A DNA stretch of 64,000 nt from Tubiluchus corallicola (lineage: Eukaryota > Priapulida > Priapulimorpha > Priapulimorphida > Tubiluchidae): contig JAQGDQ010000092.1 in the NCBI GenBank assembly GCA_030141605.1, positions 77,501 to 141,500 on the forward strand. The letters are read 5' to 3'. This document shows positions 1-64,000 of this stretch, in pieces (the stretch's first letter is position 1; each line of letters begins with the position of its first letter). The notes under the pieces are model-generated. The model had not been told where the DNA came from. It saw nothing but the letters and a program-made list of their open reading frames with translations, and did no database searches. The position numbers and the translations under genes are program-made.

Positions 1-1
1 G

Positions 2-41
<40 letters not shown>

Positions 42-55
42 CGAGAGAGAGAGAA
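1..55. repeat. (GA)n microsatellite
   Basis: A GT/GA dinucleotide run that is nearly pure GA opens the window. The short ORF across it is a low-complexity artefact (Arg-Glu repeats) and is not a gene. Confidence 0.95.
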
Positions 56-115
56 TAATGGTAATAATAATAATAACAACAACAACAACAACAGTAATAA
101 TAATAATAATAACAG
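56..115. repeat. (AAT)n/(AAC)n microsatellite
   Basis: Alternating blocks of AAT and AAC trinucleotides directly follow the GA tract, making a compound microsatellite. Confidence 0.9.
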
Positions 116-544
116 TAAATATTTCTTTTATTTCGTTATGTACAATTTTAATATAGCCCCTTGTGATGTACCCGCTAAAGGGGTGAGAGAGATTGAGTAA
201 GCGATACAACTTCCGAAAATAATGAAACGCCGCGGCAACTCAAACGTTCAGAGTGTCTCAGCATCAGTTAACACGCACAAGCTACATTACATCTCTTCAA
301 TGATTTGATTTGACCACAGTAGAAGTATATAAGCGCTAATGAGAAGGCTCGAGTATTGAGCGGCTTGATGAACTTGATTGTACCAGGGTTGAATGGAATG
401 CATGAGCACATCGTTCCAATTCAGTCGAAGCCTTTTAGTTCTATCAACGCAACAAAGGCAGGGAACGTGACATGAAGACCTAAGCTGTGCTAGCCAGCCG
501 CGCCGCGGAAACTTTGGCGATCATAGCCATTACAGACGCCAAAA
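116..544. other. Unannotated stretch
   Basis: No coding region, TIR or recognisable repeat was seen. Base composition is less AT-biased than in the flanks. Confidence 0.4.
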
Positions 545-559
545 AGTCACTAACTATAA

Positions 560-845
560 ACAATGTGTCGTCGTCGTCATCATCATTGTCACTCTCATCA
601 TCATCATCATCATAATTATCATTATCATCATTATCACCATCATCATCATCATCACCATTATTCGTTATAGTCTTCTCAATCTCCTTGTCATCACCATCTT
701 TCCTTCTTTATTGGTGTCGACATTGGTGTCGTCATTGTCATCATAGTTACCACCATAAATATCAGGATTATTGCCATCACCGCCACTGCAATTATCATTA
801 TCATTGTCGTCGTCATTATTATAAACATCTACTGTAATAACAATA
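560..845. repeat. Imperfect (ATC)n trinucleotide repeat
   Basis: Long imperfect run of CAT/ATC/ATT trinucleotides. The minus-strand ORF over it (665-850) is an Asp/Asn-rich product of the repeat and not a gene. Confidence 0.9.
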
Positions 846-1525
846 AGCAAAACAATAATCTAAAAACTGCAACTTAGGTCCACAAGGCATTAATTATACA
901 GTATATGTGATGACAGGATGGTTTAAGAAACATCAAATAAAATCAGGTACAAATGATTGTGTTAAACTCGCCATTGATCATTATCCAAAAACAACAACAA
1001 CAATGAATGTGCGCTCAAACTCAGGCGCTAAATTAGTTATAACAATGCAGTGCCATTTATTGTAATTTATGTAAATTATGATTAATGAACAAACTCTTAT
1101 CATTACATCTTCCCTTCTCGGGATAAAACAAGCAACTTTATGAGTTACTACTTTAAAGGAACGATACACCTTGATCTGGTACCAAAATTGAAAATAGAAC
1201 ATAAGTGCTGACTTTCATGAATAAAACTTGGTATTTAAAATTGCCTATATCATGATAATGTCTATCCCTCCTTCAATCATGTTTAACCTTACTTTTTCCA
1301 AACAACTGAATGAAATTACCCATTATCTTATGAAACTTGGATGTCAAACACAATTTTTCAGGTTATAAATGTATCTAAAGTGAACAGTTAACCAAACTGA
1401 ACAAATCGTGTCAATAGTGATTTTGTTTTACAAAGCTAATTACGACTCTCAAATTTGTTCACTTTTTTAAATATTTAAACACAGTAGGACCTTCTAATTA
1501 AATCTAGCTACCTCAATAAAAAGGA
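846..1525. other. Unannotated AT-rich stretch
   Basis: AT-rich sequence with no supported gene or repeat, lying next to the 3' end of the gypsy-like remnant. Confidence 0.4.
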
Positions 1526-1921
1526 CTATTCAGTACTGCAGTTTAAGTACAAACAAGATACAAACATGTATAATTCAAAACATGCAGTTTCAATAAGTTT
1601 ATTAGGTGGTTTGCTAACTCGTCCTGATCTGGTTTTGTAACCTTGTGGCAGTTGTTGTCTAGGTAGGTTAATAACAGGTGTCTGGCCAGCAGACACTTGT
1701 GGTTTCACAGTTGGTGTATGAGTATTAGTCATGACAGATGGTGGCATGTCTTTAATGTTCAGAAGATGCCAGCTTTTTCTTCTGGGTAGGGCTCCATTTT
1801 CTGTTCTCACCATGTAAGATCTGGGGGCTACTTGCTTTGCAACTTCTCCTTGCTCTGACCAGTCCTTTTGATGTGAAGTTCGAACCCAAAAGAGTCTCCA
1901 GTTACAAGTTCTGGCTAGCAT
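1526..1921 (-). pseudogene. Ty3/gypsy integrase C-terminal region (remnant)
   Basis: An ORF of 131 codons carries GEVAKQVAPRSYMVRTENG followed by a basic segment and, near the end, TRSGRVSKPPNKL. These are the usual C-terminal features of integrases from animal Ty3/gypsy polyproteins. It overlaps the integrase core ORF by 20 bp in a different frame, so a frameshift separates the two halves. Confidence 0.8.
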
Positions 1922-2345
1922 GATTATCGAAGTAATATTTTTGTTTCAGTTTACAAGCTTGCTTCTCCTGAAGCACAATGTTGTCAGAGGTGCTACCTTT
2001 AAGAAGCTTGCGACCATCTGGTAAGTTTGTGCGTATAGAACGATTCATTAGCAATTGACAAGGGGAGTATCCATTATCGAGAGAGGTGTTGCAGTAGATC
2101 ATCAACCCCATTAATGGAGGTTCTTTGCCCTCATGAGCCTTCTTGAAGATTCTCTTTACAATCTTCACTGAATTTTCTGCAAGACCATTGGCTTGAGGAA
2201 AATGGGGGCTAGACGTGTTATGTCTGAAACCCCATTCCTTGGCGAATGTAGAGAACTCTGCACTCAAATAGCAGGTGCCATTGTCAGAGAACAATTCTTC
2301 AGGAACTCCATGACGAGAAAAAATTTTCTTCATAGCTAATATCAC
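1902..2345 (-). pseudogene. Ty3/gypsy integrase catalytic core (partial)
   Basis: 147 codons from the RNase H-fold integrase core. The second Asp of the DDE triad is in SDNG and the Glu is in QANGLAEN. The first Asp and the N-terminal zinc-binding domain are absent, so this piece begins inside the catalytic domain. It is followed by a divergent connector with YCNTSLDNGYSPCQLLMNR, a typical gypsy integrase sequence. Being truncated, it cannot be functional. Confidence 0.9.
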
Positions 2346-2372
2346 TATTTAATGTATTCGACGAGTATTTTT

Positions 2373-2606
2373 CTAGCGCCACTTTAAATTTTTTTTCACT
2401 TTAGTAACAGTCCATACTCTTTTAACTAAGCCTAGTCCCTGACAATCCTTTAATCCTAGTACAGACTGCACTTTTGACGGTGTCACAATAAACTCAGTGT
2501 TGTACAGCTCACCTTTATGCTGTATTTGTATTGCGCATTTTCCCTTTACAGGAATCTCACTACCTGCATACGCTGATAATTCATTTGCGTAGGCTGCATA
2601 CCACAA
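2373..2606 (-). pseudogene. Retropepsin C-terminal half (gypsy, split)
   Basis: The ORF contains LSAYAGSEIPVKGK and ends with SVLGLKDCQGLGLVKRV, the second half of a Ty3/gypsy aspartic protease. The first half, with the active-site triad, is on the far side of the LINE at 3838-3991. The two halves belong to the same reading direction, so the LINE landed inside the protease gene. Confidence 0.8.
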
Positions 2607-3155
2607 GGCACACTTTTGGGTCCCTTGCTTTTCTGTCTTTATATTAACAATATATCTAAAACACTAACACATTGTAATATAACACAGTATGCTGACGACA
2701 CAACTATATATTTAGGCCACGAAAATCTAGCAACAGCTCAACGACTTTTAGAACAGGACATCGCAAACATTAACATAGCATTTACCCATTTAAAACTCAA
2801 ATTAAATAGCACCAAAACAGATTTCATGGTCCTTTCCCCGTTCTCAAATGACAATATAAGTAATACATCAATAAAAGTTGAAAATAGCATAATAAAACAG
2901 AAAAACAATGTAAGTTTTCTTGGTATCTGTGTAGATAACAAACTTTCTTGGGATAACCACTTTAATAAAATTTACGATAAAATGGCATGTGGAACTTCTT
3001 ACTTACGACAGGTAAAAGGTCAACTAACGAAACAGACAAAGTTATTAATTTTTAAAACTCTCATTCTACCGCACTTTTTGTACGGATGCACACTTTTTCA
3101 TGAAGTTTCAAGAGACAGCTATAACAAAAAAATAGTCTTCAAAATTATGCATTAA
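2594..3155 (+). pseudogene. LINE reverse transcriptase fragment
   Basis: The reading frame opens at the PQG block of RT motif 4 and includes QYADDTTIYL (RT catalytic YADD) and the later SFLGICVDNKLSWDNH block that is standard in CR1/Jockey/L2-type elements. The palm N-terminal part and the endonuclease domain are missing. The frame stops at 3155, while the continuing LINE reading (LQNYALRLGAG) is in another frame, so a frameshift occurred near an A-run at about 3125-3132. Confidence 0.9.
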
Positions 3156-3156
3156 G

Positions 3157-3595
3157 ATTAGGTGCTGGCTATTCAAATAAAATGTCCCTCATAACAAATC
3201 AAACCTCTGCAACAGAATTAAGAACAATGTTTAAAATCCCAATTTTACAAGCACATAAAGACTTCTACACAATCCTCTTTTTATATAAATACATCAACAA
3301 TATTAACACGCCCTTCATGAAAAATAAGCTTCCACTCCTCTTGGAGACAACATTAAATCCAAGAACACACAATATTAAACAAACATGCACTAATAACAAA
3401 TACGGCAACAATTCTATCACTAAACAAGGCGTTCAACTTTGGAATACCCTGCCATCAAATTTAAAACAAATCAAGTCTTTTGACAAATTCAAATCAAAAT
3501 TAAAAACACACACATTAAATCGATTTGAAAACCCAACATACGTAAACGATAATATATATTCATCCACAAATTTTATTTGCCCGCGTCCATTTTAA
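3157..3595 (+). pseudogene. LINE ORF2 C-terminal region (frameshifted continuation)
   Basis: Continues the same LINE protein in a new frame: LQNYALRLGAG, TELRTMFKIPIL and GVQLWNTLPSNLKQ are the usual C-terminal blocks of non-LTR ORF2 proteins. It is separated from the RT fragment by the frameshift. Confidence 0.8.
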
Positions 3596-3800
3596 ATTAT
3601 ATGTATATATTGTATATAGTCTATTATTAATTTCCGCATAATATTATTATGTATATTTTTGTTTTAAATTTTTAGCACAGTAGTTTTTAGTTTGCACTGG
3701 ACGCATTTGCCTTTAACAGTTGTGTGAATTTTATTCTCATGCTGCGATGTTCTTTTATGCTTTTATAGTTGTGAATATCGATTTTTTATGGCAAATAAAG

Positions 3801-3802
<2 letters not shown>

Positions 3803-3832
<30 letters not shown>
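3803..3832. repeat. (TA)n tail of the LINE
   Basis: Pure TA dinucleotide run directly after the LINE 3' terminal motif. It could be the element's 3' tail or a later expansion of it. Confidence 0.8.
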
Positions 3833-3833
<1 letters not shown>

Positions 3834-3837
3834 CATA

Positions 3838-3991
3838 GTGTGGGCTGTTTCTTTAGACAATTGTAGTCTGAACTGCTTGAAACATTCACGTTTTCACCTG
3901 TGTCTAATTTCACGTGTAACTGCGAGCATTTATACACAGAGGCACAATCCATGCTGACCGGTGTTCTGCGTCTTCTACAGTTTTCATGCAT
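3838..3991 (-). pseudogene. Retropepsin N-terminal half (gypsy, split)
   Basis: On the minus strand the reading contains LHVKLDTGENVNV, with the aspartic protease triad Asp-Thr-Gly, followed by a segment ending LKKQPTL. Its partner half resumes at 2606, beyond the LINE. In-frame continuity upstream of 3991 is unclear. Confidence 0.75.
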
Positions 3992-4809
3992 TTAATTGCT
4001 ATAATAAAACTAGCAGGAAGCGCTCAAGCATACAATAGCCAAAACCGAAGTCCTAAATTTATTTGTCTGATTGTTTTGATTAAAAACGTAGAGCTAAGAC
4101 AAGACAAGCAAACATGCAAAAATGTGTCTGTATCGGTATTATGCAGACTAGCAAAAGACTCACAAAATATTTTGTTCATTAAATAGAATTATAAACAATA
4201 ATTCAAACATATTTCACATAGTGCCTATCTACTTACCATTAATTTTGGCGATGGTGATAGACTGATTAACGTACCAAGTCCGCTTATAAGGCTATACGCT
4301 TTAGTAAACAGAGGTTATAGAGTTTTCCAAACGAGAATTTTTTGAAATGGAACCTGGAACAGACTCGTAGTTGTCTGTTCTGGTGAAGAAAATATTTTAA
4401 TATGTGTGTCATTTCTTCATGTACCATTTTTACCTGTGCCATTTTACCTACATTCTATATAGCATATATATTTACGTTTTGTATGAAGACTCAAGAGCAA
4501 GCAAAAAAACTATGGCCCAACTGCCACATAACTGTGGAAAGTATGTACAGCGTGTTTCTAGAAACAGTAGAAAAAACTTGTCGAAATTGTCCAGTACATG
4601 GCAGTGAAGCTAATGAAAGGATCCCGAATCCATGTTCATCACCCATCATTTTCCCTCTGCACAACCAGTTGCCAGCAATAGACATACAACGGCTACAAAG
4701 TAGTTCCAAACGACAAGTAGCACCATTAAAGGTGTTCTAACATTTCGCCGGCTCTTAGCCTACAAGGCGCATATACCGGAACTTTCCTACAATTTGCACA
4801 TTTTAGGCA
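3992..4809. other. Intergenic; one unrecognised 112-codon ORF
   Basis: Contains a + strand open frame at 4402-4740 (112 codons, a hydrophobic start and several Cys). I recognise no domain, and composition alone does not make it a gene. No other structure was seen. Confidence 0.3.
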
Positions 4810-5974
4810 ATTGACGTCAAACATATTGGTCTATCGCTCCGTCTCCGCTGTAACGTCAGTACGCTCAGAGGCTTTCGGAACAACAGCCACGCTGAACAAC
4901 TGTCTCAACTAAACTAAATAAACTAAACAGCATGACAGTCACAACTAAAGTCTAATCAGCAGATAAACTGATTGCACTTTTTCATAAACAGAAATTTGCA
5001 GAGCAGCAGCCATTTTTAAACCAAATTAACACTTCAAGTAGCCAAAAAATGACTGCAATTTAAACAGAATGTAGAGACGAAGTTTCAAAGCACTACAAAA
5101 TACAGAGATGTAAGTATACTAAAGAAACAAAGCCAGTTAGCCTTGTTTTACAATAACGGAGCAACAAAAATATTAAGTCTCTCTTGCCTTTGAACATACG
5201 AACATCATTCATGCTTGCGATGTATTTTTTCTGTATTAACTCGTTTGTAATCATATGCTCGTCTGCAATTATTCAGTTTTTGTATTTTTCCGTTTTTCGG
5301 CTAAGGAAATGAAATAAATTTGATTGTTCCATCCCATAGACGACCCTTATATTGAATGCCCGAGTTACACAAGTCCCAATGGCATCTTTTAACCATGATT
5401 ATAACCAGAAAAATGGCGTAAAATAGCTATACTACATTGAAGTATAATACAGGTTTTGAATTAATAATAATACCACATTTGAATTAATTTTGACTGTGAA
5501 GATCTCATTGAGGCTTAGAAAAACTGGCCAGAAAAGGAAAAATTTTGTTTTGTCCTTATTTAAAGTTAAACATTTTGTTTTGTCCTTATTTAAAATTAGT
5601 CAAATACTTGTTTTTATCTAACTTGCAAAGCCATAAACTAAACTAAACTGCGTATTTTCTTGACTGCAAAATGGTTTAATCGGCAACTCATAGACGTAAG
5701 CGTTGTGTATTTCTTCCTATAAACGAAACTAGACTATATATTACCACTAATTCACTTGCAATTTCAATTGACAATAATATATTTCTAGAACCAGGCCAAT
5801 ATTTCTCCCTCTAACTAATGAAAAGTTGAGCAATTTTCACAGCAGTGTTAGATGGAGCTTTAGCTAAATGTCCCGAACACACCTGCGTTAATTAAGCTCT
5901 GCAGGTGTGTGAGAATAACATGTACGCCGATTGGTCCACCAACGAAAATGATTGACATTATGTTAGACGTCAAC
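4810..5974 (+). mobile_element. Dispersed non-coding TIR repeat, copy 1
   Basis: About 1.17 kb of non-coding sequence that is clearly similar, in direct orientation, to 18882-20385 in MLH3 intron 6. Shared blocks include tatcgctc.gtctccg.tgtaacg near the start, aaacagaat...gacgaagtttcaaagcactac in the middle, and aattaagctctgcagg near the end. This copy is bounded by imperfect inverted repeats: attgacgtcaaacata at 4810-4825 and its near-complement at 5959-5974 (15 of 16 match). No transposase is present, so it is probably a non-autonomous DNA element. Confidence 0.7.
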
Positions 5975-7204
5975 TAATAGGAAATGAATCTAAACAGCTG
6001 TTCTTCAGTTCACATTTTGTCTTGCGCTGCTGCTGCTGCTGTGGAGTCCACACGATAAGAAATACTTATTAATAAGAAGTACCTAAACGCTCAACCGGAG
6101 ATCACGCGGAAGCCGCAGCGCTTTTGATATTTTACTCACAATTTTTTGAAGTGCATAAAAATCACAATAATTATGCATTAAAACGTAGACCTTGTTAGTT
6201 TATTTGCACCACTTCTGATGTATATACAGCGTTTGTGAAAGACATAATTATTTCTTGATTCTACTCAGTGGAATACACTTTACGTTACTCAGTTTTGTGA
6301 CGATGCTCACGTGTTTTTTTTTTGTTAATTCATTTGAACAACAGTACCACATCATGCACATGACGTTCAAACCTAATATAGGTGAGGGTCAGGTTTAGGT
6401 ATTTTTAGACGAAATAAACCATAAATTTAGAATCTTTAGAGTTTTGCTGTACATGCACAGAAAATCAATAACAGGATACGTAGTTGTGAGGCAGATATGG
6501 AAGGAGCGCGCCACTGGGCGCGTGTGTGTGTGAGAGCCTGAGAGGGGAGGAGGGGAAATATCATGGCACGTGCAGATTATACAAAAGGCCAGCAAAAGTT
6601 TTACATGTTTGCCTTCATTTGAATCAGGTCAGAATTTCAGAATATGCCAAGCAAAATAGGTTACAAATTGACGTCTAGTTGCTATTTTATTACGGGTGTA
6701 ATTTCCGACACCAACCGCAAAAGTATTCGTGAATCGATTGTCTCAACCTGGAGATTGTTTTCAAGTTCACGTGGTTGAATCAAAGAATTCTCAATTTTTC
6801 ATGTCATACTATACAGCGAAGTGAAAACGTCGTAAAAACATTTGTTAAAAACAAAGGAAAGGCTTTGGAATAGAAAACGGAAGAGTGATGAATGATATCG
6901 GTGAGGCATTTATATCTAAATGAAATTAAATAGTTTACCATTATTATCGATGGATTGTCAGTTTATGGAAAATTGTTTACAGTTCACGTACAGTCTGACA
7001 TTGTTGACCTTTCGTGTTTATTTTTACTACGAAATGCAAAATTGGTTAAAACATATTTTGAGTAAAACTTAATAACATTGGTTCGTTGTCTTCTAATTAA
7101 GATAACTCGAAAAATGTCGTAATATATTTTACCGTGGCAATTAATATTCTATTTCAATTTACACGTCTGAATTATTTTTGAAGCTAACTGTACAGTTAAA
7201 TTTT
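5975..7204. other. Intergenic, no supported feature
   Basis: AT-rich sequence with a (CTG)n-like run near 6030-6045 and a short GT/GA-rich stretch near 6520-6550. No gene was recognised. Confidence 0.4.
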
Positions 7205-8105
7205 AATTTACTTTAGTTTAGTTTATTCACATCCATTAGTACATAAAACAACATTCATAAAAAAATAAAAATACAGTGCAACTACTGTATGTCAATACAG
7301 TACAATATGGCAATGAGTTCCACATTGGAACAACACGGTTTGAGAAAAATTCACGAAAATGAGTTTTACATGTACGCCTTACAAAGAGGTTTAATGAGTG
7401 ATTACTCTTAGTTTTATTATTTGTTAAAGCTTTGGTAAAAAATGTTTTCCTGTTTAAATCAACATCTTGGTGCATAATTTTGTAACACATGCACAAGTCA
7501 GAAATTATGCATCTTTCTTCTAATGATTTAAGTCTCAGAATTTGTAATCTATGTGGATACGACTCATAATTAATTCCACATCTATTACAAATGCGTCTTG
7601 CAAAGTATCACCGAACATTTTCTACAACATCTAAATCATCAAGCAGATAAGGAATCCACATAGGAGAACATTATTTCCAGATATTCAACCAATGGTCTGA
7701 CATATATTTTATAAGCTTTCAATAATGATTGTTTGTTCCTAACAGAAAAAATTCTAAAGATCATATTGATTATCCGTTTGCTTTTGTACCAAGATCACGA
7801 AACATTACTAGTCTCAATGGCCAGATTTTGTCAATAATAGTTATTACCGGGATCATTTCTACCAATATGCAATGTGTTACATTCAGGTAGAGCTATGGTC
7901 AGTTGTCATAGGTCTGCCCATGTTTTGATTTTGTCAAGAGTTAACTGGATATCAAAAGTACCATCATTCTTAAGACATTTTTTAGTTTGGCATCATCAGC
8001 AAATAATTTTAGTGTTTCCAGTCCTACATTACCTGGCAGATCATTTATGAATAACAAAAATAACAAAGGCTCGAGTACACTGCCTGTGGAACTCCCGATG
8101 TTACA
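7205..8105 (-). mobile_element. LINE fragment (CR1/Jockey-like), minus strand
   Basis: The minus strand reads, with frameshifts, GVPQ / GSVLEPLLFLLFINDL, then LFADDAK (RT catalytic block), SLLKAYKIYVRPLVEY, a segment ending CMCYKIMHQDVDL, and FSNRVVPMWNSLP. These are the ordered landmarks of a non-LTR ORF2 from mid-palm to C-terminus. Several stops and frameshifts make it a pseudogene. It differs in sequence from the LINE at 2594-3834. Confidence 0.85.
7236..7496 (-). pseudogene. LINE ORF2 C-terminal end
   Basis: 86-codon open piece with the terminal FFSNRVVPMWNSLP motif of non-LTR ORF2 proteins. It is the longest intact piece of the minus-strand LINE. Confidence 0.75.
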
Positions 8106-8345
8106 GGCATATAGTTTTTGCTAGACCCTGGAAGGCAGTTGTCTCCTTGTCCCCTACTTTGCCCCTAACTGGGTTACAGGTTAACGATTCACACTGTAAC
8201 CTATACCATTCGATTTGCCTCATCAACCCCTGGGCCTGAAATTGAGAAGACACAGCAGAGATCTTATCGAGATTTTTTTTTAAATGCTGACTAGGAAAGA
8301 AAACGTCTTGCCTGAAAATTTCTTTAATGTAGTTGTTCATTCAAA
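8106..8345. other. Spacer between two opposed LINE fragments
   Basis: A 79-codon minus-strand ORF lies here (8101-8340) but has no recognisable domain. It may belong to either LINE, or to an unrelated insert. Confidence 0.3.
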
Positions 8346-8535
8346 AACTAGGTGACATGGTTTGAAACTTTTTAAAGAGCGGTCACATCTTGATGTTCGT
8401 AAATATTCATTTACTGTGAGATTAGTGAACAAATGGAATAATTTACCTGCAATAATGATAGCTGCACCCAACCCTAGTAAAATTTTGATCTTTAATTGAC
8501 AATTACTTTGTGGAAAAATATGTGGTTTTTTGTTT
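8346..8535 (+). mobile_element. LINE 3' fragment, plus strand
   Basis: The + strand reads HGLKLFKERSHLDVRKYSF followed by RLVNKWNNLPAIM, the C-terminal block of a CR1/Jockey-like ORF2. Only about 190 bp can be recognised. It is opposed to the minus-strand LINE at 7205-8105. Confidence 0.7.
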
Positions 8536-9104
8536 TTTGCTTATCCTAATTATAAGTTGTGACAGTATACAGGTGATGTTGCTTTGTTTTGAAAGTTCTG
8601 CAAGCATGGCTTCTGCATACTATCACTGAGTGCCACATTACGTACTGACTAAATCACTGAATATTACCAAATGTCCGTAAATGACCATTACATTCAAATT
8701 TTAAAAATTCCAGCAAAATCTTCTGCAGTCATTGCCTTTTCAGTAATTATCATAATAACAGTTGCAGTTGTAAAAGGTATTAGTGATTCGTGTTACTGTG
8801 GAAAGGAACAAATTCAGCTTTATGACTCGCATGTAATATCTAAATTTATTAAATTGGTGTGTTACCTAGGACTCATTTTTACACTTACTTTGGAGCTACC
8901 ATGATACCAGCTCATTGCATATGGAATACGCCTACAGATTTAGTTGGTTTCCTTTATCTTGGCTGCATTTTTGAGAAAATAAAAACAACTCAGTTTTTAT
9001 TAACCTTATCATTTTTTTAACCAAGACCACGCAGTTATTTGTAATAAAGGTGGCCTCGAATATATCTATGTAAAAATGGTGTTCCAAATTTATGTTCCCA
9101 TGTT

Positions 9105-9320
9105 GTATGCACTGTTTTTTGTGCAACACTTTTCCGTGATGCAGATGCTAGTGCGCATGTAACTAGCAAATGGCGAAATGCACGTAGCAGTGAAGAATTA
9201 GTCACGTAAATGCAAAATTACACTCCTGTGGTAATAATTCTTTCACATAAGTTATTCTTGAAAAAATATTATAGTTACCTTTCTGTACTTTATAGGGCAG
9301 ATTGTTTTATCCTATAGTTA
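9105..9320 (+). repeat. Dispersed repeat, related to 29735-29945
   Basis: Shares the block taactagcaaatggcgaaat, a variable spacer, tggtaat.attcttt and gtagattgtttt-like sequence with 29755-29940 in MLH3 intron 9, in the same orientation. No coding content. Confidence 0.65.
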
Positions 9321-9541
9321 TAGATTTTGTGTGGATTCCCTTTAATGTAGCAGCTATTTCTGGCAAATTTACTTGATAAACTAAATTGGCCATTGGCAAT
9401 ATGCTGGCTCTTTGCACTGATTGGTCTAATTGTTGGTTGTTTTGATGTTTAAATTTATTTTAGTATAATTAATGTTTTTATAGGCACCATGCTTTGGTCT
9501 GCAGGTATTAATAACTGTAATAAATTTTGCTTGTTCTAGCA

Positions 9542-9692
9542 ATGACTACAGTAGTTGATGAAGATTTAAACTTCACCGAGAAGCATATCACTAAGCTACC
9601 TTTGGCTGTTCATAATGTTATTCATTCAGAGATCGTAATTGCTACTGCATCGCAGTGTGTTGGACAACTTATCTATAATGCGCTCGATGCCG
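9542..9692 (+). CDS. MLH3: MLH3 coding exon 1
   Basis: Encodes residues 1-50 and leaves one base (phase 1). It holds ATPase motif I as CVGQLIYNALDA: the Mg-binding Asn is present, but the residue four before it is Gln instead of Glu. Donor is gccg|gtatgc. The ATG is two bases after a polypyrimidine tract and AG, which suggests an upstream untranslated exon. Confidence 0.9.
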
Positions 9693-12600
9693 GTATGCAA
9701 ATTGTAAAATATTTGAAGCCTATAAATTTATTATTTATGAATCTTCAACTGACTATTAAGAATTGGTACAGGCAATTAAACCGATTTTGTGTATTCAGTT
9801 AGTTGCCATTGATATGCCACTGCATGAAATTATTAACACACGTAGTACTGTAGTAGTCAATAATGGTTTTGGTTCATATAGTATTTAAATTATTTTATTT
9901 GCTTTTTACTTTTTAAAAATGTCCACTCGAATGGTGTCTAATTTTAATGAATTTTTTTTTAGTAGGCCTAGTAAAACTTATTGACTGCATATGAGCATCT
10001 TTCAGAAATGATGATTTTTTTTTAAAGCCAGGAGATGGCTAGTTTGTAAACAGGACGGCAGAGCTGAGCAGAGGAGTTTATTAAACCACATGACTGACAA
10101 CTTCTTCCAGCTCTCAAAAACTCATGTAGAAGAAATGTCATGAAAACTTTCTAAATCACCTAGCCAGCAGTGGTTTCAGGTCTTGTATTGCTGTGTGATG
10201 TGTATTCTGACAATAGTGATCACATTCGAGTGAATACGGACCACGCATCACGCATTGCAGATTGCGGATTACGTGCACATGGAAACACTACAACATTTAA
10301 ATGCACTACGGTTTAAATACAAACGATTGTATATGCATTACACATCATACTTTACGTACACGTAATCGTACCTTATGCCTAACCTAATTTACTATGACAC
10401 TGATGCACTCTGACGTAATTTGCCATGACAGCGATTCACTCTGACTAGTTTACTATGATAGCATTGTACTACGATCTAGCTTACCATGACAGCTATTTAT
10501 CCAGTCTGACCTGGTTTACTGTGATAGTGATACATTCCAAACCTAGCCCACGATGCACTTTTTACTTTATGTCCATGATTGTGGTCACTACAAATTACTT
10601 TTTTACAATGACAATTACTTAATGATGCACTTTGACAGCGATGCAATCTGGCAGTGTTTACTGTGTTTACTTTGACAGTGATGCAGTCTGGCGGCTGATT
10701 TTACTTTGATAGTAATGCAGTCTGGCTGAGTTTACTTTGATAGTTATGCTCCCTGGCTGCGTTTACTTTGATGGTGATGCTCCCTGGCTGAGTTTACTTT
10801 GATTGTGATGCCCCTGGCTGAGTTTACTTTGATAGTGATGCACCCTGGTTAAATTTGGTATGACAGTGATGCACTCTGGTCGAGTGTTCTTTGGCAGCGA
10901 TGCAGTCTGGCTGAGTTTACTGTGATAGTATTGCCCCCTGGTTGAGTTTACTTTTTCAGTGAAGCACCTTGCTTGAATTTACTTTGACAGTGATTCAGTC
11001 TGGCTGAGTTTACTTTTTCAGTGAAGCACCTTGCTTGAATTTACTTTGACAGTGGTGCACGTCTGGGTGAGTTTTCTTCGCCAGTGATGCACGTCTGGGT
11101 GAGTTTACTTTGACAGTGATGCAGTCTGGCTGAATTAACGTTGACAGTGGTGTACCTGGCTGAGTTATTTTGATAGTGATGCACCCGGCTGAGTTTACTT
11201 TGACAATAATGCACCTGGATGATTTTACTACTTTGACATTAGTTCACCATGGTAATGATGCGCTTTGACCTAGTTTACCATAACAGTGATGCACTCCATC
11301 CCCTTTACCATGACAGTAATGTACTGCGGAAATCCCGCTGATATTTGTAATTTTGTACACGATGCTCTAGCCATTTTTGGTCTCTAATTGTTACTACACC
11401 ATACATTGAGTGATCTATGGACTATGATCAGCCTAAATTTCTTAAATGTTGCAACTATCTCGAAACGATTCTTATGACTTTTTGTATATATCTTTGACCA
11501 TGGTCAATAAATAAATAATAATAATACTCTGACCTAATTTATCATACTTTCCGACCGAGCACTGCTTCCCTGATGCTCAGCAAAGGTAGTTTTTAGTTGT
11601 TTCTTATATGCAGGCACACTAGAGTATAATTATAATAAAAGAACTTTATAGCAGGATACGGTACAAACATTATCAGAGTTATTGTATAATTGCTCTTTCT
11701 TATTTTAGGTTCATCATGTGTGGCTGTTCGTGTTGATTTACAAGAGTTTAACTTTCAAGTAGTGGACAATGGCTGTGGCATATCACAGACTGATTTAGCA
11801 GTTCTTGGACAGTGGTCAGTACGGTTTTTGCCACACTTCTTTAGAATTAACATTATGCAAGCTTAAATTTAATGACGTATATATTTTATTTAAAAAGTAC
11901 GAAATAAAGAGTTATTATTTGAGCTATAGTGCATAATTGGGTTTATAAAATAAATGTGGCAAGGTAAAAAAAAGGTATTTCTGTCAGTTTTCTGGCAAGG
12001 TAAAATAAAAGGTATTTCTGTCAGTTTTCTGTCCATGGTTATCATTTTGGTGCCAATTTTTTTATTTGTTTGTTAACTGTAATGAAATAAATTTGCATGT
12101 TAAAATGTAAGTAGATGGGTCAATTTCGGGCTAATGCGACATTATTTCAAATTAAGGTAAGATTTGATAGATGCAAGTAGTTAGAAGTTAGATTTTATGC
12201 TTATTTTGCAATCTAATAGCCTTTTTTTTTTACTTTTTTGGTATTTCTTGCTGTTTAGTCTGATTGTAAGATTACTTGTTTGCTTACATTACAATAAATA
12301 AACTATTTTTCGTTACTGGTAATAATAGTATATTCCGTATCATAATTCTAAATCCCGCACTTAACTGTTTTTGAGATTTAAATTATTAAAAGATTTAGAT
12401 CTAAATACAGGCAGTACACTAAACAAAGACGAATTTTTGACAAGAAGGAACGTATTAATTTATATTCGTGCATAAAAACTGTACAAGGTGCATTTAAACG
12501 ACTAAAAACATTTGTAGTTGTCATATATGATATTTATAATCAAAGATAACTTGCATTTCGTTTCAGGCATTTCACAAGTAAAATCAAGACAATTGAGAAC

Positions 12601-15600
12601 CTCTCGGATCTTGGAACATTTGGCTTTAAGGGTGAAGCTTTGGCCAGTATCATTCAGTGTTGTAAAACTATGGAAATTACTAGCCGATTTAAAGGAAGTT
12701 CTTGTACATTCCTAAAGAAATTTGAAAATGGCAAAAGTGGTGAAGTTATTGAAAGCACAGAAATCAGACCATCAGTTGGTACGACTATAACAGTAAAAAA
12801 TCTTTTTTGTAAGGTACCTGTGCGGCGGTTAAGGATGGACAAGACTATAGAGATGGAACAAATGTGTAGAGTGACAGAGCGCATTGCAATTGTGCATCCT
12901 ACTGTATCATTTTCAGTTCGTAATGATGTTACTGGTGAAGTGTGCCTCAATACAAGAAAGTGCACCAGTGTTTTGAGTATTTTATCCCAGCTTTACTGCG
13001 ATGTCTTCAACCAACAAGCAGTTAATGTCCATTATGTGCTATCTGGCTATGAAATAATGGGACACTTCTCAAAAAATTTGCACAGCCAAAAAAATTTTCA
13101 GTTTGTCTATGTCAATAAGCGAATAATAACAAAATCAAAAATACATTCTCTAGTTAACTTGTTATGGAAAGAACTGGGAAGAACAGAAAAAATTGCTAGT
13201 AATTCGTCATCATCAAACCAGGAAAGGAATTATCCTGCATATGTAATGTGCATAAATTGCCCAATTTCAGAGCTGGATTTGTTGTCCAGTACAGAAGAGA
13301 TGATAAAGTTTAAAGACTGGAATGTCGTACTGAAATGTGTGCGCAAGACTGTGAAACAAGCCTTAACTGATATCATTGGCAAAAACATTAATGATGAAGA
13401 TTCGCAGGAACTTCTTAATGAAATGAAGCTTTTAGAGGAAGAGAGTGAGCATACACATTGTAGTACATGTAGAGATATGTCAAATGAAACACAAGAAAAA
13501 ATTTCGGTTGCAACAGCTTCTGACAGTTTTCTTAGTTCGTTAAATAATATGTTGCAATCCAAAGTCGTCAAGCGTAAGAAGAATTTTGTACGTGATGAGG
13601 TAGAAAATACTGCAAAGAAAAGTAGACCGTGCAGTCATAGCAAGTTTGCTGGTGGTTGTTTTTCAGCTAATGTTTTGTCTGTGTCTGAAAAATTTCGTAG
13701 TTCTAACATCAGATTTGATGCTAAGAAAAATGAAGATGTTGATATTGACAGGATGACTGTGAATGCTGACATAAATGACGATAATGATGGTGTGGACAAT
13801 AGTAGCGAATTAACTAACAAAAACAACTTCAATACTCCCAAAAAGCAAGGAGTTCTTCGTAGTTTCTGTCTTTCTAAGCATTCTTTGGCTGATGCTATTA
13901 GAAAGAACCAAGATAAGCTACTGTCTCCACCTACAGGACTAAATTGTAACTTGATGTATGCAGATGTTGGTTGTTCTCCAGAGACAATCAGCCCCGGTTT
14001 GTCAAATTTAAGAAAGTTAAAGAATATTTTAAGAAACCCTGGTGCAGCTATTAATAAAGATGACTTAACAGATAATAGTTCTGGGCTTAACTGCTTACAC
14101 TGTGTAGGCAATGTCATCAAAGCTCACCATGCAGTAACTACCTCAGACAATATGGTTAAATCTCCTAAGGTGGACATTCTAGAAATGCAGAATCAGAGTC
14201 GAGCTTCGGATTTAACTCATGTTGCAGTTTGCCAGTCTTCCATTTGCCAAAATACTAATATTGAAAAAAAGATTTCCAGTTTAACACCTAAAATAACAGA
14301 AAAACATTTTAACAAAGATGCTAGCAAAGCTAGTAGCTCTGAGGAAGTAATTACTTCACTTGAGTTTGATCATTGTGACAAAGCTATTCAGTGCTCATTA
14401 CTGTCATCCAGTGATAATACAGATTTGGCAAATGGAACAAAGGCGGTTCATAAGGTACACTTAGAAGAAATGACTTTTGTGTTTCCAACATGTAAAGCTA
14501 ATGCAGTTTTGGAAAGTACTGGCTATAGCTGCTTTCCTGAGCACCAAAGGGAGATTGATTGCTGTGAGACACATGTAGCTGGCAAATGCAACAGTCTGTG
14601 TTTGTTCAATAAAGAAATCTTCAGCAAAACTAGTCCCAAGCAAAATTGTTGTAAAACTTCGTTTGATTCGCTTTGTACATCCGACACCCCTAAGCCTTCC
14701 TCTAACTATGCCAAAAATGCTTCAAATCCTGAGCACTCATCATTGTATGAACATAAACTACCTTATGTTAACAATGATAGAAGTGTTGAATCTACTGACG
14801 GATTTTCATTTAATCATGTTGTAAGTGCTACAGTGCCAAAACAAGATCAGAGTATAGGTTGCACTAAGATGTTTAATGTTGATGATATTACCCTGCCTAT
14901 TTACACGGCCTGTTACAATAGAGATTTTGATCCTGCCAGTTCTTACAGTTTGTCACAGGATATTTTAAACATGAGCATGCAACATAGATTTTCAGGCAGC
15001 CAAAGTTCTGCAAGGCTTACATGGTCTTTGAAGCCTATGAAAAATAGGCCAGGTATTTTGGAAAATATCCCAACCCGTGCATTATCACACCGTGAAAAAT
15101 ATAGAAATGCTGAGTCTCTTGCTCACCCTTGCAGCCCGTACTTTTTAAGCTGTGAGAATCGTAAAGGCATCTCTGACTGTGAAAAACACCATCATGTAAT
15201 TGAAAGTTCAGGTGAGCTATTACAGGCTGATAATGAATCTGAAAATCAAGGACAGATGTGTGATAGTCAAAGCATGCAGGGTCAAAGTGATGGCATCAAG
15301 TGTCTGTATGGAAGTTATGAAGGTTTTGGAGACTACCTGACATTTTCTGCAGCCAGTGATTTCAATCATGGTAATCTAAAAGAATACAGACTTTGCTGTT
15401 TATCAGAAGATAGTGCAGAAAACGAGTCTGCACATCTTAATAATCTTCAACAAATTGCATTGGCTTATTCCTCGCCTTCACCACTGCTGAATTATTTCAC
15501 TGGCACATTATCTAATGGTGGGATAGCATCTGCTTATAAAACAAGAGATGATGGTGACAATGGCAATAATGGAAATGCGGAAAAATTAACAGATAGTCAG

Positions 15601-18600
15601 TTTTTTGTTTCTGATTCGAGTCCCTCGCCTGTGTTTGGCGATACTACTTTGCAAGGTAAATTGGAAAGGGGACTGAAGCATTTCAATAGTAATACAGCCC
15701 ACCACTACAACCAATCAAGAAACAATGCACTTATCTGCAATATTGACTCTACAGTCAATTTTGCTGCGTGCTGTGATAATACTGAAGATAGCAATAAAAT
15801 TAATATTGGTCCTTGTTTAAAGACTATAACAGAAGATGTTGAATTGGCTGCAAAAGAGGATGTCAGCATCGGTTCCAGTGATGTCACTTTCACCGATGAA
15901 AATCCTGACGTTGAGGCTCGTACTGATAGCAATGAAGCTGAGAATATCCCTTTAATTACAGTCAGTGAATTTAACATCTCATCTAGTGTTTCAGAATGTC
16001 TTGCACCAGAGAACAGTAATTCTACTGCTGACGTTTCAAAGATTATTACTTGCTTTGATCCCGTAAAAGGAAAGCTGATGTCTGTAGATATGAGTACTGG
16101 CATGACTGTCGAAAGCAGTGAAAAGACCAAACAGGAAGCTCTTTCTGTAGAAAAGACTTGCAACAGTTTTTTCATGCAGAACACAGGTATATCTTATCAT
16201 GTTCATTTGAACAGACATTCTTTTCATTGTTAAGTTTGCTTTTGTGTAAGTATACGTGTGTTCATTAAGTATTAAAACTAACATAAGGTTTACGTTAAAT
16301 TACAAGACTTGTTACTTTTAACATTATTGTCACCAAATTTCCTCTAGGGAAGAAGCACTTTTTTCTGTCTCACAATGCCACACCATTTCTGCCAAAATCG
16401 TCACTGGGTAACCAAACTCATCTTGACAAACTTTCTCCTACTTCTAGTGAGCTGTTAAATGAAATGTGGAACTCACACCAAAGTATGCTTCGAGGTATCT
16501 CAAATGAAGGTAATGCATTCATTAACATCATTTCACTTCTGGTTATACCACATTTTTTATGGAGCAAGATGAATAGCATAGTAGTTACTATATTTAGTGA
16601 CAAGGTTAAGCAAAACAAAGTCTGATTTGTGACTGAATGGGTGACTATATGTAGGGGGCATCCCTAAAGTACACAAAATCAATTTAAATCGCACTTAGTA
16701 TATCAGTTAAACTTTTTGCAATACCTCACTGGATAAAAATCAGTGGCTCTTAAATTATGAATATGGACATGGAAATCACTTATTAAGTGAAGTATTAAAA
16801 TACGAATAGTGTTTTGGTATTATCCTGTGTTATTAACATTTTAATTTTAGTTCATTGTTGTTATAACAGCAGGCACTGACTCAACTTACTGTTGGGAAAA
16901 CCCATTACAGCAGTACAGATCTGGTATTGGCAACCTCTCAGATGTGCATTTACAACGTTTTGCAGTTAAGAAGCAATTGTTAAACCAGCAACACTGTTTG
17001 AGAAAGGAAATGTTAGAAAATATACTGGTATTGCATCAATGTTTTCATAGTAGTTCATGCTTTTACTTGTTGCAGTTTTTATTAACATTAGTGAGGATGA
17101 TTTCATTATTTTAAGATTTTTAAGACATTGTAGATTTGTAAATTTTTTGTAAATATGTAAATACTGTAACAGTATAAACTGTACTGTATCACTGCTTACT
17201 TTTAGTATAAACAGTGTCTTCATTTAGATGATACTGCAAACAGTTTGGAACATTTCTAGCACAATAATTAGATAGAGTAGACTAATCTACATTAGATTTG
17301 GTTAGATTGAGTTAGATTTCGTTAAGTTTATTCAGCTGTGATAAAATTGACGCTCGCCTTTAGTAATTTCTTTTGTTGATGAATCACAGTTGTTTTTTAT
17401 TTAAATTGTCTGTTGAAAGAATGAGTTATGGCAACCAAAATCTTTTCTAGCCTCCACAAAGGTGCACCAATAAAACTTAGTTTAACTGTGTTCTACAACA
17501 ACTTTGATATTGCATTTTCACAAGCATTGTCTCAAAGCCAGATATATGCTTGTGTATGCACAATGATGAATAATTATACAAAACTTTATGCTAGGTACTA
17601 AAGAGCGGTATATTTATTTATACGCTTATACAAATACAATATAATCTGTAGCAGACAAGGAGAGAACATAGTCATAGTCTTGGACTCTCGAGCTGAGTCC
17701 GGCTTCCTACTGCAAGGCCGGATTATCCTATAGGCTCCTCAAGCTGGGGGCCCACAAGTTTTGGTAACATTTGGTAAAAATCAGTTTTTTTCGTTACGGT
17801 TGTGTTGAATTTTGTGTAAATTTGATTTGCTTTGCAATAAATAGTAAAATAGCAGTATTTATAAAAGAATATTTTCTTTGACAACCAAAAGTTTTCTAGT
17901 TAATTTAAATAATTTGCAACAAGTTTACTTCAACCCACGTAAATGTTGCTAAAATATATAATAAGTAAAAAATATTTAAGATAAGTGCAGGCAAATTAGA
18001 GGGTGGCTCCGTCTGAGGATGTCCATAATTTTATTAGCATTGGGCTAGTGGCGCCAAAAAGTCATAATCTGGCTCTGCTTCTTAGCACTTGAGTTTGAGT
18101 CTGAATCCTTAAATAGTGGACTGCATCCTGATTTCAGTCTTACATTACTGGTGACTGAGCCATGATAAATTGATGCGGGAACAATAAATGTTCATACTTT
18201 TATAGCTACTCACCCAATTTCTATTTTTCTATACTTTCTGTTAACTGTTTTTGTATATCTCACTGTTCTATATTTTATTCCCATCTCACGAGACAATTAT
18301 CTTTTTTCCTAGAAATTTTTTCGTGGTGGGTATTTGCCCACTGTTGTGGGATAAATTTAGTTTATAAACAAGATTGGTCTGTTTTTAGGTTATTGGTCAA
18401 GTAGATGCCCAGCTTATAGCCTGTTTGCTACATAATGATGATTCTTTATCATATCCTCAAGATTGTGGGGCTACAGTTCACAAGCAAGATACAGTAGTTA
18501 TACAAGGCGGTGGTTTATTAGTATTGTTTGATCAACATGCAGTCCATGAGCGCATACGTCTTGAGAAGTACGTTAAAGGTACTCTTACATTGCAAAGGTA

Positions 18601-21600
18601 GCCACTATTAAATACTGGTTTTCTTCATGTTAACTTCAGAAAAAGGGCTACATGACTAGTTGAATACTGCAATTATCAATATCAAAATATATAAATATCG
18701 ATCAAATGTAAACAATGCTCATTGCATTCAAAGAAGTGAAGCAAACTTGAGTTTGTGAAACATAGGTGGCACTGCCGTCTCTCTTTATCAAACTATCAGT
18801 CTTACAATATTGCTAGAAATTCTACTGCATGTTAGGAACTGCCGTGCTTCTGATTGGCAAACTGCGTTTATCTTATAATTGATATTGGCCTATCGCTCTG
18901 CCTCCGTTGTAACGTAAGCACGCTCAGCAGCATTCGGGACAGCAGCTCCATTGGATAACAACTGTCTTTAGTAAACAACATGACAACTAACATCTAATAA
19001 GAAAGATAAACTGATTGTGCTTTTTCATACAGACAAACTTGCAGAACAGCAGTTATTTTTACCCGAAAATTAACACTTCAAGTAGCCAAAGAATTACTTC
19101 AATTTAAACAGAATATACAGACGAAGTTTCAAAGCACTACAAAATGCAGAGACATAAGTATTGTTATAAAGAAAGTTAGCCTTACTTTTTAAGATAAATG
19201 AGCAACAAAAATATTAAGTCCTTCTTGCCTATTTTTTCTATATTTAACTGATCATGTGCTCTTCTGCAAGACAAGACTTTTCCAAGTTTTGTATTTTTGT
19301 GTTTGTTAGTCTACGGAAATCAGATAATTTGATTGTTCCAGACCATGAGCTACCCTTGTATTGACTGCCCGAGTTACATAAGTCCCAATGGCATCTTTTA
19401 ACCATGATTATAACCAGAAAAATAGCATAAAATTAACTAATATTAAGTTGATAGATATTGCCTTTTTTAACTATTAAATATATTAACCTTTTTCCTTGTT
19501 TATTTGTTGTACCGTATGTGAGTACAAATAAATGGAATAATTAAATAAACTATAAATTTTGACCACATTTGAATTAATTTTCACCGTGAAGTGTTCATAG
19601 AGGTCTATAAAAACTGGCCAGAAAAGAAAACATTTTGCCTAAAAATTTCAGAAAACATTTTACCTAAATATGGGGTTTCTACGAGTGCTCACTTGCTCAT
19701 AATCATGACAGTTGTCACGGATTCCCATAGATGAGTTCAGCTCTGCGGCTAGGCTTCAAATGTTGCGGACCAAGGCCGATTAGCTTAATTACCCTAAGTA
19801 AACCTACTTAGAGGTGTGCAAGCTGTAATTTTTACATGCATGTTAACCTTCAATCATTTATACCTGCTAACTGAGGCTTCAGTAATCTGAAGTCATAAAT
19901 TTCTTCTCAACTCTGTTCAGGTAGGCCGTTTAATGTTTGTGAACATTAGAGCAGCATCATATGATTGACCTGACCTCGTTAGGTTAATTTGTCCTTTTTT
20001 AAAGTTAATCAAATAGTTGTTTTTATCTAACTTGCAAAGTCATAAACTAAACTAAACTGCATATTTTATTGATGGCAAAATGGTTTAATTAGCAATTTAT
20101 AGACGTAAGCGTTGTGCATGTCTTTCTATAATAAACAAAACTAGACTATATATTTCCACTAATTCACTTGCAATTTCAGTCGATAATAATAAAATATAGA
20201 GCCAGTCCAATGTTTTTGTTGTTAACTAATGAAAAGTTGAGCATTTTTCATAACCGTGTTAGATGCCCGGCAATACGCAACTGCAGCTAAATGTCTCGAA
20301 AGAACCGGAGTTAAGTAAGCTCTGCAGGGGTATGAAAAATCTTGCACACTGATTGGGTAGTCAACGAGAATGATTGACGTTATTGGTGGAGGCTTACTAG
20401 CATTACAATAATGAGTTGAGCTGAAGAACAATTTTCAAATTTAAAGCAGTGTTGCCTGTTAGTGTTGAATAGTGTTACCAGATGTATACACTTGCATGCA
20501 TATAGCATGTTAGAAGTCAGTAATAGTAGGGCAGATAATGTAACTGCCAAAAAGATTAATAATACATGCTCTTGTGCAGCTGCTAATATTACTACATCTA
20601 CAGTTCAGTAGTAGTTTTATATTTTTAAAGAATAGTGAGAAATCTAGAAAGCAGAGTAGACTTATGTGACCAACATTTTAACCTTACTTTTGACGACTAA
20701 TTTTTACTCATCATTAATTTGTTTATGAAGCATGTTTTTTCAAATATGCCCTTGTGTTATCACTTATATTATCTGTGTGCATTTAGAATTTCATGAAGAA
20801 ACTGCAGCAAGGAAATTAAAAGTACATTGGCTTTCAACCCCTCTAAACCTGAGTCTTCGAATGGACAGTGTCAAGCTTGCTAAGAGATTTGTTGATAGGT
20901 TTAATCAACTCGGGTTGCATTTTAATGTGAGTTTTGTAAATTAGCAGTTAACCCTCTGAGGACCAAGGGACACATTTGTCCCAAAATGTAACTTGGCCAT
21001 TCTTTTACAAAATTTTGTACTTTTTCTAGCAATATGCTATACAGATACAACCTTTGCATGATTGACATGAGTTTTGACTTAATTTTGTATTTTTTACAAT
21101 TTTTACAATTTTTATGTTTTCAGCTTGCTGAACCGATTGGGTTTTCATCAGCCTGTGCAAAAAGTAAAAAGCTGTATTAGTCAATATGTTTTTGCATTGT
21201 GTAGGGCCAGATTGTATAATTAGTTTGACATAGTTATGTTTTGAAATTCTTTGCTGTGGTTTTTATGCTGTTTGTTTATATGCAATGGGACACCATCATC
21301 CCTATGGTCCTTAAAGGTAATTTTCCAATGTAATACAGCAAGTGAACTGCGTACGGATTAGATGCATTCCTAGAGGTTGTGAGTTTGTGAAAGAATCACT
21401 GTCCTTCAGATACGTTGTAGACAACAATTCAAGACTGTAAAAAGGTAAATATATTGTGTGGCAAGATGAGTTAGGAAGGCTTGAAAGGTGTAACGAAGAA
21501 TAGGATGTATGGCGTGATGCACGTGTAAAGTAGTGTAGTGTAGTGCAGTGTAGTGTAGTGTAGTGTAGTGTAGTGTAGTGTAGTGTAGTATAGTGAAGTG

Positions 21601-24600
21601 TAGGGAGGTGTAGTGTAGTGTAGTGTAGTCTAATTGTCTGTATAAGTTGTACACATAGTAGATTTACATGTACAGAATTAGCATCTGTAGTTTGTATTAT
21701 GCATTCTAGATACATGAGACTTTGTTGGTAATGGCTGGATAACAGATCTGTATTAATGGCCTCCAACTTCATTTCCCCGGCAGACATACTTATAGTAACA
21801 TGTAGGCAGTCAGGTAGTTCTGAAAATTTTGAGGTAAGTGTCCACTCATGATTCAACAATATAGCAAGTTGATGGGCGGTGTTGACCTTATGGGTCAAAA
21901 GAAGACAAGCTACGAAGTAGACAGAAAGTCACTCATCAAATATTATCTTTTCATTAGCCTTTGATTTACTTGACATTGCCATAAACAATACATGCATTGT
22001 ATACAATGATCTACTAGCTGAAGTCAATCCAGCAAAAAACGGAAGCATAAGACCACTAGACTTCAAAAGAATTTTAGCTAAAGAGCTTATTGGCAAATAC
22101 ACATATCGCAAAGGAACAGCGCCAACAACTGTCACAAGAAGCATGACTGTTATTCCAGCTGAACATATGATGGTAAAAGCTGAGCAAAGGAAGAGATGTG
22201 TGCCGTGTGCCAAAGTAAAAGTGGAAAACCGTACATTGAGCATGTGCAACATTAATTTTGTAAACTACATTTTTGCTTTACTTCTACTAGAAATTGCTTT
22301 TCAAAATGTCACAGTAGATAAAACTGAGCTATTTGATTGTTGATAATTACAGAAATGCTGTGTCTAAATATATAGTTAGCTTCAAGTAACATATGCTTAG
22401 TGCAAACTAAGTATCATTGCAACTTCACCATTGAGGACCATTGGGACACGTGTCCCAGGTTGTAACTATAAATTACCAAAGTGCAAGTAAAAACAATATT
22501 GATATTTCGCACAGGGATAACAAAAGCAACCAGAAACTTAAGAGTTTTCGTAAAAGTTGTAACTTAGTAACTTGTGGTCCTCAAAGGGTTAAATAAATTT
22601 AATTTGTTTGTTAGGGTGGGGAACATTTCCAGAAAACGTATTACAAGCATACTAACTTAATGATTATAATACAACTTTTTTAAATAAGATACACATTTTG
22701 AGGCTGTTTCCTTTTGGTGCAATAACAGTCCTTTTAGTTTCTATCTTTTTATCTTATGTATTCACTTCAGTTAACATTTCGTAACAACATAATAAGGCAA
22801 ATAAATTTCAACATTAAGTAATGAGTGTTTTTCATTAACATTTCATATTATATGCATAACATAATGTAACATTGCACAACATAATATAACGTTATTTTAT
22901 AGAAACATGGCTTAATTGAACAAGAATACATCTAACACACAATTGTCCTGGAAGACATTACTGTATTCCAGCATGTTTTGCTGTACACTATAGGTTACTT
23001 CTTGCATATAATTTCTCTTTTTCTTTATAAAAATGGCAGCAGTTGTTGTGATAAGTACATTTAGCCAAGAGTTTCTGGAATGCCACAGCTTTACCTTGTC
23101 TGGTGGGTGTTCATAAATAACGAGTTTACATGTGGTGGGAGGAAGTTAACCATGTAATTACTGTTAATTATTGGTAACACATTCGTTCTGATTTTGGATG
23201 TGCATACTCATTTTAAAATTTTTATGTTTTTTTTGAATGTGTTGTGTTTTGGTGGCACTAATAACCCGTCTGATTTGTCTACTCTGCTTTTGAGTTTAGT
23301 TTGTATTGGGTAATTAAAATTTAAATCAATTGATAGAGTTATACATGCTTTTAATCATTGTTGAAATGACTGCTGACATTTCTGCAGGAAATTATGATTT
23401 TATTTTAAGCAAACATCACTGATGATTGTTTTCTTTAATTGCATTTCTCTTCTTTCAAAATTGAAACTTAAGCAGCTTACTGCCTTTTACAGGAGTTTGA
23501 TGTTACTCTTTACTTCTGTAGTGTTTAACTTGAGAAATCTAAATTCTTCTGCATTCAGTCAATAGTGGAGCATTTGAACATTCTTTCAGTAGTAGTTTTT
23601 GTTGTACTATTTATATTGCAACAATTAAATTATGAAATTAACATACATGAAGTCTTAACCTAAAGGTGTTTGTAATTCTATACCCTTTGTGCAAACATGT
23701 TTATCTATAGTTTTCTCTAACCGTGAAAGTACCAAGCATGTTAGTGAGCCTGTGCTGCATTGATATACAAATTTTGTTAATTTAATTATTGGACTTTGTT
23801 TGCAAGTTTTTAAAGTAAACATAGCACAGACTCCTAGGTGTTTTAAACTTGCATCACTTTCAGGTTATGTTGCTAGTGCTCGAATTGGCTAATATATTGA
23901 CGAGATTATACCTGATTAAATTGGTGACTGTAACGTGACGCAATGAACGACTGAAAGACCAAACACTTAATAAAGTTTCCTATTTTATGGTGCATATTAG
24001 CAGCCATGACAGCCCGCCATAAACGTCCATTTTTCCAATCTTGAAGAGCAAAGCTAACATCTACGTTGTAAACTGCCAGAGTAATTCAGCCATCTGTCTG
24101 CAACTATATATTAATCCAGCACGTATTGCTGTCAGCAGTTTTCTATTTTTAACTCTTAACATTGTGTCTTTTTGTTGAGAAGCTCCTTTGGACTTGTAAA
24201 TTAGCTTAAAAGAAACAAAAACAAGAGCAGTGTTCGGTCAGATGGTGTATTTGTTAGGGCATTTAATAAGAGCAGGGCCGTGTTAACTCATGAACATGCT
24301 GGGGACTTGCTCCGGGGGCATCACAAGCATAGGGACCACATGCTAATCTATGTATGTGTTTTTCAAGGCTCATGTTATATTGTTGAATTGTTTATGTTGA
24401 TTAATCTTTACTGTACAGCATGTTTTTTTAATGTTTAAACACTGATTTTGTTGGAAGTATCAATAAAGTAAATATACAGTGTGTGTTTAATTTTATCGAC
24501 CATTTAAATTTTTAGTCCTGTGAGTGGTTGTGTAGGTAAGAGCCCAAGTACACTGTTTTGCCCTGGGGGCCTATAATGCTGCTAATACATGCCTGAATGT

Positions 24601-27600
24601 GAGGATGCCTGACATACATATACATGTGTTTGGCTTGTATGCCTTAATTTAGTTAGTTAGCTTTTTAACAATGTTTATGTACCCATGCAAAGAACTGATT
24701 GCAACTATTACTAATTTTTATTTATGTCAGCGATATTACTGTTCAAATTGATGGATAACAGCAGTTAACGTTCCTTTAAGTGGCGATAGGTGGCTTCCAT
24801 GTTTACTTGGATCATATTAGGTCTACCCTGTACCTTCAAAACGAAGAACTATGAGAGATATTTTGTTGAATTTGGTCCCAAAAAAGGCCTTAACTTAGGC
24901 CACAGATTTTTCAGAGCTACAAAGACTGCAAAGCTCTATAGAGCTTGCCTAAACACATAGAACAAACCTGTGCCAATCAGTTAATCATTCGTCTGAGCTG
25001 ATCCTTTTTGATCAAGTTTGTGACCAGCTGATAGGTGTATAAAATTTTGCATATTTTCACTTGATTTTCATTTGTGCAATGGTATAAAAGTGGAATACTG
25101 TTAATTAGCAATACTGTCACAAAGCACTATTTCCGGTATTGTGCCAAAAGAGTCTTGTAAGGATCTATTACGTGAAACCATCATCCTCGTCAGTGCTGTC
25201 GTTTGCGCTTCCTTTGTCGCTACCTCTGTATTCCATACTATTAGTTCTTCTTTTTTATCCATAATTTTTATGACTTTTGATTAATGCTATTCATTTTTGA
25301 TCATTTTGAGACTAATGTAATTGCTTTTTTCTTTTTTCTTGGCATACTTGAGCTTCTTCATACTTCTTAATGCACCATGATGTCTCTTGATGTTAATTAG
25401 TAGGACCGTGAAATGTGCTGACTACCTTTATGTGCTATATAATATTAAGTGTACAAAAAGAAGGAAAAAGGGGCTTAGAAATGCACTATTTTCTCTGTTT
25501 TCAACATTTACAGGTGTCAAGAACCATATAATTTTTTGCAGTTCCTTTGTTTCTTTGTCGAATTTGTTGCTGTTGGCTACAGGTGTTTACCCTAAGGTGG
25601 TATTTAATGCTGCTTCAGGTAGATGCAGAAGAGGTACAGGTTACAGGAGTGCCTGAACTGCTAGCTGATATGGAGCCTACTAAATCGGGGAGTGCATGTT
25701 GGGTAAAATTCGCGCTGATTGAGGTTAGTAAAATTGTTTCATTTTTGCAAGGAGTTGGAATTTGCAGTGTAAAGAGTTTACCATTTTTTATTGGTCTCTT
25801 GAAATTAATGGACTGGCGCATTTTGCAAAAATATTTTGCATATGCAGTGTTTAAAGTGCGCTGGGTCTGTCAGGGTCGCAGACCCGGAATCTAAAATTAT
25901 AGACCCTGCACCTGAAGAAAAGCAATTTATCGCCAGGTTGCAGATTTTGTTTTATCACCTTTTAACTAGCTCTAAGCTTATCTGTAACACATTTTAATAG
26001 TGCAATTTCCATCTCTCAGTCAGCAAAAGTGAACTATAGTCGATAACAATGGGTGCGAGTAGTTTATTGTACTGAGCTGCTGTTACCCCTTCTCGATAAC
26101 ATACATAGTGCAACCCATTTTTCTTGCAAATTTTCAGGAAAAAAGAAAAACATTTCTTGAGAAGTTATGCACAAGAACAATGAGTTATTTCACTTTACCA
26201 TGTAGTCACTTATTTTGCTTTAGACTTGAAAAGTTGGGGGCAACAAAATTTAGCTGTAACTAGTGCACGTTTTTGATTGTGTCAAAAACTGTGGGATGAT
26301 TCTGCTTCTGTGACAGTATTTTTTGTATTTACAAATAAAGATTGTTTGCAAAATAATTAACAACACTGTATGTTGTTAACTATAAGTAAGTACAGTTGTG
26401 TTTGACTCGATTAACAATTTCAATGAAGTCTGAGCTTGTCACTTTTTGACCAGTGACCTGAAGGTCAATGCTCAGCCAAATATGGGTCGATATACCATTA
26501 TATTTGTCTCCTCAAGACCTTTCGTTTGATGTACTACAACCTACTGTTGCTCGACATAGGAGGCATTTGTATCACTGCCATGTAATTTCACTTTTTGTCC
26601 TTTAGTGGGGTTAGTGGTTGACCAGCTAGGCTTAGGGCATACCATTTAATTCGTCTCATCCAGACGTTTCATTTGATGTAGTATAAGACTTTAAAACTGA
26701 AACTTCCATTTTACCTATGACCTCAGGGCCAAGGGTCAACAAATGCAGGCGTGACTTATACCACTCAATTAGCCTCACTATACCTTTCATTTGATGTACT
26801 ACAACCTGTTGCTGCTGGACACTGAAAAGCATTTGTCTGCATGACCCTCAATTTTGGTTTTTGCCCCCTAGCAGGTCCAAGAGTCAACTAATCTGGGCAT
26901 AAATCACCATTCCATTCTGCTCATCAAGACCTTTCATTTGACATACTACGAGCTACTGTTACTTGGCACTGGAAGCATTGGTGTCCCAGCCTTCGATTTC
27001 AGTTTCTGATCCCTGGCAGGGTCAGGGATCAAACAAAATTACTGAAACTTATATCATTCAATTCATATCATCCAGACCTTTCATTTGATATATTACACGA
27101 CACTGTTACTCGACACTGGAATCATTGGTGTCCCCGACACCATCGATTTTGGTGTTTTACCCCCTACCGAAAAATTTTCCCTTATGTAAATGGCTCATAT
27201 TGAGCGTTGCACAGCAACTCAACACCACCTAGCCACATACCAAAAATTGTGATCCTAGTTCAAAAACTGTAGGAGGAGATCCAGCCTAACAAAAAAAAAC
27301 AAGAAACCCTGCCCGCTCTGCAACCTTTGACCCAGAGGTGACGGGTCATTTGTAAATATAAATCCCCCTACCCGGGGAGTGTGTCCTGTGAGTTTTGTGA
27401 GCCTAGCCCTGTGCATGTGCAAGTTATTAAAGAAACAAAACGGCGGAATAATAATAAATAATAATAAAAACCGGGGGTAAATCAAGAAGATTCTGCTGTA
27501 AGCACACTCTTAATTAGTTGGCGTGATTGTCTTTAACAGAAGCATAATTATGTCACCATGTAAATTGGAGCTAGTGCACTTTGTTGTATTTCATTTGCTT

Positions 27601-30600
27601 AGTGATTCCTGACAGTTTAACTGTTTAAATAGGCCAAGACTTATACCGGTAGTGTACAAAAGCTAGCTGATGAAAACTTAATTCACTGATTAAAAATCAA
27701 TTAGTGTTTTTGAATTAAGACCCAGATTTTGTGTCCTTGATGGCAAAAAGAGTTGAAAAACTGTTTACTGAACTGACTTTTTTCAGTCATTACAGGCCTC
27801 AAATGCCTAAAATTGGGGGAAATGCATTGGTTTTTGGTCTTGCTTTGTTCATCATGAGACCTCTTACCTAAACAAATACACTGTAAGCACTGCATACATG
27901 CCATATATATGGCATATATGGTGTGATAGCATCTTTTCAAGATCACTTATAGTTTGCCACTTCAAATCTGAACACAGAAGTTTTTCCATTTTAAGGACAA
28001 CTGAATTTGTTATTACAGTATTTTCTGATTAATATTATTCCTAGCTTATTCTAATTCTTGCAGGAACTCTTCAAAGAAATATTGCACATGATCAGAATAT
28101 CCCAAGGAGGTAGTCAAGGAATGCCACAAACTCTGAACAAAATCCTGGCTTCAAAAGCTTGTCACGGTAAACTATGATTTTGTTTCATGCATCATTTATC
28201 TGTGCACCATTTTATTTTGTCTGCATTTTTCACAAGGACATTCCTGAAAGAGAGCTAAGAGATGTTTGAGAAGTGCTAATTTTTTATCTAGCTCGTTGAT
28301 CTGTTGATTGTTGGTGTTTTCCTGGTTTCTTGGTGATTTATAAGTAAACTTCTTCCTGATGGACTGTGGAAAGAGAACATAGATAAGGTGCTGAGTGTTA
28401 CTGAACACAGGCCACATGGTACACATGTTTTTGTCTGTACATCTTATCTGCCTGTAAAACCAAAAACAAATTGAACAGTATATAAACTCTCTGATAATAA
28501 TTGGGCCACAAGTTTGACTGTCTGTACAAAAACAAAATTCAATAGCTACTGTGACCCACAGGTGTTTTAACATCAGTTCCTTATTTTCGATTGCCTAAGC
28601 CTTCAGCTTGCTTAATTTGGTTGAATCGGTTTGGTTTTATCATGCTGTCTCAGAATTTTGTAGTTATTTTTTTCTATTACATCTGCCGTAAAGTACCAAA
28701 CAAACAGTTTTAGTACATTAATATGTAGAAGGGCCTACTATTCCCATATACATTGGTGGTAGTATTAGTTCCAAAATTGTATATTTGGATTTGAAGTTCG
28801 TAAAATGGGAATCTACTAAATTATTGATAGGATGTGTGCTGGATCTCATCTTTAAAGCAACATGCTTGTATTACGTATGTGCACAAATTGTTTCTGACTT
28901 GCTTGATGTTGTCACCAACTCGCCAGAGCCTAAGCTGCTTATATTCTAGATTTAACTGCTTGCCTTTTTTATTTAGGTTGCAGTCTATTAGTTCAACTTA
29001 TGTAGTTGTTAAGTGGCAATAAGTAAATATTTCCTCTAGTATTTTGTATAAAACATGTGGTGCCAAGTAATGACTGAAAGGCAAGAAAAATTGTACATTA
29101 TTCAGTACAAGTGCGTATTCCAAAAGTTGTTAAATAAGAAGTAAACTTTTTGTATGCAGTTTTTACTTATTAAGGAGTTTTTCCTATTCAGACCCCTTGA
29201 CAATGTACAGTTCTTGCAAGACTTTTTCAATAAGGTCTATCTGTTATTGTGTAAGTAATGGATTCATTCAATTGCTTGCGGTTCAGGAAATATGCTATTT
29301 TCCTTAAAAACCACTCTCGCTTTCAAATGTAAACCTAATTTTTAACAACTCGAAGATGTATTAAAGGAAGACTGGATGACTTTTCATTTACCACCCCATT
29401 TTCAAGTCCGACAAAAAGTATACAATTAACACTGCATGAGCGTTTCTGATAATTAGATAATAGATTAAAACTTAATTAACGGCGGGCGAGCCCAACTATT
29501 GACGACATCACAAATTAGCATAATTTTCAACAGCAAAAATATTCCACGAGCATGTTGCACATGTTTGCAAAAGCTTAAAATTGAAGTACAGTGCTACTGT
29601 AGGATATTCAGTGTGTTGTACTAAACTAAGCAAGTTTTAAGATAAAAATTCAAATTTAAAATTTACTGCTGTACTCCCGCATGAACTGTCGAACGTATGT
29701 AGTTCTTCACAAACTAACACATCTGAACTGAAAGGTGCAGCACCTGTTTTTGTGCAATGCGTTTCCAAAAAGCAGGCACTAGTGCCCGACTAACTAGCAA
29801 ATGGCGAAATTGCATGTAATAGCGAAGAACGTGAACTTGTGTTTGTGTGGTAATTAATTCTTTAACGTAAGTCATTTTTGAAAAAATAGTGCGTTTTCTT
29901 TCAATATTATAAAGAGTAGATTGTTTTGACCTGCAGTTTAAGGATGGGACCGGTTTTGCTTTAGGATTTCAGTCTCCCATGGACATTTTTGTGGTCATTT
30001 TCCATTCTGCTCTCCTCACTTCTCCTCTCCCCTCTTCTTCACCCCTTTCCATTCCTTTCGTCTCCTCTCCTCTCCTCTCCTCTCCTCTCTCCTTTCTTCT
30101 CTTCTCTTCTTTTCTTTTCTCTTTTCTTTTATTTCCTTCCATTTTTTTCTTCACTTACCTTTCCTGCCCTCGCCTTGCCTGTTATTCCTAGTAATTTTTA
30201 TATATGAATGAAAATTGGAGTAATATTGAAATATTAAACTAAAAGCGTGTTTTATAATATTGGGTATGCACTATACGGGTATTTTAATGAAAACAAATTT
30301 TCTGTAAAGTTTCACCGTGAATTGGCAAGTATGTAGTAAGCTACAAGGTTTAATGCCTTATGTCCCAATAACTTTAAAGTAGTAATTTCAGTCAGTATGT
30401 GACTTATGAATTTGCTTGTGATACAATTATTGGTATTTCTCATATATTGAGATCTTGGTTAATGTTCCTGTGATGTGTTATAATTCTACAAAATGTAAAT
30501 AGACCCAGTGGTAGTTCTTTCACTCTTAGCTAAACTTCTCCTTTCTCTTTCTGCGCAGAGTAGCCCCGTTCTTCCCATTCCATTTCGCGCTAGGCTGCTG

Positions 30601-33600
30601 CTTTACGTCGCTTCATTAACTATGTAGGTACGTTATCTCTGTGCGTTCTGGCTTCACTTCAAGCTTGGCTGAGCTGTGAATGGTATTATGTTGATTAGTT
30701 GGACAAATTATTGCTGGGCTACACGTTTGTTTGTGGAACTAAGTAAATAGTGGAAACAGTTATAACTAATGACCTGAGTAAGTATTCGTTTTGTAATCTT
30801 TCCCTTCTACGACGCCAGGCCCATGACGATGCTCACAACTCTTTTAAGCAAAATTTAGAAAGTTTTCGTGCAGTCTGTTCTTTCATAGCAGAATAGCATA
30901 ATTAAAGAGCGTAAAATAATAAAAACAAAGATATTTTTGCTAGAACTAACAATTTGTCGGTTGTAAGAGAAACACAATTTTTTGCAGTACCGCACTTTTT
31001 ATTATGATGTCGCATCTGACATTTGACGTACGTAATTATGAATATGATAGATAAGTCCCTGCCTTCACTAGTCATGGTTGGGCAGTGGTTGAAAATTTTT
31101 GTGGTCATTTGCTTAAAGGAAAACGGAGTGATTTTTCATATCCTTCTGCACTTGAAAGAAGTAGTAAAAAGGTAGGGTAGTACACATAGTGGGGTAGTAG
31201 TGAAGTAGGGTAAAAAGTATACATTTTAACACCTATAATAATGTAGTTCTGATAATTAAATATAGGCTAAAAAAACTTAATTAACTCTCGGTGAATTAGT
31301 GATGACGTCGTAACCGAACATAATTTTCAAGAGCGCAAACATTCCATGAGCGTGTTGCACGTGTTTTTCGAAATCGAAACTTGAAGTACGGTGTACAACC
31401 TTTAGTGTGATACACAAAAATTCAGCAAATGTTAAAAACTCAAGTTTACTGCTGTGTTCAGTCTGTTCATCCATGAGCACTCGAACGTGCGCGCCAAATA
31501 AACACATCTGAACATCCTTTGCGTGCAACTCGTTTCTTTGTTTCAGAAGAAACCATTCGTTGGTTAAATAAATAGTATATTAGACACGACAAAACCGATT
31601 GTGCCAAAAGAGAGTTCATATTGTCGTTCAGCTGTTTTAAGGTAGAGACGACAAGGTCAAAATATTTTCACCATAAAATATTTTGCCGAATGCTCTTGTT
31701 CTGTTTATTGTTACAAAGACTTGCGATGAATCTCAAATCTATTTTCAACAGAGCCAACAGAATATAAATTTGATCATCCTATGGATAAAACTTCGCGTTT
31801 ATTGCATTTTCCATAAATTCGGTTAGGAATGGAAAATTTTCCAGGGGGATGTCGCAGTAAGTCAGATGATACGCATTATGTTTCTGAAGAAGACGAAGGT
31901 TATATCCTTTCTTTGACATTGCAATATTACCTATTCCTGTTGCAATATAATGTTTTGTCCACATGTTTCGTGGCCCGACTAATTCATAGGAAAAGTACTT
32001 TACAGAAGTAGATAAGAACGTACCAATAAAGAGATTGGGGTGGCTATATTTTGTGTTCCGGGTTCGTGATGATGTAATACTGTATCATGACCATATGTAG
32101 TCGCGATCTTTTTTGGAGTACTACAGCCACTTGGACTCGTATCTCAGTTTGTTAGGTTGCAAAATCGTTTTGCTAATTTGGTACTGCTTGATTTGGAACT
32201 AGCACTGTAATTTCTTGCGTTTCAAGGATCGCTTGTTACATTAAACCTCTTTTTGTGGCAGCTTTTGAGTATTTGAGCTCTGACGGCCTTATCCTACTGT
32301 GAGCTTCTCCCCTGGCCTCTCAATGAAAGATGCCCTTATAGTCGTCGTATACTTCCTTGATCAGAATCAGTTGGCTCAATCACCTCGTTGACTCCTTTAG
32401 TATTACCCGCGCTAGTAACAATCAGTGCATGTTTCAAGCTGTTTTAGGAAAAATTCGAGTAATCTTGGATCTTTCTTCATTCATTTTCCAACAGACTGGC
32501 AGTAATAAATAACGAAATGACGACTGGACACGAAATAAAATACTTTGATCGCACAATTAACGATAATTGTAAAGATGATGCTGATATTTTAAATTAGTTG
32601 CCCCATATTTGATATCAGATTTAATATTTTTGCGGAGATCTTGGTTTTTGCTTTGCCGATGTTAAGAACGTGTTCTGTTTAAATCTGATTGTTCATCTTT
32701 TTACCGTTCTAACCTCTGGATCACTTTTAATGCTTAGTACTATTAGAAAATTAAAAGCGACCTACAATTTTGCATTGGCGAAGTTTTTTGCTTATCGTAC
32801 GGGCACCACAGCATCTAGAATATATGCAGAGAATGACTGTAATCATTTTAAAAAGATTTTGCATAAGAATACTTTTAGCTTTCATCAGCGGGTGTTAAAT
32901 TCAAGTAATGAAAACATCGCGCAGTAATGAAGTTTTATTCTTAACAATGGTTTTAACTTTGAATATTTTTGTCTTTTGGGAATATACACTTACTAACTAT
33001 GATTCCATGTGTACGTAATCGTGATGCGTGATCCGGTGATCCGTAATGCGTATGCAATGGTTTGTATTTAAACATGTAGAAGTGTTCCATATGTACGTAA
33101 TGCGTGTTGCGTATTCATTCAAATGTGATCGCTGTCGTCCAAATACGCATCGCGCAGCAATTGCCTAGGTGATTATAGCGAGTTTTCAAGGCTTCCAAAA
33201 ACCATTGCTTGCAATTTTCACGAATACCGTTCAAAAATGTCGGAAAGAGCGCCGTGTGGTTTGTTAATACGCGTAGCGTTTATGGACACATGGAAACGGT
33301 CAATACGCATCACGCATTACGTATCAGAGATCACGCATTGCGCATTTATGTGCACATGGAGTCGTACGTTTAAAATAAATAAATAAATGCTGCTTATATA
33401 AATCCAACTTTTCCCTCCTGCCTCTTATTTGTGAAATTCTTTACTAGAAGTTGGTTTTGGCACTTAAGAAGGAAAATAACAAAGTTATTACTTTCTATTC
33501 CAACCAAACAAGAATCTTATTTTTGGACATATTCTTATTTTCGCATTCTAACTGCGTAATCTTACTTTGACAGATTACCACAGGTCTTGTTTGGTATGAT

Positions 33601-36600
33601 CTGTGTAAAAAATTCTGTAGTTTTTGCTCAGTAGTATACAAATTCTATTTTAAATAATATTTTACCAAAAATTTCGAATGCTTATAGCAGCAAACACAGA
33701 AATTAGTGTGCCAAAACACTGGAAATAAAATAGGTGTGATGCCTTCTTCGTTATTGCTTTTAATCTCATGTGCGATTTAAAAACGGCGGAAATTTTTCTT
33801 ATCTCAAGTTGTCTGCGTGGCTTGTTGGTTTTTTTGAACTAGATAGGATTCGTGTGTATGTGTGTAGAATGCCAGATGCAGAATTCAATTAACAGAGCAA
33901 AAAATGACTTCTAGCAGTAGTAACCTTCAATTTTTTTCGAAAAACGTGCTTTGAAAAAATGCTGTTTTATTACAGCTGGGGGTGAAAAATGTGCCAAGTG
34001 TCAGCTAAACAAGTGGGGGTTTTCATTGCTTTCTGGCAAATGCTGATATTTGGAGGCAGACTAGATGTTAACAAGGATTTCTTTATGCTAGATTTGTTTA
34101 TAATTCCCCCGCTTATAAATTTGGAAATCATTAGTTGTTCTTGAGTGAGTCCTTCAACGCGCTGTCTGTTCAGAGTTCAGGGTAAAACGAATTGTATTTG
34201 AGTGGTGATGACAGTACTGCATTAATCACCATAATTATAATGGTTCTTAGGTGTGATGACAGCAATGTATCACTCTGTGCTGCTCTGTGCAATTCTTTCC
34301 TTGTTGCTTGAATAATTCCAAGTTAATGTCAAATTACGTTTTGAACTCAGAACCTGTGTCTAAACTTCTTGTGAATCCGGACATTCACATGTTACTGATA
34401 TGAGATAGAATGCTATATTAGGCCTAGCTTTTGTATTGCATTTTAAACAAGTGATTGACAAAACTGTATCTCCAGACAAAAAGCTACGTACTGGGAGGAA
34501 ATGTTTTTAATATGACCAGACATCGTATCTAATCTATTATAAACGCGTTTTTTTGGTGACCATCTGGACTTTATTGAGCTTCCGTCCGTCAGCTAATTGT
34601 GACATAATAAACATAATGTACACAATAGGGACCATTAAGTATACCGATCATTAAGTACACAATTTGCAGCGGGTTGGGTAAATCCCGTCTAGAAAAACCG
34701 ATTGATAGAGTTCCCAGGTAACATGCTGAACAAATAACAGATAAGGAAGTGATATCTAGGTAATGCTCCAGTAATTCTTATAGTTCACATAGGTAAAACA
34801 CTGATTTGCTTAACTGATTTGTCGATAGCTGACTATCTGGAAAACTGTTTTTTGTCCGCCACACTTTAGCATTGCCTGTGTGCTGTGATCCGGCTGGCAG
34901 CCTGACGGTGTTGAATTTTCTTAAAAAAAGACTTGGATTTCTTTAGCAGTTAGAAGTACCTGTCAAAAAGGAAGCAGGCCTCTTACGAGTTTCATATTCA
35001 GTGAATGCATCAGTGTACATTTGTACGCACGTGACGGTAGCCCAGTTTGGCAGTAGCCAGCCAGCTCACGTTGATATTTTTAAACTGATGTCTGAACAGT
35101 CGTTCTAACTAGGAACTTACTGATGTTATTGTTGGATTTACCGTGTTTTCTAGCGTAGGGAAGAAAATCTTGTTGCTAACTTGTCTGCTTTAGGGTTTAT
35201 TAATATTTCCTCTGCCACGACGTGATTAGAAAGAACAGGCGAGTGTTTACTTACACAACTGTGCGTATATTGATTTATCACACTTGCATAGTTACTGAAT
35301 TAATATACTAAATAACAACATTTTTACAAGCGTTTTGATGGCGAAAAGGATATTTTCCCGCTAAACCTTGAATCTGCAACTGATCACATTTACGTCTTTA
35401 TAACATGTAAAATGAGTTGATGACAGAGTGAATAAATAATGAAAACACGAAGGAACGAATAACCGGACTCTCTCCACGCATGCTACACACATGAGATATG
35501 ACACAATGTCATGTAAATATTATATATCTTCAAATTATTAATATTCTCATATGTTTTAAGTGTGGCGCAATTTTGCCGTCTGCTTGTTGCTTTAGCACTT
35601 GTGTTATTGTTACGTTGATAAATGCCATCTTTTCATTAGTTTCTTGGCGGCTATTATAACACTGAGAATCTCTCGCGTGTCCTGCATTGAATCTATTCAA
35701 GTAATTGCACCTTGGAAAAGCTCTGACAGTCCGCGAGCATTCTACGTTCCCACAGCTCAAGTGGAAAGAGCGGCTTTCACCAGTCGTACACTACATACAT
35801 TAATTCCGTGCCTAATATTTCCGCTTTCGGAAAGCTCTATAGACATACGTACGCAGTGCCCATATACCTCATACTTACCTCATACACTATTAGTGCACCG
35901 CATGCACTCCTAATTTGAGGAAATAATAGACAACAGGCAATTTATGTGCAAAAGTTATATACCTTTCTGTCGATGACAAATAAAATATATTATTTAGAAT
36001 GTTACATCATAGTGGGCTTACCAACCAATCTTACTACACATCAAGCCTGATCAGTAAATGGGTGGGTTACCCGCCCAAAATACTTCCTCTGGGCGTTATA
36101 TCTGTCATATTGCCTTTAAAACGCCTGTTTACCTCGTTGGGGAAGCATGTATATAAGACACTTCTGACTTTACAGGAGACATCTCTAATCATTAGGTACA
36201 TTCCGGTCGTAGTACAATCATTGCAATAATTATGCCCTGTCCTTTAATACTGGGTGCCTTATTGCAGAGCACCGAAGTGCAAAAAAAGATAAATTTTCGA
36301 AAAATTCTCGAAGAATAAAGGTAGAAAATTGTCCTGTGTTACGCTAGAGCGAGATACTAATTTGCTATAACGTTGGCGAAAAGTACCGATCTATTTCGTT
36401 AGAAATCTAGATGAGAATCAAGAAAGGTGGAAAAAATTGCACAGAAAACGTGTAAAGAATAGGCGGTATTAAAGTGATTTGCGCAGATTCTAAATCTAGT
36501 TGCATATTCTAGACAATCATGCTCCTTGTGCCAGAGCACAACCTAATCGTCACCGTCCAGTGATTTCATAGCACGTAGAAACCACGTCATGGTTGAGCTG

Positions 36601-39600
36601 GTATACGAGCTACAAACAAATCCCGCAACTGATTTATTCGGTGTTTAATTTTGTCAATCGTCAGAGTCTCATCTCACTTGGTACTTACTCTTCGGGGAAG
36701 CCAACTTTGGCGGGATGTCAGTCTTCTTGGTGCCCCTAAACGTAAACCGCTTATCGAGTCAAGCCCTTTGCAAATAACCACACCACGAAAGAAGTTTGCC
36801 GTAACACGTATTGGTTTGCTGCTGGTATGTATACCAACTATATTGGTTATGTTAATGCATATCCAATGCTTACTTCTTTCGGCAACACTGTTTGACATAA
36901 CAGCCTATTTGTAAAAACGTTGTTATTTTTGCAATGTGTTACACGAACAAATATAGCCACGTCAAATTACACGCACGCATTTTTGCTGATATCTGTAATT
37001 ACGCAGTGCGTTAAATTGTCAACAGCGTGCAGAAGATAATCCAAATTATCCTATAAAAGTAAACGAATCATGTGTACGTTAGTTATAATGAAGCATCCAG
37101 GGACGATAAGCCAAATAACAGATGCGCATCAAATAAAACCTGGTAGTATAATAAACAGCATCATAGGCTAATCATTTCCCACAAAACGTTAGCAGGGCGA
37201 ACAGAGATTACTGACTGCCTTTTCACAGGGAAGATATAATAGAAATATTACATAATTATGGTTGGTGTAATAGAAATATAATAGATACGTTACATTTTTA
37301 GTAGATCAATGTGTTAACTGTTTACCTACAAATTAACTCTCTTATTGTAAACGTGTACTATACATAGTCCCTGTTAGTCTGAATAACGTGTTTATTTTTA
37401 ATATTAATTCCTGCTTTAATGTAACAGCTGTACCTGTGTATGTTATAGAAATTTGACAAATAAATATATAATTGTAGACGTTGGTATTTCGTGGTTGCCT
37501 TTCCTGTATAGAAAGTAGGCTGCATGAAAAGGCAAAAAAATTTGAAAGGCATGCTATTATCAGCTGTGCATAACTTAGGCATAACCTCGGGCTTTAATGC
37601 AGAGCAAGTCTGTTAGTTCATAATATAATGCTATTATTGGGTGTACACTGTTGGTCGTGTGTAAATATATTAGCAATCAAAACTAACAGCCATAATTCAC
37701 TAGCTAAGCAGCCATTAACACGTGTACTGCTGGTGTTGTTGCTCATATTTCTAATGGCTTTGCAAAAGATCTGGAAGGTTGGCTTAGTTGAATTACTGCA
37801 TGACCTGAGTTGTTTTTGTTATTCTGACTGCAGTCATAGTCTGTTGAGCACCTAAGGTTGGTAGGGTGCCTGTGCCTTTTTGGTGGGGGAAAAATTGTAA
37901 AAAGTGATAAATTCATTACATTTGCAACTGTGTCAGGGCAGCACGTGCTACTTTGCCCTTATTTTGTGAATTTTTACATATAATAAACCATTATGAATAA
38001 TCCGACTCTGAAATGGATGAATTTAAACTAGTTTATAATTATTTTCACCCTAAAATTTTCATGTGTGAAGACGTTGAATGAATCATGGTTGAACAGTTAT
38101 ATCCTTTCAACATGTTTTTATGATTTAACACTTTCAGTAAATTTGAATGAATTGCAATAACATGATTCATAATCAACTGGATTTCTTTTACTTTTTTTGT
38201 AGGAGCAATACGATTTGGAGACAAGTTGACTCTAGATGAGTGTAAGATACTTATGCAAGATTTAAGCAGCTGTCAGCTTCCATTCCAGTGTGCTCATTGC
38301 AGGCCTAGCGTCGTTACTCTATTACATACAAGTCGCCTAGCCAGATTAGAATGCAAGGTACTCAGTTAGTACTCAGTACACCATGTTCATACTCAAAACT
38401 AGGGTCAACACTTTCGGTATTTGATTAACATGTAACTTTACAAATATTTGTATCTAATGACAAATTATCCAAATTTTTTCTGGTTTGTATTGCTACAGGA
38501 AATCAATTTTGCATCCTCTTTTTTCACTGCACTGTGAACATGCAATACAAGTATCACTGCTAAGAGTGGCAGAATGATTGCCAGGGTAGTTAACAATCCC
38601 CATTCTTGTTTTGAAATTATTATCCAAGTCTGGAGACTTACAGGCAGCACACGTCATCCCACATCATCAGTCCATCGTCTGTTGTCGATTTATAGTTTGA
38701 GGTTAAACCAGTCTTCACAGTTTGAGTTTAAACCAGTTATACCTCAGCCACTTGGGGTAGTCTTAAGATTTTTTGTATGGGGTAACAGTAGGTCCAAGTG
38801 GTGGTCAAGGCCAAAGGCTTATCCAGAACAAGGATAAACAGGTAGAAACAGCTGCACATCAATGGTGGGCATTGGGGGATCCGAGTCAGCTCATTGTGAG
38901 GAATTAGAGTGGCCTATTGCCTACTGCAAACCCAACACAGACATAAAGAATTTTACCCACAACCTCATGAAGGGACGGTCCAGATGGTGGGCATAGTGGG
39001 AGAACCTGTCAGCTCAGTGCGATGAATTGGAGTGACGTGTCACCTATTAAAAATCCAGTGTTCTAAAGGCAGGTTTTATCCCCTGAAATGTCGAGAATAC
39101 ATTGGGGTTAACAAGGATCGCCATTCCGCAAAGCGTCAATCAACCAGTGGGTATTCATCTCACGAATGCAGGGAAAGGGCAAATCCAGGATTCGAACAAT
39201 TGGAACTATGGTATTACAAAAGCAGGCTTTATCCTGCAAAGTGTCAAATGTAGCTGTTAGGTGATGAGTGGTCAATGTCCATCCCCCAGGAGGGAGGAAG
39301 AGAGAATCCAGGATGGAACCTGTAGTAGGAGAACTTGAGTCAGCTTAATGTGAGGAATTTACAGTGACTTGTCACATATTGTCAATCCAACATTGACAAA
39401 AATATTTTACCCCTCCTTCAGGGGAGGGAAGGTGCACAGATGCAGGATTCTAATAATTGCAATTATAGTATTGTAAAGACAGGTTTTGTTGCACAAAATA
39501 GCAAATGCAGGTGCTAGATGATGAGTGAAGACCTTTGGGCGGTGATCCTGGGAAAAGGCAAAAATTGCTGAATGTGGCCAATAACGCCAGCTGTAGAAAA

Positions 39601-40682
39601 TTTGGACATGAAGACCGTTTGACCTTGTTTGACCAGGAGCAAGTACTGGGAAATTAGTAGTGTTCTTTGCATGCCTTTATTGCCCGTGAGAATTTGTGAA
39701 CCAAATTTGGCCAGAAAGAATGATCTTGTGTCAAACGTTAAGATCCTCAAAGAGTCAATCTTGAGAGTAATGGTACCCGCAGCACCGTCGTATCTCTCTT
39801 TTTTTTCAATACACTTCTTTCTTCCATGCATTTCTACGAATAATTAATGATTGCTGTATAAATTGCAAAAACATTTGAATATGTTGTTATCTGTTGATTA
39901 TAAACTCAAAAAACTTGATATCTGTCAGTCTTCAATGTCTGCAAAAAAATCATGCAAAAATGTTGTTTTTCTCTTTAAAAGCAGTTGGTAATTTCTCTTT
40001 AAAAGCATTTTAAGGTACTTTTATTTGCAAGTGATATTGCATATTTCATTTACAAACACTTTGTATTGAATATAATATTGTTTTTGCATCTTTGCTACTT
40101 CCATTTGTTAAGTTCGTCATGTCTTTTTGTACATTATCAGCTTCTTCGTTGTTGCCATAACATTAATTTGAGAATCAAAAAATGCGTTGAAGCAGCAAAT
40201 TTAATTGGTCTGGCATTTACTATTTTTGATGTGGAATGGACAGCAATGGGCAGCATTGAGTTACGTCCACATATACGGTTGGTAAATACGATTCCACTGC
40301 ATTAAGTATTGACCTATTAGTTCAAATTCTGACAGATGTTCTCTGTTAGGTTGTACTTAGTTTGATCAATAATGTAATGTTCAATCTAACTTGATTGCAA
40401 CTGAATCTGAGACATGTACTGTCTTATTTCTCTCAGTATGGGTCTGCAGCTCGGAATGCTCTAATTTGTCAAAAGGATATCGACAGCAGTTGAAAAACTG
40501 TGTAATTTGTCAAAGCATTGTTGACATCTGGGTCACAAAGTGATTTCTCTAATAATTACTTTGAGTTTCGTTTGAAAAATATAAAACCAATTCGTTTGCC
40601 TTTTTTCCTTTAGGTCAAGCCAAGGCTGAAACTATGGAAATTGAGACAAAGAAAATTTTCCCTTTCTTCAACAGGTACTTGA
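9542..40682 (+). CDS. MLH3: MLH3, MutL-homologue mismatch repair endonuclease subunit (11 coding exons)
   Basis: MLH3 pairs with MLH1 to form MutL-gamma, a nuclear endonuclease used in meiotic crossover resolution and in mismatch repair of loops. Coding exons: 9542-9692, 11709-11814, 12567-16186, 16348-16509, 16873-17027, 18389-18578, 20787-20926, 25619-25723, 28064-28166, 38203-38357, 40614-40682. All join in frame with GT-AG borders, giving about 1651 residues (vertebrate MLH3 is about 1450). The N-terminal GHKL ATPase shows N46 (motif I), DNGCG (70-74) and GFKGEAL (105-111). A long Ser/Asn-rich linker follows. The C-terminal nuclease has DQHAVHERIRLE at about 1446, ASKACH at about 1573 and QCAHCRP. 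Unusual points: Gln replaces the expected catalytic Glu at residue 42, and Cys replaces Gly in the C-x-H-G-R-P motif. The ATG follows a likely 3' splice site (tgttctag), so a 5' UTR exon lies upstream. Confidence 0.95.
10075..10375 (+). repeat. MITE-like dispersed repeat, copy 1
   Basis: Matches the reverse complement of 33001-33363 over most of its length. Shared pieces include aaatcacctag, gatcacattcgagtgaatacg-like sequence, cgcatcacgcattgc and gcacatggaaacac. No coding content. Confidence 0.7.
10376..11335 (+). repeat. Minisatellite, unit about 31 bp
   Basis: About 30 degenerate tandem units of roughly ctgagtttactttgatagtg + atgcaccctgg, most regular from about 10690 to 11210 and decaying towards both ends. 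It lies entirely within MLH3 intron 1. Confidence 0.9.
11709..11814 (+). CDS. MLH3: MLH3 coding exon 2
   Basis: Residues 51-86, entering in phase 1 and leaving in phase 2. It carries ATPase motif II as VVDNGCGIS. Acceptor is tattttag; donor is agtg|gtcagt. Joining to exon 3 gives GQWHFTSK, the expected position of the MutL (A/F)TSK loop. Confidence 0.9.
11815..12566 (+). other. MLH3 intron 2
   Basis: Contains a short direct duplication of about 36 bp (unit ggtatttctgtcagttttct) at about 11955-12030. Nothing else was seen. Confidence 0.7.
12567..16186 (+). CDS. MLH3: MLH3 coding exon 3 (giant exon)
   Basis: A 3620-bp uninterrupted exon encoding residues 86-1293. It starts after gtttcag with HFTSK, and the ATPase motif GFKGEAL lies at residues 105-111, upstream of the first Met in the frame (12640), so that Met is not the start of the protein. 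The transducer domain (TTITVKNLFCKVPVRRLRMD, then FQFVYVNKRIITKSKIHSLV) is followed by roughly 950 residues of poorly structured Ser/Asn/Cys-rich linker. Donor is acacag|gtatat, leaving one base. Most other frames here, including several minus-strand ORFs, are shadows. Confidence 0.95.
16348..16509 (+). CDS. MLH3: MLH3 coding exon 4
   Basis: 162 bp, phase 1 in and phase 1 out. Reads GKKHFFLSHNATPFLPK and continues to LRGISNE without a stop. Acceptor is tcctctag; donor is gaag|gtaatg. This is linker sequence just ahead of the nuclease domain. Confidence 0.85.
16873..17027 (+). CDS. MLH3: MLH3 coding exon 5
   Basis: 155 bp, phase 1 in and phase 0 out, ending KEMLENIL before a gtattg donor. The acceptor is a tandem NAGNAG (aacagcag), so the exon can start at 16870 or 16873. 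Both keep the frame and differ by a single Ala. Confidence 0.8.
17028..18388 (+). other. MLH3 intron 5
   Basis: Contains a possible short hAT-like insertion (about 17711-18076): left end caaggccggattat, right end ataatctggctctg, imperfectly inverted, without a clean target duplication. The rest is plain AT-rich sequence. Confidence 0.5.
18389..18578 (+). CDS. MLH3: MLH3 coding exon 6 (endonuclease motif)
   Basis: 190 bp, phase 0 in and phase 1 out. It encodes VIGQVDAQLIACLL and then GGLLVLFDQHAVHERIRLEK, with the metal-binding DQHA(X)2E(X)4E signature of MutL endonucleases intact. Acceptor is gtttttag; the donor aaag|gtactc is chosen because the alternative at 18597 puts a stop into the next exon. 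Confidence 0.93.
18579..20786 (+). other. MLH3 intron 6
   Basis: Mostly filled by copy 2 of the dispersed TIR repeat (18882-20385), which itself carries an extra insert of roughly 320 bp at about 19665-19995. The remaining 400 bp before exon 7 show nothing. Confidence 0.7.
18882..20385 (+). mobile_element. Dispersed non-coding TIR repeat, copy 2
   Basis: Direct-orientation relative of 4810-5974, interrupted relative to it by about 320 bp of unrelated sequence near 19665-19995. Its ends are worn and the inverted repeats seen in copy 1 are no longer clear. No ORF. Confidence 0.7.
20787..20926 (+). CDS. MLH3: MLH3 coding exon 7
   Basis: 140 bp, phase 1 in and phase 0 out. Reads EFHEETAARKLKVHWLSTPL and continues to RFNQLGLHFN, matching the region after the DQHA motif in MLH3 proteins. 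Acceptor is catttag; donor is ttaat|gtgagt. A piggyBac-like element begins only 25 bp downstream of the donor. Confidence 0.9.
21535..21630 (+). repeat. (TAGTG)n microsatellite
   Basis: Pentanucleotide tandem repeat of about 18 units with a few variants, inside the piggyBac-like element. The minus-strand ORFs over it are repeat artefacts (Leu-His-Tyr-Thr-Thr cycles). Confidence 0.95.
21728..22343 (+). pseudogene. piggyBac transposase remnant (C-terminal part)
   Basis: Three consecutive frame segments make the C-terminal half. The third catalytic Asp is expected in MGGVD, which is present. A stop and frameshift lie near 21847-21852 and another shift lies near 21955, just before FDLLDIA. The segment ends with a Cys-containing tail (RKRCVPCAKVK) that resembles the start of the piggyBac Cys-rich domain. 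The N-terminal half, with the first two catalytic Asp residues, was not found. Confidence 0.85.
24265..24603 (+). mobile_element. Short hAT-like element with degraded 8-bp target duplication
   Basis: Body 24273-24595 (323 bp) has ends cagggccgtgttaac and, inverted, caggcatgtattagc. The flanking 8-mers aataagag and aatgtgag match at 6 of 8 positions. Short TIRs starting CAGGG and an 8-bp duplication fit non-autonomous hAT elements. No ORF. Confidence 0.5.
25619..25723 (+). CDS. MLH3: MLH3 coding exon 8
   Basis: 105 bp, phase 0 on both sides. Reads VDAEEVQVTGVPELLADMEP and ends ALIE before gttagt. An upstream in-frame acceptor at 25582 would add 12 hydrophobic residues. The shorter form is preferred because it aligns in length with other MLH3 proteins. 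Confidence 0.75.
26430..27180 (+). repeat. 147-bp tandem repeat array
   Basis: The core motif ttcatttgatgtactac (with variants) occurs at about 26521, 26668, 26786, 26933 and 27079. Spacing is 147, 118, 147 and 146 bp, and the short step is consistent with a 29-bp deletion. Each unit also carries a tgctcgacactggaa-like block and gtcaacaaat-like sequence. Units are diverged but clearly related. Confidence 0.85.
27898..27915. repeat. 18-bp perfect palindrome
   Basis: atgccatatatatggcat reads identically on both strands. It lies in an intron and no function is implied. Confidence 0.9.
28064..28166 (+). CDS. MLH3: MLH3 coding exon 9
   Basis: 103 bp, phase 0 in and phase 1 out. Ends with KILASKACH, the conserved (A/S)x(A)C(R/H) motif of the MutL nuclease site. 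Acceptor is attcttgcag; donor is cacg|gtaaac. Confidence 0.92.
29330..29945 (+). repeat. Dispersed repeat family, composite copy
   Basis: The left part (29330-29760) is similar to 31110-31545, sharing aacttaattaac, cataattttcaa, catgagcgtgttgcacgtgt-like sequence and cacatctgaac. The right part (29735-29945) is similar to 9105-9320. Non-coding. Confidence 0.65.
30001..30170 (+). repeat. Polypyrimidine tract (TCTCC/TCTTT)n
   Basis: About 170 bp of almost pure C and T on the + strand, including a regular ctcctctcctctcctctcct run. ORFs on either strand here are low-complexity artefacts. Confidence 0.95.
31110..31545 (+). repeat. Dispersed repeat family, second copy
   Basis: Direct-orientation relative of 29330-29760. 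No coding content and no clear termini. Confidence 0.6.
33001..33363 (-). mobile_element. MITE-like element with imperfect TIRs
   Basis: 363 bp bounded by gattccatgtgtacgtaat and the complement of gactccatgtgcacataaat, imperfect inverted ends. The interior is rich in acgcatcacgcattacg-like blocks arranged in both orientations. A relative in the opposite orientation is at 10075-10375. No ORF and no clear target duplication. Confidence 0.65.
38203..38357 (+). CDS. MLH3: MLH3 coding exon 10
   Basis: 155 bp, phase 1 in and phase 0 out. Reads GAIRFGDKLTLDECKILMQD and then SSCQLPFQCAHCRPSVV, the zinc/metal site region of MutL endonucleases (usual form C-x-H-G-R-P). Acceptor is ttttttgtag; donor is gcaag|gtactc. 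Confidence 0.92.
38870..39540 (+). repeat. Degenerate local repeat cluster
   Basis: gtcagctcattgtgaggaat-like blocks recur at about 38886, 39008 and 39339. A second block (gattcgaacaattggaacta...) at about 39190 recurs diverged at about 39446, with a shared gatgatgagtg-like end. The spacing is irregular. Confidence 0.65.
40141..40281 (+). other. Candidate MLH3 cassette exon (unproven)
   Basis: 141 bp preceded by a pyrimidine-rich tract and cattatcag and followed by gtaaat. Inserted between exons 10 and 11 it reads in phase 0 at both ends without a stop and would add 47 residues, including IKKCVEAANLIGLAFTIFDV. It has no counterpart in the MLH3 proteins I know, and exon 10 joined straight to exon 11 already matches the family, so it may be chance or a lineage-specific optional exon. 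Confidence 0.3.
40614..40682 (+). CDS. MLH3: MLH3 terminal coding exon 11
   Basis: Begins after ttttttcctttag with VKPRLKLWKLRQRKF, matching the C-terminal helix of MLH3, and ends at a TGA (40680-40682). A potential donor (acag|gtactt) overlaps the last codons, so a further exon cannot be excluded. The nearest poly(A) signal is aataaa at 40824-40829. Confidence 0.8.
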   Translation, partial: VKPRLKLWKLRQRKFSLSSTGT

Positions 40683-40823
40683 AGATTCAATGCATGAGTA
40701 ATTCTAAACTTTTTCTAGACTCGTGATTAACAAATATTGAATTTTTAAAGATATGTGGAAGTTGCTCTTAAAATGGAATTTGTACACTAATGCCTCTTTC
40801 CAAATGGTTCAGGAAATCTTTTT

Positions 40824-40829
40824 AATAAA
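40824..40829 (+). terminator. Candidate MLH3 polyadenylation signal
   Basis: AATAAA 142 bp after the MLH3 stop codon. It is the first canonical signal downstream. Confidence 0.5.
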
Positions 40830-41559
40830 ATGGCAGACAGTTTTCAACGGACTGTGCTTTTAGTAATAATCAGGTACATGTCCTTAATTATGGTTTATGG
40901 CTTTGTTTAAAAACTAGAAACAATGCAATTGGGTTATAGTTTTGCATGATAAAAACCTTGCTGGTCAAGGGACTATACTTGTGAATGTTGTTCTTGTTGG
41001 GGAGAACATTTTGAAAAAACCTAAGGCTCTGTAAATTCACGATAGATTGCCATGAATCTAAACACAAATATACTAGACGAAATTCTGCATTGACTGACAG
41101 AGTCGGATTATTGATCCTTCATTTTGAATTCAAGATGGCAGCAATAACATCATTTTTAAGATGCCAATTCGCAATGGATCACCAGGAACTTTATAAGAAT
41201 GTACTAGTACAAATTCTGCATCGACTGATGGCGCCAGATTTTTTATCTGCCATTTTGATTTCAAGGCGACGGCAATAACATCATTTTGGAAAAAACCTAA
41301 GGCTCTACTGAATATTGACAAAAACGGCTATTTGCAATAGATTTGCAATTACTAATTTGCAATAGATCGTTGTAAAACTTTATATGAAGATCGAGAAACC
41401 TCTAGTACAAAAGATACTAGAACAAATTCCACATCGACTGATGCAATAAATTTTTGTTCTAACGTTTTGAACTTAACATGGTGGTGATAACATAATTTTC
41501 GAAAAACCCCTAAGGCTCAGCCTGTTCACAATGGATCGCCAGGAAATTTTACAGGAATA

Positions 41560-42868
41560 TACAGTAGTCGCCGCTGAATTGACTCAAAAATGCTTGGAAC
41601 AGGCCGCCTCTATTCAAATATACATAAAAACTATCGCTAATTGACTCATATAACAACACTTCATTGACTCAATATTTTTCCTTCACGTATTTAAAATAAG
41701 ACAGTTGTATGTGCCCAAACAGCCTTTCCTACTTTTATGCCATCTTTACTTCCTTTTGTGCATTATATATGTAAAAATAATCATGTTAACTACCGTTTTG
41801 TTTGTAAACAGGTTGGTTTATCAGGCGCTAATACACTAGCGTAGCAGTTTTGCTTTGAATCTGTTGCCAGCTCGCCCACTGCAATTAATCTCGTTACCCA
41901 AAAAATTTCTGGAAGCTAAACATGTAATCACTTGCCTAGTGGTTTCCTTTTGATGCTCTAGTTGCAAATCCGCTTTCAGGCTTAATGAGTTAATAGTCAA
42001 AGATCCAGGTACAGTAATCAGCCAGTATTCCTTGTGACTTACAAGAGTAAACATCATACAGCAAATAAGGGCATAGAGTTAAGAAGTTTGAAAAATGGAG
42101 CATAAGTGTAAAGATCTAACAGTTAATGGGAAACTGAAAATTTTAGAACAGTACGATAAACTTCCAAAGATGGGACAGAGGTGTGCAGCAGCGCAGTTGA
42201 AAATTCCCAAAGTACTCTCGGCAGAATATTGAAAAAATGATCTGAAATTGAGCAGTCAGCAAGCTAAAATATGAATCTAGCATTTAAGAGGTGATGCAGG
42301 TGATGCACAGGAAAAGACTGTAAAGTGGAGTCAGCGTTGAAAGTGTGGTTTACTAACGCAAGAGAAAAAGATGCTCGAGTGAACGCTTCTTTAATGCGAC
42401 AGAAAGCAGCAGATGTGACAAAGAAATGCTCAAGCACGCCAAGCGCCAAATGTTTTACGAGAATACGTGCTTCACACAACAACAGATTTTCAACGTTTTT
42501 GTAATTTTGAGAACTTTGTGAGCCAACTTCTTCGAGAGAAAATGAAGCAGCCAACATTGAAGGAATTTTTGTAATTTTTGCAAATAAACAGACTTGTGTG
42601 ATTTAGAAAAGTATACTTTTTAATTTATTGTTAATTCACTTATATAAATTACTATTTTAAAATACTTTTTCTAATTTTTAACTGCACAAAGGAATTTAGG
42701 CATTACTTCATTTCTAAAATTGACTAAAAGCCTTTGCAGTGCATAGTAAGCTGATGACTCATACTTCTATGGCAGTAATACTACACTCATCGGTTAATAG
42801 GTTCAATCGGTTAATTGGGTCAAAACACATCGGTCCCAAAGTGAGTCTATTAAGCGGCGACTACTGTA
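41560..42868 (+). mobile_element. pogo/Tigger-like DNA transposon, internally deleted
   Basis: Element body 41562-42866 has TIRs CAGTAGTCGCCGCT.AAT.GACTCA and its complement, and TA on each side (41560-41561 and 42867-42868). The TA target duplication and CAGT start are typical of the pogo/Tigger branch of Tc1/mariner. The surrounding tandem-array unit is restored when the element is removed, which confirms the borders. Inside are remnants of the transposase N-terminal DNA-binding domains and its C-terminal tail, but no DDD catalytic core. Confidence 0.9.
42095..42572 (+). pseudogene. pogo/Tigger transposase remnant
   Basis: From ATG 42095 the frame reads LTVNGKLKILEQYDKLPKMG, a psq-type helix-turn-helix, and stops at about 42231. 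Further on, VESALKVWFTNAREKDARVN belongs to the CENP-B-type second HTH. The region ends with MKQPTLKEFL, which looks like a PCNA-interacting (PIP) tail as reported for pogo-family transposases. The intervening DDD nuclease is gone. Confidence 0.8.
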
Positions 42869-43130
42869 CTACAACAAGTTTTGACCTGGCTGATGAAATC
42901 ACATTTTTGAGCTGCCAATTCAAACAGGTTGCAAAAACATCATTTTTAAAAAAACCTAGAGCTCTGCCACTTTGCAATGGATCATCATAATACTTAATAA
43001 CAGTATACTAGAACGTATTCCGCATGGATCGACAGAGTCAAATTCTTGACTTGCCATCTTGAATTCAAGATGTAGCATCATTTTTAATTCAGGATCTTGA
43101 GTTCAGAGAGTCCCTTGAACAGCAGTTCGA

Positions 43131-44264
43131 ATCAAACTTGTTCTTGACCTATGTGTAAGCTATAGAAATAAAATGAATTTGCTATCATATAAAGAAAAGC
43201 ACTACTACATGATTGGATACTAATCATCTTTCTTAGTTTTTGTGTGACATTTTTTATTATTTGATACCTACTGTTTACCTCCTGTGTGCTGCAGCAAAGA
43301 ATGGCTTGCTTCACAGTTACATATTGCTCTTACTGTGCTCATTAAAATGGAGTTTTCGTACGGCTTCCTGCACTAAACTATTTGATTTTTATTAATTAAT
43401 CTTGTACATAGTAATTAATTTTGTTTGACTTGCTATTATTTCCTAGTAATTTTCTTACCCGATGACATTTTTGTCCTGTTGAACCTTGCTCATTATTCAT
43501 TGACATAAGATCATTTCACCCATTGCTTGCCATGGCTGTACTGCCACTGTAGACTGGCTGTAGTTGATTGTTTGAGTTGTTATTTTTGCATAAATTTCTG
43601 GAAGAAATAACAGAAAATGCTATAGAATTGCTAAAATCTTTCTGCTTTTGGGTAATCCATGCATAGGACCATGTAACTAAGTTGAAGACCTCGAGATTGG
43701 AAATTTAACCTCTTAATAAGTAGGCTTTATGCAATTAACCTGTGAGCAATGAATTGTGGCTTACGTACTCTACATGGTATTTTGTTTACTATGGGCTTAT
43801 GGGCATCATTACGTAGAGTTCTAACCTACGTGCATTGTAACTGGACATGTTTAAATTTTTTCCATTAAAAATTAAGCTTCCATTCAATGCAGAAAATACA
43901 TTTTTGCGGTAATATCAATCTCACCGAAGAAAATATGAGGGCTCTCTAGTTTGCAGTAAATTTGTATAACCGGACACCATAATGTTATGCCTCAAACCGT
44001 AACATGAGCCAATGCGGTTCCTGGTACCGATGTGTGCACTTCATTAGTGAATTTTAGTCTGCTTGTATATACTTCATACTCATCTTACCCATGTTGTTAC
44101 ATGTACACTTGCCTAAAATAATTCATAAAATTGTTTTCTGGGATGTATAAACTTATCTGAATGCAATACATATTAATCATTTATCAAGTATTATTTTCTA
44201 AACTCAGATAACCTGGAGGTGGAAAGAGCCAACTATCTTTCACGGTGCAAAAGGATCATAAACA
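43131..44264. other. Region upstream of the receptor gene
   Basis: AT-rich, with no coding sequence recognised. An upstream untranslated exon is possible (aaactcag at about 44208) but unproven. Confidence 0.4.
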
Positions 44265-45335
44265 ATGACAGACACAGAAGAGTCAACCCAATATTCGGAC
44301 ATTGGTAGCTCCTTTTTACAGCTTAGACAAAACCGTGCCCATCTTAGTCCAACCATACTATGGGCTTTATCTGGTATTTATATTCTGATGGGTGTACTTG
44401 TAATTTTGACGAACATTTGTGTGATAACAGCTGTTACAATTAATAGAAAATTGCATCAACCAGTTAACTATTATGTGTCATCAATATCGGCCGCTAACTT
44501 CTTAATGTCATTTGCGTGTGCACCAATGATAGCACTTATGTTCCATGGAGTGTCCATTACGGAGGAGTTGATATGTAATCTACGTATCGTTCAACAGTTA
44601 TCTGGTGATATAGTTTTATTTCATAGCATTTATACCATGGTAGTCATAGCACTGGATCGCTATAGAGCTGTCATCCAACCGGAGAAGCGACAGTACTCGC
44701 GAAAGCAATGTATGCATATCATTCTGTTACTGTGGTTTTCGTCTATATTGTATGGGGCTCCTACTGCCGCTCTCTTGATATACAGAAAGAGTACCACTAC
44801 ACTGAAAGAAGAGCCAAACTTTTACTGCTATTATACTATGGTGGAAATAGTGACCAAATACTATGTTGATTTACTTATTGGCTACTTAGTGCCATTGTTG
44901 TTGACAGCCATTCTGTATGGGAGAATAATCAAGAAGTTGCACGTGAACCGGAGAACCAGCTTGGTGAAGATCCGTCTAACGGAGCAATGCTGGAAAAAAC
45001 GAAGCATCAAAATGTCACTCGGGATACTGACGTTGTTTGCTCTGTGCTGGCTTCCAATTCACATTATACGTTTAGCAACTCTGTCTCAAGGTCACGTGAT
45101 GAACACGAAAATTTTACTAGTGCGCCACCTTGCCACGATTCTCACGTTTTGCAACAGCTGGTTGTATGTGGTCATTTACGCGTATTATAACTTGGACTTT
45201 CGCCGTGTGATGGCTACAATGCTAGACTGCCGATGGGCGACATTTCTGAAAATTGATGAATCAGCCAGTATAACTAGTGTAAGCAGTTCACAGGCCATTT
45301 CACCTACTTATAAAAATTCACTAAACAATAGTTGA
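44265..45335 (+). CDS. Class A (rhodopsin-like) G-protein-coupled receptor, single exon
   Basis: 356 residues with seven hydrophobic segments, expected to act in the plasma membrane. Visible landmarks: N50 in TM1 (1.50), Cys104 and Cys188 for the usual extracellular disulfide, DRY at 131-133, Trp157 in TM4, Pro210 in TM5, CWLP at 261-264 in TM6, and helix 8 DFRR at 311-314. Two normally invariant sites are changed: the TM2 Asp (2.50) is Asn78, and the TM7 NPxxY motif reads YVVIY (301-305). Neuropeptide-receptor-like features (KKRSIKMSLGILTLFALCW) suggest a peptide ligand, but the subfamily cannot be named. An in-frame TAA at 44259-44261 supports this start codon. No N-terminal N-glycosylation site is present. 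Confidence 0.92.
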   Translation: MTDTEESTQYSDIGSSFLQLRQNRAHLSPTILWALSGIYILMGVLVILTNICVITAVTINRKLHQPVNYYVSSISAANFLMSFACAPMIALMFHGVSITEELICNLRIVQQLSGDIVLFHSIYTMVVIALDRYRAVIQPEKRQYSRKQCMHIILLLWFSSILYGAPTAALLIYRKSTTTLKEEPNFYCYYTMVEIVTKYYVDLLIGYLVPLLLTAILYGRIIKKLHVNRRTSLVKIRLTEQCWKKRSIKMSLGILTLFALCWLPIHIIRLATLSQGHVMNTKILLVRHLATILTFCNSWLYVVIYAYYNLDFRRVMATMLDCRWATFLKIDESASITSVSSSQAISPTYKNSLNNS

Positions 45336-45691
45336 AAAAAATTATTACTGAAACTGGCAAGCCGTTACTAGGCTACTAACACACCATACATGCTCTTAAA
45401 TGCCCGTCTTTAAGTGCTTCTTTAAATGGCTCCACCCGTTTTGTCTTCATTATGTCTTCATGTGCTTGCTCGAAACTTCGAGTAATGCTAGCTGGACAGA
45501 AAATGAGTATAGCAGTTAGCTTGATATGAAAAAATTGTCACCACTGTCTACCTCCTACTTACTATAATGATTTTCTGGTTTTGAAGTTAAAAGTATTGAT
45601 AAACAATGCTGAGTCTGTATGGAAGCCAAGCAAACTATTGAAAATCTAAGCAGTCAAAAAATGTGTGCAGATGCCAGGCCTGGTACAGTTC

Positions 45692-45697
45692 AATAAA
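45692..45697 (+). terminator. Candidate receptor polyadenylation signal
   Basis: AATAAA about 357 bp after the receptor stop. A second one is at 46088-46093. Confidence 0.45.
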
Positions 45698-47526
45698 GGA
45701 GGTGTGGTCTTTTCATCAAGGGCTCTCTGGTTTTTATCAATGTTGACTTTCTGTTAAACTATATATTTTTGCATAAGACAATTGCTATGTGCTGCATTTG
45801 CTAAAAATTTATTTCACTAGTTTTGTCAAGTGCTTTTATATTTATTGTAAACTCTTTTTTAAAATGGTTGATTTTGCCTCGTCACTTTTATTTTATCAAC
45901 AGTTCTCTATCTTGACAGGACATTATTCGTAACAGTCAATGTTTTTTTATATCAATCTAACATGGAGCTAATAATCTCAGTCATGATATATATATCAGTA
46001 ATATTATTCATTTGTTCAGCTATTAAATGTGTAGCAAGAACTACAAGTTATTGAAGTGCGTAACATCTGTAACGAAGATTGTTGATAAATAAAATATTAT
46101 TAGCTGACTCATTATTTTGTTTCTGATATTTAGTGGACATATAAATAAATTCTTTTGTCAAAATACTCGGCTTTCATACCACCTGTAGGTTGTAATGTAG
46201 TTAAAAATCGGCAAAAAATGCTCGCTAGATGGCCCTAGTGGAAGCAGGGTTCTCTGGAGGTGGCAAGATTAAACCAAGAAAACTATTGAAACATCGCAAG
46301 GATTTAATGGAGCATCGCACATATGTAACAATATCATTAATTCCGATTATATTTGGCTTTGACTATATCTGTGTATGTTACACGTGTATGTACGTATGCA
46401 CAAATTTGTATTCATGTAGGTTTGTATACGTATAACGTAGAAAATAAGCACACTCTTAAAAAGAGAAAGAAACAATTTACAAATGTAAAGTTTTATTTGG
46501 AGACGTCTACTCAACATTGAAATGGTAAGGATGTCAGTTGACATGCAATAACTATCCTATAAACAGGTGCGCAAAACACATGTCCAAACAGTTTCGTAAC
46601 GCATTTGTATTTGTATTATCTTTATTTAACTATAATCTTAATGTAACATCAAATTTAACGCACTGATACTACTCATACAAGTAACATATGCAAGTAGATC
46701 CATGCAAGGCTAAATTTAATACTGGGCTATTGCATCCTTAATTAAAACTCCCAGTGACGGATTGTTTAATCTTGCTAATTGTTAGGCTGTTAGAAATGCA
46801 ACCACCTAGGAAATATTTTGCAAAAGCTTGAATTTTATTTGGTTATTTGGCAATCGGGCTTTTGAATTTTTGAATATATTTACCGTCGTTTAAGATTATT
46901 GGGATCTTCTTTGGCCTTTGTAAAACATTTTATATCAAAGCATTGCCCAAAAGTATACTTAACAGTGTAAAAATTCCATAAAACTATTGTTCAGTTCATA
47001 TTTTACTTGTTGAGCCGAGAGAGAAAACGTATACGCAAACTACGGCGTTGTGGTAAAAACGGCAGACGGGCTTTAGAAGCATATCAGCGCGAAAACCGTC
47101 GTCCGTCCGTCTATTACAGGTTGCAATGTCTCAATGGAACAAACGTCGCAAAATGAAGACCTTAACAATTCAGAAAAATTGTTAGAAGGCAACATTGTAA
47201 TGACAACGGTGTATCGCTTTTTCAAAGTGACGCCAGAAGAAAACTAGATTGTCACGGTTGCTGGTGAACCTTTAAATAGATGTGCTCACTGTGGATAAAA
47301 GTTGTAGTATGCTGCCTGCGTCTATAAAGTTCCTTTTACTAGTTTGTTATTTCCTGTCATGGTTCGTAAAGCGTTAAAGAGAATAAGTGTGACTGTGAGT
47401 GGAGTATTCTCAAGTGACAAATGACATTTGTTGTCCATAATGCTATTTACGATTTGTTCTTTATAGAAACAGAAATATGGAGAAAATCTGACGTACGTTT
47501 TTTAAGTGTAATCACTCACTTTACCA
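45698..47526. other. Intergenic, no supported gene
   Basis: AT-rich. A 68-codon + strand ORF at 46229-46435 and a basic open stretch at about 47010-47150 have no recognisable domain. Confidence 0.4.
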
Positions 47527-47830
47527 GTGCTACATATCGTCAGTCTATCGTTTTCCCACCATTTCGGCAGCTTAGTTTCACCAGCCTATCATTTCGATAG
47601 TCTATCTTTTCGCCAATCTATACTTCTGCTAGTCTATCGTTTCGCTAGTCTATTACTTCGCCTACTTATCATTTCGTCAGTCCACCATTTCACCAGTTTG
47701 TCTCTTCGCCAGTCTATCATTTTGCCAGTCTATCAAACGCCAGTGTATCACTTCGCCAGTTATAGTTAGAACTAGTCCATTAAGTATTTAAATAGTTGTA
47801 CACTTCGCCAGTGCATCATTTTGCCATGTA
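47527..47830 (+). repeat. Minisatellite, unit 16-17 bp
   Basis: About 16-18 degenerate tandem units of ccagtctatcatttcg with many single-base variants, interrupted near 47765-47800 by unrelated sequence. The 80-codon ORF over it (Ser/Leu/His/Phe cycles) is a repeat artefact. Confidence 0.9.
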
Positions 47831-48734
47831 GATTTGCATGCCATATACATCGTGTGTGACCCATTATTGGATAGACAGTTAGTTGGACTGTCACTGCCAG
47901 CGACATCGTGGTGTTCTAGTTTTGAGTAACCAAGAGTAAAGTTCAAAAGCGACGCCATAAAATTTAGGCCTTCATAGGCTATCAGACTTGCAGGCCTGAT
48001 AGGGCTAGTGTAGGTATTTACTAAGTGGCAACCATATGTTTATGGATTGCTTTTCTGGGGTGATTCAGTTCTCCAAGTGCAGTTATTTGGGTGCATTATA
48101 CTAGATTTTTCATGGGCACTACCATGTTGGGTGTTCTTTTGGATACAAAAACAGCAAACCAAGACCCGTAAATCCTGCCAAGACGAAATTTGACTAGCAG
48201 ACAGCAAAGGTGGTGGGCATATCTGACCATTAACTAGAGTCATGAACATGCATTATTCGGTAGCAACAGGAACAAATACGGCAAGGCCTCACTACGTCAT
48301 TTACCTAGGAGAGAGAAACAGGGCCATGTTGGACATTCTTCTGGCTGTAATTCAAGAACTGTAAAACCTATGAAGATGAAATATCGCCAGTGGATAATAA
48401 CCAGAACGGTGGATATTACTGCCGCGAATAAGTTGTTATAACCCTGTATTATTTAGCATTAGCAAAAATAAAGCCCTCACTATGTATGACAGTGCACTAG
48501 AAGACCGAGCCACTTTCTGAATTTTCAATCGTGTTTAAAGGACAAGAAAAGGGGTACCTGAAATAGGTTTCAGAAAAATCGCCTTAAAATTATATTACTT
48601 TACGGCAATTTTATACATTAAAATTTTATACATTATACTCGCGTTAAAAGGAATTTTCGTTTGTTTTCATTTTAAATTTCCAGCAATACTGTTCCGACGT
48701 CATGACATCATGTACACAAACGTAAATCAGGGGA

Positions 48735-48905
48735 AGAAAAGGCAATGTTAAATTACGTCCCAAAAAACTTTCAATGCAAATCTATATGCTTAGCATTTCG
48801 CTTACCTGCTGGAAAGACTTGTGTAACTAGAATTAATAATTTAAATGTTCGTGCCAATTGGTAAAGTGTCGCTGGCTCACCCTCCAGGGTGCGCCACTCA
48901 CTAGC
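48735..48905 (+). repeat. Dispersed repeat, related to 50748-50930
   Basis: Shares gaagaaaa, gtacaaccaaaagaacttt-like sequence, cttacctg and a trailing ggtaaa..cagc.ctg..tcacc with 50748-50930, in direct orientation. Non-coding. Confidence 0.55.
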
Positions 48906-49541
48906 CAAAAAAACGTATTTTTAATCTTATTGACAAAATACAGTAATTTAAAATTTTACTTAGTAACATGTGTACTATGAATGCTCTGATTATTATTTCA
49001 AACTTCAATGTTATTTGTTTCAAACGACCTACCATTAAAATGGCTGCTTCTAACGATCATCCCGGGAGTTTAAATTTTCATGTTTTATACAGCACTACTG
49101 CTGTCGTGACGCTAAAGTTGTCGCTGGGGTGTTTTGGGGAGAGCTAACAACCGACATTGGCAGGTTTATCAGACTGTTTTTGTAGTTGCGATGTTTGTGT
49201 TAGTTGCGAAGATTTGTTCTAGGTGTCCAGTGATTATCGGCTTTGACACGATTTTTCATGAAACTAGCGTACCTTTCAAAACTCGTGATCTTCGCAAGAA
49301 AGTAAGACATTTCTCATAAATTGGCTTTCTTGCCTTCTGCATTATCAGCAACGTGTCTATTATGAATAAGCAAGCATGTCTTCTAGGAAACTACATTAAC
49401 AAGTGGCAGTACGTTCCAGTCATAAACGGTAGAATGAAACAGGGTATCCATATTACCCGAGCGTTCACATTACTCCACTCTACCATTATACAGAATAAAT
49501 TATAGTGAACATGCATCATTTTGATTTTGGATATTATTAAC

Positions 49542-49570
49542 TTACATTGCTTGATACGCAAGCAATGTAA
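49542..49570. repeat. Perfect 11-bp inverted repeat with 7-bp loop
   Basis: ttacattgctt, then gatacgc, then aagcaatgtaa. It could form a short hairpin. No U-run or flanking gene gives it a role. Confidence 0.8.
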
Positions 49571-50099
49571 TGATGACCAGAGTAGCGACTAGAAATAATA
49601 AGGCGAGAGATAAAATTGTTTTCATTTTATAGCACTCCCAACTTACGGATTAGGCCTAAAGTAAACCTAGACAGATGTCTCTTGCCTAGTTTTCCTAAAA
49701 TACTATAAGATAATATCATTACTGAATTGTGTAAACAGGCACGTCGATACCCAGTACTAATTTCCCACCCATCGTAATTATTAGGTTGCTAGCAGACAAA
49801 AACACGACAGCGTACATCCATTTATGGTATTGCTACTCATACCGCGGTTGATTGACACATCCACTGTGAGCAGCGAGCTGCCTGAGCCGGCGAATTCGGA
49901 GGTGACATCATCGACTCATCCGCTTCATGTGAAGAATATAGTTCTGCTTTTAAAAATATGCTATGCCTAAAAGATTTTTGTGAGTTTAAATTATCTAATT
50001 CCAGTGCAATAAGTAAATTAATCACGAGTCATTCCTATCTTCAGCAACGTGACTTTTCCTGAAAAATTAAAACCAAAATAATGCCAACATAACCGGCTT

Positions 50100-50312
50100 A
50101 TGCGAGGAGATACCAGAAACTTTATTGGCTGCGTTTTCTCTCTCTAATAATTTGTGTTCGCAAACGGTAACCAATAAGAAAAAAGTTTATAACGGCTTTT
50201 GGCAGCCGTGTCACTTCGCGCAACATTCCGCCCTTTCCCTGTTGAGCCCTGCATCGACGGAAATCGTTGAAAATCAGTTAACTTTAGTGTTGCAGGTTAG
50301 AACTTTTATCAA
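50100..50312 (+). promoter_or_regulatory. Probable cofilin promoter and 5' UTR
   Basis: Immediately upstream of the ATG-only exon. CCAAT-type boxes are at 50124-50128 (inverted) and 50171-50175, followed by a less AT-rich, pyrimidine-rich stretch. The transcription start itself cannot be placed. Confidence 0.4.
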
Positions 50313-50315
50313 ATG
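50313..50315 (+). CDS. Cofilin exon 1, ATG only
   Basis: Start codon immediately followed by a strong donor (gtaagtgc). It was chosen because exon 2 opens directly with ASGVAVNDE and lacks a Met of its own. No ATG|gtaagt this good was noticed closer to exon 2, though I did not scan exhaustively. Confidence 0.75.
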
Positions 50316-53300
50316 GTAAGTGCAGTTATAAGTTTTATCTTAATTAGGTATTTAGGCTTTGCGTAAATAAGTAAAGCGCGCTTGTGAGACATGTAATTGT
50401 AAGACACAAAACGCAACTTCAAGTAACAAAATTATGTATTTTATGAATGCATCCTACGGTACGAGTAGGAATACTTACCGGGCGTATGTGGGTACAGTAT
50501 GTTATTTTTTACTAAAAAAAACTTATGATTGGCGTGTTTACTGAAATCTGCCTACTAAAACCTAGGCCACAACAATGCCTCACAAACGCAGCGTACTATC
50601 ACGCGGTATCAGTCACGTAATTTGTGGCCTACAGTAAAGTAATGTACCCTGCAAGTTATTTTTGCGATACTCACATTTTCAAGTCCTTTTTTACCTTTCA
50701 CACCGGAATGCCTTTAAATAGCCACTCGCAAAGCATGTAAATTAAAGGGGAAGAAAATAGAATTTAAAGTACAACCAAAAGAACTTTCTATACAAAGTTA
50801 TATTACTTATCATTACACTTACCTGTTTAAAACTTATATAGTTATAAAAGAGTTCTGTAATTGAAAAAGAAAATTCTTTATAATTTAAAATATCCGCGCA
50901 ACCTGGTAAAACAGCACTGTATCACCATCCCATTGATTCACTAAACAACACATTATTAATGTTTGAGTTTTATTTAATAATGCAAGCCGTGTAATACAAT
51001 AGTTTAGTATATTGCTTCTTTCTTTGGATGATACAAATGCACTTTTTCATTCAGTATAACACAGTATATAAGTAAATAAAACTTCAAGGTGAATTTTTTA
51101 AGATTTACTTATGAAGAGTGTTTTCTTGTGTTTTTAATGAAATTTTTGCAGTTGATTCTACAAAAATAATGTGTGTTCTGCGTAGGCAAGCTTTATACGC
51201 TCAGATTTAATTTCAGCTTAAGGTTCATTTTGCAGTCATATAGTTGGTGTACTCAGCTACATTTTGTAATCATTCAGTTGGTGTATATATATATATATAT
51301 ATATATATGCAGCTGAATGGCTTTTCTAGTTTTCGAAACTTCCCTGTTGGCAGAGTATTCATACTATTATTTCAAATGGGGAATTTGTAAACCACTTTAC
51401 AGTTAAAGTATCGAGCATATGTTTCTTCGTCCTGGGAAATTATGTTCGGTATCATCACCCTTATTAATAAAATTCCTGGAACGTGCGGCCCGAGATACAG
51501 TGTTCTGAGTCTAGATCTGGTTGACTCCCAGTTTTTCAAATCTGTCCTCCTAAAATTTGGTTGTTGATTACTTTTCTCTTTAGTTTACACTTCATTATGC
51601 TTCTGTGCACAACAGTTGAGACATTTTACACAGCATTTTCTCAGTAGTTGAGTGATAATTTAAAATTGAGAAAAGGCATGACATATTTGTTGCTTCTTTC
51701 TTTGGATGATATCAATGCAGTTTTTCATTCAGTTTATCAAACTGTACATATAATTTAAGTGCTGGCATCATAAACTAGTAATTTTTGAACTACAGATATT
51801 TTAGTTCACCCAGCGTAGCAGTACACTTGGCATTGTGCATTATATTGGCTGACTATCTTACTATCTTATGACTTTATATTACAGACATTTTATTTGATAT
51901 ATCTGATTTATTTTACTATTATCGCTATAGCTTAGCAGGGGTTCTGTGATATAGAACTATGTGATAATAAGTGCTTTCGGGGACATACATGCACCCTATT
52001 CTTATTAAGAACAATTTTAGGCATTAACTTGATTGAAGCCTAATTAAGTTTGTGCGAGTGAGTTTTGCCAATGATTCAGTAATAAATGAAAAGCGACAAC
52101 TTTTGTTTTCTTATACAGTTTTCTGCAAGCAGCTAGAGTAAATAATGCAACTTTCTTTCCTAGTGTGGGTTCTGGTCTATGATCAGTTTTATTTTCACTC
52201 TGCAGTAGGAACCTATGCTTACAAAATTGAGTTTTTTAGCTGTTAATCAACAGTTAGTAGCATGACCTAATTACTTGAAATGGTTGTGGTGGCATAGTTT
52301 AACTCATTAATAAGGATAATTCTCCAAGTCTTAGGATGACACTGAACCGCTAAATGTTTCTTAGCCCATATATGCATATTTCTTCAATCTTCTTTCAGTG
52401 AGGTAAGTTTCGGCACAAGTATTATAGCAGAGAAAACCACTCAGAAAGTAATTTGCTGAACCGGGTTTGCCTTCACATCGTTTAACTTCAGTCATTAAGC
52501 ACACCACTCTGCTATATTTCTCACTAATATCTGCAAGTACACCATTGTAAGTAAAATAAAAACAAAACTATATTACATTGTTTAACTATCTTTATCTGTC
52601 TCTTATTTAACTAATAGGCCTAATTATGTACAATTATAGATATTTGTGTGGACATAACTTAAACTTAGTTTTATTATACACCACATTTTGTTAGTCAACT
52701 TTCACAACCACGAGTACAAAAGTTTTGTCTCGCGTTTTCAGCATTAGAATATTAAGCCACCTGTTGGAGTTTGGTAATTGCATCTTACCTCTGTTAGGCC
52801 GTTCTTCTGAGTAGCGGAAATCAGGCTGCTAAATATACTGTAATGTGTAGTTTTTTGGTTCTACTTTAAGTTACCTAGCCAGCTCACCTTGGCTGTACTG
52901 AGCTCAGCAAGTAAAAGTTTGACTTTGAGTGAAAATGATATAAATAAATAAATAAATAAGAGCACCTTAGATGATGTAGAGGCCTTGTTATAAATTTATG
53001 TACATTTTAAAGTCTTAAGAGATTTATCATATATTATAGGTTAGCTTTACTCTTACATCTGCGGGCTAGGTAATTCTGTAATGGCTATCCTGTCGTAGTA
53101 TAAAGTTCAAATACACTTATTTGCTTGACTTAGTTAGCAACATCGACTCGGTCTCAGCTATATTTGTGTAAGGGCCTAGTGCTAAGTGACTAAGAGATTT
53201 TATGCTTTTGCTGATAAGATGTCAGAAAAATAAAACTCAATTTACCCATGTAAGGAATATAATGATAAAAAGCGAATAAAAGGTGTAAGAACATGGCTGG

Positions 53301-56300
53301 CACAGCTATACTAATAAAAAGGTCTAAGTTCTATTATATGTCACACTGTGACTATGTTTACTAGAAGTATTCTGAATAATTTGTGCTTAAATTTTCATAA
53401 CTATAAATAAAGTGACTAAAAACTGTAAGTAATAACATGGCTGGGACAATTGTATAAACAAGAAAGCCTTATAGTTTTTTACAGCATGTTTACTAGTATT
53501 TTCCAAAACAATTTGTAGGTGTTATATATGTATATATATGGAGTCTGCATTTTTTACATTTATTAAAAGTGACATTTAAGTTTGGCTATAACACTTCGTA
53601 AAATTTGCTTGTGAAAATTTTTAATTACTGTTTTTGACCATCTTGTAAATTGTCATTTAAAAGACACTTCTTATTAGAAACTTACTATCACTCAACTTGT
53701 CATTCTAAATGATTTCAAAGCTGTTTGGCTGTGTGTAAATACTTATCCGCTGTCTGCTCTTGTGGCTTATCAAATTTCACATAGCTGCAGGTTCAAGCTT
53801 CACTTAGCTATTATTGGAAGCAGGGAGACCGGGCAATGTGCTTGGATGTTAACATTTTTGGGTCCATAGCTGTCGGCTCAAACCTAGATATACAATGTCT
53901 AGGTGGCTCTTTGACATTATTTAGTGGTCACGTTTCTTTCAACTTTTTGTTTATTTGAAGGCCAAAGTTAGTTGCACTTTTTATATAAGTCTTCTTAAAA
54001 ATTTATAAAAAGTTACTGATTTTTTTAAAATTATTATAGTGTGGGGGTATTTCATTATAGTGCAGAGCTTTGATGATTATAGATATAATAATAAAAAAAT
54101 ATTGAATTCAGCTGCCTTGCAGCCAAGTTACCACATAAATGCTACATTTCATACGTCAGCTAAAACTTCAAAATAAAGTTATCAACAAAGTAAAAGCTTG
54201 CTGACAACATAATTAAAGTTGTCAACAAAACGAGAACTATACCAATTTTAAAATTGCAAAAAATTTGTTGACATAAGATTTAGTGAAAAGTTTTCTGCTT
54301 TTAATGTCCTAGTTAAATTTGGATTTTGAACCAATCGCTTGATCTAGCACTTGCCAAATGATGTGTCACTGGCACATATTTGTGATTGACCTTTGAAGCT
54401 TCAGAATATTTTAGCTTTGTTGTAACTTGTTAGCTGTGAATTTGCTTTCCTTAAAACTTAGTGGTTTTTTAAAGTAAATGAAAAGTGGAATGTTGATAAA
54501 TCAGTGAAAATTAAAATCATGCCAGTTTTTTGTTTTGAGTTTTTTAGTTTAAAATATTTTGAGAAATGTGTTCTCATTTTGTCAAATTATACCATTATCA
54601 TCACAGTGCTGAGCAGCATCATGTATGAGTGTATGATAGTTTTCATCATAATGCAGTAGCAAAAAGCAGTAAAATTTAGAGTACAACCTTGGCTTATTTG
54701 GTTATATAAATTGAATTTTCAAAGGCATGTAAATATCTGCTTAATTCAGAACCTTATTCAAATTCAGAAGAGTATTCCCATTGTACCATAGAAAAAATTT
54801 CATGAGGTAATCATGTTTGTGCTCGTTAAGATAGAAATGAATATACCTACTTTGTAAGTGGCTTCTTTTTATGCAGTTATTTTTCCATGCTCAGAGTTTT
54901 GATAATGTTTTAAAGTTTGTTTTGCTATTAAAGATACTTTTTCCTTTGCTTAGGCCTCCGGAGTAGCCGTAAATGACGAGTGCCTTAGAGTTTACGAGGA
55001 GATAAAGCTGAGGCGAAAGTTTAAGTATGTTATATACCGTATGAGCGATGACGATCGGCAGATCATTGTCGATACAGCTGGAGCACCGGGAGCGTCCTAT
55101 GAAGAATTCCTCAGTCATTTAATAGCAGCCGAAGGTCAGAAAGACTGTCGATATGCCATATTTGACTTTGACTATATTATAGAGCGAACAGGCGGAGCCA
55201 ACCTTCCACAAAATAAATTATTATTTTATGTATGGTAAGTCATATGTAAGTGCACGATTACAGCTGGTTAGTTAAGGAGTGAAAAATGTACATTAAAAGC
55301 ATAAATACACATATTTTGTAATCAATCGGGAATTTATTAAAAAGAGAGTGACAAACTTTTATGTGCTGCTTTTGATGGTATGCCTACCCTTTAAATTGAT
55401 AACTTCCCTTCACCTGTTGACATCTTTTCATGTATACATGTAAATAAAGAAGAAATACCGCTGTATCATTTTTGTTGATGGATATAACAATACCACAGTT
55501 TTGTTTACTTTGCAATATTAGTCTGGTACTGAAACCTGGATTTTTGGTTGAACATAAAACTGTCATCCACACAACATTTTTTTATGTCTAACTCTTTGAG
55601 ACCTACTGGTTTTGAATTTGCATTTTGAGATTTACATTATACAAGGTGGCCACCAAAATGGTTACAGCAACGATACACATGACTATACCACAGCTCTTTT
55701 CATGCTTGACTCAATCGTAGTCCAACTGAATTTATCCATTAATAATTTGCTATTTTTTTCACGATGTACAGCTAAGAATTCAGTATTTGTACTGTTTAAT
55801 ATTCAGCAAAAAGCTTATCCAATATATATCCATTTTGGGTGCTTGGCTAAATAATCGCATTTTATTTTCAGAATGGAAATAGGCAGACTGACAATAATGC
55901 TAATACAGTTATACATTAATATAAAGCTGCTATAATTATTCTAAAGTGACTTCTTTGAAAGAATATAAGTTATTAATTAATCGATCTTGGATTATCTATG
56001 AATCGATCTTGTTGGGATTATGAATTTCCAACAAATCCAGTTTCTGTAAGTTTCAGCAGGCCATTTGCCAGTTGCTATAGCAATAATAGGTTTTAATTTT
56101 TCTTCACTGTAGGTGCCCAGAACAAGCAAAGATAAAGCGGAAGATGTTGTATTCAAGTAGCAAGGATGCAATTAAGAAGAAGTTACAGGTATCTAATGCT
56201 TATATTTTGAAATTTGCAATAAATGTTAAAATTGTATTGCTTTGGTAAATTATTTACTCGTATGGAATGATTTTCTGCGAAAAACAAGATTGAATTCGAA

Positions 56301-58435
56301 AGTACTCTCTTTCTAACTGCATCAGGTTAAGGCGTGACTTTGGTTTCAGATCTCTCACCCTTAAAAATTCTGTTTGTGACCTGTGTTGATGGTGGTCTGT
56401 TTTCTAACTCTGATTATATTTTATGACATGCAAAGAAATGTAACCAACTGTCACCGTCATCTTAACTTTTCTACGTCTCAAATGTTCTACTAGCTTGGTT
56501 TTGTTTAGTCTATACTTGTGTGCCTGTACCAAATTTTGCCCATTACCTAGAGACGTGGAAGACTGAGGATTTTGGTGCGAGACGACATCGAGATGAGATT
56601 TGCTGACTCATGAGATCAGGAAACAAGAACGAGACCGACAAATTTCGCTGATTAATAAATGAAATTTAGTAAACTCTCACAAGATAGAAAAATACTTGTA
56701 TCAACATTACTGTGCACAAGCTTAAAACTACTGTTAATTACACTGAGAAAAGTCAGAACTATTTGAGAAGCTTGATTTTCATTCTTAATTATTTTCGTCA
56801 TTTTTATTATTTTCTAGTTTTCACATAACTCTGTTTTTATAACACAAAATGAGAACTAAAAACACTAGTTTCAAACTGATACTGCAGTTTATTGTGTACC
56901 ACATTTCTTGCATTCGCCAGTTATACATGTTTTACTTTTGTGTCACCTACACATTTTCCACATTGATATTTCTTGTGAAGTTTTCCACAGCGAACTCTGC
57001 AGATTTTTTGCAACTAGCTTGTTATCATCGAACTCATCATTGGCCTCATTATTAACAGTTTCCATATCAGCAGCTGAACACTTTGCTATGACATATGAAC
57101 ACTTTGCTTATCACGAAATAGTTTAAAAAAAATTCATTCATGCCAAGTCAAAAAATGAATCGTTTTCATAGGCACCTCCAGTTTGCAAATGCACTAGCTC
57201 CTCGATCAATGGCACACATGAAAATAAATTTGCTGAAGCAGCCATTCCCATTTTCTTTGCAGAAAATATATTTAGAAAAAGTCATACCTCCTGCAATGTT
57301 CCTAAATTTATCAGGTGAGCAACAGGAAACATTATCGGCTCGGGTCTATAGAGTATTTTACAGTTTTTGTTTTGCTTTATCGTGTACACATATGTCACAC
57401 TTAGCGTACAAAATGGTGGAAAACAGTGACACATTATTATTTGTATTTATTACGTAGCTGCATTCAGTAAAAAAACAATTTTTTTTCATTTAATTTTATA
57501 TGAATTCAGCAATGGTTATTAATGGACCTTTCCACAAGAGGATTAGCAGATTCTTGAAATTCCATCTTTGCTCTCAGACTTTCAAGTCCCTCGAATATCC
57601 AAGAGTACAGTCAAGTTATAATCGACATGTAATCTTGAAATACTTCCCAATGTTCGAGGTCTCACTATTACCATTACTGTCTTCAGACAATTTCATTGAG
57701 TTTCAAATGTGTAGCAGCTTTGATTAATGTCATGGTCAAAACTCCTACTGAATTAAATTAAAATTTGTCTATTTCTTTCGCAGATGGCAGAGCAACATAT
57801 TAAATTGCTTTGTAACCTAGGACTATATCTTTTTGATTTCCGATATATACTAATTCTAGTGAGTGTGAGAGAGGCACTCTTTTTCCAAATTTGTTTTTTT
57901 TTGTTATTAGTTTTCCAGATATACACATGACTATTTGTTGCACAGTATGTAAATGTTACTTGTTGTCTTCTAAGTACAACAAAGTGCAACCCGATCTTTC
58001 TGCTAATCTGATCTTATTTTAACTTTTTGATGTGATGCAAATGGACATGCAAATTACTTGGTGACCATGACCTTTTTACCTTTTAACAGAAATGCAGTGG
58101 TTGAAGCAGTGTCAAGCCCAGGTTCCCAACCGTAACTAAATATGCCCAGTTTGTTTTATTACCTAGTTTTCCAGAGATGGTGGATGGACGGAAATGCTTT
58201 GGCACATAATCGGGCCTACTAGTGACAGCCACAGAATTCAGATTTATACCATATATGTTTTGTGCAGAATTGGTAAAAACTCATACAAGTAAATTTTAAA
58301 ACAACTTTTTGTAACTAAATTACACTGCTTTGTTTAATTTTTCAGGGCATATCAGCAGAGATCCAGTGCACTGACCAGTCAGAAATCAGGCATGATTATG
58401 TCATGGAGAAAGTTAGAGACAAAGAGAGAAACTAG
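50313..58435 (+). CDS. ADF/cofilin actin-depolymerising factor (4 coding exons)
   Basis: Cofilins sever and depolymerise actin filaments in the cytoplasm. Coding exons: 50313-50315 (only the ATG), 54954-55234, 56113-56188, 58346-58435. The joined frame gives 149 residues, the normal family length. It begins MASGVAVNDE, with Ser3 as the LIM-kinase regulatory site, and carries the basic KLRRKFKYVIY strand and the long actin-binding helix WCPEQAKIKRKMLYSSSKDA. The ATG-only first exon is a conserved feature of animal cofilin genes, and here aaATG|gtaagt is a near-ideal donor. The first intron is 4.6 kb. All borders are GT-AG. Confidence 0.96.
50748..50930 (+). repeat. Dispersed repeat, related to 48735-48905
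   Basis: See 48735-48905. The two copies flank the cofilin promoter in direct orientation, about 2 kb apart. Confidence 0.55.
51283..51308. repeat. (TA)n microsatellite
   Basis: Pure TA dinucleotide run of 13 units in cofilin intron 1. Confidence 0.95.
54954..55234 (+). CDS. Cofilin exon 2
   Basis: 281 bp, phase 0 in and phase 2 out, encoding residues 2-94 and two bases of Trp95. It includes KYVIYRMSDDDRQIIVDTAG and CRYAIFDFDYI, the central sheet of the ADF-H fold. Acceptor is ttgcttag; donor is tatg|gtaagt. Confidence 0.95.
56113..56188 (+). CDS. Cofilin exon 3
   Basis: 76 bp encoding the end of Trp95 and CPEQAKIKRKMLYSSSKDAI, the main actin-binding helix, to Gln120. Acceptor is cactgtag; donor is acag|gtatct. 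Confidence 0.95.
56189..58345 (+). other. Cofilin intron 3
   Basis: Several 65-105-codon open stretches (for example 57140-57457) have no recognisable domain. Weak Cys-pair patterns on the minus strand near 57000 and 57390 could be old transposon pieces, but I cannot support that. Confidence 0.4.
58346..58435 (+). CDS. Cofilin exon 4
   Basis: 90 bp encoding GISAEIQCTDQSEIRHDY and the C-terminal helix to the stop TAG. Acceptor is tttttcag. Confidence 0.95.
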   Translation, partial: GISAEIQCTDQSEIRHDYVMEKVRDKERN

Positions 58436-59600
58436 ATACATCTTGTGGACAGAGGTCCAATTCTTATTTGCCATCATACTATGCATGTAGCAACATGCCT
58501 GAACTCCTAACATAATATGATACAATCAAAACACCGTCAAAAATGGCCATTTTTTACCAATTTCAGGTCACAAAAAATTAAATTTTCTTGTGGCCTTTTT
58601 ATTGGTTCCCACTTTAATTCTTCTAAGTTGGGTTAAACTGTTATCAGACAGAAGAAATCTGAAACAATGATAAATTAATTTGTACTCTAATATAGAAGAC
58701 AGAATGTAATTGACCATTTTTATTAACATCGGTAATGATGTCCAGTGTAGGATTGACTTGTGCTAGCTCAATAATTTTTATGTACATGTGAGGTGATAAT
58801 TTGACTGTAAATTATGACACTACATGTTTACCCAGAGACTATTTACTACTTGGGTAGTGTTTTGGTTTCAGGCTTATGTACAATTATACTAGTGTGCTTG
58901 TACCGCATCTGTGGATCTTAAGATCATTGTTAAATTTCTGTAATTTATAATGTAAGTCCTGTTACCCTAGTCCAAAGCAGCAACATATGGTAGAACATGA
59001 GCTCAAATGAGGATTTTCCATTGGCTACATGCCACCTTGTGCTTAGGCTTGCAAGCTCTTATTTTCAGTTGTACCTTGAACAACTATGTTTAGTAATGAC
59101 GTTCTTACTATTTTGCAAAAAACTCATCCGCCTTATAAAATTTGAGGAATGCTATAAGCGTGTGCCAGAAGCCCTCTACCAAAATGACTATATTAAGAAT
59201 TTATAGTATTGGTTCACTTTTTAAGATATGCATTAGTTATCTATGAAATGCTAATACAAATGATTCTTAGCTTTAGTTTTGCATAATGTAGGTAAAGTGG
59301 ATAATTTTCCTTATGACGAGCTTTTACAACAAACGAGATGACTAAATGTTTTTGACAACTAAATCTAAATTTTTGTGTCAAATTACCTGTGCTATACTGT
59401 AAAAGAAATTAAATGCTAGCTTTGTTTTTTATTTTTCCAGCAGAGTTTACTACTGATTATGCCAATATCATTAAAATTTTGTACTTGTCTGGTTACCATT
59501 AGTGTGATATCATAGAATGTAATTCACAAGTGCATTTCTCTGCAGTACAGAAAACTTTGGCTGGATTTATTTGTAAATTGAATAAAAGAACCTATAATCG
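58436..59600 (+). other. Probable cofilin 3' UTR
   Basis: Non-coding stretch after the cofilin stop, ending at a canonical AATAAA (59581-59586). The UTR length is inferred from that signal only. Confidence 0.45.
59581..59586 (+). terminator. Candidate cofilin polyadenylation signal
   Basis: AATAAA in the sequence gaataaaagaacc, about 1.15 kb after the stop codon. Confidence 0.45.
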
Positions 59601-61101
59601 AAAAAGCTTTTGCAAATATCTGGCACATTCATGGTAAAGCTTGTGCACCAAGATGAATAGTTGATACTTAAGTTTACCAAGTAAAAACAGAATTTTCATT
59701 TTTCAGATATGTTGATAATGTTGACCATTGACAATATTTTAACTTTGATGAAAACGTCAGATTACTGGAAACGTTGCTTACTGGAAAACTTCATGTTTTT
59801 TCGCTTGGCAAACTAACTGCTTTGCTCTGCGTCTTTTACACTATTCTGGTTATAATTTGTTCTTGGTTTTTAAAGCTATGAGTTAACAGGCGAGCTATCA
59901 TGTTTGTATAGACAGGAAACACCTACAGTTCAAAACTCGGGTACATTATTTTTTTATGTAATATTAATTGTTTTTGGCGCCCTTTATTTCATTGTTACAA
60001 GTTTTTGAGTATAATGAGTTTTATAGTCCAGTTGCAAACCCGGTTATTCATTTCACTGTTGCTGCAGGTGCCTTGTTATTCCCCGAAACTTGTTACAATT
60101 CGCTTTAATATTTCTATAGCTGATCACTAGGTCTTGCCCCATTGATGACTTCATTGCCTGGTTACTTACTATAGATCAGTAAATGATACAATAATAATTA
60201 TTGAGACTTGTATAAAATAAAAATACAAAATTTGCAATTTGTACTTAAATTTGGATTCTGAGTTGGCATTTTTGTTTTTTATGTTTATGTAATGCATTAT
60301 GTTTATGCATCTCTAATTTTCATAAGCCTTAAGTTTTTGTGCAGCGAAGCTAAACGAACTACAAGCTGCCATGACTGAAAGTAGTCATTACATTGAATAA
60401 TAAATTACCAACATCCACAGTCGATGTTGTGGAGATCTGGAATATTCTATAGTATAGTAGAACAATCTTCTTACCTTGTAGAAGATTCGAGAACTTTCTA
60501 TACGCGTTGCGCATAGTAGTTTCTAGATTTGGCTGCTCAAGTTTATTCTCGGACACACTCACGTTTCCAGATTATGACATTGGCTGTAAATATTTCGCGT
60601 TCCTTCGGACTTTTGTGTCGTAGACTTCTCGCATAATAAACTAGTTTAATTTGACGATGTGTTTTCTGGTTTTCGCTACGAGCCTTCTGAGAGAAACAAA
60701 ACAGCAAATTTTGTCGCAGTCGCCAGGATCCCTGGTGACTCAGTGGACAGTTATTTATCCTAGCAATGATGACAGAGCAGATGGACGAACTTATCAAGCT
60801 CCAGATGATCAGGTGATCTCTCAGTTATTTTTTTTTGGTCAACGACTGCCAGTTAACTCTGTACCCCCGTAAGCTCCTAGGAAAAGATTATGACGTAACT
60901 CCGTGTATATTCACTGGAATAAATCAGTATAGCCTAGGCCTATTTATTTCCAAGCATAAAATGTTTATCATTGCTGTAGATAAAAAGTTACAGAATGGCT
61001 TGGTTAGCTTTGTCATTGCTAATGATTTTTATTTTGTTTTAGTTGTCCTGTTGGATGTATTGTAGTACATCCTTTCTTGTAAGGTGCCAGCAATCATACA
61101 T

Positions 61102-61320
61102 GAGTCGCAAAGAAAAACAGAAGAAATTCTGATTACCCGTTCTTTTATGTAGATGGCAGTACTAGTCTTAAAATGGCATCTCCTAGCGAAGAATTTGAAG
61201 TTTGTTTACTAAGATGCGACGAAAATGCAAGGAAAAACAAATGCATACGGTTAAAGCCAGGACTTTCAGAAGTTAGTAGTCTAACTCGTGTTTTAGTTTT
61301 GCAGCCTATACATTTATTTT
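61102..61320 (+). other. Unrecognised open stretch, possible first exon
   Basis: An open frame of about 73 codons contains an internal Met at 61173 reading MASPSEEFEVCLLRCDEN. Its composition is protein-like, but I recognise no family. A gttagt donor at 61272 is possible. It may belong with the possible exon at 63776, though their phases do not join directly. Confidence 0.25.
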
Positions 61321-61686
61321 AGGCCATGATTATTTCAGAAAAGAAACCATGGTTAAAACCTGCATTCAATCAATTGCGCGGCCTGCCGTTAATGCGATTG
61401 GTGTTGTTCATATATATTGCTGTTTCTTTCCGATACGACACTAATTTAACTTTGGGTAGTGATTTGATACGATCCGATATTGTAAAAAAATCCCGATGTA
61501 ATATTTCCGAGTTTCTTCATTTTTGCTAGTGATAGTCACTGATATAATGCAATTTAGTTTAGTGATAAACAGCCTGGCGAGCCTGCACAGAGCAGACTTA
61601 TGCTTTTTGTGGCACCATTATAAGTTATGGCATGGGTTTAATAAGCATTGACTACGAGCCACATGCATCTAGAGGTTGACTAAAGA

Positions 61687-62423
61687 AAATTTATGGGCGC
61701 TATTACACTTTCGCACCGCCTAGCTTTTCCTGGCCTATTGGTTGTTTTCACGCCTGCAGGCCAGAAAGCAGACCAACAGGCGTAATATACACCATATTCC
61801 CATAATATTATTGCTGCGTACGCTTTATAAGTCCAGATTAAAATCATGCATTACTTACCTACAGCCGCCATTAAAAGCTGCACGTGAATAACCGTGTTTA
61901 CATCACTGATGCGCAATCGCTCTCGCGCAGTGACATGTGGCCCTTAACCTGTATTTTTAGTTTTTTCGCATAATTTATGATTATTAGGGTTGCAGCTACG
62001 AGAGTTTGTATCGTATCGCGGGTGGGCCTGGAACGGAACAGTTATTTATCATTAATTTTATTTATTACTGTAGTATTATTACTCTTGGATTATAAAAAAA
62101 GTAAAGGTTTTTTCTTTATTTCGTAAATGCGGTGAAGATGAAAGTGTGTCACGTGCCTTTTAAGCTAGGCCCTGATAATGCATAAACTAGTACGAAATTC
62201 GTCACGTGACCACACACACAAACAAGATGGCGATACTGTGTCGAACTGTGAATACAGCGTAATTATTGGTAATTATGCCTAAATAAGATTAAATTACAAT
62301 TAGATTAGCGGAAACATTCACTGATGACGTAAGAATAATAGAATGATGAGTTACGAGCCTAAAAACGAGTAATAACCTATAAAAAGCTAGGCGGTGCGAA
62401 AGTGTAATAGCGCCAAATTTATG
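61687..62423 (+). mobile_element. MULE-like non-autonomous DNA element, 33-bp perfect TIRs, 9-bp target duplication
   Basis: Body 61696-62414 (719 bp). The left TIR (61696-61728), starting GGCGCTATTACACTTTCGCA, is perfectly inverted at 62382-62414. AAATTTATG lies directly on each side (61687-61695 and 62415-62423), a 9-bp target duplication. This length and TIR size fit Mutator-like elements. No transposase is present. Perfect TIRs imply recent activity. Confidence 0.93.
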
Positions 62424-62503
62424 TGTTCGGTAATCGAAATTTAAGACTTGAGTGTAATATCAAGAGTAAACCAAAAGTTTAGCTAATCGTCTAGCAGCTT
62501 ATT

Positions 62504-63254
62504 GGGCGCCGAGTAACCCACTAGCCGAAGTAGGACAATTGGCGTACATGGGCTAGCCCAAGTAGGACGCGTCATACATGGGCTAGCCCAAATAGGACGC
62601 GTCGTAATAGGACGCGTGCCCAAGTAGGACACTAGAAACAGGTCGCAAATTTAGTTATTAAGCGTACGGTCCGTTGTCCTTGTTCATGATATAATAATAA
62701 TTAAAAACGTCAATATACGTTGAATAATTTATTATACAATTGATAAAATAAAAAAAAAATAATTCTGAGCTAGAAGAATTAATATTTGCCAATAGTAATC
62801 TTCTTTAAAGTGAAATAGCATACTTTTTAGGCGATCCAACATTTGTTTAAGGAATATCATTTTTTATTTTGTCTTGCTTAGCAGACAGGTGATTCTTTTC
62901 ACTCCCTCTTGGACAAATAATTGTTTTCTACTAAGTAAACGGGTTAGCGACATAGTTTCTCTCTTTAAAGCATTAGATACTTAGTTTACTGTTATGATGA
63001 TATTAATGGAGCTAATAATAGTGATGATATTGTTGTAAGAAATACATTTGTAAATTGTCAAAGACTATCCATCATTATTATAAAGTTACTTTTTTTCTAA
63101 AACAAATTTACTTTTATGTTTTTGTATGTCATAAATCTTGATTCTCGACAGAAATCGCTAGTGTCCTTCTTGGGCTGCCCATGTACGACACTGCTTTTAG
63201 CACATGGGTTTTACCGGAAGTGTCCTACTTCGGCTAGTGGGTTACTCGGCACCC
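62504..63254 (+). mobile_element. TIR element with internal palindromic repeats
   Basis: 751 bp with near-perfect inverted ends of about 33 bp (GGGCGCCGAGTAACCCACTA..., one mismatch at position 4), at 62504-62536 and 63222-63254. The sub-terminal left region (62543-62630) carries repeats of acatgggctagcccaa.taggacgcgtc, and the right region (63160-63215) carries the inverted counterpart. No ORF. I cannot name the superfamily, and no clear target duplication was found. Confidence 0.88.
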
Positions 63255-63775
63255 TACACAGCTAATTAATTAAGGTGACTAAGCGGTGTATCTCAAGCTA
63301 AAGCCTACAGATGAAAGTAGCTATTAGCACTAATTCATTCGAAATAGTGACCGGTAGGGAAAGAATTTATTGCATGAGGTGGCAGGCCACACTCATGCCT
63401 AGACGTATGCATAATATTACCTATGCGTATAACTAGTAAACAGAATTGTTTCATTTAGTAAGCTAAGCATGTGAATGTTTAGCAAATGTGACGGTCCTAC
63501 AAGTAGGTCTGTATAGCGAACTTATGATCTTTGTTTGCCATTGTGTATGATTCGCCCAGCTGCACCTGAAGAATGTTTAGTTTTGTGTTTTCTTTTTTTA
63601 ATTAAACTTAGCTAAATTGCAATGAAAGTTGGTAGTTTAACAATGAGGTTGTAGTTTCATTAAGCTGAAATAATGAACATAATTCTGATTTCCAACTCTT
63701 TTTTTGTAAAATCTGCATTCCAAAATTCTGATTCAACTTTGTAAAATGGCAAGTGATGTGTATAATTTAATGCAG

Positions 63776-63930
63776 GCCGTATCTACAGTGTGCTCATCAG
63801 CTGTGGCTAGACAGGTCTGAGTGTTTGGCAATGGAGCATAGCAAGTTGAGGTCATCTGTGTTGGATGAACAGAAGAAATTGTATCAAATTTTCAAAATCA
63901 AATTGGCCTTAAGGAAGAAAATTTGAAGAC
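63776..63930 (+). other. Possible exon of an unidentified gene, near the right edge
   Basis: After ataatttaatgcag the + strand reads PYLQCAHQLWLDRSECLAME and continues to LALRKKI before a stop. In another frame the edge reads FEDILNDATFEPWTFGLHPV. The two together look coding, but the frame break and the window edge prevent a call. A gtctgagt donor at 63817 could end a shorter exon. Confidence 0.3.
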
Positions 63931-64000
63931 ATTTTGAATGATGCTACATTTGAACCATGGACCTTTGGATTACATCCTGTCCATGACAAATATATCACAT

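Follow-up and report, generated by a model that had tools for sequence, protein, structure and literature searches.

Replacement of catalytic residues in the ATPase domain of a Tubiluchus corallicola MLH3 predicted to lack its own ATP hydrolysis

The window analyzed here, a 64,000-nucleotide stretch of a Tubiluchus corallicola contig (C775, positions 77501-141500, + strand), carries an MLH3 gene whose product has Gln (Gln42) where MutL ATPases have their catalytic Glu and Glu (Glu329) where they have the motif-V Lys. We lean toward regarding this gene as a genuine, maintained MLH3 orthologue whose GHKL ATPase is degenerate and whose product would act within a MutL-gamma complex driven by MLH1. 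The ATPase of this MLH3 is predicted to be probably hydrolysis dead, and tight ATP binding and closure by MLH3 are doubtful as well.

MLH3 comprises 10 coding exons (positions 9542-38369, + strand; 1,633 codons). No stop codon and no frameshift interrupts the 4,899 coding bases, and every intron begins with GT and ends with AG. The exons are as follows.
9542-9692, + strand: exon 1, spanning codons 1-50 and one further base, with ATPase motif I; donor gt at 9693
11709-11814, + strand: exon 2, with intact VVDNGCG (motif II); splice sites ag/gt
12567-16186, + strand: exon 3, the remaining ATPase domain and the long linker in a single open frame
16348-16509, + strand: exon 4
16870-17027, + strand: exon 5
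18389-18578, + strand: exon 6, with the intact endonuclease motif DQHAVHERIRLE at about 18530-18565
20787-20926, + strand: exon 7
25619-25723, + strand: exon 8
28064-28166, + strand: exon 9, whose ACR-type motif, SKACHG, has ACH like that of human MLH3
38203-38369, + strand: exon 10, the last, with stop codon TAG at 38367-38369 or onward splicing at 38358

The gene is single copy, exon 1 being encoded at only one place in the whole 343.5-Mb assembly. A second MLH3 copy was rejected, as the search of the 343.5-Mb assembly found none, and so was an alternative motif-I exon, of which there is no second example in the 64-kb window. Intron 1 holds a minisatellite of 31-bp units (10661-11229; about 18 copies), and intron 7 holds about 20 repeats of GTAGT at 21530-21629.

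Judged from sequence, the orthology of the gene to MLH3 is secure, because its C-terminal region is closest to yeast MLH3 among solved structures (top PDB match, 6shx; E=1e-17). The N-terminal domain is of the MutL-type GHKL class (Pfam HATPase_c_3, 39.5 bits against a cutoff of 25), and the PDB matches of this part of the protein were MutL, MLH1, and PMS2 structures. The C-terminal domain also contains the block LSSCQLPFQCAH, as in human MLH3. When the C terminus was used as a query against viral contigs, no relatives were found. The gene resembles human and yeast MLH3, a MutL-gamma subunit, in domain order and in its ATPase-linker-nuclease layout, and it shares with them the VxVRV...DNGxG and FTSK region, DQHA(X)2E(X)4E, ACH, and the QLPFQCAH block. 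It carries Gln42, Glu329, Lys107, and Ser327 where they have Glu, Lys, Arg, and Pro, respectively, and it reads CAHCRP rather than CAHGRP. Five of the altered codons are listed here.
9665-9667, + strand: Gln42 codon CAA, replacing the catalytic Glu (E. coli MutL E29, yeast Mlh3 E31)
12628-12630, + strand: Lys107 codon AAG, within GFKGEAL; Arg in 92 of 92 homologues (GFRGEAL)
13288-13290, + strand: Ser327 codon AGT; Pro in 92 of 92 homologues
13294-13296, + strand: Glu329 codon GAA, replacing the motif-V Lys (E. coli MutL K307); Lys in 92 of 92 homologues
38298-38300, + strand: Cys1611 codon TGC, within CAHCRP, where yeast MLH3 (6shx) and other MutL endonucleases have Gly

The initial annotation had reported Gln in place of the catalytic Glu, and this was confirmed: in the frame of the ATG at 9542, the CAA codon lies in a stretch that reads ...ASQCVGQLIYNALDA, with Gln42 four residues before Asn46. 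The same column is Glu in all 12 other sequences of a smaller panel, which was fetched without a Glu-containing pattern and consists of six bacterial MutL proteins that the assembly itself encodes, the MLH1 and PMS2 exons of the animal, and hand-entered sequences of human MLH1, PMS2, and MLH3 and yeast Mlh3. Once 80 GTDB MutL proteins are added, 92 of 92 homologues have Glu at this position, a count that is partly biased at this column because one of the two patterns used to fetch the GTDB rows includes the Glu; the columns of Arg107, Asp97, Pro327, and Lys329 are left uncovered by those patterns. The scan of GTDB contigs yielded bacterial MutL only, nearly all from Bacteroidota, and served as a conservation panel. 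The MLH1 and PMS2 rows from T. corallicola were pieced together by eye from exon fragments matched by tblastn. The human and yeast MLH3, MLH1, and PMS2 sequences in the alignment were entered by hand; the PDB homologues and the nuclease motif of yeast MLH3 came from tool output. The residue preceding Gln42 is Gly41, where homologues carry Lys, Arg, or Glu. The possibility, raised earlier, that a different Glu fills the catalytic position was checked in the homologue alignment, and no other Glu does so.

The remainder of the ATPase domain and the endonuclease motifs had been described as intact, which proved to be wrong, as Lys107, Ser327, Glu329, and CAHCRP were found. Compared with the 12-sequence panel, MLH3 departs at 7 of 33 near-invariant ATPase-domain columns (Glu30, Gln42, Asn97, Lys107, Cys230, Ser327, and Glu329). 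Five residues present in every one of the 92 homologues (Glu42, Asp97, Arg107, Pro327, and Lys329) are all replaced in this MLH3, Asn97 standing in for the conserved Asp. The alignment at Glu329 is anchored without gaps on IxFxxW, which is common to human MLH3 (hand-entered sequence). The motif-V lysine of E. coli MutL, K307, touches the gamma-phosphate of ATP (PMC3724809), and the yeast mlh3-R96A mutant, altered at the GFRGEAL motif, shows an intermediate meiotic phenotype and a mismatch repair defect (PMC3538346). Yeast Mlh3 (hand-entered sequence) departs at 12 near-invariant columns, none of them catalytic; thus, ordinary MLH3 divergence does not account for the changes seen here. These additional replacements also bear on the alternative that the species ordinarily has Glu and that Gln42 reflects a rare allele or a mistake in base calling or assembly. 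A single base change (GAA to CAA) would suffice, and one assembly represents one haplotype; however, a lone error at codon 42 would leave the other replaced invariant ATPase residues unexplained, and the long MLH3 frame is clean, so we consider an error or allele quite improbable.

Several functional residues of the ATPase domain are kept, namely, the Mg-binding Asn46, the adenine-binding Asp70, Gly72, and the glycines of GFKGEAL. Their retention favors a rearranged site that still hydrolyzes ATP, in which Gln42 would orient the water and another residue would give the positive charge, and some GHKL proteins are known to tolerate unusual catalytic residues. We nevertheless regard continued hydrolysis by such a site as very unlikely, since the alignment shows no alternative Glu or Lys at or beside either Gln42 or Glu329 and since hydrolysis in MLH proteins is routinely blocked by mutating the corresponding Glu (PMC3538346). 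Of the original proposal that this MLH3 binds ATP and does not hydrolyze it, the loss of hydrolysis holds up as a sound prediction (Glu to Gln, with no substitute Glu), but the picture of a clean hydrolysis-only mutant does not, given Glu329, Lys107, and CAHCRP.

The nuclease domain contains the metal-binding motifs DQHA(X)2E(X)4E and ACH (ACR-type). The CAHCRP motif (nuclease motif V) keeps the Cys and His ligands and the catalytic Arg and has Gly changed to Cys relative to C(P/N/A)HGRP; the roles of the metal ligands and of the catalytic Arg are those described in PMC5578695 and PMC10366529. The substitution places an extra Cys beside the metal-binding His, and this unusual residue fits general erosion as well as it fits specialization.

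Changes in both domains, including that of CAHGRP to CAHCRP, could also reflect recently relaxed selection on a gene heading for loss, the ATPase and nuclease motif changes then being early random damage. MLH3 is known to be missing from some animals. Still, we think relaxed selection unlikely. The clean frame limits any such explanation: the 4,899 coding bases contain no stop codon, frameshift, or broken splice site, and under neutral decay the probability of finding no disabling change would be about 0.006 at 1% divergence and 3e-5 at 2% (assuming a 10% indel share), an interval too short for five near-invariant ATPase residues to have changed by chance. Moreover, MSH4 (contig C2185) and MSH5 (C296) exons, assigned by eye from conserved blocks, are present in the assembly, indicating that the crossover pathway that uses MLH3 has been retained. 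The animal's own MLH1 (C29; KELIEN, GFRGEAL, and HPTK) and PMS2 (C1470; KELLENSLDA, GFRGEAL, and TPDK) both keep the catalytic Glu and the motif-V Lys.

The loss of at least two residues used in ATP hydrolysis suggests that MLH3 operates without hydrolyzing ATP and that this task is left to MLH1. According to the reading that we prefer, a maintained orthologue with a degenerate ATPase, MLH3 would be expressed with an ATPase core lacking both the general base (Gln42) and the gamma-phosphate lysine (Glu329). The protein probably still folds and uses its C-terminal domain to pair with MLH1, and it would provide the nuclease site and cut DNA. MLH1, with its catalytic residues intact, would power the ATP-driven cycle by which the MLH1-MLH3 complex opens and closes; without the motif-V lysine, ATP-dependent closure of MLH3 may be weak too. 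An ATP cycle supplied by MLH1 is plausible because yeast mlh3-E31A retains part of crossing over (map length of 67.0 cM, compared with 54.5 cM for the null and 100.9 cM for the wild type, with null mismatch repair) (PMC3538346) and because nicking by human MutS-beta/MutL-gamma requires ATP but not its hydrolysis (PMC12559329). On the other hand, yeast mlh3-E31A is still impaired, and a dead MLH3 site should therefore carry a cost, which, like the unusual Cys of the nuclease motif, counts against our preferred reading. More tentatively, as a possibility to which we give somewhat less than even weight, MLH3 may here be a pseudo-ATPase, with MutL-gamma running on one engine, MLH1, and MLH3 given over to meiotic crossovers as a subunit that supplies nuclease and scaffold.

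Yeast Mlh2 and human PMS1 (MutL-beta) are partners of MLH1 that retain their ATPase but have lost nuclease activity. The present MLH3 is similarly a MutL-family partner of MLH1 in which one of two catalytic activities appears to be lost, but here it is the ATPase that has degraded, with most of the nuclease preserved. The closest experimental counterpart is yeast mlh3-E31A (PMC3538346), in which the identical catalytic position is lost, although that allele carries one engineered Ala, whereas the T. corallicola gene has a natural Gln and has also lost the motif-V lysine. The need for MLH3 ATP hydrolysis in meiotic crossing over is disputed (PMC5448812), and two studies of yeast mlh3-E31A are in disagreement (PMC3538346). 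Our literature search on natural (or sponge) MLH3 ATPase loss found nothing pertinent. A natural MLH3 that lacks both the catalytic Glu and the Lys for the gamma-phosphate, beside intact MLH1, MSH4, and MSH5, would offer an answer to that dispute from evolution; if MLH3 is indeed a pseudo-ATPase, crossing over in nature can dispense with its ATP hydrolysis. Such a variant would also be a ready-made test protein for a one-engine MutL-gamma.

Probing the assembly with a silicatein-like sequence gave three intronless cathepsin-like hits, and a cox1 probe gave none. Bacterial MutL genes, at least six in number (contigs C1531, C981, C197, C1464, C892, and C683), also occur in this assembly, together with several bacterial MutS genes. 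A query based on the MutL genes returned mostly Bacteroidota relatives, and these MutL genes likely belong to symbionts or contaminants; the presence of both sets suggests a host with bacterial symbionts. One bacterial MutS (C319:10540-11105) lies in two frames, split at the Walker A region, and is possibly a symbiont pseudogene or a sequence error.
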